DNA of 64,000 bases. Source: Thalassospira lucentensis (GTDB lineage: Bacteria > Pseudomonadota > Alphaproteobacteria > Rhodospirillales > Thalassospiraceae). The DNA is taken from assembly GCF_001613805.1 (NCBI RefSeq), contig NZ_LPVY01000013.1:62001-126000 (forward strand), given 5' to 3'. The number at the start of each line of letters is the position of its first letter. The stretch's first letter is position 1. The translations under genes and the position numbers were made by a program. The notes under the pieces are model-generated. The model ran no database searches. It was given only the letters and a program-made list of their open reading frames with translations, and was not told the origin of the DNA. Positions 1-64,000 of this stretch are shown here, in pieces.

Positions 1-87
1 GCGGCCAAGCCACGCCTTGATGGCAAGCTCCGGGCCAATGCCGCCCGGTTCGCCCAGTGTCATTGCGATCGGCTTGATATCGCTCAT
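1..87 (-). CDS. pdxA: 4-hydroxythreonine-4-phosphate dehydrogenase, N-terminal fragment
   Basis: Only the first 29 codons are in the window; the gene runs off the left edge. The residues include LGEPGGIGPE, the N-terminal hallmark of PdxA (usual form GEPAGIGPE), followed by LAIKAW. PdxA oxidises 4-phosphohydroxy-L-threonine in the DXP-dependent pyridoxal phosphate pathway. It follows surA by 20 nt on the same strand, the classic surA-pdxA order, so it is probably the next gene of the lptF-lptG-lptD-surA operon. The call rests on a short but very characteristic segment. Confidence 0.85.
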   Translation of the reverse strand, partial: MSDIKPIAMTLGEPGGIGPELAIKAWLGR

Positions 88-107
88 AGGCTTGCGTCCT
101 TTCCGGA

Positions 108-1379
108 TCACATCCGGATATCGATAAACGCATTGCGGCGCAATTCGCGCAGTTTGCGGCGTGCAAGAATTTCAAGGCGTTCCATTTCAAGGCGTTCCCG
201 AATGTTTTCCCTGTCCGGAAGCGTACTTTCTTCGGTTTTGTCACAGACCATAACAAGGAGCGCGCCACCATCTACCTTGATCAGGTCGGAAATGCCGCCT
301 TTGTCCAGGTTTGCAACTGCATTTCTTACCGGACCGGCGAGGTCATTTGGAGAAATGCCTCCGGTCTTGCCGCTCATTTCCGATCCGAGATCAACTGCAA
401 CATTGGCCAGTGATTGACAGCTATCGGCGTTCTCTTTGGCATTTTGCAGGATACCGAGTTTGGTATTTACCTCATCCTGCGGGGTGTTGGCCGCTATCGG
501 GACAAACAACTGGTAAAGATCAAGTCGGACATCTGTCAGAGCATTAGCATCGCCTCGACGACGATCAAGTAATTTCAGGATGTAATATCCGCGAATGGTT
601 CTGATAGGATCGCTTACATCACCGGGCTGCATCTGATTGACGGCTTGCTGCAGTTCTCCGGCCATTTCGCCGGAATAAAGCCAGCCAAGATTGCCACCGT
701 TTGCCGCACTGGAACTTGCCGAAAACTGCCGCGCAAGGCCACCAAAGTTGGCACCCTGTTCCAGAGCCCGGATCACCTCGCGGGCATTTTGATAAACTTT
801 CGTCTCGTCCTGGGGATTGTCGACAGGCAGGAAAATTTCCTGAACATTGTTTCGCGGTTTTCCCTGATTGCTGCGAATACGTTCAAGATTGTCATCAATC
901 TCGGTATCGGAAATCTGGATTTCGCGTCGCATTGATCCTAGAAGTTTCTGCCATGCAATTTGCGGACGGATTTGATTTCGGATAGTTTCCGTTGCGATAC
1001 CATTTTGAGCTAGAAACTGGTCCAATCCTCCGGGGGGTAATCCCGAATTTTGCTCAATCAGGTTTTGGGCCCGTTCAATGTCTGCGTCGGTTACCTCAAA
1101 ACCACGACGTTCTGCTTCCTGCAGTTGCAGCTTCTCGTTGATCAGCTGCTGTAAGATTTGCGGTGCCATTTCCTGGCTGCGCTGCGGGCTCATCGGGATG
1201 TTTGAGGAGGCGGCTACAAGCTTGATACGTTCGATCAGATCCACCACCGAAATCGGAGCATCGTTGACGACGGCTGCGACGCCTATGGTGCTTTGAGCTC
1301 GCGCTGTCGAAATTGAAACAACGGTAAAAAGCACAACGGCAATTGCTGCGACGAGATGGGAAAGTCTAGTGATATGCAA
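108..1379 (-). CDS. surA: Periplasmic chaperone / peptidyl-prolyl isomerase SurA
   Basis: This 423-residue protein begins with a Sec signal peptide (hydrophobic core about residues 9-24, likely cleavage after ARA at 28). A SurA N-terminal chaperone region follows (about 30-165), then one clear parvulin rotamase domain (about 175-285, with FGGLARQFSAS and GGNLGWLYSGEM). A more divergent region (about 285-400) sits where a second parvulin domain lies in E. coli. SurA escorts outer-membrane proteins, including LptD, across the periplasm. Its place directly after lptD (12 nt) and before pdxA is conserved in proteobacteria and fits an operon that builds the LPS export machine. Confidence 0.93.
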   Translation of the reverse strand: MHITRLSHLVAAIAVVLFTVVSISTARAQSTIGVAAVVNDAPISVVDLIERIKLVAASSNIPMSPQRSQEMAPQILQQLINEKLQLQEAERRGFEVTDADIERAQNLIEQNSGLPPGGLDQFLAQNGIATETIRNQIRPQIAWQKLLGSMRREIQISDTEIDDNLERIRSNQGKPRNNVQEIFLPVDNPQDETKVYQNAREVIRALEQGANFGGLARQFSASSSAANGGNLGWLYSGEMAGELQQAVNQMQPGDVSDPIRTIRGYYILKLLDRRRGDANALTDVRLDLYQLFVPIAANTPQDEVNTKLGILQNAKENADSCQSLANVAVDLGSEMSGKTGGISPNDLAGPVRNAVANLDKGGISDLIKVDGGALLVMVCDKTEESTLPDRENIRERLEMERLEILARRKLRELRRNAFIDIRM

Positions 1380-1391
1380 AGCTGTACTGCC

Positions 1392-3575
1392 TTATAATCC
1401 GGCTGCTGACGCAAATTCGCCAAGTGTTTTGAATACCAATCGGAAAAGAATCTCATCCGACTGACCAAGATCCTGGTCTTCGTAGAACGTTCTTCTGACC
1501 TGACCGTCAAACACGAAGCATTCGTCTTCGTAAACAAAGCCGAAACCGTATTCAAGAGGGTCGTTCTGATCAAGATCATAACGACTATAAGCCATTCCCG
1601 ACCAGAATTCACCGAACTGTCGTTCAGCACGGAAGTAAACCTCTTCTCGTTGCCCGAACTCCTCACTGCCCGCATCTTCTGCAAAGTGAACGTAATCCAG
1701 ATTAAGGCGTAACGTTTCCTTTTCACCCAAACCTGCTGATACCTGATTTCGGCGTGTCGAGAAATCTTCATTATCAAGCCTGAAGCGATAGGTCAGGTCG
1801 ACATATTCGTTTGGAGAGACGGTTACTCTGCCGACATAATCCGACAGATGATCTTCGAGGCCAGAGCCTTCTTCAAAGGTATCGCCCTTGTTGGCGCGAT
1901 AGCTTTGGCCGAACATGGCACTGGTATATCCTCCTTCCTCGCCGTAGACCCCCCATTCAAGGCCGTAGCTGGTTCTAAAACCGTCTTCTGCACGGTCAAG
2001 GCCACTATATCGGTCATGTGAGAAAATATTGATGTCATCAAACTCGAATGACTGGGAGTCTTCATTCGGAATCTCGTTAGGGTTTCCGCCGTTTGGCGAC
2101 CATGCGGCCATGACAATCGGTTTGACAATATGATGGTAGCTGCCCTGATTGTTCACAAATGGCATGTTCCAGTCGATGGCTGCCAATGGAAGAATTCGGC
2201 CTGTATATCCGTTGTAATCCTGTTGACCATCTCTTGATACATCCGAAACCATGTAATTGTCGGTGCGAATGGACATCGAGAGCTTTGTTACGTCCCCAAG
2301 TGATCCGATATAGGGCAGTGCCCAGCCTGCTTTGGCGGAAAGGCGATGAGAATCCGCCCCTTCTTCCCGGGTGAGTGACAAGGCATCCAAATCAAGGGTG
2401 GTGTAACTGCCATATTTCGCCGGAGCCGTTTGACCGTGGAATTGTGCATGTGGTAAAATTATGGGTGTCGTATCCCGATCATCTTCGGCTTTTAGCCCCT
2501 GGAAATAATAGCCGTCGACACGGCTATAACTAGCCCCTCTGAAACCCTCGGTAAACAGGTTGGAGGTCAAAACAGATGGTGAGCCAAAACCATATCGGCT
2601 CATATAGGTCTTTTCAGAAGCCTGTTCTGCATCAAATCCCCACCGCCATGTTTTATCGATGTCAAAGCGGCCTTTTGCATCAATGTGCCCCTGAAAGTCG
2701 TCCGTATCGTCACTGGTAACACTACTGACAACTTCCATTTCACCGCTGTCAAAGCGTTGGCGATACTCACTGGCGAGAACCGGGCCTTCGTCCGTTGTGT
2801 AGATAGGACGAAGGGTCAAATCCTTGCTTTGATCAATAGCCCAATAATAGGGCAATTCGAAGAACGATCCGACATAACTCGTGCTACCAAAAGATGGAGC
2901 CAAAAGACCTGATTGACGTTTAACTGTTGGATCAGGATGTTGGAAATACGGCGAATAAAGAACCGGAATTCCTGCAAATTCCAGTCGAGCATCTTCGTAT
3001 TCCACGGTTTTTTCTTTGGCATCGTGAAGAACACGGGCTGCTTTGATGCGCCAAAGCGGTGGTGTTTCTGGATCGTCTTCGCAAACCTTGCAAGGAGAGT
3101 AAACCGCCTTGGCAATTTCGGTAAAATTCCCGCCGCTTCTGCGCGCGCCGGTACCGGCAATTCGAGTGTTTTCATCAAGAAGAACATAAATGTCTTCAAC
3201 AATGCCTTCCTTGAAATCACCCGAGAGTTCGACATGACTTGCAAACGTCACTTCACCGGTTGGTTCGGTAATACTGACATTGCCAGACGCCGTAAGCACG
3301 TCCTGTGATCTGTCATAGCTGACGGTATCGGCCAGCAAAATACGACCATCCCGCGAGATTTCGACATTGCCGCGCGCTGTTACCGTTTGAAGTTCCCGGT
3401 TATAGTCAACTTCATCCGCACTGAAAAGAATCTTGGACTGTTCGTCGTTTGCAGTGGTCACTTCATCGGACTGCTGTGCCTTGGCGGCAATCGAATACGT
3501 TCCGGCCAAAGCAAATGCACAGCCCAGGATGGTCCCCGTTGCCAGTCTTTTTATCATTCCCCCTGTATGAGCCAT
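1392..3575 (-). CDS. lptD: LPS-assembly outer membrane protein LptD
   Basis: The 727-residue product has a signal peptide (cleavage near AKA at 33), an OstA/LptA-like beta-jellyroll domain (about 48-150; repeats such as VTARGNVEISRDGR and LTASGNVSI) and a long beta-barrel domain to the C-terminus. LptD with LptE inserts lipopolysaccharide into the outer leaflet. A CxxC pair occurs at 162/165 and a single Cys near the C-terminus (DECFVF), so the disulfide pattern differs from the four-Cys E. coli protein but could still link the two domains. It starts 4 nt after lptG. An alternative start six codons in (MIKRL) would give a more typical signal peptide. Confidence 0.93.
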   Translation of the reverse strand: MAHTGGMIKRLATGTILGCAFALAGTYSIAAKAQQSDEVTTANDEQSKILFSADEVDYNRELQTVTARGNVEISRDGRILLADTVSYDRSQDVLTASGNVSITEPTGEVTFASHVELSGDFKEGIVEDIYVLLDENTRIAGTGARRSGGNFTEIAKAVYSPCKVCEDDPETPPLWRIKAARVLHDAKEKTVEYEDARLEFAGIPVLYSPYFQHPDPTVKRQSGLLAPSFGSTSYVGSFFELPYYWAIDQSKDLTLRPIYTTDEGPVLASEYRQRFDSGEMEVVSSVTSDDTDDFQGHIDAKGRFDIDKTWRWGFDAEQASEKTYMSRYGFGSPSVLTSNLFTEGFRGASYSRVDGYYFQGLKAEDDRDTTPIILPHAQFHGQTAPAKYGSYTTLDLDALSLTREEGADSHRLSAKAGWALPYIGSLGDVTKLSMSIRTDNYMVSDVSRDGQQDYNGYTGRILPLAAIDWNMPFVNNQGSYHHIVKPIVMAAWSPNGGNPNEIPNEDSQSFEFDDINIFSHDRYSGLDRAEDGFRTSYGLEWGVYGEEGGYTSAMFGQSYRANKGDTFEEGSGLEDHLSDYVGRVTVSPNEYVDLTYRFRLDNEDFSTRRNQVSAGLGEKETLRLNLDYVHFAEDAGSEEFGQREEVYFRAERQFGEFWSGMAYSRYDLDQNDPLEYGFGFVYEDECFVFDGQVRRTFYEDQDLGQSDEILFRLVFKTLGEFASAAGL

Positions 3576-3579
3576 TCAG

Positions 3580-4683
3580 CTAGCCGTCCTCCAGATGAAG
3601 CAAGGTGGAAACTCCCAATAGCAAAGATATACCTGCAGGTGCCCAAGCCGACAAGACGGGCGGGATTCCACCTGAAACGCCAAGTGCTGAAATGACATCG
3701 GTACAAAAATAAAGAATGAAACCGGTCGCGACCCCCCCACCGATAACAACAGATGCGCGGCGACGTCGAGAAAATTTAAGACAGAATGCAGCGGCAATCA
3801 GAACCATTGCGCAAAGCAGCAATGGACGCGACAGCAAACTGTGAAAATGGATGCGATGGCGAGTTGCGTTGAAGCCGGCGCGTTCCAGAAGGTTGATAAA
3901 CGGCCTCAGGTCCCAGAACGACATCGTTTCGGGAGACGCAAAACTGTCTTGGATTTTTCGTGCGGTCAGATTTGTGGGCAACATCAATTCGGATGAAAAC
4001 TCACTAGCCCGTCCCGGATGGAAGGTCCATGCGTCATAGAAACGCCATGTGCCGGGCTCGAGAACTGCACGCTGCGCATCAATTCTGGTTGTGAAATCAT
4101 CGGCATTCTGAAAACGGAAAACGGTGACGTTCCGTAAGTCAACTCTATCTGTTGCCTGCCCACGAACTTCGCGGGCGTATATTACGGCCTGTCCGTCCTG
4201 CGTGCCCTGACGCAGCCATAATCCATTTGACGAGAGATTCATGACACTGCTGTTGCCCTGAAGATACCGGGCCTCGAGCGTTTCGTATCTTTGTAGCAAA
4301 ATTGAAGATAGCGGATTAAGCGCCATAACCTGAATAGAGCCTAGCAAAATCGCGCACATGATTGGCGGAAGTAGGAATTGCCAGGCAGAAACACCTGCTG
4401 CACGTGTGACGACAAGCTCCTGATTGCCAGTAAGCTTCCAGAACGAAAACATCGATCCGAACAAGACAGCAAACGGCAGGACCTTCTCTGTCATGAATGG
4501 AATTCGACTGGTTGCCATTTGAAACACGATACCAACCGTCGCATCTGGGCGTCCACCCGCGCGACGCAGCAACTCGATTGTATCGCCGATCAGGATCAAT
4601 CCGATCAAAAGGGCGAGAATTCCCAGAATTGATATCAGAACATGTTTGCCGAAATACCAGGTTAGGGTCGGGGAGATTCTCAT
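3580..4683 (-). CDS. lptG: LPS export ABC transporter permease LptG
   Basis: This 367-residue YjgP/YjgQ-family membrane protein has N-terminal TM segments (about 14-34, 60-85, 100-122), a large periplasmic jellyroll domain (about 130-270) and three C-terminal TM segments. The motif TRAAGVSAWQF is the cytoplasmic coupling region that contacts LptB. LptG and LptF form the inner-membrane channel that extracts LPS. Its start overlaps the lptF stop by 4 nt, implying translational coupling. It is called LptG rather than LptF because it is the second of the pair and lies next to lptD. Confidence 0.9.
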   Translation of the reverse strand: MRISPTLTWYFGKHVLISILGILALLIGLILIGDTIELLRRAGGRPDATVGIVFQMATSRIPFMTEKVLPFAVLFGSMFSFWKLTGNQELVVTRAAGVSAWQFLLPPIMCAILLGSIQVMALNPLSSILLQRYETLEARYLQGNSSVMNLSSNGLWLRQGTQDGQAVIYAREVRGQATDRVDLRNVTVFRFQNADDFTTRIDAQRAVLEPGTWRFYDAWTFHPGRASEFSSELMLPTNLTARKIQDSFASPETMSFWDLRPFINLLERAGFNATRHRIHFHSLLSRPLLLCAMVLIAAAFCLKFSRRRRASVVIGGGVATGFILYFCTDVISALGVSGGIPPVLSAWAPAGISLLLGVSTLLHLEDG

Positions 4684-5798
4684 GTTGGAACCTCGTCCCG
4701 GCTTCCAGCCTTCGCGCGGATTTGCGGCCCGCGGAATGTCCAGTAGAGACCCCCTGCGATTGGAAGAAGCGCATTCAAATACATAAGGGGAACAAGGTCG
4801 GGATTCTTTGCAGCAAGGTTCTTCATTGTAATGCTGATCACCTGGAAGACGATCATAATTGCAATCGCAAATAAAAGGCGCCCGGTCTGCCCCCTACGAG
4901 AGAAGCTGCTTGAGACCAGAACTGCTAGCGCAATGCTTGCAAAGCCGATGGAGTGTAGCGGTGAAAGTAGCCGATCATGTCCTTCAGCGCGAAATGAACC
5001 AATGTCATTCGGCAAAACATCAGGCGGTATGGTTGTTAGAAGATTGGATACACTTCGTTCACGCGCTTCTTTGTAACGAAGGGCCGGATCTTCTGCATTA
5101 TGCGCAATATCGACAGCATAGCGGTCAAAATAGAGGATCGACATCGTGCCGTCCTTTGTGTTGACTTCCTGGCGGTTTCCATCAAGCAACACGATCCGCG
5201 GACCATTTTCCGTGCGAACGAGAGCACCATTTTTGGCCATCATTGTGGCCTGTTTGTTTGGATCTCTGGCGTCATGGACAAGAATGCCAAGTAGCTCGTT
5301 ATCCTGCCCGACTTCCCGGATATAGACTGTCAGACCGTCAAGGTCGGTAAAGCTGCCTTCCTGCAGCAGAACGGATGAGAAATCGTTGCGGATTGAGAAC
5401 TGCAGTTCTTTGAATTGCTGGTAGCTGTAAGGCAGGTAAAACAGCGTCAGGAAATAACCGAAAGCGGCGGTCAGCAATGCTAGTATGAGTGTCGGTTTTG
5501 CAAGAGCCCACTGGCTTAACCCGGCGGATCGCATAACGATCAACTCGCGGTCCTGAATAAGTTTGTTATATGTGAAAACTACAACGAAAAAGAGCGAGAT
5601 CGGTAAAATAATCGCCAAAAAGCTTGGAAGCAGCAGAGATGTTAGCTGCAAAAATACCGATACCGAAAGGCCGCGGTTCACAATCATTTCAATGAAACGC
5701 AGGCTTTGCGACAGCCAAATGACACATAGCAAGCCAAGTGTCACAAACACCATCATGATGAACTGCTGTTTCAGCATATATCGGGTTAAACGATTCAT
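4680..5798 (-). CDS. lptF: LPS export ABC transporter permease LptF
   Basis: This 372-residue partner of LptG is the first gene of the leftward lptF-lptG-lptD-surA-pdxA operon. It has the family layout of three TM helices, a periplasmic domain (about 125-260) and three TM helices, and the coupling motif VMRSAGLSQWALAKP. The C-terminal TM end reads GLYWTFRGPQ. Lpt proteins move LPS from the inner membrane to the cell surface, so the operon holds several components of that route. The promoter should lie in the 195 bp before it (5799-5993); I see no clear -35/-10 pair there. Confidence 0.9.
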   Translation of the reverse strand: MNRLTRYMLKQQFIMMVFVTLGLLCVIWLSQSLRFIEMIVNRGLSVSVFLQLTSLLLPSFLAIILPISLFFVVVFTYNKLIQDRELIVMRSAGLSQWALAKPTLILALLTAAFGYFLTLFYLPYSYQQFKELQFSIRNDFSSVLLQEGSFTDLDGLTVYIREVGQDNELLGILVHDARDPNKQATMMAKNGALVRTENGPRIVLLDGNRQEVNTKDGTMSILYFDRYAVDIAHNAEDPALRYKEARERSVSNLLTTIPPDVLPNDIGSFRAEGHDRLLSPLHSIGFASIALAVLVSSSFSRRGQTGRLLFAIAIMIVFQVISITMKNLAAKNPDLVPLMYLNALLPIAGGLYWTFRGPQIRAKAGSRDEVPT

Positions 5799-5934
5799 TG
5801 GCCGGATTATAGAGAAGCGTTCAAAAACCGAAACAGGAAATTAGGGGTAAATCCCGGCAATTACACTGTTACGCGACGGGGCTGGCTGATTGCGGTGGAG
5901 TATGCTGCAAACGATTGCCGTTAAAGGCGAAAGC

Positions 5935-5968
5935 AACCTCTTCTGGAGAATCTGTTCCGGAAGAGGTT
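5935..5968 (-). terminator. Hairpin downstream of the acyl-CoA dehydrogenase gene
   Basis: AACCTCTTC pairs with GAAGAGGTT, extended inward by TGG/CCG to a 12-bp stem with one wobble and a 10-nt loop. It lies 26 nt past the stop of the acyl-CoA dehydrogenase gene and upstream of lptF. No U-tract follows, so it may be a weak or Rho-assisted terminator or a 3'-end stabiliser. Confidence 0.5.
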
Positions 5969-5993
5969 GGAGGATTTCAACGTCAACGCTGTG

Positions 5994-7769
5994 TCAGAAT
6001 AATGGCGCGGTTTCATGCAGCAATTCGTGTCGCGTATTGGCGATCTGCCGTGCCATGAAATCGGCTTCAGGAACGATTTGCGCCAAAAAGAAGTTACAGC
6101 TTAGGCCCTTTGCTTTGGCAAAGCCCTCTTCAATGTCGCTATCAGTCAGTTTTTCCAAAGAGCGGAACATTAACCAACCTGCCACACAAATCGAAGTCTG
6201 CCGGAGGTAGGGGGAGGCGATAGCCTGAGCGAGGCCAGATGAGTTTTTGCACTTGGCGAGGATATCTTTTGTGGTTTGTTCCAGTTGATCGATGGCATAG
6301 GCGAACATTCGCGCCGCTTTAGACAAATTGTCATCAAGATGCGGCTTGGATACAGACATACGCATTTCGGTAATCAGTGACCGCATCGCGGCTCCATTAT
6401 CACGAAGGAGCTTCCGGCCGATCAGATCCAGCGCCTGAATGCCATTTGTGCCTTCGTAAATCGGCGCAATGCGCGCATCGCGCAGATGTTGGGCTGCGCC
6501 GGTTTCTTCAATAAAGCCCATTCCGCCGTGAACCTGAATTCCAAGGGAAGCATTTTCGACCCCCAAATCTGTTGACCAGCCCTTGACCATCGGGATCAGG
6601 AGGTCGGCCCGTACCTGTGCTGCCGCGCGGGCATCCGGGTCTTCATGGTGATGGGCGATATCAAGCTGAACGGCTGCATAAAGCGATAGCGCGCGTGCTG
6701 CCTCGGTTGTTGACCGCATTCGAATCAGCATGCGTTGAATATCACCGTGATGAATAATGGTATCATCCTGCCCCGTAGTTGCGGACTTACCCTGTTTGCG
6801 GTCACGTGCATAAGACACTGCCTGCTGATAGGCACGTTCAGAGATCGCAACACCCTGCTGACCAACCGAAAGACGCGCATTGTTCATCATGGTAAACATG
6901 CAGGCGAGGCCTTGTCCCTCCGCGCCGACCAGATATCCGGTGGCCCCCCCCTGATCCCCAAATGAAAGCACAGCAGTCGGGCTGCCATGAATACCAAGCT
7001 TGTGTTCGAGCGATACGCATTTCACGTCGTTGCGTTCACCTGTCGTGCCGTCCGCGTTAACAAGGAACTTGGGTACAATAAATAGTGAAATCCCTTTGAC
7101 GCCCTCAGGTGCATTGGGAGTTCGGGCAAGAACAAGATGGACAATATTATCTGTCATCTCGTGATCGCCATAGGTGATGAAAATCTTTTGTCCCGTTAAG
7201 CGATAGCTACCGTCATCGGCTGGAATTGCCAAGCTGCGAACTTTTGAAAGATCCGAACCTGCCTGGGATTCTGTCAGGTTCATGGTGCCGGTCCATTCCC
7301 CCGAGATCATTCGTGACAGATAAAGTTTGCGCTGCTGCTCAGACCCGTGTGCCGATAGAAGTTCGATAGCACCAGCAGTCAGCATCGGGCAAAGAGAAAA
7401 TGCCATATTTGCCGAATGCCAAAGCTCGCCAACCGCGGCTCCGACAAGCAGGGGAAGGCCCATACCCCCCTCAGCTTCAGGGGCGCTGATGCCTTGCCAT
7501 CCACCGTCGCAGAATTTTCCATAGGCGTCTTTCCAGCCAGTCGGGGTACGGACACCTCCATCGTCCTGAAGCACGGAACCTTCCTTATCCCCAACGCGGT
7601 TTAACGGTGCCAGCACACCTGCTGCCAGTTTACCTGCTTCCTCAAGGATCGCATCGACAAGGTCAGGAGTGGTTTCCGCAAAGGCGGGAATATCCGAAAC
7701 GATTTTCAAACCGATCACATTATGGATCAGAAACCGCAGATCATGGATTGGTGGTGTGTAATCGCTCAT
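5994..7769 (-). CDS. Acyl-CoA dehydrogenase, DmdC-like long form
   Basis: This 591-residue flavoprotein belongs to the long acyl-CoA dehydrogenase group (classical enzymes are about 380) that includes DmdC, the 3-methylmercaptopropionyl-CoA dehydrogenase. The N-terminal helical domain is about 35-155. The beta domain carries the FAD/substrate motifs TMNLTESQAGSDLS and ITYGDHEM. The C-terminal helical domain has IQVHGGMGFIEETG and ARIAPIYEGTNGIQALDL, whose Glu is the usual catalytic base. An extra C-terminal domain follows (about 470-591). It oxidises an acyl-CoA and passes electrons to ETF. No thiolase or hydratase gene adjoins it, so the substrate cannot be assigned; DMSP demethylation is only one possibility. 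Confidence 0.85.
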   Translation of the reverse strand: MSDYTPPIHDLRFLIHNVIGLKIVSDIPAFAETTPDLVDAILEEAGKLAAGVLAPLNRVGDKEGSVLQDDGGVRTPTGWKDAYGKFCDGGWQGISAPEAEGGMGLPLLVGAAVGELWHSANMAFSLCPMLTAGAIELLSAHGSEQQRKLYLSRMISGEWTGTMNLTESQAGSDLSKVRSLAIPADDGSYRLTGQKIFITYGDHEMTDNIVHLVLARTPNAPEGVKGISLFIVPKFLVNADGTTGERNDVKCVSLEHKLGIHGSPTAVLSFGDQGGATGYLVGAEGQGLACMFTMMNNARLSVGQQGVAISERAYQQAVSYARDRKQGKSATTGQDDTIIHHGDIQRMLIRMRSTTEAARALSLYAAVQLDIAHHHEDPDARAAAQVRADLLIPMVKGWSTDLGVENASLGIQVHGGMGFIEETGAAQHLRDARIAPIYEGTNGIQALDLIGRKLLRDNGAAMRSLITEMRMSVSKPHLDDNLSKAARMFAYAIDQLEQTTKDILAKCKNSSGLAQAIASPYLRQTSICVAGWLMFRSLEKLTDSDIEEGFAKAKGLSCNFFLAQIVPEADFMARQIANTRHELLHETAPLF

Positions 7770-7920
7770 GGAAAAAGACGTCTCCCTGAATTGTGAGGCG
7801 CCCGCTCGGTATCGCCCTCGTTACGGGACGTTGTTCTTGCAGCACAGCATAATCAGATGCGCGAGCAAGATCGAGTCCGTTTCCGTCAGAAAGTGACAAA
7901 TTCTTCTCAGACATTCGTCG

Positions 7921-7974
7921 TGTATTATTGCTTTCAATCCGCAAACGTTGCACTGCAGTACTGGCAATAATACA
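7921..7974. repeat. 11-bp perfect inverted repeat in divergent intergenic region
   Basis: The 309 bp between the acyl-CoA dehydrogenase and the S41 protease (7770-8078) has no convincing gene. It does contain TGTATTATTGC (7921-7931) and its exact reverse complement GCAATAATACA (7964-7974), separated by 32 bp. The spacer holds a smaller dyad, GCAA-ACG-TTGC. The region must carry both divergent promoters, so the arms could be paired operator half-sites. As RNA they would form a long-loop stem. The repeat is seen directly; the function is inferred. Confidence 0.55.
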
Positions 7975-8078
7975 TACTGGTTCCGATATAAATCGGATCG
8001 AGAGGTGGTTGCGGGGTCGCCATTCAGGGTTTGGCAGGCTAAACTGCCAAACCGGTAATCGGGACACGATATAAAAGA

Positions 8079-9608
8079 ATGAGAAAACACAGGAGTATGG
8101 CCGTGCTGCGCAAAGGAATATTGCCAATCTTACTTGCAGTGGTGATTTCATTTGCCGGGACCAGGTTGGTGGCATGTGCCGGTCCGGTTTGGCCAAGCGA
8201 TGATGAACAGCTATTTCTGGATGCCTATCGCGATTATGTCGCAGATAGTGCAACCAGTGATCAGTATGACCGTGCAGACAAGCTGTTTGTCGAAGCCGTG
8301 CAGGTTCTCTCTGACACTTATGTCGAAAACATTGATCGCCCTGCCTTTGTCGAGCGGGCGATTGCAAGTTTGCCGGAACTCGAAGCAGAAGATAACACGC
8401 CATCCGCTATCGTCGGGGCGGCGCTCGATGAAAGTCTGCACGACCTTGATCCGCATAGTGCTTATATGACAGACGAGATGTTCCGCCGTTTACAGGAAAG
8501 CACCGAAGGAAGTTTTGCCGGTGTCGGGATCGTTATTTCACAGGACGAAGACAAACTGATCCGTATCGTATCGCCGATTGACGATACGCCTGCCGCACGG
8601 GCCGGGTTGCAGCCCAACGACCGGATTACTCATATCGATGGTCATGATATGAAGGGCGAGCCGATTGCAGAGGCCGTTCGTCTGATGCGCGGGCGGATTG
8701 GTGACCCCGTGACACTGACAATCCAGCGCAAGCAGGAAAATTTTGATGTTACCGTCAAACGTGCCCGGATCGAGGTCCCGTCTGTGACAGCGTCAATCAT
8801 TGATAATGATCTCGCCTATGTTCGGGTATCGCGTTTTGATGCAAGCACACTTGATCAGACACGCGAATATCTTGAAATGCTGGAAGACCAGATCGGGAAC
8901 CCGCGTGGGATCATTGTCGATTTGCGCCGCAACCCGGGCGGTTTACTTGACAGTGCCGCAGACATTGCCGATCAGTTCCTGAGCGACGGTCTGATTGTCG
9001 CGACCGAAGGACGGGGTGAACGCAAGCTGCGCAGTTATGAAGCTGACAGCAGTGATTATTTCGATGGTGTGCCCATGGCGATCCTGCTGGATCGCGGGTC
9101 GGCATCCGGGGCTGAACTGATGGCAGCGGCTCTTCGTGAAAACGGGCGAGGCGTTATCATTGGTGAACAGTCATTCGGCAAAGGGTCAATGCAGCGCATC
9201 ATGCCCTTGACGTCGGGCGGCGGGCTTAAAATCACGACCGGGTATTACACAACGCCGGAAAACCATATCGTTCAGGGTAACGGCGTCATTCCGGATATCG
9301 AAGTCAAACTTCAGGATGCCGAGCCGTTCGAACGCGAAGTCGATCTGGAGCACGCGTTGCCGCCACGCCGTCGTGACCCGCGCAAGGTTCTGGCATCAAT
9401 GGATGCGGCAAGTTGCGAACGCGATATATATGTTACGCCTATTGGCAAGTCTGCGACCAATGATAACCAGGTCGATGCCGAAAGCGATGGCGAGGACAAG
9501 GAGTTGCAGCGCGATACCGTTCTGGAATGTGCTGTGGGCTATTTCAGTGACGGGAGGCTTGCAGTGTATCGGGACCAGGTCGAGCCTCTCTTGCGTGCGG
9601 GCCTTTAA
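8079..9608 (+). CDS. S41 C-terminal processing peptidase (CtpA-like)
   Basis: This secreted serine protease (509 residues from the first ATG) has a signal peptide ending near VACA, a PDZ domain (about 143-220, GSFAGVGIVIS) and an S41 catalytic domain. By alignment with E. coli Prc the Ser/Lys dyad is S343 in GSASGAE and K368 in FGKGSMQ. Such enzymes trim periplasmic or membrane protein C-termini and regulate cell-wall hydrolases. The start is uncertain. The ATG at 8079 has no ribosome site, whereas AGGAG at 8091-8095 sits 7 nt before a GTG at 8103, which gives a cleaner signal peptide (LRKGILPILLAVV). Confidence 0.88.
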   Translation: MRKHRSMAVLRKGILPILLAVVISFAGTRLVACAGPVWPSDDEQLFLDAYRDYVADSATSDQYDRADKLFVEAVQVLSDTYVENIDRPAFVERAIASLPELEAEDNTPSAIVGAALDESLHDLDPHSAYMTDEMFRRLQESTEGSFAGVGIVISQDEDKLIRIVSPIDDTPAARAGLQPNDRITHIDGHDMKGEPIAEAVRLMRGRIGDPVTLTIQRKQENFDVTVKRARIEVPSVTASIIDNDLAYVRVSRFDASTLDQTREYLEMLEDQIGNPRGIIVDLRRNPGGLLDSAADIADQFLSDGLIVATEGRGERKLRSYEADSSDYFDGVPMAILLDRGSASGAELMAAALRENGRGVIIGEQSFGKGSMQRIMPLTSGGGLKITTGYYTTPENHIVQGNGVIPDIEVKLQDAEPFEREVDLEHALPPRRRDPRKVLASMDAASCERDIYVTPIGKSATNDNQVDAESDGEDKELQRDTVLECAVGYFSDGRLAVYRDQVEPLLRAGL

Positions 9609-9673
9609 TTTTAAAGCCTGACGATTTTGGGAGATGCCGTAGAACTAATGTAATTTGAGCCTTTTGAAGCTTT

Positions 9674-9710
9674 GTATGCCTTTTCATGGGAAGCCTCTGA
9701 AAAGGCATGC
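9674..9710. terminator. Bidirectional terminator hairpin
   Basis: GTATGCCTTTTCA pairs with TGAAAAGGCATGC (13 bp, one wobble) around an 11-nt loop, between the convergent protease and binding-protein genes. The U-rich lower stem is within the hairpin rather than after it, so efficiency is uncertain. The placement and symmetry support a shared terminator. Confidence 0.6.
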
Positions 9711-9733
9711 ATCATTGAAAACTAAGTAATATT

Positions 9734-10876
9734 CTATTCCAGAATGAACTGCCCGTTTTTGATCTTCACGAAATAGGCATTGCGTTTTCCATCGCCGAAC
9801 TGATCAAACATCAATTCCTGATGCAGGCCCTGTTGCGGTGGCAGGGTCACAAGCGCATCGGAAAGCGGTTGATCGGGGGCCCGGGTTTCCATGGCGGCGG
9901 TCAGGACCGTCATTGCGTCATAGGCCAGGACACTGGTGTAGCCGGGCTGTTCATTGAATTTCTGACGGTAATCGGCGACAAATTTCTGATAGCGCGGATT
10001 GGTGGCATAACGATCATAGGTTTGCAGCAGTTCCATGCCTTCGACAGCGTCCCCGCCAAGGGTGATCAATTGCTCTGTTCCGGCCCATTCGGCGGTCGAA
10101 AGCGGAATATCTTGATCTGTTTTGCGGATTTCCTTTGCCAGTTCGGCACTGTCGACACCGTTGGCAACAAAGATGATCGCATCGGGATTATCGGCCAGAA
10201 GTTGCCGGGCGACATCCGGTTTGGTGGTATCGGCGGTGTTGAACCAGACTTTCGAGACAACCCGACCGCCGAGCTTGTCAAAGGTCAGCAGGAATTCACG
10301 GTACCAGCTTTCGGTGAAGGCTTCGTTTTCACCGTCCAGGGCAAGGGAAATGCGCATGCGCCCCTTATCGATATTGCGTCTGGCATAGGCATCGGCATTT
10401 TCCCGCGTGGTTGAATTCATGCGGAAAAAGTTATCGCGAAGGCCGGTGAATTCTGCAGCGGAAGCGGTCGGTGAAATGGTCACGATATCAAGTTCGTTGA
10501 CCACCGGCAGCATTGCCATGCCGACCGAGCTTATGATTGGTCCGATAATGGCGGTCACGCCAAGTTCCTTGAATTCGCGAACCGCAGCCTTTGCCGTTTC
10601 GGGATTTTTCTGATCGTCGCGTGCGATGATTTCAAGTTTGCGACCGTGAATGCCGCCTTGCTGGTTTACCTGTTCGACGGCAAGCTCAAGCGCATGAAGT
10701 GCCGCAATTCCGGTATCGGCACCGTCACCGGAAATACCGGCAATGAAACCGATTTTAATCGGGCCGCTTTCCCCGCAGCCAAACAGCATCATCGCAGCCG
10801 CGGCGATGGCACAAAAACGGATGGACAATCCGGGCTTCTTTACCGGTCTTGATGCGCGATCTTCGTGCTTGTTCAT
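9734..10876 (-). CDS. Branched-chain-amino-acid-type ABC substrate-binding lipoprotein
   Basis: This Peripla_BP_6 (LivJ-like) protein begins IKIGFIAGISGDGADTG after a lipoprotein signal with lipobox LFGC (MMLFGCGES). It also carries GGIHGRKLEIIARDDQ and the family motif AIIGPIISSVGMAMLPVV. The ATG at 10876 (MNKHED) is chosen because it leaves a normal-length lipoprotein signal; the reading frame stays open to a GTG at 10951. The mature protein would sit in the periplasm anchored to the membrane and bind a small amphipathic ligand, perhaps an amino acid. No permease or ATPase gene is adjacent, so it is an orphan receptor whose transporter must be elsewhere, or it works in sensing. Confidence 0.83.
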   Translation of the reverse strand: MNKHEDRASRPVKKPGLSIRFCAIAAAAMMLFGCGESGPIKIGFIAGISGDGADTGIAALHALELAVEQVNQQGGIHGRKLEIIARDDQKNPETAKAAVREFKELGVTAIIGPIISSVGMAMLPVVNELDIVTISPTASAAEFTGLRDNFFRMNSTTRENADAYARRNIDKGRMRISLALDGENEAFTESWYREFLLTFDKLGGRVVSKVWFNTADTTKPDVARQLLADNPDAIIFVANGVDSAELAKEIRKTDQDIPLSTAEWAGTEQLITLGGDAVEGMELLQTYDRYATNPRYQKFVADYRQKFNEQPGYTSVLAYDAMTVLTAAMETRAPDQPLSDALVTLPPQQGLHQELMFDQFGDGKRNAYFVKIKNGQFILE

Positions 10877-10984
10877 ATTTTGCCGAACCGGTTGAAAAAG
10901 AAGATTATTGTTTGTGTTATCAGACTGTTTGATATGGCGCGCGCCGATCACGACTTCAAGTTTCCCGAACGCGGGGTGTTTGCC

Positions 10985-11620
10985 TTATCCGAAGTCCCGA
11001 CGTGCCTGCATTACGCGGCCCACCGTCGTCAGTAGACATAACGCCCCGAAAATCCCGGCAATCTGATTAAACCATTGCGGAAAAACGCATATTAGCACAA
11101 GGACCAGGATGGTTTCGCTGCCTTCTGTAATGCCGGTCAGGTAATAGAAGCTTTTCTTGCCCTGTGTTTCATGGTTGCGGCCGGTTTTGGCCGCGATGAT
11201 CGCATAGGCCAGAAAACTTGATCCGGTGCCGACAAAACAGAAAATCAGGAATGCCGCCATAAGGGCATGCTCCGGCCGTCCGATGGCAAAGGCGAGAATG
11301 ATGCCAGCATAAAACAGGAAATCGGCGACAATATCGTAATAGCCGCCAAGGTCGCTTTCCTGTGATTTTGATCCGGCATGGCGGGACCGGGGCTGGGTAT
11401 GGCGGGCAACGGCGCCGTCAAGACCATCCATGATGCGGCTGAGTATAATCAGGCCAAGCGCGATGTGATCAAGCCGGAAGGCGAGTGCGGCGGCAGCCAG
11501 AAGACCAAAGGCAAAACCAAGGCCGGTGACCATGTTCGGTGTAATGCCGCTTCCTGATAGCTGGCGGGCGACGGCATTGAGCGGTTTGTCGATCAGGGGA
11601 CGCAGACGGGCATCAAACAT
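10985..11620 (-). CDS. CDP-alcohol phosphatidyltransferase family membrane protein
   Basis: The 211-residue protein has about six TM helices. It carries the CDP-alcohol phosphotransferase signature DG-x2-AR ... G-x3-D-x3-D as DGAVAR and GGYYDIVAD. The enzyme would transfer a phosphoalcohol between a CDP-linked donor and an acceptor lipid or alcohol; the substrate is not deducible. Oddly, the canonical 8-residue spacer between AR and G is 18 residues here, because of a polar insert rich in Arg/Ser/His (HTQPRSRHAGSKSQESDL). It is close to the binding lipoprotein on the same strand (108 nt to the chosen start), but a functional link is not obvious. Confidence 0.82.
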   Translation of the reverse strand: MFDARLRPLIDKPLNAVARQLSGSGITPNMVTGLGFAFGLLAAAALAFRLDHIALGLIILSRIMDGLDGAVARHTQPRSRHAGSKSQESDLGGYYDIVADFLFYAGIILAFAIGRPEHALMAAFLIFCFVGTGSSFLAYAIIAAKTGRNHETQGKKSFYYLTGITEGSETILVLVLICVFPQWFNQIAGIFGALCLLTTVGRVMQARRDFG

Positions 11621-11788
11621 TTTGGTTTCCGGTTAAATCATTGCAGGCGCATCATAATCCTATCACGGTCTTTGGGGAAATCATGCACGCGTGATGATGC
11701 CGGTTGAAAATTGTCCGATTGACGGGGCGTTGAAAACGGGATTGGCTATCGGTTGGAAAACCTTTGATCCCTTATCGGTGCGCCCCAG

Positions 11789-12991
11789 ATGTCCGTTTCA
11801 GATAGCCTGCCTGTTTCCCCGTTTACCGCAAACGGCATTCGACATGACGTGCGTGACATTGGCGCGTCGCTGATCCGCGAGGTTGCCCATCTGGGCATGG
11901 GGCGCGAAAATATCGTGCCGCTATGGTTTGGTGAACCCGATCAGCCGACCCCGGAATTCATTCGCAAGGCGGCGATTGCGGCCCTTGAGGCGGGCGATAC
12001 TTTCTATCAGCCCAACCGGGGTATCACACCACTTCGCGATGCGCTGGCGGTTTATGGCAATCGACTTTATGGCACGGCACTGGACCGTGAAAACATCACC
12101 GTGACGGTATCGGGGTTAAATGCCCTGATGATTGCGATGCAGTCGATCCTGAAGGCGGGCGACAGGATGGTGACCACAGCCCCGATCTGGCCCAACATCG
12201 TTGCGATGCCAAAGGTTCTGGGCGCGCAGGTGACAACCGTGCCGTTGCGGTCCGGGAATGACGGCTGGCAGCTTGATATCGATGAATTCATTGCCGCCTG
12301 TGCGCCCGATACGCGCGCCATACTGATCAATTCGCCGAATAATCCGACCGGCTGGGTCATGCCCGCCGAGGATCAGAAAAAGCTGGTCGAGTTTGCCTCT
12401 GAACGGGGCATTTGGTTGATCGCGGATGAGGTTTATGCGCGCCTGATCTATGACGGATCGGACGTAGCACCGTCATTTGTGCCTTATGTCAGCGACGATA
12501 CGCGGATCATGGTGATCAACAGCTTTTCCAAAAGCTGGGCAATGACAGGCTGGCGTCTGGGCTGGATCACTGCACCCAAGGGGGTTGGCAGTAAACTTGA
12601 AAAGCTGATGGAATTCAATGTGTCCTGTCCGGCTGGGTTCATTCAGCAGGCAGGCATTGTCGCCCTTGAACAGGGCGAGGAATTTGTTGCGGGCTCTCGC
12701 GCCAGATATAGCCGTGCACGTGCAGCAATCATCGAACGTTTGCGCGACATGAACCGCATCCACCTGCCCGAAGCAGACGGCGCGTTTTATGCGTTTTTCC
12801 GGGTTGATGGGGTTGAGGATACGCTTTCCTTTGCCAAGGATCTTTTGCTATCCGAGGGTATCGGCCTTGCGCCCGGCGATGCATTCGGGCCAGAGGGGGC
12901 AGGCCATATCCGCGCCTGTTATGCGGTATCGGAAGACCGCATTCACAGGGCGATGGACGGGCTTGCGCGGTTTTTAACGCGTCAGGTTTGA
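11789..12991 (+). CDS. Class I/II pyridoxal-phosphate aminotransferase
   Basis: The 400-residue fold-type I enzyme has the motifs expected of AspC/AAT-I subfamilies. These are VTVSGLNALMIAMQ (cofactor-phosphate region), INSPNNPTGWVMP, LIADEVYARLIYDG (Asp to the pyridine N) and NSFSKSWAMTGWRLGW, whose Lys forms the Schiff base. It transfers an amino group from an amino acid to a 2-oxo acid; specificity cannot be read from sequence. Its end overlaps the convergent DUF4865 gene by 10 nt. No strong ribosome site precedes the ATG. The 168 bp upstream (11621-11788) shows no other feature. Confidence 0.88.
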   Translation: MSVSDSLPVSPFTANGIRHDVRDIGASLIREVAHLGMGRENIVPLWFGEPDQPTPEFIRKAAIAALEAGDTFYQPNRGITPLRDALAVYGNRLYGTALDRENITVTVSGLNALMIAMQSILKAGDRMVTTAPIWPNIVAMPKVLGAQVTTVPLRSGNDGWQLDIDEFIAACAPDTRAILINSPNNPTGWVMPAEDQKKLVEFASERGIWLIADEVYARLIYDGSDVAPSFVPYVSDDTRIMVINSFSKSWAMTGWRLGWITAPKGVGSKLEKLMEFNVSCPAGFIQQAGIVALEQGEEFVAGSRARYSRARAAIIERLRDMNRIHLPEADGAFYAFFRVDGVEDTLSFAKDLLLSEGIGLAPGDAFGPEGAGHIRACYAVSEDRIHRAMDGLARFLTRQV

Positions 12992-13551
12992 TCTTGGCCG
13001 AGCGACATATGGCCGATGGAATAGATCGTCGCGTTGCCGACTGTTTCCGGGGCAGGCAGATCAAACCACAGGCGAAAATCAACGCGTGTCCAGCATGTCG
13101 GATCAAAACCGGTGACAATACCGGCCAGATTCTTTTGCACGGGGGGCGTCGATTTTCCGATGATAGTGCGAAGTGACTCAAGATTGGTGCCGGGCGCGAT
13201 TGCCGATGTCATGCGGCTGGCGAAGCGGGCATTTTTGAAATCTGCCTCCAGATCGCAATCCCAGACGATCCATGTCTTGGCCGATGGGCGGCCAAAGGAT
13301 TGGGTAAGACCGGTGAAACCGGGGCCGCAGAGAAAGTTGCTGATGCCCTGTGGATCGTTCCAGACGTAGAACGGTGCATACAGGTTTTCCTGATTGCCTG
13401 TGGCGGTATCTGATTTTCGTGCCGATAGGTAGGCTTTGAATTTCAGATGCGCGAAACCGTCCAGCATCGGGCCTTTTTCCGAGATACGGCGATCAATGAT
13501 GGTCATGTCGTAATCGGCAGGCAGGGTGAAGCTGTATTGCATGGCGATCAT
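12982..13551 (-). CDS. DUF4865 family protein
   Basis: The 189-residue soluble protein (MQYSFTLPADYDM near the start, then FKAYLSARK and WVWDCDLE-type patches) is recognisable as DUF4865. The family is usually found beside a LysR regulator, a tautomerase and a cupin, exactly as here. It has no signal peptide or TM segment. The start overlaps the cupin stop by 4 nt, so they are translationally coupled. The fold may be a ferredoxin-like monooxygenase/dabb type given its alternating sheet-helix pattern, but that is inference and no catalytic residue can be named. It is the last gene of the tautomerase-cupin-DUF4865 operon. Confidence 0.8.
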   Translation of the reverse strand: MIAMQYSFTLPADYDMTIIDRRISEKGPMLDGFAHLKFKAYLSARKSDTATGNQENLYAPFYVWNDPQGISNFLCGPGFTGLTQSFGRPSAKTWIVWDCDLEADFKNARFASRMTSAIAPGTNLESLRTIIGKSTPPVQKNLAGIVTGFDPTCWTRVDFRLWFDLPAPETVGNATIYSIGHMSLGQDQT

Positions 13552-13991
13552 GATGCGTACTCCTTGACGGTAACCGGATCAAACCAGTGGACAGATGCGC
13601 CGTCCGCGATTGCCTGAATGCTGAGATAGCTGAAAGTCATGTCATCGGTGGCGCCGTGCCAGTGGCGTTCATGAGGAGCGAACCAGATGCTGTCGCCGGG
13701 ATGAAGATCGACGATTTCGCCGCCCTCAACACAGGCACGCCCCTTTCCCGAGAGGACATAAAGCAGTTGTCCGCGCGGATGGCTGTGCCAGTGTGTGATG
13801 ACACCGGGGCCGACAATTGCGCGCATGGCTGTATTTTCGCCGTCAATGGAGCTTTGCAAAAGGGGCTCTACCTTAAACGGGCCGGTCGAAATGCCGTCTG
13901 GCACAGCGCTGATATTAGTGTTGGCGCGACGAATTGTCATATGTTCGGGCGCGCGATGGTGCTGTCCGCCCAGCGGATTTTCTTTGGGCAT
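13548..13991 (-). CDS. Small cupin-domain protein
   Basis: This 147-residue single-domain cupin has motif 1 HWHSHPRGQLLYVLSGKG and motif 2 PGDSIWFAPHERHWHGA. The two-His-plus-Glu/Gln pattern usually binds Mn or Fe. The start at 13991 (MPKENP) is fixed by GGAGG at 13998-14002, 6 nt upstream. The motif-2 HWHGAT resembles Mn-dependent cupins related to hydroxynitrile lyases and the second cupin in this window at 53038. With a tautomerase and DUF4865 in one operon, a role in catabolism or detoxification of a small keto/enol compound is plausible but unproven. Confidence 0.85.
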   Translation of the reverse strand: MPKENPLGGQHHRAPEHMTIRRANTNISAVPDGISTGPFKVEPLLQSSIDGENTAMRAIVGPGVITHWHSHPRGQLLYVLSGKGRACVEGGEIVDLHPGDSIWFAPHERHWHGATDDMTFSYLSIQAIADGASVHWFDPVTVKEYAS

Positions 13992-14031
13992 TTTTGGCCT
14001 CCGTTCCGTTCGGGATTTCAAACCGTGAAGA

Positions 14032-14424
14032 TCAGGATTGGGCGATATCGGTTGCCATTACGCCGTTCCCGAATGACCAGTCCTCGTAGGCGGTGGTGGT
14101 GATCACGATCATGACGTCGGCGGGGCGTATATCGGCTTTTTGCGCCAACAGGTCGGTCAGGCGTTTGTAGAAATTCCGTTTTGTTGCCGTGTCGCGCGGC
14201 TTGCCTGCGGTAATGGCAAACAGGATGAAATCGTCACTGCGCAGGCCAGAAAGGTAATTCGGGTCAAAGTCGAGTTCGGCAGCGTCATGCTGATGAATGA
14301 CCTGAAACCGGTCATCTTTGGGGACGTGAAAGGTTTCCGTCAGGGCCTGATGCAGCGCATCGGAAACGGCGCGCAGATATTCGGCTGATTTGCCTTTGCG
14401 AAGCGAGATACGGGTGAAGGGCAT
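14032..14424 (-). CDS. Tautomerase family protein
   Basis: The 130-residue protein starts Met-Pro-Phe-Thr-Arg-Ile-Ser-Leu. The Pro exposed after Met removal is the catalytic base of the tautomerase/4-oxalocrotonate superfamily. The length (twice the 62-residue 4-OT) and the motifs FAITAGKPRDTATKRNFY and PADVMIVITTT fit the fused Tautomerase_2/MSAD-like group. It would catalyse keto-enol tautomerisation or hydration. It is first in the leftward operon, divergent from the LysR gene 117 bp away, so LysR control is likely. Confidence 0.82.
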   Translation of the reverse strand: MPFTRISLRKGKSAEYLRAVSDALHQALTETFHVPKDDRFQVIHQHDAAELDFDPNYLSGLRSDDFILFAITAGKPRDTATKRNFYKRLTDLLAQKADIRPADVMIVITTTAYEDWSFGNGVMATDIAQS

Positions 14425-14490
14425 GATGGGCCTCTTTGGATCATGTGGCGGAAGGACTTGACGTGTTCCTTATCGCAGCGCAATTTAATC

Positions 14491-14501
14491 CTGAAAATCA
14501 G
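14491..14501. promoter_or_regulatory. Candidate LysR operator dyad
   Basis: CTGA-AAA-TCAG forms a small dyad in the AT-rich part of the 117-bp region between the divergent tautomerase and lysR genes, about 40 bp before the lysR start. LysR regulators often bind here and control both directions. The dyad is short, so this is tentative. Confidence 0.3.
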
Positions 14502-14541
14502 ATTATTTTGAATTAATAGTCCGGAAAAACAGGATTGAGAG

Positions 14542-15489
14542 ATGCGGCGCGTAAATTTTGATCTTGATGTGCTACGCAGTTTCGTGACGGGCATGGACCT
14601 TGGCAGTTATGCGCGTGCGGCGGATCGTCTGGGCCGTTCGACATCGGCGGTCAGCGCGCAGATGAAAAAGCTTGAAGAACAGGCTGGCACGGCGATCTTT
14701 CGCAAAGCGGGGCGTAATCTGGCGCTGACGGATGCCGGGCAAACCATGCTGTCTTATGCGCGCCGTTTGCTTGACCTGAATGACGAGGCGGCAACCGCCC
14801 TGCATGGTGCGGACCTTGAGGGCTGGGTCAGGCTGGGTTTGCAGGAAGATTTTGGTGAAGCGCTTTTGCCCGCCATTTTGGGGCAGTTTGCCCGCGCCCA
14901 TCCCAAAGTGCGGATCGAGGCACGGGTTGGCCGTAATGCCGATTTGATCGAGCGGATCGAAAAGGGGCAGATTGATCTGGCGCTGACATGGGGGCAGCCG
15001 GGGATGGATAGAGCATCCGCACCCTATATTGCCCGTATTGCCGAAGTCCCGATGTGCTGGATCACGGCAGCGGGGCAAGACGGGGGCGCGTTTCTGGCCC
15101 CGGATGATGTAGGGGGGCGGCAGATGACTTTAGGCGGTGATCCCCTGCCGCTTGTTGCGTTCGAGCCTCCCTGCCTGTTACGCGATTGCGCGACAACGGC
15201 GCTTGATCGGGCCGGGGTTGCGTGGCGGATGGCGTTCGTCAGTCCCAGTCTTGGCGGGTTGTGGGCGGCAACCGCGGCCGGGCTTGGCGTCATGGTGCGG
15301 ACACCGATCGGATTGCCCGCCAATCTTCGTGTCATTGATGGGGGGCTTCCGGCCCTGCCGTCGCTTGACCTTAACCTTTTGGGTTCTGAGAGCGAGCCAA
15401 GCGATATCGTGCGGCGGCTGGCCGATATCCTGATGGGATCGGTGCGTGATGCGATGCCGGGGTATCTGGAACGGTTACATGCGGCCTAA
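14542..15489 (+). CDS. LysR-family transcriptional regulator
   Basis: The 315-residue protein has the N-terminal winged helix-turn-helix (LDVLRSFVTGMDLGSYARAADRLGRSTSAVSAQMKKLEEQ, about 7-47, quoted in part for its A-A-DRLGRS-SAVS core). A periplasmic-binding-like effector domain follows (about 90-300; VRLGLQEDFGEALLP). It is transcribed away from tautomerase-cupin-DUF4865 and is the obvious local regulator, probably responding to the pathway substrate. Its stop overlaps the convergent siroheme synthase stop by 4 nt. Confidence 0.88.
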   Translation: MRRVNFDLDVLRSFVTGMDLGSYARAADRLGRSTSAVSAQMKKLEEQAGTAIFRKAGRNLALTDAGQTMLSYARRLLDLNDEAATALHGADLEGWVRLGLQEDFGEALLPAILGQFARAHPKVRIEARVGRNADLIERIEKGQIDLALTWGQPGMDRASAPYIARIAEVPMCWITAAGQDGGAFLAPDDVGGRQMTLGGDPLPLVAFEPPCLLRDCATTALDRAGVAWRMAFVSPSLGGLWAATAAGLGVMVRTPIGLPANLRVIDGGLPALPSLDLNLLGSESEPSDIVRRLADILMGSVRDAMPGYLERLHAA

Positions 15490-16505
15490 TTACGATAAAG
15501 GCAGGTGATATTGCTGCCTTGGCGGGCGAAAAAGGCGGCCTGGTGTTTCAGGCGTTCGCGGGCGTCGTCATCGATGTTTCCGTCATCGCCGCTGCTTTCG
15601 AGTTCGATTACGGTGGCGTCGCGGCGGGCAAGGCCCAGAATGTCGGCGGCGATGCCGGGCATGTGGAAGATGATGTCGGATGTTTCAATCGCGCGTGCAA
15701 TGCCATGGGCAAGGTCAAAGGCATTGTCAGCCATGACATCCGCATGCAGGATCTGACCGCCCGGGACGGTGGCGGAACTGCCTTCGGGGACGAAGCGGGT
15801 CAGAGCGGCGTCAAGGTCCTGCGGGGTGCTTTGCGTCAGATGGGTGTCCTGCAAACCGTTCTGGAAAAAATGCGTCCAGAACCGTTGTCTTGCGACATTG
15901 TCGGGCAGGTGGGCGGCAACGCGACGGCGGGCGCTGCGGGCGAGGCTTGCCAATTGTGACATTGAGGCCGGCAGGGTGGTTTCAAGCCGTTGGCGGATGA
16001 TGCGGGCCAGTGCCGGGGCGCAGCCGCCCGTCGAGATCGTGACCATCACCGGTGCCCGGTCAAGGATTGCAGGGACGATGAAATCGCAATGTTCGGTCTT
16101 GTCGACGACATTCAAAAGGATGTTGCGCCGTTTGGCCGCGATCTTGACCCGGCGGGTCATGTGCATGTCATCGGCGGCGTCAAAGATCATCACCGCGCCA
16201 TTTAGCATGGTATCGACAAACGGGGTTGCTTCCCAACGGATCGCGCCGGTATCGACCATCGTTGCGATGTCGGTGCACAGTTCCGGGGCGATGACGGTAA
16301 TATCGGCCTGACTGCGCAGTAAAAGGCGGAGTTTGCCCGCCGCGACCTCACCCCCGCCCAGCACGACGACCTTTTTGCCGGTGACATGGACAAAGGCCGG
16401 AAAGAAGGGGAAGGTTTCCCGGTTTTCCGTTTCAGGGCCATACAGGTTTTCGGGCTTGGCCGTTTTATACTGCTGCTTATTCTGCGGCGCGCGGTAATGC
16501 GTCAT
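15486..16505 (-). CDS. Siroheme synthase (precorrin-2 dehydrogenase/ferrochelatase) with degenerate methyltransferase tail
   Basis: The 339-residue protein starts at 16505, where AAGGAG lies 7 nt upstream; the start is inside the end of nasA (29-nt overlap). Residues about 30-235 are the CysG N-terminal module: NAD motif VVVLGGGEVAAGK, then VIAPEL and NVVDKTEHCDFIVPA. The module oxidises precorrin-2 and inserts iron to make the siroheme that NirB needs. The last ~100 residues resemble the start of a uroporphyrinogen-III methyltransferase domain (ADILGLARRDATVIEL matches SPEILALARRDA-type sequence). They lack the GxGPGD SAM loop and stop where VVRLKGGD would follow, so methylation is not expected from this protein. 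Confidence 0.85.
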   Translation of the reverse strand: MTHYRAPQNKQQYKTAKPENLYGPETENRETFPFFPAFVHVTGKKVVVLGGGEVAAGKLRLLLRSQADITVIAPELCTDIATMVDTGAIRWEATPFVDTMLNGAVMIFDAADDMHMTRRVKIAAKRRNILLNVVDKTEHCDFIVPAILDRAPVMVTISTGGCAPALARIIRQRLETTLPASMSQLASLARSARRRVAAHLPDNVARQRFWTHFFQNGLQDTHLTQSTPQDLDAALTRFVPEGSSATVPGGQILHADVMADNAFDLAHGIARAIETSDIIFHMPGIAADILGLARRDATVIELESSGDDGNIDDDARERLKHQAAFFARQGSNITCLYRN

Positions 16506-19212
16506 CAAGAATCTCCTTGAGTTCGGGCAGGCAGGAGCCGCATCCGGTTCCGGCTTGCAACAGGCGACCGATATCGGCGGTGCTGACCGCATTCTGGTCA
16601 TGGATGGCGCGTGTGATGGCCGCCAGCCCGACCGAGAAGCACGAACAGATCAAACGATCATTGATGGCCCCGGCATCGGGCATGCGCCCGGCAAGCAGGG
16701 CATTGCGTTCCGGCCCGCTGATCGCATCATTGCCCAGCAGTGCCGATATCCAGTCGCGGCCAAGGGCGGGGCGATCCGGGCCGACAAAAAGTGCGCCGGT
16801 GATACGGTCGCCATTCAGGCGTGCATAGCGATGAACGCCTTTTTTGCCGTCGTTATATTCGATGATGTGCTCGATGGCGTTTTCATCACCAATATTGTTG
16901 GCCGCCATCGGTAGCATGGATTTGAACAGGCAGGGCCTGTCACCGGCGATTTCGTAGATCATGCAGCCGGGGCCAGTTGCCGCCACCCAATAGGGCAGGT
17001 CTGAAAGATCAACCGGCGTGTTGGAAAACAGCAATCCCTGCCACAGCGGTTCAAACGGTTCGATGGAAACCGGGATATGTTTGGTTTCCGGTTGCCCGGA
17101 AAAGGGATCAACATGCGCGGTTGGCAAACGCCCGATACCGCCCGCCGATGAATAAACATCGTTCCAGTGCATCGGCATGAAGACTTCGCCGGGCATCTGG
17201 GCGTCTGATACGGATACCCGCATCAGGGCGGTGCCGCGTTTGCTTTTGATCCGGGCAAGGCCGCCATCGGTCAGCTTGTAACGCTTGGCATCAAGGATAT
17301 TGACTTCGAGCAGCGGTTCGGGCCGATGGGCTGAAAGGCGCGCGGCGGTGCCCGTACGGGTCATGGTGTGCCATTGGTCGCGATACCGGCCGCTATTGGC
17401 GATCAGCGGGAATTCCTTGCCCGGTTGCGACATGGGGAGTTTATGCGCAACCGCCAGCATACGGGCCCGCCCGTTTGAGGTGGTGAAAATGCCATTGCCG
17501 TACAGGCGTTCGGCGCCGCCAGCGGGTTGATGTTTGCGCGATGCCGGCCATTGGAACGGTTCCATGGCATCATAGGTCGATTTCTTTGCCTTGTGCCACT
17601 GGCCGATATCAAAGGCGCGCATGCCGTCATTTTCAAATTCCGACAGGGCGGCATGTTCGGCGAAAATATCGGCAGGATCGCGGTATTTGAACGCCTTGCC
17701 ATAGCCCATGGCGCGTGCGACCTGAGTCATGATCCACCAGTCGGGTTTGGCGTCGCCCTGTAGTTCGCGGAACGGACGTTGACGGGAAATGCGGCGTTCG
17801 GAATTGGTAACCGTGCCGGATTTTTCAGCCCACCCGGCGGCGGGCAGTTTGATGTGGGCATAACGCAGCGTGTCGGTGTCATTCACCGTGTCCGATACGA
17901 TCACCAGCGGGCAACGCGACAGGGCAAGACGGACGCGGTCCGCATCGGGCAGGCTGACGGCGGGATTGGTTGCCATGACCCAGACGGCCTTGATTTCACC
18001 GCGTTCGATGGCGCGGAACATATCGACCGCCTTGTATCCCTCGCCCGGTTCCAGAATATCGGATTTCCAGAACCGGCGGACGCGGTCAACGTCGTTAACA
18101 TCGTTCGGGTCCATATGGGCGGCAAGCTGGTTGGCAAGGCCACCAACCTCGCGCCCACCCATGGCATTGGGTTGGCCAGTGACGGAAAACGGGCTTGATC
18201 CCGGTTTGCCGACCCGTCCGGTCGCCAGATGGGTATTGATGATCGCATTGACCTTGTCAGAGCCGCTGCTGGACTGGTTGACACCTTGCGAAAACACGGT
18301 GACCGTGCGGTCAAAGGCGGCAAACCAGTTAAAGAACGTTTCCAGTTTCCCCAGACCCGAGCCGTCATGATCGGCGTACGCGCTGATCTCGGAAGGATAA
18401 TCGAGGCCGCATTTTTTGGCTGTACTCTCGATATCGGGGCAGTCCGCGCGTGCCTCGGCGATGGCGGTTTCATAGCCGCTGACATGGCGGGCGACATATT
18501 GAAGATCGCAATGACCGTTCTGGTCAAGCCATGCCAGCAAGCCGTTGAACAGGGCAACGTCGCTGCCCGGTTTGATTGGCAGGTGCAGATCGGCGGTGTC
18601 GCAGCTTGCGGTTTTGCGCGGGTCGATCACGACGATCTTGGTGCCGTGCTTTTCCCTGGCTGCGCGCAAACGCTGGTTCAGGACCGGATGGCACCATGCC
18701 AGGTTCGATCCGGTCAGGATGACCAGATCGGCAATTTCCAGGTCTTCGTAACATCCCGGTACGACATCGGCGCCAAAGGCACGTTTGTGCCCGACCACGG
18801 TTGATGCCATGCAAAGCCGGGAATTGGTATCGATATGCGGCGACCCGATGAAGCCCTTGATCAGCTTGTTGGCGATATAATAGTCCTCGGTCAATAACTG
18901 ACCGGAAACATAGAACGCCACCGATTTCGGGCCGTGTTTCTGGATGGTTGCGCGCAGGCGATCCGCGGTTTCCTGTGTGGCCGTTGGCCAGTCGACGGTT
19001 TTGCCGTCGATTTCGGGTTTCAGCAGGCGGAAATCGCGCTTCATCTCGGCGGTGATCGTATCGATCAGGGCGGCACCCTTTGAACACAACCGGCCCCGGT
19101 TGGCCGGGTGATCGGGGTCGCCCCCGACCGCCCAGCCGTCCCGGGTGGGGGAGACGATCAGGCCGCAGCCAACGCCGCAATAAGGACAGGTGGTTTTAAC
19201 CTCACCCCGCAT
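16477..19212 (-). CDS. nasA: Assimilatory nitrate reductase catalytic subunit
   Basis: This 911-residue cytoplasmic molybdoenzyme reduces nitrate to nitrite. The N-terminal [4Fe-4S] site is C9-x2-C12-x3-C16...C43. The Mo ligand is Cys134 in NSRLCMAS, as in NapA/NasA. The bis-MGD motifs include SGSNLAWCHP-type sequence and VMATNPAVSLPD. The molybdopterin-dinucleotide domain is about 610-740 (ANSGRYRDQWHTMTRTG). A C-terminal BFD-like [2Fe-2S] domain (ICSCFSVG ... GTGCGSCLPEL, about 855-900) probably takes electrons from the reductase partner. It overlaps nirD by 11 nt at its start. No separate NasB gene is present. Confidence 0.94.
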   Translation of the reverse strand: MRGEVKTTCPYCGVGCGLIVSPTRDGWAVGGDPDHPANRGRLCSKGAALIDTITAEMKRDFRLLKPEIDGKTVDWPTATQETADRLRATIQKHGPKSVAFYVSGQLLTEDYYIANKLIKGFIGSPHIDTNSRLCMASTVVGHKRAFGADVVPGCYEDLEIADLVILTGSNLAWCHPVLNQRLRAAREKHGTKIVVIDPRKTASCDTADLHLPIKPGSDVALFNGLLAWLDQNGHCDLQYVARHVSGYETAIAEARADCPDIESTAKKCGLDYPSEISAYADHDGSGLGKLETFFNWFAAFDRTVTVFSQGVNQSSSGSDKVNAIINTHLATGRVGKPGSSPFSVTGQPNAMGGREVGGLANQLAAHMDPNDVNDVDRVRRFWKSDILEPGEGYKAVDMFRAIERGEIKAVWVMATNPAVSLPDADRVRLALSRCPLVIVSDTVNDTDTLRYAHIKLPAAGWAEKSGTVTNSERRISRQRPFRELQGDAKPDWWIMTQVARAMGYGKAFKYRDPADIFAEHAALSEFENDGMRAFDIGQWHKAKKSTYDAMEPFQWPASRKHQPAGGAERLYGNGIFTTSNGRARMLAVAHKLPMSQPGKEFPLIANSGRYRDQWHTMTRTGTAARLSAHRPEPLLEVNILDAKRYKLTDGGLARIKSKRGTALMRVSVSDAQMPGEVFMPMHWNDVYSSAGGIGRLPTAHVDPFSGQPETKHIPVSIEPFEPLWQGLLFSNTPVDLSDLPYWVAATGPGCMIYEIAGDRPCLFKSMLPMAANNIGDENAIEHIIEYNDGKKGVHRYARLNGDRITGALFVGPDRPALGRDWISALLGNDAISGPERNALLAGRMPDAGAINDRLICSCFSVGLAAITRAIHDQNAVSTADIGRLLQAGTGCGSCLPELKEILDDALPRAAE

Positions 19213-19552
19213 GGCGCAGACCGATTTGTTCCGCCGTCAGGCCGATATGGACCGTGCCGTCAATGACGCGCAGTTCCACCTTGGCCGCACAGCCGTCATC
19301 GGGGCCCTGTGCCTCGCCGGTTTCAAGCGAAAAGACCATGTTATGCAGCGGGCAGGTGACAAAATGGCCATGCACGATCCCCTGTGCCAGCGGCCCGTTC
19401 TTGTGCGGGCAACGATCCAGAAGGGCGTAGACCTGATCATCAAGGGTTCTGAAAATCGCGATGCGATCAGTTTCGGTCTGAAAGGTGCGCGCGCCCTGAA
19501 GCGGGATATTGGCGACCGGTCCGACATTTACCCAGTTTACGATATCCGTCAT
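19202..19552 (-). CDS. nirD: Nitrite reductase (NADH) small subunit
   Basis: The 116-residue Rieske-like protein carries RCPHKNGPLAQG and CPLHNMVFSL, the C-x-H ... C-x2-H cluster-ligand pattern. Many NirD proteins lack these ligands; this one retains them. It starts 5 nt after the nirB stop and ends inside nasA, so nirB-nirD-nasA are tightly coupled. It assists NirB in six-electron reduction of nitrite to ammonium. The start at 19552 (MTDIVNW) is preferred over an upstream in-frame Met lying in nirB because it matches the family's length. Confidence 0.92.
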   Translation of the reverse strand: MTDIVNWVNVGPVANIPLQGARTFQTETDRIAIFRTLDDQVYALLDRCPHKNGPLAQGIVHGHFVTCPLHNMVFSLETGEAQGPDDGCAAKVELRVIDGTVHIGLTAEQIGLRHAG

Positions 19553-19557
19553 TGCCG

Positions 19558-22026
19558 TTACTCCGCTGCGATCAGGGAAAGGGATTTGAATTCGTGCGCA
19601 TCCACGCCCTGGCTGGCGCGTTCGGCCCACGGATCAACCTGTGCCGTTTTCTGGCTTTCCATGAAACGTTCAAACAGGGCGGCGCGATTTTTGGCATCAT
19701 CGACCACACGTTCCTGAACATGTTTCAGGCCAACACGTTCGATCCACGGTGCGGTGCGTTCCAGATAGCGGGCTTCTTCGCGGTAAAGCTGGATGAAGGC
19801 ACCGCAATATTCTTTTACTTCCTGATCGGTTGTGACCTTGCACAGAAGTTCGGTCGCACGCACATGAATGCCGCCATTGCCGCCGACATGAAGGTCCCAG
19901 CCGCCATCGGTTGCGACAACGCCGAAATCCTTGATCGTGGCTTCGGCACAGTTACGCGGGCAACCTGATACGGCCATCTTGAATTTGTGGGGCATCCAGG
20001 AGCCCCAGGTCATTTTTTCAAGGTCGACGGCCATGCTCATCGACATCTGGGTGCCAAAACGACACCATTCCTGTCCGACACAGCTTTTGACCGTGCGAAG
20101 GGACTTGCCATAGGCATGACCCGAAACCATCCCGGCCGCATTCAGATCGGCCCAGACGGCAGGCAGGTCTTCCTTTTTCACACCCAGAAGGTCAATGCGC
20201 TGCCCGCCGGTGACCTTGACGGTCGGGATATCGAATTTGTCAGCGACATCGGCAATGGCGCGCAATTCGCGCGGGTTGGTCAGACCGCCCCACATGCGGG
20301 GCACCACCGAATAGGTGCCGTCTTTCTGAATGTTGGCGTGAACGCGTTCGTTAATGAAGCGCGACGCACCATGATCGACATATTCACCCGGCCATGCGGC
20401 GAGGAGGTAATAGTTCAGCGCCGGGCGGCAGACATGGCAGCCGTCCGATGATTTCCATTCCAGTTCCTGCATGACGGCTGGCATGGATTTCAGTTCTTTC
20501 GCCTTGATCAGGCGGCGGACATTGTCATGGTCATGATCGGTACAGGTGCAGATCGGTTTGACCGCAGCCGCCTGATAATCACCGCCAAGGGTTGCCGCCA
20601 GAAGGTTTTCGACAAGGCCGCTGCATGAACCACAGGATGCGGATGCCTTGGTGTGGCCTTTGACTTCGTCAAGCGTTGTCAGGCCCTTTTCGGTGATGGC
20701 CGAAACGATGGTTCCCTTGCAAATGCCGTTGCAGCCACAAATCTCTGCGTCGTCTGGCAGGGCGGCAACGGCATCAAGAGGGTTTCCGGCAGATCCCCCG
20801 GCAAAGGCCTGACCAAAGGCGAGGGTATCGCGAAGTTCGGTCACGTCCTGACCATCCTTCATCAGCTGGAAATACCAGCCGCCATCGGATGTATCGCCAT
20901 AAAGGACGGCCCCCTTGATCCTGCCGTCTTCTAGAACGATGCGTTTGTAAACGCCGCGTCCGGCATCGCGGAAGACGATTTCTTCGGTTTCGCCACCGCC
21001 GGAAAAATCACCGGCGGAAAAAACATCGACCCCGGTGACTTTCAGTTTGGTCGAGGTCACCGAACCGGCATAGCCATCGGTTGCGATTTCGGCAAGATGA
21101 TCGGCACAGGATTTTGCCATTTCAAACAGCGGTGCAACAAGGCCATAGCACTGGCCGCGATGCTGCACGCATTCGCCAACGGCAAAGATATCCGGATCAC
21201 TGGTGGTCATGACATCGTCAACGACAATGCCGCGTTCGACGGTCAGTCCCGCGTCTGCGGCAAGGCGCCCGTTGGGGCGGATGCCAACAGCCATGACCAC
21301 CAGATCAGCCGGGATCATGCGCCCGTCCTTAAGCCGGACGCCGGTTACGCAATCGGTGCCGACGATTTCGGCGGTGTCGGCCTCGGTAATGACATTGATG
21401 CCCCGACGGCCAAGTTCCTGCGCGAGAAGGTAACCGGCCGACGGATCAAGCTGACGTTCCATCACGTGACCGGCCAGATGCAGGACCGTGACCGACATGC
21501 CGCGCGCCTGCAGGCCGACGGCGGCCTCAAGACCCAGAAGGCCACCACCGATGACGACAGCCGGGCCACCATTTGCCGCGGTTTTCAGCATGGTATCGAC
21601 ATCATCGACATCGCGGAAGGTGACAACACCCGAAAGCTTGTGGCCGGGGACCGGGATCATGATCGGGTCGGACCCGGTGGCCAGCAGAAGCTGGTCATAG
21701 GCGGTTTCGGTGCCGCTTTTGGAAATGACGACCTTGCGGGTGCGGTCGATTTCAACCACCGGATCGCCGGAAAACAGATGGATACGGTTTTCCTGATACC
21801 ATTCGGCAGTATTGATGACGATATCGTTGAATTCCTTTTCGCCCGACAGAAGCGGGGATAGCATGATGCGGTTATAGTTCACGCGTGGCTCGGCCCCGAA
21901 AACGGTGATTTCGTATTTGTCAGGGGCGCGACCGAGGATTTCCTCGACGGTGCGCATGCCGGCCATGCCGTTGCCGATGACGACAAGGCGGGGTTTCTTG
22001 GTAAGTGCTGCAGGGACGTGGTTCAT
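19558..22026 (-). CDS. nirB: Nitrite reductase (NADH) large subunit
   Basis: The 822-residue cytoplasmic enzyme has an N-terminal FAD/NAD(P) module (VVIGNGMAGMR; second Rossmann VVIGGGLLGLE). Two BFD-like [2Fe-2S] segments follow (CGCNGICKG ... SCGSC; then CTC ... GCHVC). The ferredoxin-like half-domain and siroheme-[4Fe-4S] domain have SCVGQEWC (C-x5-C) and SGCPRNC (C-x3-C). The start at 22026 (MNHVPAAL) has AGGAG 10 nt upstream. The frame stays open further up, but that stretch is the regulatory leader. It is first in the nirB-nirD-nasA-siroheme synthase operon, behind an ANTAR-type terminator/antiterminator. Confidence 0.94.
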   Translation of the reverse strand: MNHVPAALTKKPRLVVIGNGMAGMRTVEEILGRAPDKYEITVFGAEPRVNYNRIMLSPLLSGEKEFNDIVINTAEWYQENRIHLFSGDPVVEIDRTRKVVISKSGTETAYDQLLLATGSDPIMIPVPGHKLSGVVTFRDVDDVDTMLKTAANGGPAVVIGGGLLGLEAAVGLQARGMSVTVLHLAGHVMERQLDPSAGYLLAQELGRRGINVITEADTAEIVGTDCVTGVRLKDGRMIPADLVVMAVGIRPNGRLAADAGLTVERGIVVDDVMTTSDPDIFAVGECVQHRGQCYGLVAPLFEMAKSCADHLAEIATDGYAGSVTSTKLKVTGVDVFSAGDFSGGGETEEIVFRDAGRGVYKRIVLEDGRIKGAVLYGDTSDGGWYFQLMKDGQDVTELRDTLAFGQAFAGGSAGNPLDAVAALPDDAEICGCNGICKGTIVSAITEKGLTTLDEVKGHTKASASCGSCSGLVENLLAATLGGDYQAAAVKPICTCTDHDHDNVRRLIKAKELKSMPAVMQELEWKSSDGCHVCRPALNYYLLAAWPGEYVDHGASRFINERVHANIQKDGTYSVVPRMWGGLTNPRELRAIADVADKFDIPTVKVTGGQRIDLLGVKKEDLPAVWADLNAAGMVSGHAYGKSLRTVKSCVGQEWCRFGTQMSMSMAVDLEKMTWGSWMPHKFKMAVSGCPRNCAEATIKDFGVVATDGGWDLHVGGNGGIHVRATELLCKVTTDQEVKEYCGAFIQLYREEARYLERTAPWIERVGLKHVQERVVDDAKNRAALFERFMESQKTAQVDPWAERASQGVDAHEFKSLSLIAAE

Positions 22027-22062
22027 TTGTCTCTGGCTCCTGATCGCGGGAAGCGAATTGGC

Positions 22063-22117
22063 AAAAAAAAACGCCCGGTGCGCACTGCCTGTCAAAAAGG
22101 CAATCTCGCAACGGACG
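22063..22117 (-). terminator. Intrinsic leader terminator (attenuator) before nirB
   Basis: In the nirB RNA, CGTCCGTTGCG (22117-22107) pairs with CGCACCGGGCG (22082-22072): 11 positions, one mismatch, one wobble. It stacks on an inner ATTGCCT/AGGCAGT stem (7 bp, 7-nt loop). Nine uridines follow (22071-22063), and then the nirB ribosome site. This is the textbook shape of an intrinsic terminator placed 36 nt before the start codon, so it must be bypassed for nirB expression. Its first six bases are also the 3' half of antiterminator hairpin 2. Confidence 0.88.
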
Positions 22118-22148
22118 TCGTTATCCGGGTGAACCCGCCATTGGATTC
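22112..22148 (-). promoter_or_regulatory. Tandem hexaloop hairpins, ANTAR (NasT) antitermination element of nirB
   Basis: Hairpin 1 (22148-22131) is GAATCC-AATGGC-GGGTTC; hairpin 2 (22127-22112) is CGGAT-AACGAC-GTCCG; three bases separate them. Both loops are hexanucleotides with A at position 1 and G at position 4, the consensus for RNA bound by ANTAR-domain antiterminators (NasR, EutV, NasT). Hairpin 2 and the terminator share CGTCCG (22117-22112), so binding that stabilises hairpin 2 would prevent termination. NasT is encoded 2.2 kb away. A further hairpin upstream (22197-22180, loop AAGGTC) also fits A1/G4 and might be an extra site. Confidence 0.85.
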
Positions 22149-22214
22149 TATATATGGGGTTGGCATTTCTGCCGTGGCAGCAGGCGACCTTGCCCGCGCT
22201 CTTGTCCCTTACTA

Positions 22215-22230
22215 TACAAGTTGCGTGCCA
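22215..22230 (-). promoter_or_regulatory. Candidate sigma-54 promoter of nirB operon
   Basis: TGGCACG-N4-TTGTA has exact -24 element and spacing; the -12 element is TTGT instead of TTGC. Transcription would begin near 22204, giving a leader of about 178 nt that contains the tandem hairpins and terminator. Sigma-54 with NtrC is the usual nitrogen-limitation control of nitrate assimilation. An overlapping TATAGT could serve as a sigma-70 -10 element but has no good -35. Confidence 0.6.
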
Positions 22231-22308
22231 GAACTGCAGATTGCGCCGAAAAACTTGCAAAATACTGATTTAAAATAAGATTTTTGATGCCCACGGGATA
22301 AGCAAGAA

Positions 22309-22325
22309 TTGCACGAAACCTGTGA
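22309..22325. promoter_or_regulatory. Candidate NtrC-type enhancer site
   Basis: TTGCAC-N7-GTGA matches the GCAC-N7-GTGC core of NtrC boxes in 7 of 8 positions. It lies about 80 bp upstream of the nirB sigma-54 promoter and about 160 bp upstream of the narK one, suitable for an enhancer serving both. It is a single weak match. Confidence 0.3.
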
Positions 22326-22481
22326 TTGTTTAAAAAATAACCACACACAAAATGATGAGATTAAAAAATGTGCAAACATGCTGCTTCCAGACAGGGCGGG
22401 TTTTTCGTCTGTGCAGTTGCGGTGGATAAATTGTATTGAATTTCAGGGAATTATTTGAAAATTTCCGCGTTGCGAAAAAAT

Positions 22482-22497
22482 TGGCGCGCGGTTTGCA
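22482..22497 (+). promoter_or_regulatory. Candidate sigma-54 promoter of narK
   Basis: TGGCGCG-N4-TTGCA matches the -24/-12 consensus TGGCACG-N4-TTGCA at all but one position, with correct GG-to-GC spacing. Transcription would start near 22508 and yield a roughly 240-nt untranslated leader before the narK ATG, which includes the hexaloop hairpins at 22561-22612. Confidence 0.65.
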
Positions 22498-22560
22498 CAA
22501 CTTGTTTCGTGTGAGCCGCTTCGACGGAAGCAGGCCCAATGACGGGTGACTCACAGTTCT

Positions 22561-22612
22561 TCGTCCAATGGCGGGCGATCAGACGTTTGATTTTGGCGCG
22601 CAACGATGGCGC
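22561..22612 (+). promoter_or_regulatory. Tandem hexaloop hairpins, probable ANTAR (NasT) element of narK leader
   Basis: Hairpin 1 (22561-22578) is TCGTCC-AATGGC-GGGCGA. It has the same loop and inner TCC/GGG pairs as nirB hairpin 1, but its three outer pairs differ with compensating changes (TCG/CGA against GAA/TTC). Hairpin 2 (22596-22612) presents loop AACGAT closed by C-G on a GCGC/GCGC stem with a bulged G; nirB has AACGAC. Both loops have A1 and G4. The spacer is 17 nt, against 3 nt in nirB, and no U-tract terminator follows, so the readout could differ. Confidence 0.68.
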
Positions 22613-22634
22613 AGCCGCAGTCGAAACGAATGAC

Positions 22635-22673
22635 GGGCCGCCAGCGGAATCCATCTGATGAAGCGTGCGGCCC
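22635..22673 (+). other. GC-rich stem-loop in narK leader
   Basis: GGGCCGC (22635-22641) pairs perfectly with GCGGCCC (22667-22673), just after the hexaloop hairpins. GCCGCA at 22614-22619 could pair with the same 3' arm as an alternative. A second hairpin AACCGG-GAAA-CCGGTT lies at 22700-22715, before the narK ribosome site. No U-tract follows either, so these may act on Rho access or translation rather than as intrinsic terminators. Confidence 0.4.
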
Positions 22674-22746
22674 TTGGGGAAATAACCGTCGGTCGCGACA
22701 ACCGGGAAACCGGTTCGGAGTGACCCAAACGAAGGGCTTCATTGTT

Positions 22747-24111
22747 ATGGAAATCAAAAACAAGGCTCCGCGGATCAATCTCTTCAGTCTCAAGACTGTT
22801 CAGATGCGGACTTTCCACCTGACCTGGCTTGCGTTCTTCCTGTGTTTCTTTGGCTGGTTCGGTATCGCACCGCTGATGCCGCTTGTGCGCGATGATCTTG
22901 GCCTGACCAAGGGTGAAATCGGCAATACCATCATCGCGTCTGTCGCGATTACCGTTCTTGTGCGCCTTCTGATCGGGCCGCTTTGCGATAAAATCGGCCC
23001 GCGCAAGACCTATACGGCGTTGCTGGTTCTGGGGTCTTTGCCGGTCATGCTGATCGGGCTTGCAGATAGTTACGAAACATTCCTGCTGGCGCGTCTTGCC
23101 ATCGGTTCGATCGGGGCATCGTTCGTGATCACGCAGTATCATACCTCGACCATGTTTGCGCCGAACGTTGTCGGTACCGCAAATGCGACCACGGCGGGCT
23201 GGGGCAACCTTGGCGGGGGTGTGACACAGATGGTCATGCCGCTGATCCTTGCCATGGTGCTTGGCTTTGGCGTTTCGGAAACCATGGGCTGGCGTCTGGC
23301 GATGGTCTTCCCGGGTGTGATCATGCTGGTGGTTGCGGCACTTTACTGGTTCTTCACCACCGATGCGCCGGATGGCAACTATGCCGACATGCGCAAAAGC
23401 GGTGCCCTGTCACCGGAAGATGATCATGCCGGTGCGACCAAGGGCATGCTGGCCGCGGCCAAGGATTACCGGGTCTGGGCGCTGTTTCTGGTTTACGGGG
23501 CGTGTTTCGGTGTCGAGCTTACGATCAACAACATCGCCGCGATCTATTTCTTTGACCGGTTCGAGCTTAGCCTTCAGACAGCCGGTTTGATTGCCGGTCT
23601 GTTTGGTTTGATGAACATCTTTGCCCGTACGCTGGGCGGGGTGTTTTCCGACAAGTTTGCCGCCAAGGGCGGGCTTTCGGGTCGCGTCAAATTCCTGTTC
23701 CTGGCGCTGTTCATCGAAGGTGTTGCACTTGTTGCGTTTTCGATGATGGATGCGCTGGTCATCGCGGTTTCGATGATGGTGGTCTTCTCGCTTTTCGTGC
23801 AGATGTCCGAAGGGGCAACATTCGGGATTGTTCCGTTTGTTAACCGCAAGGCGCTTGGCTCGGTTGCCGGTATTGTCGGTGCGGGCGGGAATGCCGGGGC
23901 GGTTGCCGCGGGCTTCCTGTTCAAATCCGAGGCGCTGACCTATCAGCAGGGCCTGATGTATCTTGGCATTGCCGTGATTATCTGTTCCTTTGCAGCGCTT
24001 GCGGTTCGTTTCTCGGAAAAGACCGTGGCCGAGGAAAAGGAACGTTTCGAAAAAGCCATGCAGGAACGCGATGCGCTGCCATCCGGTGCGCAGGCGGTTC
24101 CGGCGGAATAA
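22747..24111 (+). CDS. narK: NarK-type nitrate/nitrite transporter (MFS)
   Basis: The 454-residue, 12-TM major facilitator protein contains both nitrate-signature glycine motifs, GWGNLGGGVTQ (TM5) and GAGGNAGAVAAGF (TM11). It also has the MFS loop GPLCDKIGPRKTY and conserved Arg residues in TM2 and TM8 regions. It would import nitrate, and probably exchange nitrite, for the cytoplasmic NasA. The ATG at 22747 (MEIKNK) has GAAGGG about 10 nt upstream; earlier in-frame codons lie in the RNA leader. It diverges from nirB and is followed by nasT-nasS after a strong hairpin. Confidence 0.92.
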   Translation: MEIKNKAPRINLFSLKTVQMRTFHLTWLAFFLCFFGWFGIAPLMPLVRDDLGLTKGEIGNTIIASVAITVLVRLLIGPLCDKIGPRKTYTALLVLGSLPVMLIGLADSYETFLLARLAIGSIGASFVITQYHTSTMFAPNVVGTANATTAGWGNLGGGVTQMVMPLILAMVLGFGVSETMGWRLAMVFPGVIMLVVAALYWFFTTDAPDGNYADMRKSGALSPEDDHAGATKGMLAAAKDYRVWALFLVYGACFGVELTINNIAAIYFFDRFELSLQTAGLIAGLFGLMNIFARTLGGVFSDKFAAKGGLSGRVKFLFLALFIEGVALVAFSMMDALVIAVSMMVVFSLFVQMSEGATFGIVPFVNRKALGSVAGIVGAGGNAGAVAAGFLFKSEALTYQQGLMYLGIAVIICSFAALAVRFSEKTVAEEKERFEKAMQERDALPSGAQAVPAE

Positions 24112-24123
24112 CGTACGATCTTT

Positions 24124-24151
24124 CCGGGATGCGGCATGTGCCGCATCCCGG
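24124..24151 (+). terminator. Hairpin after narK
   Basis: CCGGGATGCGGC and GCCGCATCCCGG form a perfect 12-bp stem with an ATGT tetraloop, 12 nt after the narK stop. Only a short pyrimidine run (TTCTC) follows. It probably ends or attenuates narK transcription before nasT. Confidence 0.6.
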
Positions 24152-24233
24152 TTCTCACCGGGCCATCAAGGTTCGGGCGAAAAAGAACAGACAGGAGAGA
24201 GACCTTGATCGTCAGGGATTTGGGTTGGTTTAA

Positions 24234-24821
24234 ATGAAGCTTGAAGACTTCAGCATTCTGGTGATCGACGAAAACCCGGACCGTGCCGCCATTGTTGAGC
24301 GCGGCCTTGTCGAAAGTGGCTATACCCGCGTCAGCCGCATCGGCACGTCATACAATCTGGTCGAACGCATTCAGGCGTTGGCCCCCGACATCATCATCAT
24401 TGATCTTGAAAACCCGGACCGTGATACGTTGGAACAGATGTTTCAGGTATCGCGTGTTATTGCGCGCCCGATTGCGATGTTTGTCGATCAAAGCGACAGC
24501 AACACGATCCGCGAGGCGGTAGAGGCCGGGGTCAGTGCCTATGTCGTTGATGGCTTGCGTCAGGATCGTATTCGGCCCATCGTCGAAATGGCCATTTCGC
24601 GTTTCAACGCGTTTGACCAGTTGCGCCGGGAACGGGACGAAGCCAAGGCCAAGCTTAATGATCGCAAGTTGATTGATCGGGCAAAAGGACTTCTGATGCA
24701 GGAAAAGGGGCTGAGCGAGGACGAGGCCTATAACCTGCTGCGCAAAAATGCCATGAAACAGAACCGCAAAATTTCTGAAATCGCGCAAAGCGTGATCACG
24801 GCCTTTCAGTTGGAGTTCTAA
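24234..24821 (+). CDS. nasT: ANTAR-domain antitermination regulator NasT
   Basis: The 195-residue protein has an N-terminal receiver-like domain (about 5-120; D12/E13 and D57 in IIIIDLENP) and a C-terminal ANTAR RNA-binding domain (about 130-192; DRAKGLLMQEKGLSEDEAY and RKISEIAQSV). In studied systems (Azotobacter, Paracoccus, Pseudomonas) NasT binds the nas leader RNA and prevents termination. NasS sequesters it when nitrate and nitrite are absent. Here NasS follows after 3 nt. The putative targets are the hexaloop leaders of nirB and narK. Confidence 0.9.
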   Translation: MKLEDFSILVIDENPDRAAIVERGLVESGYTRVSRIGTSYNLVERIQALAPDIIIIDLENPDRDTLEQMFQVSRVIARPIAMFVDQSDSNTIREAVEAGVSAYVVDGLRQDRIRPIVEMAISRFNAFDQLRRERDEAKAKLNDRKLIDRAKGLLMQEKGLSEDEAYNLLRKNAMKQNRKISEIAQSVITAFQLEF

Positions 24822-24824
24822 CGC

Positions 24825-26021
24825 ATGTCCCTTAAACAGGTTCGACTTGGCTTTGTGCCACTTGTGGATTGTGCCCTGCCTGTCGTGGCGCGTGCCAAGG
24901 GCTTTGCCGAGGAAGAAAATATCGACCTGACCCTGATCCGGGAAATGTCCTGGGCCGCCATTCGCGACAAGCTGTCTTATGGGGTTTATGACGCGGCGCA
25001 TTTGCTGGCGGGTATTCCGCTGGCAGCGCGGCTTGGGCTTGGCGGGATGCCGTCGCAGCGCATTGCGGTGCCGATGGCGCTGGGGCGCGGCGGGAATGCG
25101 ATTACGGTTTCAACCCGGCTTTATCAGCGGATGCTTGAAGCGGATCCGGCGGCGATGCATGGGCCGCGCGGGCTTTCGGCACGGGCACTTAAAAAGGTGA
25201 TCGACGAGGACCGGGCGGCCGGTCGTCCGATCATGTCCTTTGCGACCGTATTCCCGTATTCGAGCCATAATTACGAACTGCGTTACTGGATGGCGGCGGG
25301 CGGTATTGACCCCGATAAGGACGTCAATATTGGCGTGATTGCGCCACCACGGATGTTTGACAGTCTGCGCAATGGCTGGGTCGATGGCTATTGCGTGGGG
25401 GAGCCATGGAACCAGCGGGCGGTGTTCCATGGGGATGGCGTGATTGTCGCGCTTAAGGAAGATATCTGGGCGCGCAGCCCGGAAAAGGTTCTTGGCGTGC
25501 GCGAAGACTGGGTGCAGTCCAATCCCGATACGGTGGATGCACTGGTGCGTGCGCTTGTCCGGTCGGCCGAATGGGCCGATCAGCCGGAAAACCGCACCGA
25601 ACTGGCGCAATTGCTGTCTGGTGAAAATCACGTCGGCGCATCGTTTGATATTCTGCGGGCATCGTTGCTTGGCCGACCGGTGCTTAAACCCGGGGACAAT
25701 CCGATTGAGGCGCCTGATCGCCATGTGTTTTATCGCTATACCGCAACGTTCCCGTGGCTGTCGCAGGGGGCGTGGGTTGGCACACAGATGCAGCGGTGGG
25801 GGCAGGTGGATGCTAGCGTCGATTTCAATACGCTTATTTCCGACATTTACCGTCCCGACCTTTATCGCCGTGCGGTCAAGGGGCTTGATGTTGCGCTTCC
25901 GCATGATGACTGGCGGGTTGAGGGCGTGAATGATGCCGCCGACCGGGCGTTTGTCGGCCCGGATGCGTTTCTGGATAACAGCATATTTGACATGCGCAGC
26001 TTTGCCGGTGTCGGGGAATAG
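24825..26021 (+). CDS. nasS: Nitrate/nitrite sensor NasS (NrtA-like, cytoplasmic)
   Basis: The 398-residue protein is related to the NrtA/NasF periplasmic nitrate-binding family (VRLGFVPLVDCALPVVARAKG; VGEPWNQRAVFHGDG) but has no signal peptide or lipobox, as expected for the cytoplasmic NasS. Binding nitrate or nitrite would release NasT to act on leader RNA. It is coupled to nasT (3-nt gap), in the order nasT-nasS rather than the more often described nasS-nasT. No NrtB/NrtD genes adjoin it, which supports a sensing role rather than ABC transport. Confidence 0.88.
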   Translation: MSLKQVRLGFVPLVDCALPVVARAKGFAEEENIDLTLIREMSWAAIRDKLSYGVYDAAHLLAGIPLAARLGLGGMPSQRIAVPMALGRGGNAITVSTRLYQRMLEADPAAMHGPRGLSARALKKVIDEDRAAGRPIMSFATVFPYSSHNYELRYWMAAGGIDPDKDVNIGVIAPPRMFDSLRNGWVDGYCVGEPWNQRAVFHGDGVIVALKEDIWARSPEKVLGVREDWVQSNPDTVDALVRALVRSAEWADQPENRTELAQLLSGENHVGASFDILRASLLGRPVLKPGDNPIEAPDRHVFYRYTATFPWLSQGAWVGTQMQRWGQVDASVDFNTLISDIYRPDLYRRAVKGLDVALPHDDWRVEGVNDAADRAFVGPDAFLDNSIFDMRSFAGVGE

Positions 26022-26044
26022 CCCGGCACCGGCTGTCGGCTTTT
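26004..26044 (+). terminator. Terminator overlapping nasS stop
   Basis: GCCGGTGTCGGG pairs with CCCGGCACCGGC (12 bp, one wobble, 6-nt loop containing the stop codon), followed after 7 nt by TTTT. The stem is partly encoded by the last nasS codons. It sits between nasS and the convergent glucosaminidase gene. Confidence 0.6.
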
Positions 26045-26054
26045 GAATGCGAAC

Positions 26055-26996
26055 CTATTGGGCCGTCGCACCGATTGGGATCAGGTGATAATATTGCCCT
26101 TCAAGGACGGCATTGTCGACTTCCTGCAAGCCGTTCTGCCGGATGACGGCCTGGACTTCCTTGACATATTCTTCCCCGCGTTCGGAATAGCGGATCAGGG
26201 CTTCGGCCAGTTCCATGCCGGTTGACTGACGGTTTGCCGCGATATCGCTTGCGCGCATGTCACGTAGATCGGCATAGGCATTATGGGTGTTGAGGTTCAG
26301 CAGATAGGCGCGCACCGATCCGAACGGGGTTCGGAAGGAGGCGATTTTATAATCGCCCAGATGTGTGCGTTGCTGTTCGGGGGTGATGCCCTCGCCATCA
26401 TAGGTCCATTGGCCGAACAGGGCATTGCCAAGGGCGGCAAAGCGCGATGTGGCCCAGCCGCTTTCAATTGCCATCTGCGCCAGAACAAGTGACGGCGGCA
26501 CCGGATTGATCCGTTCGCGCAGTTCGGCGATGGTTGTGCTGTCACCCGGGGCGCCATCGACCCTGTACTGGGTGGCAAGTTCCGTAATTACGGTATTGTC
26601 ACCATCGGCAATGGCCTTTTCCAGTGCGGCGCGCTGGAATTCGATTTCCTCGTTTGCGAGCAGGGCAAGCGGCCCTAATGTGCGGAAGAAAATCCGTTTT
26701 TTGGTGGCAACGGTGACCTGATCGCTGATTTCACTTCGCCATCTTTCGGGGATGGTTTGCAGGAACAGGCGCGGAACTTCGCGTTTGCCTTCCTGCCAGC
26801 TTTGCTGGGTGTAATCGAGGCTTTCGTAAAGCTCTTCAAGCTGTTCGTAACCGTCAAGCTCGATCCGATTGATCTGGTCCGGGGCGGGCATCGGCAGGGT
26901 AATATCGGCGCGTGCAATTTGTGCCGCGCCGATCAGAAAGATGCTTGTTATCAGGTATTTCATGCTTTTTTGCAGGCAAACGGAAAAGGACGGCAT
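26055..26996 (-). CDS. Bax-type glucosaminidase domain protein
   Basis: The 313-residue protein is exported: hydrophobic segment YLITSIFLIGAAQIA, cleavage near ARA. It is related to E. coli Bax, with a C-terminal glucosaminidase/lysozyme-like domain (about 165-300). LAQMAIESGWATSRFA holds the presumed catalytic Glu, and NALFGQWTY is typical of the family. It probably cleaves the glycan strand of peptidoglycan in the periplasm. The start at 26996 is supported by GGGAGG 7 nt upstream; the alternative Met 11 codons later has no ribosome site. It stands alone, convergent with nasS. Confidence 0.83.
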   Translation of the reverse strand: MPSFSVCLQKSMKYLITSIFLIGAAQIARADITLPMPAPDQINRIELDGYEQLEELYESLDYTQQSWQEGKREVPRLFLQTIPERWRSEISDQVTVATKKRIFFRTLGPLALLANEEIEFQRAALEKAIADGDNTVITELATQYRVDGAPGDSTTIAELRERINPVPPSLVLAQMAIESGWATSRFAALGNALFGQWTYDGEGITPEQQRTHLGDYKIASFRTPFGSVRAYLLNLNTHNAYADLRDMRASDIAANRQSTGMELAEALIRYSERGEEYVKEVQAVIRQNGLQEVDNAVLEGQYYHLIPIGATAQ

Positions 26997-27066
26997 GGCA
27001 TAACCTCCCGCTATGCGCGATCATGGATGCGCGCGTTGCTTGTGTTCACTTGTTCCCTGCGCGTGA

Positions 27067-27780
27067 TTATACCTTGCGGAAGCTTTGCAGACTATTGCGT
27101 TGTTTGCCGCTCTCATCAAAGTTGCCGGGGGCAAGCCATGCTTCGAACGCGGCCCTGACGCTTGGCCATTCAAGATCGGTGATCGAAAACCATGCAGTGT
27201 CGCGATTGCGCCCCTTATAGACCATGTGGTTGCGGAAGGTGCCCTCGTAGGTGAAGCCGTATCGCAGGGCAGCGGCGCGTGACGGGGCGTTCTGATCGTC
27301 GCATTTCCATTCGTACCGGCGGTATCCAAGTTCGTCAAAGGCACGTTTCATCATCAGATACATCGCCTCTGTGCCGCCGATGGTTTGCGACAGGGCCGGG
27401 GAATAGTTGATATTGCCGATTTCAATGCCGCCAAATTTGGTATCAATCCGCATGAAGGCGGCGACACCTACTGCGGTGCCGGATGCCTTGTCGATGATGG
27501 TGTGCAGCATCGGGTCGCTGGTGGCGGCCATGCTTTCAAGCCACGCCTGATAAGCGTCAAAATCGGTGAATGCGTCCGTGAAAAGATAGGTAAAGCGCGA
27601 TCCGTCCATGGCTTCGCGGTTGGCGTCAAATAGCTGCCTGGCGTCGCGTTTTACATCAATCGGGCTGACAATGACATGGTGGCCCGCCATGTCACTGCGT
27701 GGTGGCATCGGGCATTCTTTCCAGTTTTCAACCGGGCGGCCGACCGGCTGACCAAATTCGTTTTTATATTCGGATGGCAT
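27067..27780 (-). CDS. GNAT-family N-acetyltransferase
   Basis: The 237-residue protein resembles the RimJ/RimL-like GNAT subgroup. It has VGVAAFMRIDTKFGGIEIGNINYSP (beta strands flanking the acetyl-CoA site, quoted for GIEIGNI), TEAMYLMMKRAFDELGYRRYEWKCD and NAPSRAAALRYGFTYEG, where Asn and the RxxGF motif are family hallmarks. Transfer of acetyl from acetyl-CoA to an amine or protein N-terminus is expected; the substrate is unknown. The start at 27780 (MPSEYKNEF) has AAAGG 8 nt upstream; an upstream in-frame Met lacks family similarity. Confidence 0.85.
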   Translation of the reverse strand: MPSEYKNEFGQPVGRPVENWKECPMPPRSDMAGHHVIVSPIDVKRDARQLFDANREAMDGSRFTYLFTDAFTDFDAYQAWLESMAATSDPMLHTIIDKASGTAVGVAAFMRIDTKFGGIEIGNINYSPALSQTIGGTEAMYLMMKRAFDELGYRRYEWKCDDQNAPSRAAALRYGFTYEGTFRNHMVYKGRNRDTAWFSITDLEWPSVRAAFEAWLAPGNFDESGKQRNSLQSFRKV

Positions 27781-27848
27781 CTGATGACCTTTGTTGCGAG
27801 GCGAGGGGCATGCAGTCTGGGATATTATTGGTGCGTCATAAAGAGCCG

Positions 27849-27928
27849 TTTTGGCAAAATGAAGGGAGCCAATTTTGCGGGGCTTAAGGGATGACCGAAA
27901 AACTGGCCCGATTTGGCAAATGGAAGGG
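27849..27928. repeat. Imperfect direct and inverted repeats upstream of the GNAT gene
   Basis: This is the left part of the 627-bp gene-free stretch 27781-28407. TTTGGCAAAATGAAGGG (from 27850) recurs as TTTGGCAAATGGAAGGG (from 27912). The first copy overlaps an inverted repeat GCAAAAT-N11-ATTTTGC (27854-27878). They lie 70-150 bp before the acetyltransferase start, suiting operator sites, but the binding protein is unknown. Short open frames here have no family resemblance or ribosome sites. Confidence 0.4.
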
Positions 27929-28125
27929 TGGTTTGACACCGGGTCATGAGGAGTCTTTGGGGCGTGTGACGAAAGTGTTGTGATGCGTTCGTCTTTGGGT
28001 TGTAAGGCGTGTTGGGTTGCCCGTGATATAAGGAGAAATGCTGCGGTGCGAAATTATGGTTTTGAAACAAACCTTTAATGCGTCCGCGCTGTGCGGTGGA
28101 TTATGCGGCGACAGGGCATTCAAAC

Positions 28126-28153
28126 CGAATTGAATTTAGTTAAATTCAATTCG
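28126..28153. promoter_or_regulatory. 28-bp perfect AT-rich palindrome (candidate operator)
   Basis: CGAATTGAATTTA and TAAATTCAATTCG are exact reverse complements flanking a 2-bp centre. The palindrome sits about 255 bp before the peptide-transporter operon, and TTGACA (28154-28159, a consensus -35) begins at the next base. A perfect 13-bp-arm palindrome abutting a -35 element is most simply a repressor or activator site. No U-tract or GC stem supports a terminator. Confidence 0.55.
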
Positions 28154-28181
28154 TTGACAATTTGTCGAATAAATGATGAGG

Positions 28182-28193
28182 TTTGTATACAAA
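28182..28193. promoter_or_regulatory. TTTGTATACAAA operator, GntR/FCD-like
   Basis: This perfect 12-bp palindrome contains TTGTATACAA, a form typical of FadR/FCD-type GntR regulator sites. It lies near the expected transcription start of the peptide-transporter operon, downstream of TTGACA at 28154. No gntR gene is in the window, so the regulator would be encoded elsewhere. Confidence 0.45.
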
Positions 28194-28347
28194 ATAAAAA
28201 ACCATGAATTCGGTATCAGGGTTGTTGGCAATCGTCGTTAAGAGGGACCGCGTTACAACTTTCCGTTACGCATCGTCATAAGGCTACGGCCCCCACCGTG
28301 CCGGACGAGAAACCCGATCTGGCGCCAATCACGTCTTGCAGCACTGA

Positions 28348-28364
28348 CACCGGTTTGACCGGTG
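28348..28364 (+). other. Leader hairpin before the peptide-transporter operon
   Basis: CACCGGT-TTG-ACCGGTG is a 7-bp stem in the presumed ~210-nt leader. It is followed at once by a second stem, TGCGCG-CCACC-CGCGCA. No U-tract follows. The role is unknown; it may be an RNA stabiliser. Confidence 0.35.
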
Positions 28365-28407
28365 CGCGCCACCCGCGCATCCGCCTTACATTGCCGAGGA
28401 TGTTTGC

Positions 28408-30240
28408 GTGACTGATTCTGTTTCTGTTCCGATCCTGTCCGTCGAAGATTTGTCCGTTGAGTTCGGCGACAGCCGGGTCATCGAAAATCTGAGTTTTGCC
28501 GTGAAACCCGGAAGAACATTGGCAATTGTCGGAGAGTCCGGATCGGGCAAGTCGGTGACATCGATGTCGATCATGCGTCTGGCCGATATGATGGGCGCAT
28601 CCTATGCATCGGGGCGCATCCGGTTTACGTCAAAAGATCGCGATGAAGATTTGCTGGCGCTATCGCAAAAACAGATGCGCCGCATTCGCGGCAAAGACAT
28701 CGCGATGATCTTTCAGGAACCGATGACGTCGCTGAACCCGGTTTTCACCATCGGCGATCAGATTGCGGAATCCCTGATGCTGCATGAAGGCATGTCGAAG
28801 CCCGATGCGCTTGTTGAAAGCAAACGGTTGCTTGATATGGTGCGACTGCCCGATGCGCAGGAACTTCTGGGGCGGTATCCCCATCAGCTTTCGGGCGGGA
28901 TGCGCCAGCGCGTCATGATTGCCATGGCGCTTGCCTGCCGGCCCAAGGTCCTGATTGCGGATGAACCGACAACGGCCCTTGACGTGACCATTCAGGCGCA
29001 AATTTTGACCATCATCCGCGATCTGCAACAGGAACTTGGCATGGCGGTGATTTTCATCACTCATGACATGGGGGTCGTTGCCGAGGTTGCCGATGATGTT
29101 GTCGTCATGTGGAAGGGCAAAAAGGTTGAAGAAGGTACGGTTGCCGATATTTTTGCCAATCCGGCCCATCCCTATACCCAAACCCTGTTGTCCGCGGTGC
29201 CCAAACTGGGCAGCATGACGGGCGAAGCATTCCCCAAACGGTTCCCGGTGACGATGATGGATGGCGATACGCCGCGTCTGGTCGGGACGGAGCATATCCA
29301 GAACACAGCACGTTACGACGAGGCCCCGTTATTGTCGGTGCGTGATCTGGTGACGCGCTTTGACATCAAAAAGGGCCTGTTTGGCGGGGTTTCCCACCGG
29401 GTGCATGCGGTCGAGAATGTCAGTTTTGATATTTATCGTGGCGAGACGCTTGCCCTTGTTGGAGAGTCCGGATCGGGCAAATCGACCATCGGCCGAACGA
29501 TCCAGCAATTGCAGAAGGCAACGGCCGGCAATATCAGTTTTGAAGGCCGCGCATTTAGTGACATGGGCAAAGGTGAACAGCAGCGCCTGCGTCAGGAAAT
29601 CCAGTATATCTTTCAGGATCCGTTTGCGTCCCTTGATCCGCGCAAGAAAATCGGATTTTCGATTGCAGAGCCGATCCGCACGCACCGCCTGATTGACGGT
29701 GAAAAACAGATTGCCGCACGCGTTGACCAGTTGCTGGAACGGGTCGGCCTGACATCGGCCCATGCCAATCGTTACCCGCATGAATTTTCCGGCGGTCAGC
29801 GCCAGCGTATCTGCATCGCGCGCGCCTTGGCATCCAATCCCAAGCTGATCATTGCCGACGAGGCGCTTTCGGCGCTTGATGTGTCGATCCAGGCGCAGAT
29901 CATCAATCTGTTCATGGAGCTTCAGGAAGAACACGGGCTTGCCTATCTGTTCATCAGCCATGACATGGCGGTGGTCGAAAAAATGAGCCACCGGGTCGCC
30001 GTGCTTTACCTTGGTCAGGTTGCCGAACTTGGATCGCGCCAGCAGGTTCTTGAAACGCCGACACATCCTTATACCCAGCGGCTTCTGAGTGCCGTGCCGG
30101 TCGCGGATCCCACAATCGTGCGCGACCGCATCCTGATGGATGGTGAAATTCCAAGCCCGATCCGCCGGGTCGGTGATGAACCGGCCATTCTTGCCCATCG
30201 TGAAATTGCGCCCGGTCACTTTGTGGCCGACGCACGTTAA
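28408..30240 (+). CDS. Peptide ABC transporter, fused double ATP-binding protein (DppD-DppF type)
   Basis: The 610-residue protein contains two complete ABC domains. Domain 1 (about 5-265) has Walker [12 protein letters not shown], signature LSGGMRQR and Walker [14 protein letters not shown]. Domain 2 (about 310-570) has [19 protein letters not shown] and [13 protein letters not shown]. Each is followed by an oligopeptide-type C-terminal region (HPYTQ-LLSAVP). Such fusions power dipeptide, oligopeptide or glutathione importers (GsiA-like). The start codon is GTG at 28408 with GAGGA 7 nt upstream. It is first in the operon, before the binding protein, two permeases and a peptidase. Confidence 0.92.
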
Positions 30241-30306
30241 GCGGCCCTTGGGTCGCAAGCCTTGTCTCCCCTCGCGCCAAGCCACCAACAACGGAGAAAA
30301 AATAAC

Positions 30307-31839
30307 ATGACGAAAAAACAGGGAATGCGCAGTGCGCTGATGGCTCTTGCCTTTGCGGGCGGCCTGATGGCAACTGCGCCGGCATATGCCGAAGGCACCT
30401 TGACCATCTCATCACCACAGGACCCCGGTAGCTGGGACCCGGTCGATACGTTTCTGGTCAACTGGTCGTCGGTTGCGACCAATATTTATGACGGTCTGAC
30501 CTATCGCGGGCCGGATGCCAAACTGGTTCCGGGGCTTGCGTCATCATGGGAAGAATTTGATGGCGGCACGCGCATCCGTTTCCATCTGCGCGAAGGCGTG
30601 ACTTTCCAGAATGGCGAAGCTTTCAATGCCGAAGCGGTCAAATTCACCTTTGATCGCCTGATGGGTGATGAAGGCAAAAAGGGACCGCAGCGGTCAAACT
30701 ATGCTGCGATCAAATCGGTCGAAGTTATTGACGAAAACACCGTCGACATGCATCTGACCCAGCCGGATCCGGTGCTTCTGACCAAGCTTGCCGGTTATGG
30801 TGCGATGATTGTTCCGCCGAAATATATCGCGGAAAAAGGCGAAGATTATTTTAACGCCCATCCGATCGGCACCGGTCCGTTCAAAATGGTTTCCTATGAG
30901 CCGAAAGTTGGTCTGACTCTTGAAGCCTATGCCGATCATTGGGGCGGTGCGCCGAAACTTTCGACCATCAAGTATCGCTTCATCAGTGAACCGTCGACCG
31001 CGGTTGCGGAACTTCAGGCCGGGAACGTTGATCTTGTCATTCCGCCGACCATTCCGATTGGTATGATCCCGACCATTCAGGAAGACGAAAACATCGATAT
31101 CGTCACCACCGTAAGCCCGACGGTTTATGCGCTTCGCTTTAACACCGGCAATGGCATCACGGCGGATGAAAAAGTCCGTAAGGCGATGATTTACGGTGTG
31201 GATCGTCAGGCGATCATTGACTCGATCCTTGGTGGTCAGGCATCGCCGATTGCAAGTTTCCAGGGTGAATTGTCGTTTGGCAATGACCCGTCGATGAAAC
31301 CGTTGCCGTATGATCCGGCCAAGGCACAGGCGCTTCTGAAAGAAGCCGGTGTTGCACCGGGCACGAAAATCCAGATCGACATTCGCGGCAATGACGCAAC
31401 CTTTAACGAAGTTGTTCAGGCCGTTGCCAGCTACCTTCAGGTGATTGGCCTGAATGCGACGATCAAGCCATATGAAACCAACGTTCTGCTTAACGACATC
31501 ATTCCGGCGGGTAAAACCGGCGCGATGTTCCAGCAGTCGTGGGGTGGCTGGACGCTTGATTATGATAATACCGCTTATTCCATGTATCACACGGGCGAAA
31601 AGTGGAACCCGTATGACAGCGATCCGGAACTCGACAAGCTGCTGGAATCCCAGCGTGCGATTACCGATCGTGCCAAACGTGAAGAAATCCTGCAGTCGAT
31701 TGCGCATTACACGGCCGATCGTGCGCTGGAAATGCCGCTTTATAACCTTAATGCGATCTTTGGGGTTTCCAAGCGCGTCAAGAATTTCACCCCGGTTCCC
31801 GACAGCCGTCTGCGCCTGACGGAAGTGACTGTCGACTGA
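30307..31839 (+). CDS. Peptide ABC transporter periplasmic binding protein
   Basis: The 510-residue SBP_bac_5 (DppA/OppA) family protein has a signal peptide ending at AYA-EG. It carries the family motif region NIYDGLTYRGPDAKLVPGLA and FHLREGVTFQNGEAFNA. It would capture peptides or related ligands for the permeases encoded downstream. The ATG at 30307 (MTKKQG) is preferred since it starts the signal peptide and has GGAG about 12 nt upstream. A strong hairpin just after the gene probably makes this component more abundant than the permeases. Confidence 0.91.
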   Translation: MTKKQGMRSALMALAFAGGLMATAPAYAEGTLTISSPQDPGSWDPVDTFLVNWSSVATNIYDGLTYRGPDAKLVPGLASSWEEFDGGTRIRFHLREGVTFQNGEAFNAEAVKFTFDRLMGDEGKKGPQRSNYAAIKSVEVIDENTVDMHLTQPDPVLLTKLAGYGAMIVPPKYIAEKGEDYFNAHPIGTGPFKMVSYEPKVGLTLEAYADHWGGAPKLSTIKYRFISEPSTAVAELQAGNVDLVIPPTIPIGMIPTIQEDENIDIVTTVSPTVYALRFNTGNGITADEKVRKAMIYGVDRQAIIDSILGGQASPIASFQGELSFGNDPSMKPLPYDPAKAQALLKEAGVAPGTKIQIDIRGNDATFNEVVQAVASYLQVIGLNATIKPYETNVLLNDIIPAGKTGAMFQQSWGGWTLDYDNTAYSMYHTGEKWNPYDSDPELDKLLESQRAITDRAKREEILQSIAHYTADRALEMPLYNLNAIFGVSKRVKNFTPVPDSRLRLTEVTVD

Positions 31840-31847
31840 TGTGAAGC

Positions 31848-31880
31848 GAAAGCCGCCCGGACAGATGCCGGGCGGCTTTC
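31848..31880 (+). terminator. Intra-operon hairpin between binding protein and permease genes
   Basis: GAAAGCCGCCCGG pairs perfectly with CCGGGCGGCTTTC (13 bp, 7-nt loop), 8 nt after the binding-protein stop. No real U-tract follows, though TTTCTTTAAAG lies a few bases on. It is likely a partial terminator or a 3' exonuclease block that raises binding-protein mRNA relative to permease mRNA. Confidence 0.65.
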
Positions 31881-31908
31881 ATGCCTATTTCTTTAAAGGA
31901 CAAGTGTT

Positions 31909-32832
31909 TTGGCTGGTTTTCTGATCAAACGCCTTTTGCAGGCGATTTTCGTGGTCGTCGCGGTGACATTGATTGTCTCGTTTGCCATCCGCCTGACGGG
32001 TGACCCGGCGCTGATGTTAAGCCAGGGGGCCGGCAGCATCACCGAGGAAGACCTTGCACGTATTCGTGAATCCCTTGGTTTGAACCAGCCATTTTTTGTT
32101 CAGTATGCCGATTTCATGCTGGGGCTTTTCAGCCTTGATTTCGGTCGATCCTTCCTTGGTGGAACGCAGGTTTCCACCCTGATTGGTAATGCATTGCCCG
32201 CGACCCTGATGCTGGCGTTTGCATCGATGTTCGTATCCATCGTGATTTCGATCCCACTGGGGATCAAGGCGGCCATTTCGCGGGGCAAATGGCCCGATCA
32301 GGTCATTCGCATCCTGTCGCTGGTTGGCCTGTCATTCCCGAATTTCTGGCTGGCGATCATGCTGGTGCTGTTGCTGTCAATCACGTTCCGGCTTCTGCCG
32401 CCAAGTGGCATGACGGGGATTGAGAACTTCATCATGCCGGCGATCACCATGGGGGTGATCCTGACCGCAACCAATGTGCGGCTTGTGCGGACCTCGATGC
32501 TGGAAACCCTTCAGTCGCAATACATTATGGTCGCACGCGCCAAGGGGCTTAGCGAGAAGGTCGTTCTTTATAAACACGCGCTTCGCAATTGTGCGATCCC
32601 GCTTGTGACCTATTTCGGTTTGCAGTTTGGCAATCTTCTGGGCGGGATTGTTGTCGTCGAACTGGTGTTTAACTGGCCGGGAATGGGCACGCTGGCTTTT
32701 GATGCCGTTGGTGCACGTGATTATCCGGTTCTGCAGGCCGTGATTACGGTTCTGTCGATCATGATTGTCGGGGTGAACCTGCTTGTCGACATTGCCTATG
32801 GCCTGATTGATCCACGTATCCGGACGGAGTAA
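31909..32832 (+). CDS. Peptide ABC transporter permease, DppB type
   Basis: The 307-residue inner-membrane permease has six TM helices (first about 9-30). It carries the conserved EAA loop YIMVARAKGLSEKVVLYKHALRN and DppB motifs such as TGDPA near the N-terminus and SLGLNQPFFVQY. The start is a TTG codon at 31909 with AAGGA about 7 nt upstream; no better ATG/GTG exists in frame. It pairs with the DppC-type subunit that begins 4 nt after its stop. Confidence 0.9.
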   Translation: MAGFLIKRLLQAIFVVVAVTLIVSFAIRLTGDPALMLSQGAGSITEEDLARIRESLGLNQPFFVQYADFMLGLFSLDFGRSFLGGTQVSTLIGNALPATLMLAFASMFVSIVISIPLGIKAAISRGKWPDQVIRILSLVGLSFPNFWLAIMLVLLLSITFRLLPPSGMTGIENFIMPAITMGVILTATNVRLVRTSMLETLQSQYIMVARAKGLSEKVVLYKHALRNCAIPLVTYFGLQFGNLLGGIVVVELVFNWPGMGTLAFDAVGARDYPVLQAVITVLSIMIVGVNLLVDIAYGLIDPRIRTE

Positions 32833-32836
32833 CCCC

Positions 32837-33691
32837 ATGGCGACCACTGCAACCAAGGCGCGGTTTGCGCGCTTTAAAAATCTTGAATTCGTTCTGGGTG
32901 CTGTTCTGACCGGTGGCATCTGTTTTCTGGTCGTGTTTTCCGATCTGCTGTTTCCCGGTGGGGCGGACAAGATTGATCTTTCGGCCCGCCTGATTGCGCC
33001 GTTTACCAATACCGATCATATTTTTGGCACCGATCCGCTGGGGCGTGACGTTCTGGCGCGTGTGGTTTCAGGTGGTAAAATATCGCTTCAGGTGGGTTTG
33101 CTTTCCGTTGCCGGGGCGGTTGTCATTGGCGTGATCATGGGCCTGATATCGGGATATTATCGCGGTTTCTGGGACATGATCGTGATGCGCTTTGCCGATG
33201 TGCAGCTGGCATTGCCGTTCATTTTGCTGGCGATCACTTTTATCGCGATTATCGGCGGTGGACTGACCAACATGATCATTCTGCTGATCATTGCGCAATG
33301 GGTGCAATATGCCCGTCTGGTGCGGGGATCGGTTCTATCATTGCGGGACCGGGAATTCATCCAGTCGGCCAAGGCGATTGGCGTGCGCGATATTCATATC
33401 CTGTTCCGTCACCTTCTGCCCAACCTGATCGGGCCGGTGATTGTTCTGATGACGCTTAATGTTGCGACCAACATTTTGCTTGAAAGCAGCCTGACCTTCC
33501 TTGGACTGGGTGTCGATCCCCTGATTCCGAGCTGGGGCGGGATGCTAGCGGATGGGCGGACCTATTTGCAGAATGCCTGGTGGGTATCGGTTTTCCCCGG
33601 GCTTGCCATTCTTCTGACCGTACTTGGCCTGAACCTTCTGGGCGACTGGCTGCGCGATAGCCTTGATCCCACAGGCAGGACGTCCAAATGA
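32837..33691 (+). CDS. Peptide ABC transporter permease, DppC type
   Basis: The 284-residue second permease has an N-terminal OppC-like TM and six-TM architecture. The motif TDHIFGTDPLGRDVLARVVSG is diagnostic of DppC/OppC, and the EAA loop is REFIQSAKAIGVRDIHILFRHLLPN. The ATG at 32837 (MATTATK) has GGAG 8 nt before it. Its stop overlaps the peptidase start by 4 nt (ATGA), so transporter and peptidase are translationally coupled. Confidence 0.9.
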   Translation: MATTATKARFARFKNLEFVLGAVLTGGICFLVVFSDLLFPGGADKIDLSARLIAPFTNTDHIFGTDPLGRDVLARVVSGGKISLQVGLLSVAGAVVIGVIMGLISGYYRGFWDMIVMRFADVQLALPFILLAITFIAIIGGGLTNMIILLIIAQWVQYARLVRGSVLSLRDREFIQSAKAIGVRDIHILFRHLLPNLIGPVIVLMTLNVATNILLESSLTFLGLGVDPLIPSWGGMLADGRTYLQNAWWVSVFPGLAILLTVLGLNLLGDWLRDSLDPTGRTSK

Positions 33692-35451
33692 CACAGATTT
33701 TCGCCACCACCTTTGCGCCGACCCTCCCAAATCTGATTGATGAAATCGTCAAGGCCGCCCGCCCCGGGCAGTTTATCGAGGCATGGCTGTTTAACGATGC
33801 CCAAACCCGTGCCGCAGCCGAGGCAAAGTTGGCCGAGAAGGGGATCCAGGCGCGCATTCGCAGTGCCTATAAGCCGCTTTTGCATTTCTTCCTTGAAGAT
33901 ATTGATCTGGCAAAGTCGGGCATTGCCGATATCACGGTGCGTTATCCGCGTCATGAAAATGCGGCGGATAATCGTTTCCTGCTTGAAACCTATCCCTTGG
34001 CGGCACTGGTTGCGCCAGCCTTGATCACGTTCGAGGCATCGGATCGTTGTGATTGCACCTATGATGTGATCCTGCGCGGCTCAGACGGGGCGGAAACCCG
34101 TCATGAAGTCTTTGCGCCAAACCGAGTGCATCAGGATGTGGTTGATGAAACCCACCTGTCGCCGACCGGGTGGGTGCGGATTGCCGATGCCGATGGTCAG
34201 ATTGTCCGCGATGAACGGATTGAAACCGAATATGAGGCGCTTTTTGCCCGGACCATGACGGCCATTGCCGATCATGACTGGGGCGATCAGGAACCCTATT
34301 TCGAAGAGCTGAATATCACGGTCGATCTGCCCGGGCATGATCAGAAGATCGCCCATGGCCACGAGGTTCTGAGCCTGCATGAAGCCCTGCATGAGGATTT
34401 TTATTTCTCGCTCCTGGAATATTTTCAGGTCAAATCGGGCCGCCCGCTGGGTGATCGTGGATTGCAGCCGGGGCAGATTGTCCCGGAAATCCGTCAGGTG
34501 TCCAGTGCTGGTGATGGGGATGGCGAGGCCCATGTCACGGTTGAATTGCGCCCCCTGTCAAAGGACGAAACAACGGGTGAGATGCAACAGATTGATCGCG
34601 CCACCCGCCCGTTGACGGTTGCGCAAATCCGGGCAGAGCTTGACGGGATCAGCGGCGAAGAATTCCACGCGATGTCACGGTCCGGGCGCATTCTGAATGC
34701 GCGCTATCACAAGGGTACGGATTTGCCAGTCATGATCAGTGGCGGGCAGCATCCCAACGAGATTTCCGGTGTTGCGGGCGCACTTCGTGGGGCGTTGGAG
34801 CTGGCGAAGCGTGATGGGGCACATTTCACGATTTCACCGCTGGAAAACCCGGATGGTTATGCCCTTCATCAGCGCCTGATTGTCGATAACCCGAACCATA
34901 TGCATCACGCGGCGCGCTATACAGCGCTTGGCGATGATATGGAATACCGCAGCGGTGATGGCCTTTATGAAAAGGAAATCCGGGTTCGGGCGCGTGCCAT
35001 CAGCGAGGCAAGCCTGCATGTCAATCTGCATGGCTATCCCTGTCATGAATGGACCCGGCCGCTTTCGGGATATGTTCCGCGCGGGTTTGGCATGTGGACC
35101 CTGCCAAAGGGGTTTTTCCTGATCATGCGCCATCATGATGAATGGTCGGAACGGGCGGAAAACTTTATCGATCAGGTTACCCGAAAACTTGCGGCCATTC
35201 CGGGGCTTCTGGCATTCAACGCGGCACAGATTGATCTTTATCGCATTCATGCCGGTGATACCGGTTTTCGGATCATCAATGGTTTCCCATGCATGATTTC
35301 GGTTGATGACCGCCATGACGTGCCATTGACCCTGATTACTGAATATCCCGATGAAACGATCTATGGCGATGCCTTCATCGCGGCCCATACCGCGCAGCTG
35401 GCAACGGTTGTTGCCGCCTATGACGCATGGCAGAGCCTTGATAAAGATTGA
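33688..35451 (+). CDS. M14-family zinc carboxypeptidase-like protein with long N-terminal region
   Basis: The 587-residue protein has no signal peptide, so it is probably cytoplasmic. The C-terminal part (about 340-580) carries M14 features: GGQHPNEISG (HxxE zinc ligands), SLHVNLHGY (third zinc ligand His) and TLITEYPDE as a candidate general-base Glu region. The first ~330 residues match no domain I can name and are far longer than classic M14 prodomains. Coupled to a peptide importer, it likely hydrolyses an imported peptide or amide-linked compound. The exact substrate is unknown. Confidence 0.75.
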   Translation: MTQIFATTFAPTLPNLIDEIVKAARPGQFIEAWLFNDAQTRAAAEAKLAEKGIQARIRSAYKPLLHFFLEDIDLAKSGIADITVRYPRHENAADNRFLLETYPLAALVAPALITFEASDRCDCTYDVILRGSDGAETRHEVFAPNRVHQDVVDETHLSPTGWVRIADADGQIVRDERIETEYEALFARTMTAIADHDWGDQEPYFEELNITVDLPGHDQKIAHGHEVLSLHEALHEDFYFSLLEYFQVKSGRPLGDRGLQPGQIVPEIRQVSSAGDGDGEAHVTVELRPLSKDETTGEMQQIDRATRPLTVAQIRAELDGISGEEFHAMSRSGRILNARYHKGTDLPVMISGGQHPNEISGVAGALRGALELAKRDGAHFTISPLENPDGYALHQRLIVDNPNHMHHAARYTALGDDMEYRSGDGLYEKEIRVRARAISEASLHVNLHGYPCHEWTRPLSGYVPRGFGMWTLPKGFFLIMRHHDEWSERAENFIDQVTRKLAAIPGLLAFNAAQIDLYRIHAGDTGFRIINGFPCMISVDDRHDVPLTLITEYPDETIYGDAFIAAHTAQLATVVAAYDAWQSLDKD

Positions 35452-35472
35452 TCGATCATGTCGGTCTTTTGC

Positions 35473-35504
35473 AAAACACCCCGGTGCAAATGCCGGGGTG
35501 TTTT
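35473..35504. terminator. Bidirectional intrinsic terminator
   Basis: AAAACACCCCGG pairs with CCGGGGTGTTTT (12 bp, 8-nt loop) between the M14 peptidase and the convergent dnaE2. The A/U lower stem supplies a U-run in both directions. Confidence 0.8.
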
Positions 35505-35515
35505 CGTTTGAGGGA

Positions 35516-38500
35516 TTAGTGGAAATCGTGGCTATCGACCTTAAGGCGTGATGTGTTTTGCTGTTTGCCGTGGCGTTGTTCAAGCTGTTCAAGGTTTTGG
35601 GCAAGGGGGCCGGTTTGATCGGATGGTCCTGCTGCGGGTGTGGCCCAGCGCAGATTGCGGGGATGGGTGTTATTGGCGCGCGCAATTCGGGTGTTATCCG
35701 TCAGGCTTTGCAGCATCCCCGACAGATCGACAAGTTTATCGGCGATGATATGGGTGACACCGTCTTCACGCTGAAGCTTGCCTGATACGCCAAGGACGGT
35801 TGCGGTCATGACCTCGCGGCGGAACTGTTCCATCACCTTGCTCCAAACCACAAGATTGGTGATGCCCGTTTCATCCTCAAGCGTTATGAAAACCACGCCG
35901 GACGAGGTGCCGGGGCGCTGGCGAACAATGGCAAGACCGGCATGGTTGATCCGTTCGTTATTCTTGAAATTGACCAGATCGGTCGATTTGCAAACCCCGG
36001 CTGCGGACAGGGCATCGCGCAGCATCGATACCGGGTGCCCCTTAAGCGACAGCCGCAGGCTTGCGTAATCCTCGATGATTTCTTCGCCTGGTCCCATGAT
36101 TGGCAGATTGACCGGGGCCTCGGGCCCGAATTCGGCGGAAACGCCCATATTGTGGTTGAAATTCTGGGCTGCTTCAAACAGGGGCAGGGCCGCCGGGGCC
36201 TTGCGCCCCTTGCCAAACCGGCGGACCGCCCACAATGCTTCGCGCCGGGACAGGCCAAGGGAGCCAAACGCATCGGCCTCAGCCAGTTTTTCAAGGGCGG
36301 CGGGCGATAACCCGGTCTGGCGTGCCATCAGAAAGATATCCTGAAACCCGCCGACCGGGCGGTTTGATATCAGGGATAGGGCATCGAACTGCCCGAACCC
36401 CTTGATCTGGCGAAAGCCCAGCCGGACGGAAAGATGACCGCTGGCGCGGCCCGGTTCCCGTTCCAGATGATTGTCCCAGAAACTGTGATTGATATCGATT
36501 TCAAGTACCCGGACACCATGATTCTTGGCATCCGCAACCAGTTGCGCCGGGGCATAAAACCCCATTGGTTGTGCGTTCAGAAGGGCGCATAAAAACACAT
36601 CGGGATGATGGCATTTAAGCCATGATGATGCATAGGCAAGGATGGCAAAGCTGGCGGCATGGCTTTCGGGGAAACCGTAATCGGCGAAGCCTTCGATCTG
36701 TTTGAAGCACCGTTCGGCAAACTCGGCGTCATATCCGTTTTTCAGCATGCCATTGATGAATTTGTCGCGATGCGCGCCAATCGTGCCCGTGCGGCGAAAG
36801 GTTGCCATGGCACGGCGCAGCTCATCGGCTTCGCCGCCGGTATAACCGGCGGCGACAATGGCGATCTGCATGGCCTGTTCCTGAAACAGGGGCACGCCAC
36901 AGGTGCGCCTCAAAACGGCCTCCAGTTCGCTTGATGGGTAATCGACCTTTTCGCGGCCCATGCGCCGTTGCAGGAAGGGGTGAACCATGCCGCCCTGGAT
37001 CGGGCCGGGGCGGACAATGGCAACCTGAATGGTCAGGTCATAGATGCTGCGTGGTTTTAATCGCGGCAGCATGCTCATTTGTGCGCGGGATTCGACCTGA
37101 AACGTGCCGATGCTGTCGGCTTTTTCCAGCATGTCGTAAACACGCCCGTCTTCCTTGGGCAGGCTTGCCAGATCATGATCGATATTCTTGTGGTTTCGCA
37201 GTTCATCGAATGCCTTGCGAATACAGCTTAGCATTCCAAGGGCAAGAACATCGACCTTGAGGATGCCCAGCGCATCGATATCGTCCTTGTCCCATTCGAT
37301 GGTCGTGCGGTCCTCCATCGCGGCATTGGCAATCGGGGACAATTCGCATAATGGGCCACGGGTGATGACAAAACCGCCAACATGCTGCGACAGATGACGC
37401 GGGAAACCGGTCAGTTCGCCCGCAAGATCAAGAACGGCTTTCAGACGCGGTTCATCGGGATGAATGCCCGACTGGCGCATCATTTCATCATGGGCCCCCT
37501 TGCTGCCCGATCCCCAGATGGTTTTGGTCAGTTTGACAATGGTATCTTCGGGCAGGCCGAACACCTTGCCGACATCGCGGATGGCACTGCGCGACCGGTA
37601 TGAAATCACGGTTGCCGTCAACCCGGCGCGGTCCCGGCCATAACGTTGATAGATATGCTGGATCACCTCTTCGCGACGTTCATGTTCAAAATCAACATCG
37701 ATGTCGGGCGGCTCGTTCCGTGCGTTGCTGATGAAGCGCGAAAAAAGAAGTTCCACCTTGGCCGGGTCAACCGATGTGACATGCAGGCAGAAACAGACCG
37801 ATGAATTGGCCGCCGATCCGCGTCCCTGACACAGAATGTTTTGCGATCTGGCAAAGGCGACAATGTCATGCACGGTCAGGAAATAGGGGGCATAGCCGAG
37901 TTCGTCGATCAGTTTAAGTTCTGCTTCGATCAATCCCCGGACCTTGTCGGGGATGCCGTCGGGATAGCGTTTATGCGCACCTTCCCATGTCAGGCGGGTC
38001 AGGCGTTCCTGTGTGCCTTCGCCTGATCCGTCATTTTCATCGGGATATTCATAGCGTAATTCGGATAACGAGAATTGGCATTGATCGGCGATTTCAATCG
38101 TGCGCGCCAGCCATTCGGGATGGGTCGGGAAAAGTTTCTCCATGTCCTGCGGGCTTTTGATATGGCGTTCACCATTGGGAAACAGCAGATATCCGGCATC
38201 CTCGATCCGGCAATGATGGCGGATGCAGGTCAGGACATCCTGCAACGGTTTGCGCGACCGGACATGCATATGAACGTCATTGGTGACAACTGCGGGGATG
38301 GCAAGTTCTGCCTCGACCGCCTCGGTAAAGGCCAGCCGTTCGCTATCAAACCCGTCCATGAACCGCCCGATGGCAAGCCACAAACGGCCTGATAAGTGGC
38401 GTTTAAGGGCGATCAACTGCGTGCGAAAGGTGTCATCGGGGACTTGTGGCGGGACCGCGATGAAGAGCAATCCGTCGGCGTGACTTATGATATCCGCCAG

Positions 38501-38857
38501 ATAAATTTCGCATTCGCCCTTTGGCGCACGGCGTTTGCCAAGGGTCAGTAACCGGCATAGCCGGGCATAGGCGGTGCGGTTCGTCGGGTAACATAACAGC
38601 GACGGACCATCGACGGGATCAAGCCGACAGCCGACAATATAATTCAGCCGGTCCCTGTGGGGCTGATGTGCCGTGTGGCCACGCACGACCCCGGCCAAGG
38701 TGTTGCAGTCGGTTATCGCAATGGCATGCAATCCTTTGGTCGCGGCCATAAGAACCAGTTCCTCGGCGTGGGAAGCGCCGCGCAGGAAGGAAAAATTGCT
38801 GCTGACCTGTAATTCGGCATAGGCAGGTGCCGTTTGGGGAAGGGGGAAATCGGTCAT
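35516..38857 (-). CDS. dnaE2: Error-prone DNA polymerase DnaE2
   Basis: The 1113-residue C-family polymerase has an N-terminal PHP domain (SNFSFLRGASHAEEL; AITDCNTLAGVV). The catalytic palm has Asp residues in PPDIDVDFEHERREEV. The helix-hairpin-helix region and the OB domain (GVVFITLEDETGITNLVVW) follow. It lacks DnaE1's long C-terminal tail, which with its neighbours identifies DnaE2/ImuC. It carries out SOS-induced translesion synthesis with ImuA and ImuB. The start at 38857 (MTDFPLPQ) follows the imuB stop by 1 nt; the frame is open further upstream but that overlaps imuB. Confidence 0.94.
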   Translation of the reverse strand: MTDFPLPQTAPAYAELQVSSNFSFLRGASHAEELVLMAATKGLHAIAITDCNTLAGVVRGHTAHQPHRDRLNYIVGCRLDPVDGPSLLCYPTNRTAYARLCRLLTLGKRRAPKGECEIYLADIISHADGLLFIAVPPQVPDDTFRTQLIALKRHLSGRLWLAIGRFMDGFDSERLAFTEAVEAELAIPAVVTNDVHMHVRSRKPLQDVLTCIRHHCRIEDAGYLLFPNGERHIKSPQDMEKLFPTHPEWLARTIEIADQCQFSLSELRYEYPDENDGSGEGTQERLTRLTWEGAHKRYPDGIPDKVRGLIEAELKLIDELGYAPYFLTVHDIVAFARSQNILCQGRGSAANSSVCFCLHVTSVDPAKVELLFSRFISNARNEPPDIDVDFEHERREEVIQHIYQRYGRDRAGLTATVISYRSRSAIRDVGKVFGLPEDTIVKLTKTIWGSGSKGAHDEMMRQSGIHPDEPRLKAVLDLAGELTGFPRHLSQHVGGFVITRGPLCELSPIANAAMEDRTTIEWDKDDIDALGILKVDVLALGMLSCIRKAFDELRNHKNIDHDLASLPKEDGRVYDMLEKADSIGTFQVESRAQMSMLPRLKPRSIYDLTIQVAIVRPGPIQGGMVHPFLQRRMGREKVDYPSSELEAVLRRTCGVPLFQEQAMQIAIVAAGYTGGEADELRRAMATFRRTGTIGAHRDKFINGMLKNGYDAEFAERCFKQIEGFADYGFPESHAASFAILAYASSWLKCHHPDVFLCALLNAQPMGFYAPAQLVADAKNHGVRVLEIDINHSFWDNHLEREPGRASGHLSVRLGFRQIKGFGQFDALSLISNRPVGGFQDIFLMARQTGLSPAALEKLAEADAFGSLGLSRREALWAVRRFGKGRKAPAALPLFEAAQNFNHNMGVSAEFGPEAPVNLPIMGPGEEIIEDYASLRLSLKGHPVSMLRDALSAAGVCKSTDLVNFKNNERINHAGLAIVRQRPGTSSGVVFITLEDETGITNLVVWSKVMEQFRREVMTATVLGVSGKLQREDGVTHIIADKLVDLSGMLQSLTDNTRIARANNTHPRNLRWATPAAGPSDQTGPLAQNLEQLEQRHGKQQNTSRLKVDSHDFH

Positions 38858-38858
38858 G

Positions 38859-40460
38859 TCAGTCCCCGAACAATCCATGGATGGACCAGATGTCCTGCCC
38901 GGTTGTGCCGGTGCGAAAGGCCCATAACAACCGGCCTGCCTGATCACGGATGCGGAAATAATCCCGCGTTTTGGGGGATAGGGCATATTCATCCTGATCA
39001 AGGCATTGCCACCATTCCGGACAAATCCGTTCGGGTCCCTCGGCATGGATGATATCGACCGCCATTTTGCGCCAGCGCAGGCGGCTTGGCGTGCCATTGG
39101 TGTCGCGCGCAAGGATTTCGACCGGTTCGGGTGGGTCGATCAGGCGCACCGGGCGTTTGGGTAATGTCATGTCGGTGCGTCTGGCCGGATATGTCCGGGC
39201 GTTAACAGCCTGTCGCACCGAAGCCCGTTCAGGCAAATGGCTTGCGTGGTGGCCGGGATGAAACAGCATGTCGCGTGGGCCGAGATGATGGGAAATCCGG
39301 TCGATCAACTGGGCAAGGGCAATCTGGTCGGTGGTTTCTTCCTGTTGCTGATCAAGGCGCGACTGGCGAAAGGCCACATGTTCGACCCACGGGGCATAGA
39401 CAATCACCTGTTCGATGCCAAAACCGGTATCGACACCGGGCATTTTTTCCGCCAGCAACCGCAAGACATGCGGGGCGGACTGGCACGGGCTTCCTGTGCC
39501 AAGTGTGATGGTATGGGTATGCCCATCAACCCGCACACAGCGCAGGATGATCCGACGCAGGCCAAGATTTTCCTGCGCCAGATTATCACATAGTTCCGTG
39601 ATCATGCTTTCAACGGCAATTGCCAGATTGGCCGCATCGCCCAGCGGTTCGCCAAAGCTGCGCCGGATCAGCCATGGCCGATCTGGCAGATCGAAATTCA
39701 GATGTTCGGGCAGGCGACCATAAAACTGGTCCAGCCGTTGCAAAACTTCCGGCCCCAGACGTGTGGTGATATTGGCGCGCGGCATCGGGGTGATGTCGCC
39801 CAGATGTTTCAGCCCCAGCCGAAACAGGGTGACCCGTGTCTGTTCGGGCAGGCGCAGGGCGGATATCGGAAAACCGGCGGCAATATCGTGGTCGCGCGGC
39901 AGGCTTAAAATCCGTTGTTCAGCCGGGGCAGGGTGGCATCGTGCCGCACCCCATGCCGCACCTGCCGTATCGGCAATGGCCGCCCGGCAGGCATAGCCGC
40001 GTGATTTCCCATCGCGCAGAACCAATTCCAGAAGGGCGCTTTCCCCGCCAAAAAGATGACTGCCGCCGGTAATTTCGAGCCACAATCCGGCATCGCCCCC
40101 ATCCATGGGGCCGTCCTGACCTGCTTCCTGCAGGAACCGGTCGCGGGCAACCCACGGGCTGTATCGGTCCATCGCCCGGATCAAACGGGCCAGATGGCGT
40201 TCATAAAGATCGGGCTGTTCGGGGATATCGTGCAGGGCGGGATATATGCTGCGTGCTTCGGCAAGGCGCATGCCCGGTGCAAGTCCGCGTGATTGTGCTG
40301 CCTTGTCACTGCCACAGACAAGAACGCCCTTGTGATCGGCGCGTGTTATCACGACCGGTTCCGGTTTGGGGCTGTCATCCCCGGTTTTCGGCATATCGAT
40401 CCGGTGGCAATCTGTTTTCCAATGCGTCAGCCACAGATAAAGAAAACGTTGTTGCATCAA
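38859..40460 (-). CDS. imuB: Y-family polymerase-like protein ImuB
   Basis: The 533-residue protein begins RFLYLWLTHWKTDCH and contains LWLEITGGSHLFGGE, the ImuB version of the Y-family palm. The catalytic acidic residues of active polymerases are not all present (LEITG replaces the DxD/SxDE pattern). ImuB acts as an inactive hub linking DnaE2, ImuA and the beta clamp. The start (40460 or the next Met) lies within imuA, an overlap of about 85 nt. The tail, rich in Arg/Trp (LRWRKMAVD), is the usual C-terminal interaction region. Confidence 0.92.
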   Translation of the reverse strand: MMQQRFLYLWLTHWKTDCHRIDMPKTGDDSPKPEPVVITRADHKGVLVCGSDKAAQSRGLAPGMRLAEARSIYPALHDIPEQPDLYERHLARLIRAMDRYSPWVARDRFLQEAGQDGPMDGGDAGLWLEITGGSHLFGGESALLELVLRDGKSRGYACRAAIADTAGAAWGAARCHPAPAEQRILSLPRDHDIAAGFPISALRLPEQTRVTLFRLGLKHLGDITPMPRANITTRLGPEVLQRLDQFYGRLPEHLNFDLPDRPWLIRRSFGEPLGDAANLAIAVESMITELCDNLAQENLGLRRIILRCVRVDGHTHTITLGTGSPCQSAPHVLRLLAEKMPGVDTGFGIEQVIVYAPWVEHVAFRQSRLDQQQEETTDQIALAQLIDRISHHLGPRDMLFHPGHHASHLPERASVRQAVNARTYPARRTDMTLPKRPVRLIDPPEPVEILARDTNGTPSRLRWRKMAVDIIHAEGPERICPEWWQCLDQDEYALSPKTRDYFRIRDQAGRLLWAFRTGTTGQDIWSIHGLFGD

Positions 40461-41139
40461 TTTGCATTCTCCAGCTGCCCGGTCGAACCCCGCGTCCCCC
40501 GATCAGGCTGAGTATGTGTCGGTTGCCTGTTGTTGAATGTTTCGTTGCATCCGGTGCATCCGGCGTTATCCGCCAGCGTGTATGCGCACTGGATGCGATG
40601 GTTTTGCCATCGGACCGCATATGCCGGATCGCAATCAGGCGGGTGTGCCCGGCTTCGCAGGCCAGTTGCAGGCGGCGTGCCGCGGTCAGGTCATAATCCG
40701 TGGTTTCGACTATGATGCTGGCGATCTGTCCGGATTTTGCCGCTTCCTCGCAGGTCCAAAGGGCGGTGGCCTGCTGATCAACCACCATCATGACCGGCAT
40801 GTCCGTTATTGGCAGCGCAAGCGGGTAAAGCCCGCCCTGATCAATCGCGCGCCGTTGTCGAACCCAAAACAGGCTTTTGCCTGTCTGGTCCCCGATGGAA
40901 AGTCGCGCCAGATACCATGCCAGAACCGATGCGGCGGTATCATCATGGCCGCACATGATTTCATGCAGGCCAACCGGGGCAATGCCGCCGATGCTGATAT
41001 GATGTGGAAGATCGACCCCGCCAAAGGCACGGCGAATGATCCGGTCCACCCCGCCGGGCAGACAGGTAACCTGTCCTTTCCATTGTTTTTCGGCCCGTTG
41101 CAACGCGGCACGGGCAAGATGAAGACGTCTGTCCGACAT
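40375..41139 (-). CDS. imuA: ImuA, RecA-like SOS mutagenesis factor
   Basis: The 254-residue protein is similar to the RecA core in the ImuA family (GLHEIMCG; SVLAWYLARLS; SIIVETTDYDLTAARRLQLACE; TRLIAIRHMR). It is first in the imuA-imuB-dnaE2 cassette that makes damage-induced mutations in many bacteria lacking UmuDC. It starts 8 nt downstream of a perfect alphaproteobacterial LexA box. Its 3' end overlaps imuB by about 85 nt in a different frame, so the ImuA tail (from about VRPGSWRMQ) and the ImuB N-terminus share DNA. Confidence 0.9.
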   Translation of the reverse strand: MSDRRLHLARAALQRAEKQWKGQVTCLPGGVDRIIRRAFGGVDLPHHISIGGIAPVGLHEIMCGHDDTAASVLAWYLARLSIGDQTGKSLFWVRQRRAIDQGGLYPLALPITDMPVMMVVDQQATALWTCEEAAKSGQIASIIVETTDYDLTAARRLQLACEAGHTRLIAIRHMRSDGKTIASSAHTRWRITPDAPDATKHSTTGNRHILSLIGGRGVRPGSWRMQIDATTFSLSVADALENRLPPDRYAENRG

Positions 41140-41146
41140 GACATTT

Positions 41147-41161
41147 GTTCCTGATTTGTTC
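41147..41161 (-). promoter_or_regulatory. LexA (SOS) box, GTTC-N7-GTTC
   Basis: GTTC at 41147-41150 and GTTC at 41158-41161 are separated by exactly 7 bp. This is the direct-repeat LexA operator of Alphaproteobacteria (GAAC-N7-GAAC on the imuA coding strand). It ends 8 bp before the imuA start codon, so bound LexA would block transcription or its early elongation. Confidence 0.9.
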
Positions 41162-41244
41162 TTTTTATGTGGTCAGGATGAAACAGGAGTCAAGCATCAT
41201 CGATCCAGGAAATGTCAGGAACGGTCCAAGTCATTGTGCCAAAA

Positions 41245-41275
41245 CAAAACCCGATGCCAGGAGCATCGGGTTTTG
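41245..41275 (-). terminator. Intrinsic terminator of cysD-cysNC operon
   Basis: CAAAACCCGATGC pairs with GCATCGGGTTTTG (13 bp, 5-nt loop), about 26 nt after the cysNC stop. The leftward transcript then has a T-rich run. The rest of 41162-41300 shows nothing else. Confidence 0.85.
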
Positions 41276-41300
41276 CATTTGAATTATGGACGTCAGATGA

Positions 41301-43220
41301 TCAGATTTCCGGATACCACGCACCCAGAACACCGAATTCTTCAAGCTTGGCAACGATGATCTCGGCGGCCTGTTCGGCGGTTTGATCGGATGTATTGACT
41401 GTGATCTCGGCGTTTTCTGGTGCTTCATACGGGCTGTCGATCCCGGTGAAGTTGGCGATCTTGCCTTCGCGGGCCTTTTTATAAAGGCCTTTCACGTCGC
41501 GCTGTTCGCAGACTTCAATCGGGGTGTCGATAAAGACTTCGATGAACTCGCCGTCTTCGACAAGGTTGCGCGCAAACTGGCGTTCGCTTTTGAACGGCGA
41601 GATGAAGGATACCAGCGTGATGATCCCGGCATCGACAAACAGCTTGGCGGTTTCACCGACGCGGCGGATGTTTTCCACCCGGTCGGCATCGGTAAAGCCA
41701 AGGTCCTTGTTCAATCCGTGACGGACATTGTCGCCATCAAGGGTGTAGGTGTGCTTGCCCATGGCATGCAGCTTTTTCTCGACCAGGTTGGCGATGGTCG
41801 ATTTACCGGCACCCGAAAGACCCGTGAACCACAGAACGGCCGATTGCTGACCTTTCTGATAGGCACGTGACTTTTTGTTGATGTCCATTTCCTGCCATTT
41901 GACGTTGGTCGCACGGCGAAGCGAATGGTTGACCATGCCTGCGCCAACGGTGGCGTTGGAATAACGGTCGATGATGATGAACCGGCCCGAATGGCGGTTG
42001 TCATCATAGGGATCAAAGGCAAGTGCCTTGTCGGTTGCGATATTGGCAATGCCGACTTCGTTCAGTTCCAGCGTCTTGCCGGCAATATGTTCCAGCGTGT
42101 TGACATTGACCTTGTATTTCAGGTCGCTGATCTGCGCGTTGGTGACCTGTGCGCCCATCTTGATGATATAGGGGCGGCCGGGCAGAAGATGATCTTCGTG
42201 CATCCAGATGATACGGGCTTCGAACTGGTCGGCAAATTCCGGGCGTTCATCCGGACGCGCCAGAACATCGCCGCGCGAAATGTCGATTTCATCTTCAAGC
42301 GTCAAGGTGACGGCCTGACCGGCAAAGGCCTGATCAAGGTTGCCGTCAAAGGTGACGATTTCCTTGACCTTGCTGGTCTGACCCGATGCGGTGACGGCAA
42401 TCGGATCGCCCGGCTTGATGATGCCCGACGCGATGGTGCCGGAAAAGCCGCGGAAATCAAGGTTCGGACGGTTGACCCACTGCACCGGAAGACGGAACGG
42501 CTTTTCAATTGCATCCTGTTCGACCTGAACGGTTTCAAGATGGCTCAGCAGTGTCGGGCCTTCATACCACGGGGTATTCGGGCTGGCTTCGATCATGTTA
42601 TCGCCGCGAAGGGCCGATAACGGGATTGGCGTGATCGAGCTATAGCCAAGGTCTTTGGCGAATTCTTTATAGTCCGCAACAATGGTGTCGAATTTGGCCT
42701 GATCATAGTCTATCAGGTCCATCTTGTTCACCGCCAATACCACATGCTTGATCCCCAGCAACGAGGTAATGAAACTGTGGCGACGGGTCTGTGTCAGGAT
42801 ACCTTTGCGGGCATCAATCAGGATCACGGCGACATCGGCGGTCGAGGCGCCGGTTGCCATGTTACGGGTATATTGTTCGTGGCCGGGGGTATCGGCGACG
42901 ATGAATTTACGTTTGTCGGTCGAAAAGAACCGATAGGCGACATCAATCGTGATGCCCTGTTCGCGTTCGGCCTGAAGCCCGTCAAGCAGCAGGGCGAAAT
43001 CAATTTCGCCATTCTGGGTGCCGACCTTGCGGCTATCAGATTCAAGGGCCGCAAGCTGATCCTCGAAGATCAGTTTGGAATCCCAAAGCAGACGGCCAAT
43101 CAGGGTCGATTTGCCATCATCAACGCTGCCACACGTGATGAAACGCAGCAGGCTTTTTTCCTCTTGGGCTTTCAGGTAGCCGAGAATGTCATCGGCAATC
43201 AGATCGGATTTGTGTGACAT
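41301..43220 (-). CDS. cysNC: Bifunctional sulfate adenylyltransferase large subunit / APS kinase
   Basis: The 639-residue fusion makes PAPS from APS. CysN part (about 1-440): EF-Tu-like GTPase with [21 protein letters not shown] and NKMDLIDY, followed by beta-barrel domains. CysC part (about 455-639): P-loop [25 protein letters not shown] and the GTD-like loop. With CysD it activates sulfate using GTP hydrolysis, then phosphorylates APS. Its ATG overlaps the cysD stop by 1 nt (TGATG), coupling the subunits. An intrinsic terminator follows. Confidence 0.95.
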
Positions 43221-44125
43221 CAGAAGTAGCCTTCCTGCTTTTTCTTTTCCATTGAACCGGCCTGATCATGGTCGATCATGCGCCCCTGACGTTCGCTTGA
43301 ACGGGTCAGCAGCATTTCCTGGATAATGTCGGGCAGGGTGGCGGCTTCGGACTCAACCGCACCGGTCAACGGATAGCAGCCAAGCGTTCTGAAACGCACC
43401 GATTTCATTTCCGGTTTTTCACCCGGATTAAGCGGCATGCGATCGTCATCGACCATGATCAGCATGCCGTCACGTTCAACAACCGGGCGCTTGGCCGAAT
43501 AATACAGCGGCACAATCGGGATCTGTTCGAGATAGATATATTGCCAGATATCAAGCTCGGTCCAGTTCGAGATCGGGAAGGCGCGAATGCTTTCGCCCTT
43601 GTTGATCCGTGCGTTGTAAATATCCCAAAGCTCCGGGCGCTGGTTTTTCGGATCCCAGCGATGGGTTTCGGTGCGGAACGAAAATACGCGTTCTTTCGCG
43701 CGTGCCTTTTCCTCATCCCGGCGCGCACCGCCAAAGGCTGCATCGAACTTGTATTTGTTCAGCGCCTGTTTCAGCGATTGGGTTTTCATGACGTCGGTAT
43801 GCAGGCTCGATCCATGGGTGAACGGGCCAATGCCCTGATCAACGCCTTCCTGATTGATATGAACAATCAGCTCAAAGCCATATTCCGCCGCCACCTTGTC
43901 GCGAAATTCGATCATTTCGCGGAATTTCCACGTGGTATCGACATGCATCAACGGGAAGGGCGGCGGGGCCGGGTAAAATGCCTTGCGCGCCAGATGCAGC
44001 AAAACCGACGAATCCTTGCCGATGGAATAAAGCATCACCGGCCGTTCGAACGACGCCGCAACTTCGCGGATAATGTGAATACTCTCGGCCTCAAGCTGGC
44101 GGAGATGGGTCAGATTAGGCTGCAT
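43220..44125 (-). CDS. cysD: Sulfate adenylyltransferase small subunit
   Basis: The 301-residue PAPS-reductase-like (PP-loop) ATP pyrophosphatase contains [20 protein letters not shown] (PP-loop SGGKDS equivalent) and [15 protein letters not shown]. It also has [17 protein letters not shown] and the C-terminal GRMIDHDQ region typical of CysD. It adenylates sulfate to APS with the CysN GTPase. It is first in the cysD-cysNC operon. The AT-rich 211 bp upstream holds a 17-bp palindrome near the start. Confidence 0.95.
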
Positions 44126-44161
44126 TCTCGTTCCTGACGATCAATCAAAACGGTGGCAAAT

Positions 44162-44178
44162 AACACAAAATTTGTGTT
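44162..44178. promoter_or_regulatory. 17-bp palindrome upstream of cysD
   Basis: AACACAAA-A-TTTGTGTT is a perfect dyad 37 bp before the cysD start codon, in an AT-rich segment. It could be an operator near the transcription start, for a sulfur regulator such as CysB or for the adjacent Lrp-type protein. No specific consensus can be claimed. Confidence 0.4.
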
Positions 44179-44269
44179 TATAAATGTATTTCACGTTGCT
44201 TTGATGGGTAATATGGAAACGGCTTTGATGCAAGCGCGATCTATCCAAATCACACAAAAAAGATAACCA

Positions 44270-44296
44270 CATATTTTCTAGTACAAAGGAAATATG
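44270..44296 (-). terminator. Possible weak terminator after lrp
   Basis: CATATTTTC and GAAATATG form an 8-bp stem with one bulge, 41 nt after the lrp stop. TTATCTTTTTT follows a few bases later on the lrp strand. The stem is AT-rich, so confidence is limited. Confidence 0.4.
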
Positions 44297-44336
44297 TTCT
44301 TTGGGTGTTTTCTTTGTGGTCGATGAAGCCCGGACG

Positions 44337-44798
44337 TCAAACCGGATAGCCTTTGAATGCCTTGGTCTGGGCCAAAGCGACATGGCCGATGAATTTGGTA
44401 ATGCCAAGATTGCCGTGGATCATGTCTTCGGACAGGGAATGATAATGCTGCACATCGCGACAGACGAGGCACAGCATATAATCATACGGTCCTGAAATCC
44501 GGTAGGCGGCAACGACTTCGGGGATGGTTTTGGCCGCATCGGCAAAGCGTTTGTAATCGGCGGCGGTCTTGCCGGTCAGTGTGACCTCGGCAAAGACCCG
44601 GACATGCGGGCAGATTTTTTCGATATCAAGTACCGCGCGATAGCGTTTGACCACGGCTTCTTTTTCAAGCTTTTTGACCCTGTCAAGGCACGGGCTCGGG
44701 CTTAGTCCCACCAGCTTTGAAAGGGCAAGATTGGTCAGCTTTGCATTGGCCTGAAGGGCGCGCAGGATTTTAAGGTTGATCTCGTCGATCTTGATCAT
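44337..44798 (-). CDS. Lrp/AsnC-family transcriptional regulator
   Basis: The 153-residue protein has an N-terminal helix-turn-helix (IDEINLKILRALQANAKL ... LVGLSPSPCLDRVKKLEKE, about 4-50; quoted in part). A C-terminal RAM ligand-binding domain follows (about 65-150; VFAEVTLTG; AYRISGPYDYMLCLVCRD). Lrp proteins sense amino acids and often control adjacent catabolic genes. It lies just downstream of the class III aminotransferase, on the same strand and beyond a terminator. Only 38 nt separate that terminator from its ATG, so it may depend on read-through or a promoter overlapping the hairpin. Confidence 0.88.
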   Translation of the reverse strand: MIKIDEINLKILRALQANAKLTNLALSKLVGLSPSPCLDRVKKLEKEAVVKRYRAVLDIEKICPHVRVFAEVTLTGKTAADYKRFADAAKTIPEVVAAYRISGPYDYMLCLVCRDVQHYHSLSEDMIHGNLGITKFIGHVALAQTKAFKGYPV

Positions 44799-44836
44799 CG
44801 GGGTCGCCGTTATCTTGTTTGCGCCACCTTACACAT

Positions 44837-44869
44837 AAAAAAACGGCCCGACCAGTATTCCGGTCGGGC
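44837..44869 (-). terminator. Intrinsic terminator after class III aminotransferase
   Basis: GCCCGACC-GGAATACT-GGTCGGGC on the leftward strand, followed by CG and seven T residues (44843-44837), lies 32 nt after the aminotransferase stop. This is a canonical intrinsic terminator. Confidence 0.9.
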
Positions 44870-44900
44870 AAGTAGGGCAGGATTTGGGGTGTTTCGAAAA

Positions 44901-46313
44901 TCAGGCCGCAATGCCCTTGCGTTCCTCGGCACTCAGTTCGCCCATCACCTGATCAATGCCCTTTTTGATCGCATCGACCATTTGGTCGGCTTCGTCCCGG
45001 CTTAGCGTCAGGGGCGGGGAAAATGCCAGGCTGTCTGCGGTTGGAAGCGGGCGGACAATTACACCATGATTACCAATCGCCGCCGCACAGCGCGCGGCGA
45101 TCTTGTGTTTCAGATCGAACCCGGTTCTGGTGTCGCGGTCCACCATCAGCTGCAAGGCACCCAGCAGGCCGACACCGCGCACTTCGCCGATATGGGCATG
45201 ATGGCCAAAGGTGTCGTTAAGCCGCGCATGCAGATAGGCTCCGGTTTCTGCGGAATTCGCGACCAGATTTTCACCTTCGATGATTGCAAGGTTCGCCAGT
45301 GCCACGGCCGCCCCGACCGGATGGCCGGAATAGGTGAAGCCATGGGCAAATGCGCCAAGGGTTGCCGACCCGTCACGCAGGACTTTCCAGATATCATCGC
45401 TGATAAAGGCTGCCGACATCGGGAAATAGCCGCTGGTCAGGCCCTTGGCGGTGGCGATCATATCGGGGCGAATGTCATAAAGCTGATGACCAAACCAATG
45501 CCCGGTGCGGCCATAACCGCAAACAACCTCGTCACAGATGAACAGGATATCGTGCTTTTTCAGAACCGCCTGAACGGCCTTGAAATAGCCCTTTGGCGGG
45601 GTGATGACTCCACCGGCCCCCATGATCGGTTCGGCAATGAAGGCTCCGACCGTTTCAGGACCTTCGGCGATGATCAGGTCTTCAAGCTCGTTTGCCAGCC
45701 GGGCCGAAAACTGTTCCTCGCTCTCGCCCGGTTTGGCTTCGCGGTAATAATGCGGGAGTGACGTGTGTTTGACTTCGGGGATCGGCAGGCCGAAATTGCG
45801 ATGAAAGGATGCAAGCCCGGTCAGGCTGGCGGTGGCAATGGTGGTGCCGTGATAGGCCTGCTTGCGGGCGATGATCTTGCGCTTTTCCGGTTTGCCGCGA
45901 AGCCCGTTATAATACCAGACGATCTTCATCAATGTGTCGTTGGCGTCCGACCCGGAGCTGCCAAAGAAGACCTTTGTTATGTGACCCGGCATCTTTGCCA
46001 CCAGCTTTTCGGCCAGTTCGATCTGGGCCGGGTTGGATGCCCCGGCAAAGGTATGGAAATAGCCCATCTGATCGGATGCGGCCTTCATCGCATTGCCGAT
46101 CTCAGTCCGGCCATAGCCGATATTCATGCACCAAAGTCCGCCAACCCCGTCCAGCATCCTGTTGCCGTCGGTGTCGGTAATGAACGCGCCCTTGCCCTCG
46201 ACAAAAATGCGGGCCGGGCCGTTGTTTGATACATCGGCAACCACGGATGCCGGATGCAGGATATTGGCGGCATCCGATCTTTTAAGGAGTTCGGTATCAT
46301 AGGGGGTCGACAT
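44901..46313 (-). CDS. Class III aminotransferase (omega-amine/putrescine:pyruvate type)
   Basis: The 470-residue fold-type I PLP enzyme of the OAT family has [12 protein letters not shown] (phosphate-binding cup), [27 protein letters not shown] (Asp to PLP nitrogen) and [15 protein letters not shown], whose Lys binds PLP. Length and motifs match the SpuC/GABA-pyruvate transaminase group rather than AstC/ArgD (about 400 residues). It would deaminate polyamines, GABA or another omega-amine with pyruvate as acceptor. It follows astB on the same strand, after a hairpin, and could supply the transaminase otherwise missing from the ast cluster; that is inference. Confidence 0.87.
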
Positions 46314-46422
46314 GGCGGGTCTCCCGGACTTTGTGTGGGGCGTGAAACTTGTTATTCCGGTTATTCTGCCACGGTTGGCCCGGTATTAAATTTCGAAGCA
46401 ACCCGGCTGCACGGCAGGGAAT

Positions 46423-46445
46423 GCGGGATGGCTTATCCATCCCGC
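46423..46445 (-). terminator. Hairpin overlapping the astB stop codon
   Basis: GCGGGATGG and CCATCCCGC form a perfect 9-bp stem with a 5-nt loop containing the astB stop. No U-tract follows, so partial termination or 3'-end protection is likely. The remaining bases to 46314 show only the expected space for an aminotransferase promoter. Confidence 0.5.
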
Positions 46446-47794
46446 TGGAAATCATAAATCGGGCCAAGGTCAAGAAGTTGCGTTAGCTCATCTAGTGCTG
46501 TTCGGACTTCGTTCAGAAGCTTTGGATCGCGTAAATCATCCGCACTCAGGCGGTCACGATAATGTTTTTCGACCCAGCTTGTCAGTTCGGCAAAGCGTTG
46601 ATCGTTGATCAGGCTTTGGGGATTGGTGGCAGCAAGTTCGGCATCGGTCAAGGCAACGCGGAGCCGCAAACAGGCAGGCCCGCCGCCATTGCGCATGCTT
46701 TGGCGCAGGTCGAAAAACTTGATCTGTCTGATCGGTGTAGTGCCCTTGCCGATCAGGTCATAAAGGTAATCGCGGACCGATATGGTTTCTTCGGCCTCGG
46801 TCGGCAGGATCAGCATCATCTGACCATTTTCCGGTAGGCGCAAAAGCTGTGAATTGAACAGATAGCTTTTGATCACGTCAGAAAGCGGCACGGCACTTTT
46901 GGGCACTTCAATGCTGGTGAAATCGGCAATGCCGTCCATCTTGCGCCGGATGTCGTCAATGACGGCGGGCGTGTCGACAAAGGCGTCCTCATAATGGAAC
47001 AGGACATTGGCATTGCCGACCGAAATCACGTCATTATGAAAGACCCCGGCATCAATCAGGTCCGGGTTTTGCTGCGCATAAACGACACCGTTTTCCGATA
47101 GGCCATGATGGCGTGCTATCGCGCTGCTGGCTTCGAACGTCTGGCGCGCCGGATAACGGTTTGGCCGGGTTTTGCCAGGATCAAAAGCGTGGCGGCCATA
47201 GACAAAAAATTCGACCCCGCGCGCGCCATAGTCTCCGCAAAAACGGGTATGGTTGGCCGCACCCTCATCCCCCATATGATCCGTGCCGGGCAGGGCGGCA
47301 TGGTGGGTGAAATGATCGGGATTGGCGAATGTCGCGGCAAGTGCACGACCCGTCACCGGATGTTCGATGGATCGGTGGAACATCGCGCACAGATTGGCCG
47401 GGGTGAAATGCACCTTGCCATCGGCAGTATCACCGCTAGGCGAAACGGTTGCGGCGTTGGCCGTCCACATCGGGGATGCCGATGATGCCGCGAGAACAAG
47501 GTTCGGATTGGTTTTCCAGGCCGAGGCCAGAACATCGCCATCCGATCCGCCAAAGCCGAAAACATCGCGCAGGGTTTTGACATGCGGGCGTTCATGGGGC
47601 GGCAGCACGCCCTGCACAAAGCCCATGTCATGCAGGGCCTTCATCTTGGTCAGGCCCTGAAGGGCGGCCGATTTTGGATCGGAATGGGTGCTGGCATTGC
47701 TGGTTGATGCGACATTGCCAAAGCTTAATCCCGCATAATTATGCGTTGGCCCGACCAGACCGTCAAAATTGGCTTCGATGGCGTATCGGGTCAT
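46433..47794 (-). CDS. astB: N-succinylarginine dihydrolase
   Basis: The 453-residue amidinotransferase-fold enzyme carries [17 protein letters not shown] at the N-terminus, [30 protein letters not shown] signature (quoted only to NAATVSPS here), and C-terminal [11 protein letters not shown] with the catalytic Cys. It hydrolyses N2-succinylarginine to succinylornithine, CO2 and ammonia in the arginine succinyltransferase pathway. The start at 47794 (MTRYAIE) has AAAGGAG 7 nt upstream and overlaps the astD stop by 4 nt. It is the last gene of the M20-astA-astD-astB run. Confidence 0.94.
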
Positions 47795-49272
47795 GGGCGG
47801 ACTCCTTTGGGGGCGGTATCGGGGGCGATCAGTTTGTCGGTCTGAAGGGTTGCGACCGGCCATGCGCAATAATCGGCGGCGTAATAGGCCGACGGGCGGT
47901 GGTTGCCGCTTTCGCCGATGCCGCCAAACGGGGCGCTACTGGATGCGCCGGTCAGTTGCTTGTTCCAGTTGACGATCCCGGCGCGGCTTTCATGGATGAA
48001 GCGCTGCCAAAGGTCAGCATTATCGCACAGCAACCCGGCGGCAAGGCCAAAACGGGTATTGTTGGCTTCACGGATCGCGTCGTCAAAGTGATCGACCCGG
48101 ATGATTTGCAGGATCGGGCCAAACAGTTCCTCGTCCGCGCGGTTCTTTACATCGGTCACGTCAATCAGACCCGGTGTCAGGAACGGGCGGGCAGGATCGG
48201 GTCGCGTCATTTCGCGGATGATTTTGGCGCCATCGGCAACAAGTTTTGCCTGTGCCGCGATAAGGCCATCGGCCGCCCGGTTGGAAATTACCGGCCCCAT
48301 AAAGGGTTCGGGATCATCATCCGGTACGCCAACGATCAGCCTGTCGCAATAATCATTGATCGCGGCGATCATTGCATCGCCTTTTGTGCCGGATGGCACG
48401 ATCAGGCGGCGCGCACAGGTGCAACGCTGCCCCGCCGTGATAAAGGCCGACATGACGGTATGATGGGCGACGGCATCGAGATCGGCGGTGTCCCAGACCA
48501 CAAGCGGATTATTCCCGCCAAGTTCGAGGGCCAGGATTTTGTCCATCTGCCCGGCAAAGGCATGATGCAAATGGCGCCCGGTCGGAACACTGCCGGTAAA
48601 GAACAGCCCGTCGATACCCGGATGCTGCGCCAAGGCAATACCGGTTTCGCGTTCGCCCTGCACAAGGTTCAGAACCCCGTCGGGCAATCCAGCCTGTTGC
48701 CAGAGCTTTACGGTTTCCCCGGCGACGAGCGGGGTTAGCTCGGATGGCTTGAACATCACGCAATTGCCCGCCAGAAGGGCCGGGACGATATGGCCGTTCG
48801 GCAGATGACCGGGAAAGTTATAGGGACCAAAGACCGCAACCACCCCATGGGGTTTATGGCGCAAGATCGCCTGTCCGCCGCCCGGCGCATCGCCGTGGCG
48901 GGTGCCGGTGCGATCATGATAGGCCTTGATCGAAATCGCGATCTTGCCAGCCATTGCGCCGACTTCGGTCAGGGCTTCCCAATGCGGCTTTCCGGCATCA
49001 AGGCTGATGGTGCGTGCCAGTGCGTCCTTGTGATCATTGAGCAACCCGGCAAACCGTTCAAGGATTTCAATCCGTTCATTCAGATCGCGTTTTGCCCATG
49101 CCGGAAAGGCGTTTCGTACCCCCATGATCGCGGTGTTAACATCATCTGGGCTGGCGGAATTACCCTGCCAGATGATGTCACCATTGGCCGGGTTTTCGGC
49201 GTGAAACGGCGTACCATTGCCGGTCTGCCATGTGCCATTGATGAACAGGGCGGGATTTGATTTCTGGGCCAT
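47791..49272 (-). CDS. astD: N-succinylglutamate 5-semialdehyde dehydrogenase
   Basis: The 493-residue NAD-dependent aldehyde dehydrogenase has [14 protein letters not shown] (characteristic of AstD), FTGSVPTGR, the catalytic Glu in [13 protein letters not shown] and the catalytic Cys in [11 protein letters not shown]. It oxidises succinylglutamate semialdehyde to succinylglutamate. It is 18 nt after astA and coupled to astB. The conserved FNxP substitute (PYNFPGHL) and the operon make AstD far more likely than a generic aldehyde dehydrogenase. Confidence 0.94.
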
Positions 49273-49290
49273 GATGCCTGCTCCTGCGTG

Positions 49291-50310
49291 TTAATCGGTG
49301 ACAAAACGGATCTGATCGCCAGCACGCAGACCAAGGATTTCGGCCTGATCGCGGTCCAGATCGACATGCGTACCATTAACAATCGTCATATAAAGCCAGC
49401 TTGCCTGATAGCCGCGAAGTTCCAGCGTACAGGCAAGATGGCGTTCCATAGACGGGCTGCGATCAACAATTTTGCGGATGGTGGCGATTTTGGAATGACG
49501 GATGGTGCGGATGTCATCAAGCCGGACATCAACGCAGGGTCCGCCATCAAAAATATCGACCGCATTTGAAAACCGGAAACCTTCCTTTTTCAAAAGGTTC
49601 AGTGCCGGGCGCGTTTCATCATGGGTTTTGCCGATCACATCCTGTGCTGCCTTGGGCAGCATTTCGATATAGATCGGATATTTCGGCATCAGATCGGCAA
49701 TGAACTGGTTATTGCCAATCCCCGAAATGTAATCGGCATCGGGGAACGGGATATTGAAGAAATGCGATCCCAGCGCTTCCCAAAGCGGTGATTTGCCGTT
49801 TTCATCCTGCCAGCCGCGCATTTCGGCCATGACCATTTCCGAAAACCGTTCCTTGAAGCACCCCATCAACAGATATCGCGACCGCGCCAGAAGCTGCCCG
49901 TTGCCGTCCTTGCGATAGTCCGGGTCAAGGTAAAGAGTTCCGACCTCGGTAGCACCCTGATAATCGTTCACGAGTGTGAGCAGGCGTGACGTCACCGTGA
50001 CATTCAGTTCATGCGAATACTGCGTCAGTTTCAGGATTTTGTAGTTATAGAAGGCCTTTGATAACCCGACCCCGGCATAGATCGCGCAGGTGCCTGCGAC
50101 CTTGCCATTGGTGGTATCTTCGAGAACCATGAAATAGCTTTCACCACCGGGGCCGTCGATATCGGCCCCGAAGGCCTCGATGCTTTCAGTAATGCGGGCT
50201 TCGAGCACGTCGCGATTGGCCGGAAGGGTGGTCAAACCCTTGCTGGCCGAGGATGCCAGATCAACCAGCCGGTCAAGGTCGCTCATACGGGCGGGGCGGA
50301 CACGCATCAT
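49291..50310 (-). CDS. astA: Arginine N-succinyltransferase
   Basis: The 339-residue GNAT-fold enzyme has VRPARMSDLDRLVDLA, EVGTLYLDPDYRKDGNGQLLARSRYL and HDETRPALNLLKKEGF, all standard in AstA. It transfers succinyl from succinyl-CoA to the alpha-amine of arginine, the committing step of the pathway. It starts 4 nt after the M20 hydrolase gene. The single astA gene suggests a homomeric enzyme rather than the heteromeric AruF/AruG form of Pseudomonas. Confidence 0.94.
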   Translation of the reverse strand: MMRVRPARMSDLDRLVDLASSASKGLTTLPANRDVLEARITESIEAFGADIDGPGGESYFMVLEDTTNGKVAGTCAIYAGVGLSKAFYNYKILKLTQYSHELNVTVTSRLLTLVNDYQGATEVGTLYLDPDYRKDGNGQLLARSRYLLMGCFKERFSEMVMAEMRGWQDENGKSPLWEALGSHFFNIPFPDADYISGIGNNQFIADLMPKYPIYIEMLPKAAQDVIGKTHDETRPALNLLKKEGFRFSNAVDIFDGGPCVDVRLDDIRTIRHSKIATIRKIVDRSPSMERHLACTLELRGYQASWLYMTIVNGTHVDLDRDQAEILGLRAGDQIRFVTD

Positions 50311-50314
50311 GATT

Positions 50315-51556
50315 TTATATCTCCGTCTTTTTCAATGCGTCGGGTAAATCGCCTGAACCGGCTTTCATCAGGATCAGGGCCGAAAGCTTTGCCCGTTCGA
50401 TCAAACTGTCGAGCTTCACAAATTCCTGATCGGAATGGATCAGGCCACCGCGTACCCCAAGGGTATCGATATTGGGTAATCCGACCTCGGCCAGATTGTT
50501 GCCATCGCAACAGCCCCCCGTTGCCTTCCATGAGATGTCCAGATCAAGGTCATGACCGAGCTCGCGCACCCATTCAAAAAGCGCCCTGGTTCTGCCGGCC
50601 ATTGGTTTTGGCGCGCGGCCAAACTGGCCATGCAGTTCGGCCGTGATGCCGTCACGCTGATTGATCGCGGCAATGACATCGGCAATTTCATTTTCGGCCT
50701 GATGGCGTTCGTCATGGTTTGAAACCCGGACATTAAAGCGCACGACGGCGCTATCGGGCACGACATTGACCGGCCCGCCGCCATCAATCTTGCCGATATT
50801 GAATGTGGCCTCGCCAACCTTGCCGTTAAGCTGATCAAGGCGCATGACGCAGTCACTGGCCGCGACCATCGCACTGCGCCCGGCATGAAATTCACGGCCC
50901 GCGTGGGCGGCGCGCCCCTTGATCCGGACGGAAAAGTTGCCTGATCCCTTGCGTGCCCCGGCAAGGGTGCCGTCTTCCAGTGCCGGTTCATACAGCATGC
51001 CGAAATCGGCGGTACGGGCGCGCTCCGCCAGAAACGGTGCCGATCCGATGGAGCCGGTTTCTTCATCCGGGTTCAGGATCACGTCCCAGCCGATGCCACC
51101 CGCAAACGGGCTTCGTTCCAGCGCGCTTAGCGCATTGAGGATCGTCAGGATGCCGCCTTTGGCATCGGCAACACCCGGCCCGTTCAAGGTGTTTTCATCG
51201 ATCAGGCGCGGGGTTTGAAAGGCACTGTCGATGGCAAAGACCGTGTCATAATGAATGCACAGCAAAACCCGAACCGGGGCCTGTGGCCGTTTGGAAAAAT
51301 GCAAAAGCTTGCCATAGCACACGGGCGCGATGCTGCCGTCCGTGGCGACTGCTTCGCCATCGGGCAGGTCGATGACGGTGGTTGTGGCATCAAGTTCGGC
51401 AAAGGCATCCAGAATGGCATCGCGCATCCGGTCAAGACCGTCGATATTGCCCGTGCCACTATTGATCGCCGACCACGATTTCAGGCGACCAAGCGTTTCA
51501 TCGTAACGCTGATCAAGCCAGTCGAGCCAAGGCTGAAACTTTGCATATTCGGTCAT
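50315..51556 (-). CDS. M20-family metallohydrolase, possible succinylglutamate-type amidohydrolase
   Basis: The 413-residue peptidase M20 protein of the CPG2/ArgE-like group has zinc ligand segments LCIHYDTVF (His-x-Asp), GPGVADAKGG (bridging Asp), NPDEETGS (catalytic Glu and ligand Glu) and a C-terminal GLIHSDQEF His. The dimerisation domain is about 195-310. It is the first gene of the ast operon, where AstE, an unrelated M14-type enzyme, usually completes the pathway. An M20 amidohydrolase could remove succinate from succinylglutamate instead. The fold assignment is solid; the reaction is inference. Confidence 0.85.
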   Translation of the reverse strand: MTEYAKFQPWLDWLDQRYDETLGRLKSWSAINSGTGNIDGLDRMRDAILDAFAELDATTTVIDLPDGEAVATDGSIAPVCYGKLLHFSKRPQAPVRVLLCIHYDTVFAIDSAFQTPRLIDENTLNGPGVADAKGGILTILNALSALERSPFAGGIGWDVILNPDEETGSIGSAPFLAERARTADFGMLYEPALEDGTLAGARKGSGNFSVRIKGRAAHAGREFHAGRSAMVAASDCVMRLDQLNGKVGEATFNIGKIDGGGPVNVVPDSAVVRFNVRVSNHDERHQAENEIADVIAAINQRDGITAELHGQFGRAPKPMAGRTRALFEWVRELGHDLDLDISWKATGGCCDGNNLAEVGLPNIDTLGVRGGLIHSDQEFVKLDSLIERAKLSALILMKAGSGDLPDALKKTEI

Positions 51557-51729
51557 GATAACCTTCGGGACATTTTGGCATTGTTGATTGATTATTGGGT
51601 TTATCGTGCCAAAAAACGCCCGGCAGGTGGTGCGGGATCGGGGGACGGAAACGGAATTACATGCGGGCGAGCAAAAGGCATGAAGGTAATTTTATTTCAA
51701 AATTAATATCCGTAGAAAAATAAACTTGA

Positions 51730-51777
51730 TTTAGGTCAGTCTTTCTTACCAAATAATGGCAACAACACTGACCTAAA
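51730..51777. repeat. 11-bp inverted repeat upstream of PLP aminotransferase
   Basis: TTTAGGTCAGT (51730-51740) and its exact complement ACTGACCTAAA (51767-51777) flank a 26-bp spacer. The second arm ends 10 bp before the aminotransferase ATG. The region divides the leftward ast operon from the rightward aminotransferase-cupin genes. It may be a pair of operator half-sites (Lrp or ArgR-like spacing), or an mRNA stem that hides the ribosome site. The other bases of 51557-51787 show no gene. Confidence 0.5.
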
Positions 51778-51787
51778 GAGAAGCCCC

Positions 51788-53005
51788 ATGACTGTCCAAT
51801 GGAATGACCTGATCGTTCGCGATGCCCGTGCGCTTACCGCATCCGAAATCCGTGATTTGCTTAAAGTGGCCGACCGGCCGGAAATCATTTCCTTTGCCGG
51901 GGGCGTGCCCGACCCGTCGCTTTTCCCGCTGGCCGATTTCAACGCCGTTTATGGTGACCTGACGACCGACGAGGTCGCCGGTCGCAAAAGCCTGCAATAT
52001 TCCATCAGCGAAGGCCTGCCCGCGCTTCGTCAATGGATTGCCGATGATCTGGCCGCCAGCGGGGCAGTGCGCGGGATTGATAACATTCTGATTACCTGTG
52101 GCGCGCAGCAGGGGCTTGATATGCTTGCCCGTTTGCTGCTGGAACCGGGGCGTGAAATCGTCGTGGAAAAACCAAGCTACCTTGGCGCGATGCAGGCCTT
52201 TTCCATGCGCCGTCCGACCTATATCGGGGTGAATATGGATGACGATGGCCCGGTGATTGCCGAACTCGAAGCAGCCTTTGAACGTGGTGTGCGCATTGCC
52301 TATCTGGCGCCGGATTTCCAGAACCCGACCGGGCGGTCCTATAGTCTTGATCGGCGCTTGGCGGTGCTTGAAGTTGCACGTAAATATGGTACGGTCATTC
52401 TTGAAGACGCAGCCTATTGCAAGCTGTCCTACGAAGGCGATGTCTTGCCATCGTTGCTTGCCCTTGATGAAACCAACGGCGATCCGCAGGCCGGAACCAT
52501 CATCCAGCTTGGCACATTTTCCAAAACGCTGGTGCCTGCCCTTCGGATCGGGTGGGTCTGTGCGCCGCGTCCGGTGATCGAACGGCTGGTTCTGATGAAG
52601 CAGGCCGGTGATCTGCATGTGTCGACCATCAATCAGGAAGTCGCCCTGCGTGCGGCACGCAAACTGTTTCCGGGGCATCTGGATACCACCCGCGATGCCT
52701 ATCGCGCCAAACGCGATACGATGCTGGCCGCCCTTGACGAATTCATGCCTGAAACCGTGTCCTATACAAGACCCGAAGGCGGGATGTTCATCTGGCTGAC
52801 CCTGCCGGAAAATATCGATAGTCGCCAATTGCTGGAACAGGCCCTGCACGACGCCAAGGTCGCCTTCGTCCCCGGTCAGGCCTTTTTCTGTGACCACACG
52901 GGCCGTAATACCGCACGTCTCAGCTTCGCCACTGAAAAGGCGGATCGCATTCGCGACGGCATCGAACGCTTGGCATTGCTGATCCGGCGTGTGCACAATC
53001 AGTAA
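51788..53005 (+). CDS. PLP-dependent aminotransferase, 2-aminoadipate/LysN-like
   Basis: The 405-residue enzyme is of the group related to MocR aminotransferase domains but lacks the GntR helix-turn-helix. It has [65 protein letters not shown] and [15 protein letters not shown], with the PLP Lys. It probably transaminates an alpha-amino acid or aminoadipate-like acid with 2-oxoglutarate. It is followed by a cupin after 32 nt and is divergent from the ast operon, suggesting an amino-acid-responsive pair. Confidence 0.87.
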
Positions 53006-53037
53006 GGCGTATTGCGAAACACAGCCGAAGGATCATC

Positions 53038-53436
53038 ATGAACATCCAACGCAACGCATCAAAGGCATCGACCAAGGGATCGCCGGATTACTTTACCGGT
53101 ACGGTCCGGATCGACAGTCCGTTTCAAACCACCGATCCGGCGCGCGTCGGCGGTGCCATCGTAACGTTTGAACCGGGTGCCCGCACCGCATGGCACACCC
53201 ATCCGCTAGGCCAGACCGTGATCATCACAAGCGGCCTTGGCTGGGCGCAGCGTGAAGGCGGGCCCCGCGAAGAAATCCGCCCCGGCGATATCGTCTGGTT
53301 CGAACCGGGGGAAAAGCATTGGCATGGGGCGACCGATAAAACCGCGATGACCCATATCGCAATTGCGGAATCCGTCAACGGATCGCCGGTCGACTGGCTG
53401 GAAAAGGTCGAGGACAGCGATTATCTGGGCCAATGA
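53038..53436 (+). CDS. Small cupin, hydroxynitrile-lyase-like family
   Basis: The 132-residue monocupin has motif 1 [17 protein letters not shown] and motif 2 [19 protein letters not shown], giving His-x-His, Gln and His metal ligands. It closely resembles the Mn-dependent cupin group that contains bacterial (R)-hydroxynitrile lyases, but those activities were found by screening and the native role is unknown. It shares the HWHGAT signature with the cupin at 13548. It is probably cotranscribed with the PLP aminotransferase. Confidence 0.85.
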
Positions 53437-53451
53437 TCAGTAGACCCGAAT

Positions 53452-53489
53452 AAAAAGCCCGGCAGGGGTGGGGGACCTTTCTGCCGGGC
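53452..53489 (-). terminator. Intrinsic terminator of the cydAB operon
   Basis: GCCCGGCAG (53457-53465) and CTGCCGGGC (53481-53489) form a 9-bp stem with a 15-nt loop. The leftward transcript then reads TTTTTA. It lies between the convergent cupin and the DUF2474 gene and serves mainly the leftward operon. Confidence 0.8.
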
Positions 53490-53551
53490 CGGAGTTGCTG
53501 ACAAGTGTCAGCAGGTAGACGGTTAAATCCGGTATTTGTGACCGGATCCTC

Positions 53552-53677
53552 TCAGGAAATCCCGGTGATCAGGCTGCGCAGCAAAAGCGACACAGCTCCG
53601 ATCACAAGGATGCCCCCGGCATAGAGCCCGATAAACCAAAGCACGCGGCGAGTTTTGGGGGATGGTGTTAAGGACAT
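53552..53677 (-). CDS. DUF2474 small membrane protein of bd-type oxidase
   Basis: The 41-residue protein has a basic N-terminus (PKTRRVLWF) followed by one TM helix (IGLYAGGILVIGAVSLLLR). This matches DUF2474, the small subunit encoded after cioAB/cydAB-type genes, analogous to CydX. The ATG overlaps the cydB stop by 1 nt (TGATG), so it is translationally coupled to cydB, and the intrinsic terminator follows its stop. It presumably stabilises the oxidase in the inner membrane. The gene is too short for usual gene-finding cut-offs but its context is strong. Confidence 0.82.
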   Translation of the reverse strand: MSLTPSPKTRRVLWFIGLYAGGILVIGAVSLLLRSLITGIS

Positions 53678-54675
53678 CAGTGATATCCTTCGTCACCGAC
53701 CTTGCCCCGGAACACCCAATAGGCATAGGCGGTATAGGCCAGGATGATCGGGATCAGGATGGCGGCACCGACCAGCATGAAGGACAGGCTGTTATCCGGT
53801 GCGGCGGCGGTCCTGAAATCAATCATCGGCGGGACGATATTGGGATAAAGCGTGATGCCGAACCCGGCATAGCACAGGAAGAAAATCCCAAGCGTAATGC
53901 CAAATACCGTCTTTTCGCGGTGCTTTACCGCATGCCAGAGCCAGAAAAGCAGACCGGCCGTGACAATCGGGATCGGGGCCAGGAAAAACAGGTTTGGCAC
54001 ATCAAACCAGCGCGCGGCATAAGCGGGGTGGATATAGCTTGTCATCAGCGACACGACACCAAGATTGGCCGCCATCCAGATGACCGCGGGCTTGGCAAGG
54101 CCACGCAAACGTCCCTGAAAATTGCCTTCCATCTTCATGATCAGCCAGCCGGTGCCAAGCAGGGCATAGCCGACCACAACGGCGGATGCGCAGAACACCG
54201 AAAACGGACTTAGCCAGTCAAACGGGCCGCCAACGAATTTGGCATTTTCAACCGCAATCCCTTCAATAAAGGCGCCCAGCATTGCACCCTGCATAGCGGC
54301 AGCAATGATCGATCCGGCGGAAAAGGCAAAGTCCCAGTGTTTTTGATGATCGCGGCTTTTGAACCGGAATTCGAACGCTACACCACGAAACACAAGGGCC
54401 AGAAGCATGGTGAAAACCGGGATGTAAAACGCGGTCATCAGCAATGAATAGGCCAGCGGGAAGGCGGCATAAAGCCCGCCACCGCCCAGCACCAGCCAGG
54501 TTTCATTGCCATCCCACACTGGGGCAACCGTATTCATCATCCTGCCGCGTTTGGCAGGGTCCTTGATGAAGGGAAACAGAATGCCGATGCCAAGATCAAA
54601 GCCATCAAGCGTGACATAGGCAAAAACGGCAACCGCAATCAGCAGTGCCCAGATCAGTTGATAATCCATGATCAT
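53677..54675 (-). CDS. cydB: Cytochrome bd-type (cyanide-insensitive) quinol oxidase subunit II
   Basis: The 332-residue membrane protein has about nine TM helices. It starts with the CydB motif WALLIAVAVFAYVTLDGFDLGIG (in part) and has VWDGNETWLVLGGGGLYAAFP and VFRGVAFEFRFK. The short length (E. coli CydB is 379) and the DUF2474 partner fit the CIO/CioB branch. With subunit I it reduces oxygen to water using quinol. It overlaps cydA by 4 nt. Confidence 0.92.
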   Translation of the reverse strand: MIMDYQLIWALLIAVAVFAYVTLDGFDLGIGILFPFIKDPAKRGRMMNTVAPVWDGNETWLVLGGGGLYAAFPLAYSLLMTAFYIPVFTMLLALVFRGVAFEFRFKSRDHQKHWDFAFSAGSIIAAAMQGAMLGAFIEGIAVENAKFVGGPFDWLSPFSVFCASAVVVGYALLGTGWLIMKMEGNFQGRLRGLAKPAVIWMAANLGVVSLMTSYIHPAYAARWFDVPNLFFLAPIPIVTAGLLFWLWHAVKHREKTVFGITLGIFFLCYAGFGITLYPNIVPPMIDFRTAAAPDNSLSFMLVGAAILIPIILAYTAYAYWVFRGKVGDEGYH

Positions 54676-56057
54676 TCTCCTGCCTGCGGGAAGGTGGGAT
54701 CGGCAACCGGACGGCTACCGGCGCGCAGCACTTCACCCTTGGGCGAATGGGCAAAGCGCGGGTCCCTGTTCATCGCGCGGATGATATAGGCGGTGCCAAC
54801 CCCGAACACGATGGTATAGACAATAACGAATGCGGCAAGCGATCCGGCAATCGCGGCCGGGGCGACGGGTGATCCGGCTTCGGATGTGCGCATCAATCCG
54901 TAAACCACCCATGGCTGACGCCCGATTTCGGTGGTGAACCACCCGGCCAGAATGGCGATAAAGCCGCTTGGCCCCATGATCAGGGCAAAGCGATGCAGCC
55001 ACGTACAGCTATAAAGCGATTTGCGCCACCGGGCGAACAGGCTGGCAATGCCCAGCAACGCCATCAAAACGCCCAGCCCGACCATGATGCGGAATGTCCA
55101 GAATACGATGGTCGAATTCGGGCGGTCTTCGGGGGCGAAATCCTTTAATCCGGTGATCCTCCCATCCCAGTCATGTGTCAGGATCATCGATCCCAGTTTT
55201 GGGATTTCGACGGCGTATTTTGTTTCCTCTGCTGCCATGTCGGGCCAGCCAAACAGGATCAGCGGGGCACCATTCTGCGTCTCAAAATGGCCTTCCATCG
55301 CGGCGACCTTGGCCGGTTGATGTTCAAGGGTATTAAGCCCGTGCATATCACCCGCCACGATCTGGATCGGGGCGACGATGGCCGCCATCCACATTGCCAT
55401 GGAAAACATGATCCGTGCCGCGCGGTTTTCCCGATCACGCAGCAAATGCCACGCACCGACGGCACCGACAACTAGTGCGGTGGTCAGAAATGCCGCCAGA
55501 ACCATATGGACAAGCCGGTACGGGAAGCTTGGATTGAACACCACATCCCACCAGCTTTCGACAACCGCCCGGCCATTTTCGATGATATGGCCGGTGGGGG
55601 GTTGCATCCAGCTATTGGCCGACAAAATCCAGAAGGCCGAAAACAGGGTGCCGATCGCAACCATGGTGGTCGCGGTGAAATGCAATTTCGGTCCGACACG
55701 GTTAAGGCCAAACAGCATGATGCCAAGGAAACCGGCTTCGAGGAAAAAGGCGCTTAGCACTTCATAGGCCATAAGCGGCCCCAGAACCCCGCCGGTAAAT
55801 TCCGAAAACGGTCCCCAGTTCGTTCCGAACTGATAGGACATCACAATGCCGGAAACCACGCCCATGCCAAAGGCCAGCGCAAAGATTTTCAGCCAGAATT
55901 TATATAGCGCCAGATAGGCATCATCGCGCGTGCGCAGCCAAAGCGCTTCGAGCACGAAAAGGAAACTGGCCAATCCAATGGTAAAAGATGGAAAAATGAT
56001 GTGGAACGAGATGGTAAAGGCGAATTGTATGCGGGCCAATATATCGGGATCAAACAT
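54672..56057 (-). CDS. cydA: Cytochrome bd-type (cyanide-insensitive) quinol oxidase subunit I
   Basis: The 461-residue haem-binding subunit has FAFTISFHIIFPSFTIG (haem b595/d His region), the Met/His haem b558 region, GWFTTEIGRQPWVVYG and a short Q-loop (E. coli CydA is 522), which places it in the CIO/CioA class. It oxidises quinol at the periplasmic side and reduces oxygen without proton pumping, aiding growth at low oxygen or with cyanide, sulfide or nitric oxide. The 192 bp upstream to the next gene contain short GCATTGTGCATTGCG repeats but no recognisable FNR/Anr box. Confidence 0.92.
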   Translation of the reverse strand: MFDPDILARIQFAFTISFHIIFPSFTIGLASFLFVLEALWLRTRDDAYLALYKFWLKIFALAFGMGVVSGIVMSYQFGTNWGPFSEFTGGVLGPLMAYEVLSAFFLEAGFLGIMLFGLNRVGPKLHFTATTMVAIGTLFSAFWILSANSWMQPPTGHIIENGRAVVESWWDVVFNPSFPYRLVHMVLAAFLTTALVVGAVGAWHLLRDRENRAARIMFSMAMWMAAIVAPIQIVAGDMHGLNTLEHQPAKVAAMEGHFETQNGAPLILFGWPDMAAEETKYAVEIPKLGSMILTHDWDGRITGLKDFAPEDRPNSTIVFWTFRIMVGLGVLMALLGIASLFARWRKSLYSCTWLHRFALIMGPSGFIAILAGWFTTEIGRQPWVVYGLMRTSEAGSPVAPAAIAGSLAAFVIVYTIVFGVGTAYIIRAMNRDPRFAHSPKGEVLRAGSRPVADPTFPQAGE

Positions 56058-56249
56058 TGGCGTTGGTCCTTTTGTCAGGCAAAGCCCTCCTGTACGGCCG
56101 CGTTTTTCGCTGCAATGCGAAATCGCTCATTGCATGACCTGATCCCATGAAAACAAAGGATCAGGGGCCGTGTTCATAAGAACAATTAGATAAAGTTCCC
56201 GCATGCATTGTGCATTGCGTATTCGCAATTTTGATCTGGAAAAATTCGA

Positions 56250-57143
56250 TCATGCGTTTGTGGAAAGGCAAAGCTTTTCCAGCGCCAGCGAACTTTGCGT
56301 CTGGCGGCGTTCCTTGTGGCGCAGCATCATGAATTTGCGCGGGCGGATGTGAAATGCTGCCCGGAAAAGCCGCCCCTGCGCGATCAGGGAACTGACGGCA
56401 AAGCTTGAAACGGCGGTGGCGCTGATGCCGGTTTCAACCGCGGTAATCACCGCCTCGTTTGCCGGTAATGTCAGGGCAATTTTAAGTTTTTGCGGATCAA
56501 CGCCCGACTGGCGCAGGGCATTTTCAAATTCCGACCTTGTGCCGGAACCGGTTTCGCGGAGCACCCAACTGCTTTGGGTTGTCAGGTCCTGCGCGCTTAG
56601 CGGCCTTCCATCGGCCCATGGATGCTTGGGCCCGACCACGATCACCAGGGCGTCTTCGGCGACTTCGCGCATGGCGAGGACGGGTTCATTTACGTCGCCT
56701 TCGATAAAGCCGATATCGGCGGCACCACCACGGACGGCGTCGGAGACGGTCTTGGTGTTGCCAATCGTCAGATTAATGGCAATACCGGGATACTGATCAT
56801 GAAACTGCATCAAGAAGGGTGGCAGCCAATAACTGGCGATTGTCTGGCTGGCATAGACGTTAAGTTCACCACGCAGCAATCCGCCAAGTTCGGCCAGTGT
56901 CAGTTCGGCGGCGCGTGCGCGTGCCAGTGTCGCCTTGGCCTCGTTTAAAAACAGCCGCCCGGTTTCGCTAAGCTCTATCCGCCGTCCGACCCGATGGAAC
57001 AATGCAACGCCATAAAACCCTTCAAGGTTCTTGATCGCCGAACTGACCGCGGAGGGGGTCAGGCCGATTGCATCGGCGGCCTTTGTCAGATGTTCGCGTT
57101 CGGCCACGGCAACAAAGATGGCGAGTTGCTCAAGCGTCATCAT
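56250..57143 (-). CDS. LysR-family regulator, YeiE/CysB-like
   Basis: The 297-residue protein has an N-terminal winged helix-turn-helix (LEQLAIFVAVAEREHLTKAADAIG, with LTPSAVSSAIKNLE as the recognition part). The effector domain (about 88-290) carries GELNVYASQTIASYWLPPFL and VVGPKHPWA. It is divergent from a YeiH-type exporter, as yeiE is from yeiH in enterobacteria. The start at 57143 (MMTLEQ) is chosen because the upstream in-frame extension would run through the T-N11-A operator at 57161-57179. Confidence 0.88.
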   Translation of the reverse strand: MMTLEQLAIFVAVAEREHLTKAADAIGLTPSAVSSAIKNLEGFYGVALFHRVGRRIELSETGRLFLNEAKATLARARAAELTLAELGGLLRGELNVYASQTIASYWLPPFLMQFHDQYPGIAINLTIGNTKTVSDAVRGGAADIGFIEGDVNEPVLAMREVAEDALVIVVGPKHPWADGRPLSAQDLTTQSSWVLRETGSGTRSEFENALRQSGVDPQKLKIALTLPANEAVITAVETGISATAVSSFAVSSLIAQGRLFRAAFHIRPRKFMMLRHKERRQTQSSLALEKLCLSTNA

Positions 57144-57160
57144 GGCGTCTATCCATAAAT

Positions 57161-57179
57161 CATTCGAAAATGTCGAATG
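57161..57179. promoter_or_regulatory. LysR-type T-N11-A operator
   Basis: CATTCG-N7-CGAATG is a perfect 6-bp-arm dyad containing the T-N11-A pattern typical of LysR boxes. It lies between the divergent lysR and yeiH-like genes, 17 bp before the lysR start. ATTCGA occurs again at about 57194, hinting at a second half-site toward the exporter promoter. Confidence 0.6.
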
Positions 57180-57255
57180 AAATATCAATTTTTATTCGAT
57201 GGATGTAAATGATTGATCGTGTGATTTTCTGCCTGTCACATTTCACAGGCAAATC

Positions 57256-58260
57256 ATGTTTTTTAAAGCGCACCTGAAATCTCTTTTGCCCGGTCTGTTC
57301 CTGACCACGGCGATTGCGTTGATCGCGAAGCTGGTCGAGCAGGCGGAGCGTAGCCTTCTGGGGCATGGCTGGATCGAAAGTCTGGTTTTTGCGATCCTTC
57401 TGGGGGTAGTGGTGCGATCCGTGTTCGGCCTTGCCAAGCCGTTTCATGACGGTGTGCGGTTTTGTGGCAAGACGGTGCTTGAAATTGCGATTGTTTTACT
57501 GGGTGCGTCAATCAGTGGGCAGGCCTTGGGGCAGGCGGGTCTTGGCCTGATTGCGGCCATCGTTCTGGTGGTTTGTGCCAGCCTGTTTTTAAGCTTCCAT
57601 ATCGGGCGGGCACTTGGCCTTTCGAAGCATTTGTCGATGCTGGTGGCGTGCGGCAATTCGATCTGCGGCAACTCGGCGATTGCCGCCACCGCCCCGGTGA
57701 TTTCGGCAAAATCCGATGATGTTGCGGCATCCATCGCCTTTACCGCTGTTCTGGGGGTTCTGTTTGTTTTTGCCCTGCCGCTGGTGCATGTCGGTCTGGA
57801 TCTGAGTGCCGCGCAATATGGCATCTTTTCCGGGCTGACGGTTTATGCCGTTCCGCAGGTTCTGGCCGCGACCGCCCCGGCAGGAGCCTTGGCCGTGCAG
57901 GTCGGCACCCTGGTCAAGCTGATCCGCGTTCTGATGCTTGGCCCGGTGATCTTTACGCTTGCCCTGATGGGCGGGCGCAAACGCGAGGTTCGCCTGCCTC
58001 TGACCCAGATGGTGCCGTGGTTCATTGTCGGGTTTGTGGCCATGATGGCAGCCCGTTCGTTTAGCCTGATCCCCGAAATCGCGCTGGAACCGATGCGCAC
58101 AATTTCATCCTTCCTGACCATCCTTGCCATGGCGGCACTGGGGTTAAGTGTCGATATCCGAAGCGTCATGCATGTTGGAGGGCGGGTGATTGCCGCGGCC
58201 CTTCTATCGCTTCTGGTGCTGTGCGCGCTGGGATTTCTGGCTCTGGTGATTTTGGCCTGA
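57256..58260 (+). CDS. YeiH family putative sulfate/sulfite exporter
   Basis: The 334-residue inner-membrane protein has about ten TM helices. It carries the UPF0324/YeiH signature VACGNSICGNSAIAATAPVI, plus LGASISGQALG and GLTVYAVPQVLAA. Family members are annotated as putative sulfate exporters, and some are tied to taurine or cysteate breakdown; the transported ion here is not established. It is divergent from the LysR gene, the likely regulator, and a terminator follows. Confidence 0.87.
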   Translation: MFFKAHLKSLLPGLFLTTAIALIAKLVEQAERSLLGHGWIESLVFAILLGVVVRSVFGLAKPFHDGVRFCGKTVLEIAIVLLGASISGQALGQAGLGLIAAIVLVVCASLFLSFHIGRALGLSKHLSMLVACGNSICGNSAIAATAPVISAKSDDVAASIAFTAVLGVLFVFALPLVHVGLDLSAAQYGIFSGLTVYAVPQVLAATAPAGALAVQVGTLVKLIRVLMLGPVIFTLALMGGRKREVRLPLTQMVPWFIVGFVAMMAARSFSLIPEIALEPMRTISSFLTILAMAALGLSVDIRSVMHVGGRVIAAALLSLLVLCALGFLALVILA

Positions 58261-58274
58261 TCCTGAACAGAAAA

Positions 58275-58306
58275 GCCGACGCCAGTTTCCCGGCGTCGGC
58301 CATTTT
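58275..58306. terminator. Intrinsic terminator after yeiH-like gene
   Basis: GCCGACGCC and GGCGTCGGC form a 9-bp stem with an 8-nt loop, followed by CATTTTT rightward and preceded by AAAA for the leftward direction. It is shared by the convergent exporter and OB-fold genes. Confidence 0.85.
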
Positions 58307-58338
58307 TATATCTTCAGGTAACGGTTATCTTTAACGGG

Positions 58339-59037
58339 TTACTGCATGTAGGTGTCGCTGTCATTCATGACGACAATCGACGATGCAACAAGCTCCCGGT
58401 CGGTAAACAGGCCGGCTGCATCCATCTCCCCGGCGACCGAAACCCGATCCCCGGTTTTGATTTTCTGATAGGCCTGTCCATCGGCACTGTTTTCCGGCAC
58501 ATCACTGGTATCGACAGTGATTGATGTGTTGCCGGTATTCAGGGCAATTTCATCTTCGCGGATTTCCGTGACCTCGCCGGTGAATGTCACCCATTCGTCG
58601 CCTGTTGCGAGGCCGCTATTGTTCACAAAGCCGGTGCGATCCTCGCCATTGGTGTAATAGGCACCGCGTTCCGGGAGGAAGATCGACGTCGCGACAACCA
58701 TCTTGTCGGTGAAGAACCCTTCGGAAACTTCACCATTAACGCGGACCTTGTCGCCAGCTTTGATGAAGCCTTGGTCGAACCAGGTGTAATCGGTCATGTC
58801 GACGGCAATTTCGCCATTGCCATAGTTCATTGTGAACTGGTTATCGGTAATTTCTTTTACCGTCCCCGAAAGATGCACCGATTCCGCTTCGTTAAGGGTT
58901 GCAGGATTTTTCTGCGTTGACTGCTGCGTCGTTTCGGGAAGTTGCGGATTTTCTTTCTGCTGCCCTGCTGCCATCGCGGGGGCTGTCCCCAGAGCAATAG
59001 CGGAAAGGGCGGTCAGTGTAATCATTGAGCGTCGCAT
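58339..59037 (-). CDS. Secreted tandem OB-fold protein of unknown function
   Basis: The 232-residue protein has a signal peptide (ITLTALSAIALGTAPAMA, cleavage before AGQQ) and a Gln/Thr/Asn-rich linker. Two similar beta-rich modules follow: HLSGTVKEITDNQFTMNYGNGEIAVDM (about 54-125, quoted for HLSGTVKEI) and TFTGEVTEIREDEIALNTGN (about 150-225). Both have GDKVRVNGE / GDRVSVAGE strands and end at ATSIFLPE / ASSIVVMN, so they look like an internal duplication of a bacterial OB-fold/DUF5666-type domain. The ligand and partner are unknown. It is a single-gene unit. Confidence 0.72.
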   Translation of the reverse strand: MRRSMITLTALSAIALGTAPAMAAGQQKENPQLPETTQQSTQKNPATLNEAESVHLSGTVKEITDNQFTMNYGNGEIAVDMTDYTWFDQGFIKAGDKVRVNGEVSEGFFTDKMVVATSIFLPERGAYYTNGEDRTGFVNNSGLATGDEWVTFTGEVTEIREDEIALNTGNTSITVDTSDVPENSADGQAYQKIKTGDRVSVAGEMDAAGLFTDRELVASSIVVMNDSDTYMQ

Positions 59038-59174
59038 AATGTGATGCTCCTTTTGTGTTGGAATTCAGTTCCGGGCGCTTTGCGTCCCGGTGTCGCTTTC
59101 CAATTGCAGAACACATGCAGTAGGGACGTTGTTCCAGATTTTTTCGCAATAATTTTAATGGCTTCGATAGGGAT

Positions 59175-59215
59175 AAAAAAAAGCCCGTCGCCTGTTCGGG
59201 GGGATGGCGACGGGC
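59175..59215 (-). terminator. Intrinsic terminator downstream of DUF779
   Basis: On the leftward strand GCCCGTCGCC and GGCGACGGGC pair over 10 bp with a 13-nt loop, followed by eight T residues (59182-59175). It lies about 100 nt past the DUF779 stop and closes the aldehyde dehydrogenase-DUF779 operon. The rest of 59038-59316 is the OB-fold gene's upstream region, with nothing else clear. Confidence 0.88.
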
Positions 59216-59316
59216 AAGGGGAAGATGCGTCCGGCATCTTCAGACATTGCGGAGCAGACTCTTTGGGAGGCAGGGATCGCGCAATGTCACGGGTAGATCT
59301 GCGTTGGTAATCTTCT

Positions 59317-59730
59317 TTACGTTCTTGCTTCTTTTTTAGATTGCTCGTTTCCTTGTTTGGCGTGTTTCAGTGCATTCCATTCGTCATCGGTGAAGATGCG
59401 TGATCGGGTCAGAAAGCGTTTGCCTTCGGGTCCCTCAAGCGAAAACATCCCGCCGCGTCCATCCACGACGTCAATAATCAGCTGTGTGTGACGCCAATAT
59501 TCGAATTGCGCGCGTCCGATATAAAACGGGCTGCCTTCAATTTCGCCCAGTAACACATCCTGATCGCCGGTTTTGAATTCCCCATTCGGAAAGCACATCG
59601 GTGCACTGCCGTCGCAGCATCCACCTGACTGATGAAACATCAGCGGCCCGTGAATGTCCTTGAGCTTCCGGATTAGGGCTATGGCCGCATCGGTGGCTGT
59701 GACCCGTGCCGGAATTTGGTCTGTTGTCAT
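59317..59730 (-). CDS. DUF779 domain protein
   Basis: The 137-residue soluble protein carries the DUF779 core FHQSGGCCDGSAPMCFPNGEF and QFEYWRHTQLIIDVVDGRGG. The paired Cys (GGCCDGS ... MC) suggests metal binding or redox chemistry, but the function is not known. It is almost always encoded beside ExaC/AcoD-type aldehyde dehydrogenases, as here (downstream by 62 nt). The start at 59730 (MTTDQI) has AGGAGG 5 nt upstream. Confidence 0.87.
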   Translation of the reverse strand: MTTDQIPARVTATDAAIALIRKLKDIHGPLMFHQSGGCCDGSAPMCFPNGEFKTGDQDVLLGEIEGSPFYIGRAQFEYWRHTQLIIDVVDGRGGMFSLEGPEGKRFLTRSRIFTDDEWNALKHAKQGNEQSKKEART

Positions 59731-59792
59731 GACAACCTCCTCTGTATCGGGAAGGGCCGGGGACGAACAGGACCCCGGCCAGAACATTCCGA

Positions 59793-61313
59793 TCAGAAGA
59801 AGCCCATCGGTTTCGGATCATAGGAAACCAGCAGGTTCTTGGTCTGCTGATAATGGTTTAGCATCATCTTGTGGTTTTCACGTCCGATGCCCGATTGCTT
59901 GTAGCCGCCAAAGGCCGCATGTGCCGGATAAAGGTGATAGCAATTGGTCCAGACACGACCGGCCTTGATATTGCGGCCAAACCGGTAGGCGCGTGTGCCA
60001 TCACGGGTCCAGACCCCGGCGCCAAGACCGTAAAGCGTGTCATTGGCGATTTTAAGCGCCTCGGCCTCGTCCTTGAAGGTCGTGGCGGAAACCACCGGGC
60101 CAAAGATTTCCTCCTGGAAAATCCGCATCCGGTTATGGCCCTTGAAGATGGTTGGCTGGATATAGAACCCGGTCGAAAGATCACCGCCCAGTTCCGCCTT
60201 GCCACCGCCGCAAAGGACTTCGGCACCCTCCTGCTTGCCGATATCAAGATAGGACAGGATTTTTTCCATCTGTTCGGTCGACGCCTGCGCGCCGATCATG
60301 GTTTCACTATCAAGCGGGTTGCCCTGCTTGATGTGGGCCACGCGTGAAAGCACGCTATCCATGAACTTGTCATAGATATTTTCCTGAATAAGTGCGCGCG
60401 ACGGGCAGGTGCAGACCTCGCCCTGGTTGAGCGCGAACATGGTCAGGCCTTCGGCGGCTTTCTCACGGAAATCGTCATCCTGTGCCATCACGTCATCAAA
60501 GAAGATGTTCGGCGATTTGCCACCCAGTTCCAGCGTGACCGGAATGATGTTTTCGCTGGCATATTGCATGATCAGGCGGCCGGTGGTGGTCTCACCGGTA
60601 AAGGCGACCTTGGCGACCCGGTTGCTTTGCGCCAATGGTTTGCCTGCTTCGACCCCGAAGCCCTGCACAACGTTCAGCACGCCAGCCGGAAGAAGATTAC
60701 CAACCAGTTCCAGCAGCACGCAAATTGATGCCGGGGTCTGTTCGGCCGGTTTCAGGACAACGCAGTTGCCAGCCGCCAGTGCCGGGGCGAGTTTCCAGAC
60801 GGCCATCAGGATCGGGAAGTTCCATGGGATGATCTGCCCGACAACGCCAAGCGGTTCGTGGAAATGATAGGCGACCGTATTGTCGTCAATCTCGCCAAGG
60901 GATCCTTCCTGTGCACGGATGGCACCGGCAAAATACCGGAAATGGTCAATCGCCAGCGGAATATCGGCGGCCAGCGTTTCACGCACCGCCTTGCCATTAT
61001 CCCACGTTTCGGCAACCGCCAGTATTTCAAGGTTCTGTTCCATGCGGTCGGCGATTTTATTGAGGATATTGGCGCGTTCGGTGACCGATGTCTTGCCCCA
61101 TGCTTCTGCTGCAGCGTGTGCGGCATCAAGTGCCTTTTCGATATCTTCCGAACTGGATCTTGCGATTTCGCAGAACGGTTTGCCATTCACCGGCGAGACA
61201 TTTTCGAAATACTGTCCCTTGACCGGTGCGGTCCATTCGCCGCCGATATAGTTGTCGTAACGGGATTTGAATGCAACGACGCTGCCCGCGTCGCCCGGAT
61301 TCTTGTAAATCAT
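59793..61313 (-). CDS. Acetaldehyde-type NAD-dependent aldehyde dehydrogenase (ExaC/AldB/AcoD)
   Basis: The 506-residue enzyme has [30 protein letters not shown], catalytic Glu in [12 protein letters not shown], catalytic Cys in [11 protein letters not shown] and C-terminal [16 protein letters not shown]. These group it with aldehyde dehydrogenases used in ethanol and acetoin catabolism, oxidising acetaldehyde to acetate. The start at 61313 (MIYKNPG) has GGAGG 7 nt upstream. A near-perfect sigma-54 promoter lies 66 nt before it and an AcoR-like activator gene is divergent. DUF779 follows. Confidence 0.91.
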
Positions 61314-61378
61314 CTTGGATCCTCCATGATCGGAAGGCGGCTTTGCCACCTGTTTTTGGTTTTGGCCCTGACATTTCC

Positions 61379-61393
61379 GCAAAGCCCGTGCCA
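61379..61393 (-). promoter_or_regulatory. Sigma-54 promoter of aldehyde dehydrogenase operon
   Basis: On the leftward strand TGGCACG-N4-TTGC matches the full -24/-12 consensus with exact spacing. Transcription should start near 61367, about 54 nt before the aldehyde dehydrogenase ATG. A second CGTGCCA 20 bp upstream (61407-61413) repeats the -24 block without a good -12. The divergent sigma-54 activator makes the assignment strong. Confidence 0.88.
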
Positions 61394-61481
61394 GTTCGTA
61401 AAATCCCGTGCCAGATGATCGAATGATCCGTTTTTTCGTCTTTTAACAACCGGTTGGAGGAGGGCGGTGATCAGGAGCGAT

Positions 61482-61603
61482 TGTGTCATTCCGTTCCCGG
61501 CGGTGGCACAGGTGATACAAACTGTCCCATATTCGTGACACACCCGATTATGCCGCGGATTTGCTGTGAAACCTTTTGGCGTTTCGGGGCTTTGGTGTGT
61601 TAC
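61482..61603. promoter_or_regulatory. Candidate upstream activator sites (TGTGTCA-type repeats)
   Basis: Three related elements occur 90-210 bp upstream of the sigma-54 promoter: TGTGTCA (61482-61488), GTGACACACC (61535-61544) and GGTGTGTTAC (61594-61603). The last two are inverted copies with one mismatch, and the first is inverted to the second. The distance suits enhancer sites for the AcoR-like activator encoded at 61699. The remaining part of the 385-bp gap shows no gene. Confidence 0.45.
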
Positions 61604-61698
61604 GATCCTGCCTGTGATCGGACGCGGACAAATCCGCAAGCCGGGCGATGCCAGAACGCATTCCCGATAAAACACCGGCACAAGGGAGATAACGTCTT

Positions 61699-63621
61699 AT
61701 GTCTGGAAACCATCATGGTGGACGGATCGAAGCTGCATTGCAGTTAAGTGGCGTCGCCCAAAATCGCGCCGTCCTCGAAAGCTGGCAACGTTGCGAACAG
61801 CGCTTTGGCCTTGCCCATGACACGCTACGCCGTCCGGAAGTCATGCCCGAAAGCCAAACCCGGCAGCGTCGTGACCGCAGCGGGCGGCTTTATCATCATG
61901 CCCATGATCTGGTGCGCACCCTTTATCGCAAGATTGATGCATCGGGCTATGCGGTTTTCCTGACCGATAATGACGGTGTGATCCTTGACAGTGTGGCGGC
62001 CCACACGCTGCTGCCGTCGTTTCGCACCAACGGCCTTTTGCCCGGTGCCGTCTGGAGCGAGGAACGCGAGGGGACCAATGGTATTGGCACCTGTATCGTC
62101 GAAGGTCGTCCGATCACCATCCACAAGGACGAACATTTTCTGGCGCAACATGCGGTGCTGACCTGTACGGCGGCACCGGTGTTTGACCCTGAAGGGCAGG
62201 TTTGTTCGGTCCTTGATGTTTCTGCCGTGCGCGACGACATCAAACGTACGGATTGTTTGCGGGTCCGAAGCCTGATTGCCGATTATGCCGATGCGCTTGA
62301 ACGCATTCTGTTCTTTGATGAATGTGCATCCGATCTGATCCTGCACCTGCATCCCGATGCCCAGCATGTCGGATCGACCCGTGATGCCCTGATTTCCATC
62401 GGCCCGGATGGCAATATCCGCGGTGCGACCTCGACCGCGCGCCGTTTGCTGGCAGCGGCGGATAATGCGCGCGATGTGCAATCGATGTTCGGTTTTGATC
62501 TTGATGGTCTGATCACCACCCTTGGTGTGGGTGAGGAGACTTCGATCTCGGGATCGGCCAAGGCCCTGCCGGTCAATGGCGGGGGGCTTTTGTTCGGGCG
62601 GGTAACATTGCCCGAAAAGCAGCGGCGCAAATTCATTTCGATGCGGCCCGCACCAGTATCGCGTCCGTCCACACGTTTGGGAGCGAACGAAACCGGTGAC
62701 ATACCTGATCAGGACCCGGCAATCCGTCGTCTTTACAAGGTAGGCAGCAAACTTCTGACCAACCGTATCAATGTTCTGATGTCGGGCGAAACCGGCAGCG
62801 GCAAGGAACATATGGCGCGTGCCATCCATGCGGCAGCGGTTGGCGCGCGCAAACCCTTTGTCGCGATCAATTGCGCGGCCCTTCCCGAAAGCCTGATCGA
62901 AAGCGAATTGTTTGGTCATGCCGGTGGTGCCTTCACCGGGGCGGCACGCGATGGCTTTGGCGGGCGGATCAAGCAGGCTGATGGCGGGACGCTGTTTCTG
63001 GATGAAATCGGCGATATGCCACTATCGGCACAGGGACGGCTTTTGCGGGTGCTTGAACAGCGTACGGTTGAACCGCTGGGCAGTACCAAGTCCGTGCCGG
63101 TCAATTTCCGTCTGATTTGTGCCAGCAATGTCGATCTGACCCGTGCGGTGGCGGATGGCAAATTCCGCGAAGATCTGCTTTACCGGATCAAAGGGGCGCG
63201 GCTTTCCCTGCCAGCGCTTCGCGAACGGTCCGATCTGCCCGATCTCATCGCCCGGCTTCTTCGCGGTATTTCTGGCGATATGGCGGGGGATGTTCGTTGT
63301 TCGGACGATGTTCTTGAATTGCTGTCACGCCATGACTGGCCGGGCAATATCCGCGAACTGGTCAATGTCCTGCAATATGCCTGCGTCTTTGCCGAGGGTG
63401 GTTTGATCCTGAGGTCGCACCTGCCCGATGATTTCCACGAAACCGTCACGCGCGACCCGGCCCCTGCCGGATCAATCCTGAAACGGGCTGAAGCCGATGC
63501 ATTGCGTCAGGTGCTTGATGATCACCGCTGGCATATCAGCAAAACCGCCAAGGCGCTCGGCATCAGTCGCAATACGCTTTATCGCAAGATGGATCGGTTC
63601 GATATAAGGCGTGAAGCCTAG
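61699..63621 (+). CDS. Sigma-54-dependent Fis-family activator, AcoR-like
   Basis: The 640-residue enhancer-binding protein has an N-terminal GAF sensory domain (about 75-200; GTNGIGTCIVEGRP is typical of AcoR) and a PAS-like linker. The AAA+ domain (about 340-560) has Walker A GETGSGKEHMARA, the sigma-54 contact loop GAFTGA and Walker B GGTLFLDEIGDM. A C-terminal Fis helix-turn-helix (KTAKALGISRNTLYRK) ends the protein. It should sense an alcohol, aldehyde or acetoin-like signal and open the sigma-54 promoter of the divergent aldehyde dehydrogenase operon. Its stop overlaps the convergent lrp gene by 4 nt. Confidence 0.92.
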   Translation: MSGNHHGGRIEAALQLSGVAQNRAVLESWQRCEQRFGLAHDTLRRPEVMPESQTRQRRDRSGRLYHHAHDLVRTLYRKIDASGYAVFLTDNDGVILDSVAAHTLLPSFRTNGLLPGAVWSEEREGTNGIGTCIVEGRPITIHKDEHFLAQHAVLTCTAAPVFDPEGQVCSVLDVSAVRDDIKRTDCLRVRSLIADYADALERILFFDECASDLILHLHPDAQHVGSTRDALISIGPDGNIRGATSTARRLLAAADNARDVQSMFGFDLDGLITTLGVGEETSISGSAKALPVNGGGLLFGRVTLPEKQRRKFISMRPAPVSRPSTRLGANETGDIPDQDPAIRRLYKVGSKLLTNRINVLMSGETGSGKEHMARAIHAAAVGARKPFVAINCAALPESLIESELFGHAGGAFTGAARDGFGGRIKQADGGTLFLDEIGDMPLSAQGRLLRVLEQRTVEPLGSTKSVPVNFRLICASNVDLTRAVADGKFREDLLYRIKGARLSLPALRERSDLPDLIARLLRGISGDMAGDVRCSDDVLELLSRHDWPGNIRELVNVLQYACVFAEGGLILRSHLPDDFHETVTRDPAPAGSILKRAEADALRQVLDDHRWHISKTAKALGISRNTLYRKMDRFDIRREA

Positions 63622-64000
63622 CCCTTAAGCACGCCGTCAAGTGGCGAGGGCGCGGTCAGGCTTTCGAGCGGATAGCCCGAAAATGTTTTGGTGCGTTCCA
63701 TCACCACATGGCCGCGGAAATGTTCGATCCCGATTTTGGCGGCCAGAAGCTTTTCTTTCAGCTGATTGAAATGCGCGATATCTCGGCAGATCATATCCAT
63801 CGTGTAATCGAACGGCCCGGCGATTTTGTAGCATGATATGACTTCGGGCACATCGGTGATCGCGGCTTCGAACCGTTTGAAATCATCGACCAGATGATTG
63901 CCCAGCGTGATTTCTGCCATGATGTGCAGGTTGGCGCCGATTTTATCAAGGTCGATTTCCGCCAGATACTGCGTGATCAGCCCGGCTTCCTCAAGCTTGC
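63618..64000 (-). CDS. Lrp/AsnC-family regulator, C-terminal part
   Basis: The gene runs off the right edge; the last ~127 residues are present. The visible part begins in the winged helix (KLEEAGLITQYLAEIDLDKIG) and continues into the RAM ligand-binding domain (HIMAEITLG; SCYKIAGPFDYTMDMICRD; HFRGHVVMERTKTFSGYPL). It resembles the other Lrp gene at 44337 (FDYTMDMICRD against YDYMLCLVCRD). The reading frame is open through position 64000, so the Met at 63920 is internal. The regulated gene should lie beyond the window. Confidence 0.85.
   Translation of the reverse strand, partial: KLEEAGLITQYLAEIDLDKIGANLHIMAEITLGNHLVDDFKRFEAAITDVPEVISCYKIAGPFDYTMDMICRDIAHFNQLKEKLLAAKIGIEHFRGHVVMERTKTFSGYPLESLTAPSPLDGVLKG

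Follow-up and report, generated by a model that had tools for sequence, protein, structure and literature searches.

The window analysed here, a 64,000-nt stretch of Thalassospira lucentensis DNA taken at its full length, contains two divergent groups of nitrate and nitrite genes. Leftward on the minus strand lie nirB, encoding the large subunit of nitrite reductase (19558–22026; NCBIfam TIGR02374, 962 bits against a cut-off of 578), nirD, encoding the small subunit (longest open reading frame 19202–19630; TIGR02378, 84 bits, cut-off 75), and a gene whose product is, by its Pfam domains, a nitrate reductase-like molybdoprotein with a C-terminal BFD [2Fe-2S] domain (16477–19212). NCBIfam models for NasC and formate dehydrogenase match this last product below their cut-offs, and its terminal BFD-type domain also matches part of the NirB model. 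Rightward on the plus strand follow a narK-type nitrate/nitrite transporter gene (22747–24111; TIGR00886, 308.5 bits, just below the cut-off of 311.7), the gene for NasT, which has a receiver-like and an ANTAR domain (24234–24821; Pfam ANTAR PF03861, 76 bits), and a gene for a NasS-like nitrate sensor with an NMT1_2 domain (24825–26021), whose role is read from its adjacency to NasT. The distance of 2.2 kb between the NasT gene and the nirB start agrees with the initial annotation of the locus.

The nirB leader is read from the minus strand. Its upstream end is marked by TGGCACG-CAAC-TTGTA (22215–22230), which agrees with 11 of 12 positions of the sigma54 consensus and which we take to be a sigma54-like promoter with a predicted +1 at about 22204. 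Downstream lie three hairpins with six-base loops that carry A at position 1 and G at position 4 (A1/G4 hexaloops): P0, GCGGGC-AAGGTC-GCCTGC (22180–22197); P1, GAATCC-AATGGC-GGGTTC (22131–22148, by direct reading); and P2, CGGAT-AACGAC-GTCCG (22112–22127), the predicted antiterminator. A small hairpin 3′ of P0, GGC-AGAAAT-GCC (22162–22173; alignment by eye), is not an ANTAR hexaloop. P2 and a predicted intrinsic terminator stem (22072–22117; −23.9 kcal/mol when folded alone) are mutually exclusive, and the stem is followed by a nine-U tract (22063–22071) upstream of the nirB ATG (22024–22026).

Two further stretches near the leader are recorded as observations. The segment from the U-tract to the nirB start (22027–22062, minus strand), TTCGC-N-TCCCGCGA...GGAGCCAGAGACA, hardly varies within the genus though untranslated, and might fold into a small UCGC/GCGA hairpin ahead of the ribosome site. 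On the plus strand, opposite the region upstream of nirB, 22254–22423 gives a sub-threshold match to the Rfam family Atu_L1 (27 bits, gathering score 60); no curated Rfam family reaches its gathering score in the window.

A predicted switch between P2 and the terminator

The initial annotation had described the leader as tandem ANTAR hexaloops that exclude a terminator, and its account of this structure is exact to the base. P1 and P2 lie 3 nt apart, separated by the linker ACC; the CGTCCG common to P2 and the 5′ arm of the terminator consists of the 5-nt 3′ arm of P2 (GTCCG) together with loop base C6; and direct reading places the end of the terminator, with its nine uridines, 36 nt before the nirB start. 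The inventory of hexaloops was right for P1 and P2 and missed P0, as well as those in the leader of the divergent narK gene.

In prefix folding from P1 onwards, P2 is part of the minimum-energy structure until the 3′ arm of the terminator emerges, at which point, as the U-tract begins, the terminator beats P2 by 6.5 to 8.9 kcal/mol. Because the terminator outcompetes P2 in these predicted folds, termination would be the default and P2 would have to be held by something. A 101-nt segment folds better than 200 of 200 dinucleotide shuffles (z −3.25), whereas the full 178-nt leader stands out less (z −1.70), with 8 of 200 shuffles equalling it; the minimum-energy fold of the full leader includes P0 and the terminator and omits P1. 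The interrupted nirB terminator stem is not listed by a simple terminator scan.

Hexaloop matches could arise by chance in GC-rich DNA, and single A1/G4 hexaloops are indeed common, with 71 in the window (stems of at least 5 bp, both strands). As a tandem, P1–P2 is the only A1/G4 pair on either strand of the window when stems from 5 bp upward and gaps up to 8 nt are counted, and all 16 loop-letter classes together give five such tandems, or about 0.3 per class, which makes a chance tandem inside the 180-nt nirB leader unlikely. With the shuffle and loop-letter controls and conservation in 21 of 21 leaders also standing against it, we regard a chance origin as extremely improbable. A P1–P2 covariance model (R1) finds one strong match in the window's genome (E 3e-14), the next being at E 1.6.

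The same arrangement is known from the ANTAR dual-hexaloop antiterminators of the EutV/eut, NasR/nasF and AmiR/amiE systems (PMC3369931, PMC8934654), with which the nirB leader shares two adjacent A1/G4 six-base loops, a short linker, a predicted overlap that makes the second hairpin and the intrinsic terminator exclusive, and an ANTAR protein encoded in the genome. It differs from them in having a third hexaloop upstream, near the predicted 5′ end, and in the closure of P2: the loop-closing pair is C:G in P0 and P1 and U-G in P2 in all 21 alignment rows. NasR prefers a C:G loop-closing pair in SELEX (PMC7496416), a preference and not a defining feature. From the letters of the leader and its predicted folds, the reading of the nirB leader as an ANTAR/NasT antitermination switch is supported, with NasT binding and read-through as predicted steps.

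Conservation within the genus points the same way. A NirB search in 60 genomes, with the loci re-oriented, gave 21 Thalassospira leaders, the window's included, and P1, P2, the 3′ arm of the terminator and the U-tract are kept in all of them; the initial annotation had said that its reading would fail if close relatives had lost the loops or the stem pairing, and no such loss is seen. Compensatory change, which it had proposed to look for, is not seen within the genus, where the invariant stems of P1 and P2 show conservation and not compensation; P1 does change in this way outside the genus; and the stem of P2 is unchanged there. In an alignment of 20 Thalassospira leaders and L030, the covariation score for P0, P1 and P2 is not above shuffles (0.043 against 0.044), the single pair with a two-sided change lies in P0, and the terminator stem has no covariation. 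By R1 the element is present in 23 of 29 Thalassospira genomes; 22 of 22 checked that have nirB contain it, and none of six that lack nirB does. NirB searches of these six element-less genomes gave only weak matches to other proteins, and NarK is absent from all of them (E 1e-60). NasT, found in 14 of 18 Thalassospira genomes checked, is absent from G003, G006, G007 and G013, the four element-less genomes covered by that search (G019 and G027 lay outside it), and its presence follows that of the element in the 18.

Beyond the genus, a 13-leader alignment with a few doubtful gaps has two-sided changes in 5 cells of the P1 stem against 1.4 in shuffles (0 of 500 reach this) and in three of its six pairs (reached by 25 of 500 shuffles); the P2 stem is invariant in these leaders except for one closing pair. 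The A1/G4 loops described by the initial annotation hold throughout the genus; the strict A1 does not hold outside it, where position 1 is sometimes G.

At the level of the order, R1 gave 12 matches outside the genus, and the seven inspected comprise four nirB leaders and three stretches not beside nirB (L062, L064 and L066). Seven nirB loci from other families of the order (L023–L029) have no such leader by eye. In family f19, nirB occurs in 10 of 72 genomes and the element in seven of those ten; the other three nirB genes (G248, G253 and G259) are without it as read. G036 has NasT and nirB, and G033 has NasT, in each case without an R1 match, so the link between element and NasT is looser outside the genus. 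Together with the strength of the terminator stem, these two genomes would fit a terminator and hairpins that operate without NasT, by constitutive attenuation or through another factor. The hexaloop letters and the P2–terminator overlap are conserved beyond the genus, however, and within it presence follows nasT, so we find such NasT-free operation very hard to credit and retain NasT antitermination as the preferred reading.

At class level, model R2 under strict filters matched 15 of 385 genomes: the window's own, G045, eight further leaders, and five stretches (L111–L114 and L117) that were dropped because by eye they do not resemble leaders. Scanning named genomes for the pattern yielded 44 stretches. 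A T-run lies behind P2 in 33, which come from Thalassospira, Niveispirillum, Azospirillum, Tistlia, Caenispirillum, other alphaproteobacteria and, in one case, Lachnospiraceae. The 11 stretches without a T-run and the one from Lachnospiraceae were read as chance and dropped; of the remaining 32, L126, L158, L160 and L162 entered the leader set, the others being Thalassospira, leaders already in the set, or near copies. Thirty loci with NasS-like genes were also scanned and gave 11 leaders, two of them repeats, hence nine new ones; the P1–P2 linker is 2–8 nt long in these eleven. The leader set used below holds 38 leaders, made up of 10 representatives of the 21 from Thalassospira and 28 others. 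As a separate observation, L116 (1501–1536, minus strand), from another family, has a T-run and three hexaloops of the sequence AATGGC upstream of a 410-aa reading frame; it does not resemble nirB and is a possible ANTAR target.

A third hexaloop near the predicted 5′ end

Three A1/G4 hexaloops are present in the nirB leaders of 19 of 20 Thalassospira. Across species P0 takes forms such as GCAGAC-ACAGAT-GTTTGC, GCAGGC-AGCGAC-GCCTGT, GGCCAGC-AACGCT-GCTGGCC, GGTCAGC-AACGCT-GCTGACC and GCGGGT-AACGAC-GCCCGC. Within the 75 nt before P1, an A1/G4 hairpin of at least 5 bp occurs in 19 of 29 leaders, where the shuffle expectation is 0.7; in the same leaders G1/G4 occurs in five and each of the other 14 loop-letter classes in zero to three. 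When one mismatch is allowed, A1/G4 hairpins are found in 10 of 10 Thalassospira leaders (shuffles 0.4) and in 17 of 28 other alphaproteobacterial leaders (shuffles 1.5), purine1/G4 hairpins in 23 of the 28 non-Thalassospira leaders (shuffles 4.3), and G1/G4 alone in four Thalassospira and 11 others, with zero to three for the other 14 classes; the A1/G4 match of L106 is in a different register from its G1 hairpin. G1 loops occur in the P0 of L101, L105, L106, L158, L171 and L182.

In 21 P0 hairpins, 92% of cells pair, and two-sided changes amount to 25 cells against 6.7 after shuffling (0 of 500), affect five of six pairs (32 of 500 shuffles reach that) and compare with 2–7 cells in slid controls; since the choice of hairpins from other genera was in part guided by their pairing, the test is supportive and not independent, nor do leaders from a single genus count as independent.

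A sigma54-like site (at least 9 of 12 consensus positions) precedes 33 of the 38 leaders, and in 29 of these 33, as a raw count, a purine1/G4 hexaloop (at least 4 pairs, one mismatch allowed) lies between the predicted +1 and P1. Its loop begins at a median of +12 from the predicted start (quartiles 11–14) and between +7 and +15 in 24 of 29 leaders. In L108 and L115 the hairpin with the top score (+35 and +71, respectively) is not the one near the promoter (+12 and +34). The distance from the P0 loop to P1, on the other hand, varies from 20 to 46 nt. Being near-constant from the predicted +1 and variable from P1, P0 looks anchored to the point where the RNA is predicted to begin, not to P1; the spacing of P1 and P2 is tight by contrast.

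P0 is not universal. It is absent from L177 and L180 of family f72, which have only 13 nt between the predicted +1 and P1, and it was not found in L170, despite room for it, or in L172. In L094 it has just 4 bp, and in L018 it contains an A-C mismatch and was missed by the promoter-distance scoring. With P1, P2, a terminator and two hexaloops only, L177 and L180 form a natural two-hairpin control.

Hairpins at the 5′ end often stabilise RNAs, and P0 could be such a structural element, protecting or insulating the RNA without NasT, while NasT acts through P1 and P2 as in a classic two-hairpin switch. P1–P2 alone fits the published element (PMC3369931), and the two f72 leaders do have P1, P2 and the terminator with no P0. 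A stability hairpin, however, needs no six-base loop with a purine at position 1 and G at position 4, and in the 29 leaders ANNG loops number 19 and GNNG loops five against zero to three for the others. The stem letters of P0 change from species to species, yet 21 of 21 hairpins keep G4, with either A or G at position 1. We consider a purely structural P0 unlikely, and favour its being a site for NasT.

Two other proposals for this region were rejected. Long-range pairing of the CGCGGG of P0 with a conserved CCCGCG after the terminator is lost, by eye, in L018–L020, and the hairpin 3′ of P0, as a partner for the ANTAR protein, varies between species in both loop length and loop letters.

NasT and the proposed mechanism

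The nirB leader, with three A1/G4 hexaloops of which the last overlaps the predicted terminator, is likely (probability of roughly 0.8) to be a NasT antitermination switch to which a 5′-terminal recruitment hairpin has been added. Under nitrogen limitation, the predicted sigma54 promoter would start an RNA about 7 nt 5′ of P0. Without nitrate, NasS would hold NasT inactive, and the 3′ arm of the terminator, on emerging, would open P2 and so bring polymerase to a halt at the U-tract. When nitrate is present, NasT released from NasS would bind P0 and P1 as soon as each is made, then either move on to P2 or bind it in addition, and keep it folded. Read-through would then allow nirB, nirD and the gene for the nitrate reductase to be transcribed.

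Walshe et al. 2022 (PMC8934654) proposed that one hairpin recruits the protein and then transfers it to the hairpin that mediates antitermination, and P0 may be an earlier NasT capture site within that model. ANTAR switches need two hairpins even though the dimer touches just one loop at once. Leaders with an extra hexaloop at the predicted 5′ end, at a free distance from P1, offer a direct test of early capture, and a third hexaloop would widen RNA models that seek two hexaloops only.

NasT itself aligns with EutV (6wsh, E 1.6e-22) and NasR (4akk, E 3e-8). The RNA-contact residues of EutV include R142, K143, Y164 and M172 (PMC8934654; chain numbering shifted by two to fit this source), and NasT is identical at all four, with K147 replaced by R and R177 by K; judged by this alignment, most of the RNA-contact ANTAR residues of EutV are kept. 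In NasT, K stands in place of EutV N173 and N in place of R175, and since the EutV triple mutant N173A/R175A/R177A lost binding (PMC8934654), these differences count against NasT as a one-to-one copy of EutV. The receiver lysine of EutV is an aspartate in NasT, and its absence accords with regulation through NasS rather than through phosphorylation.

The locus also resembles the NasS–NasT systems that control nas, narK, nirA, nap and nos genes in Paracoccus and Bradyrhizobium: in both, a NasT–NasS pair stands beside nitrate assimilation genes, and leader hairpins precede nitrite/nitrate reductase and narK genes (PMC3795266, PMC5424462, PMC6759348, PMC4724949). Those accounts, compared by their descriptions only, speak of hairpins HI and HII, of a hairpin series or of hairpins generally, and the descriptions include neither three hexaloops nor anchoring at the 5′ end; a 'series of regulatory hairpins' before nasA is mentioned without data (PMC3795266). 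The literature drawn on for ANTAR and NasT also includes PMC3369936. No three-hexaloop ANTAR leader appears among the literature matches listed, which consist of titles and abstract openings; the primary NasT work in Azotobacter and Pseudomonas lies outside that coverage, and priority is therefore not established. As a predicted NasT/ANTAR leader, the nirB leader looks to be of a known kind, and its promoter-anchored third hexaloop looks new.

The leader of narK

Divergently from nirB, the narK gene is preceded on the plus strand by a sigma54-like promoter, identified by eye, TTGGCGCG-CGGT-TTGCA (22481–22498), and by two hexaloop hairpins, NP1, GCCC-AATGAC-GGGT (22534–22547), and NP2, TCGTCC-AATGGC-GGGCGA (22561–22578). 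Of 20 Thalassospira, 18 have NP1 as an A1/G4 hairpin, the exceptions being L012 and L015. The two most divergent Thalassospira have quite different NP1 stems, ATTTCCCC-AGTGCC-GGGGAAAT and TTCCTCC-AACGAT-GGAGGAA, and five genomes of four other genera have NP1 as a purine1/G4 hairpin with new stems. The NP2 core TCGTCC-AAYGGC-GGRCGA is identical in 21 of 21 stretches from Thalassospira and in these same five genomes. In 13 of 18 genomes searched, NarK had no match.

No U-tract terminator is seen in the narK leader; the terminator scan lists none on the plus strand in 22500–22746, but it also missed that of nirB. The leader is a possible terminator-free NasT target. Consensus folding pairs GUUCUUCGU (22556–22564), which overlaps NP2, with ACGAAGGGC (22729–22737) at the ribosome site, as a helix of 9–11 uninterrupted bp in 8 of 10 leaders. 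In those eight leaders, 7–29 other windows pair at least equally well, and in a separate control 0–40 windows pair better; pairings across species are often as strong as a leader's own, and shuffled ribosome sites reach the energy in 12–264 of 300 cases. Because the controls do not favour it over other pairings, sequestration of the ribosome site is set aside as anything more than a weak lead.

Actinobacterial ANTAR RNAs that act on translation (PMC8164766) combine hexaloops with the lack of an intrinsic terminator, and in the narK leader none is seen either. In many cases the actinobacterial hairpins overlie the start codon or the ribosome site, whereas the narK hairpins end about 170 nt 5′ of the start codon; in mycobacteria, ANTAR binding represses (PMC8164766). 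A wider reading would join both leaders: alphaproteobacterial NasT leaders would form a three-hexaloop class with capture at P0 and handover to P1 and P2, and NasT would operate a second, terminator-free switch on narK, where NP2 would compete with the ribosome-site helix, one protein thus controlling divergent genes by transcription and by translation. We put this forward tentatively and hold it to be rather doubtful as a whole. In Bradyrhizobium, narK has predicted NasT hairpins, and its expression went down in one nasT study and up in another, the growth conditions differing (PMC4724949, PMC6759348).
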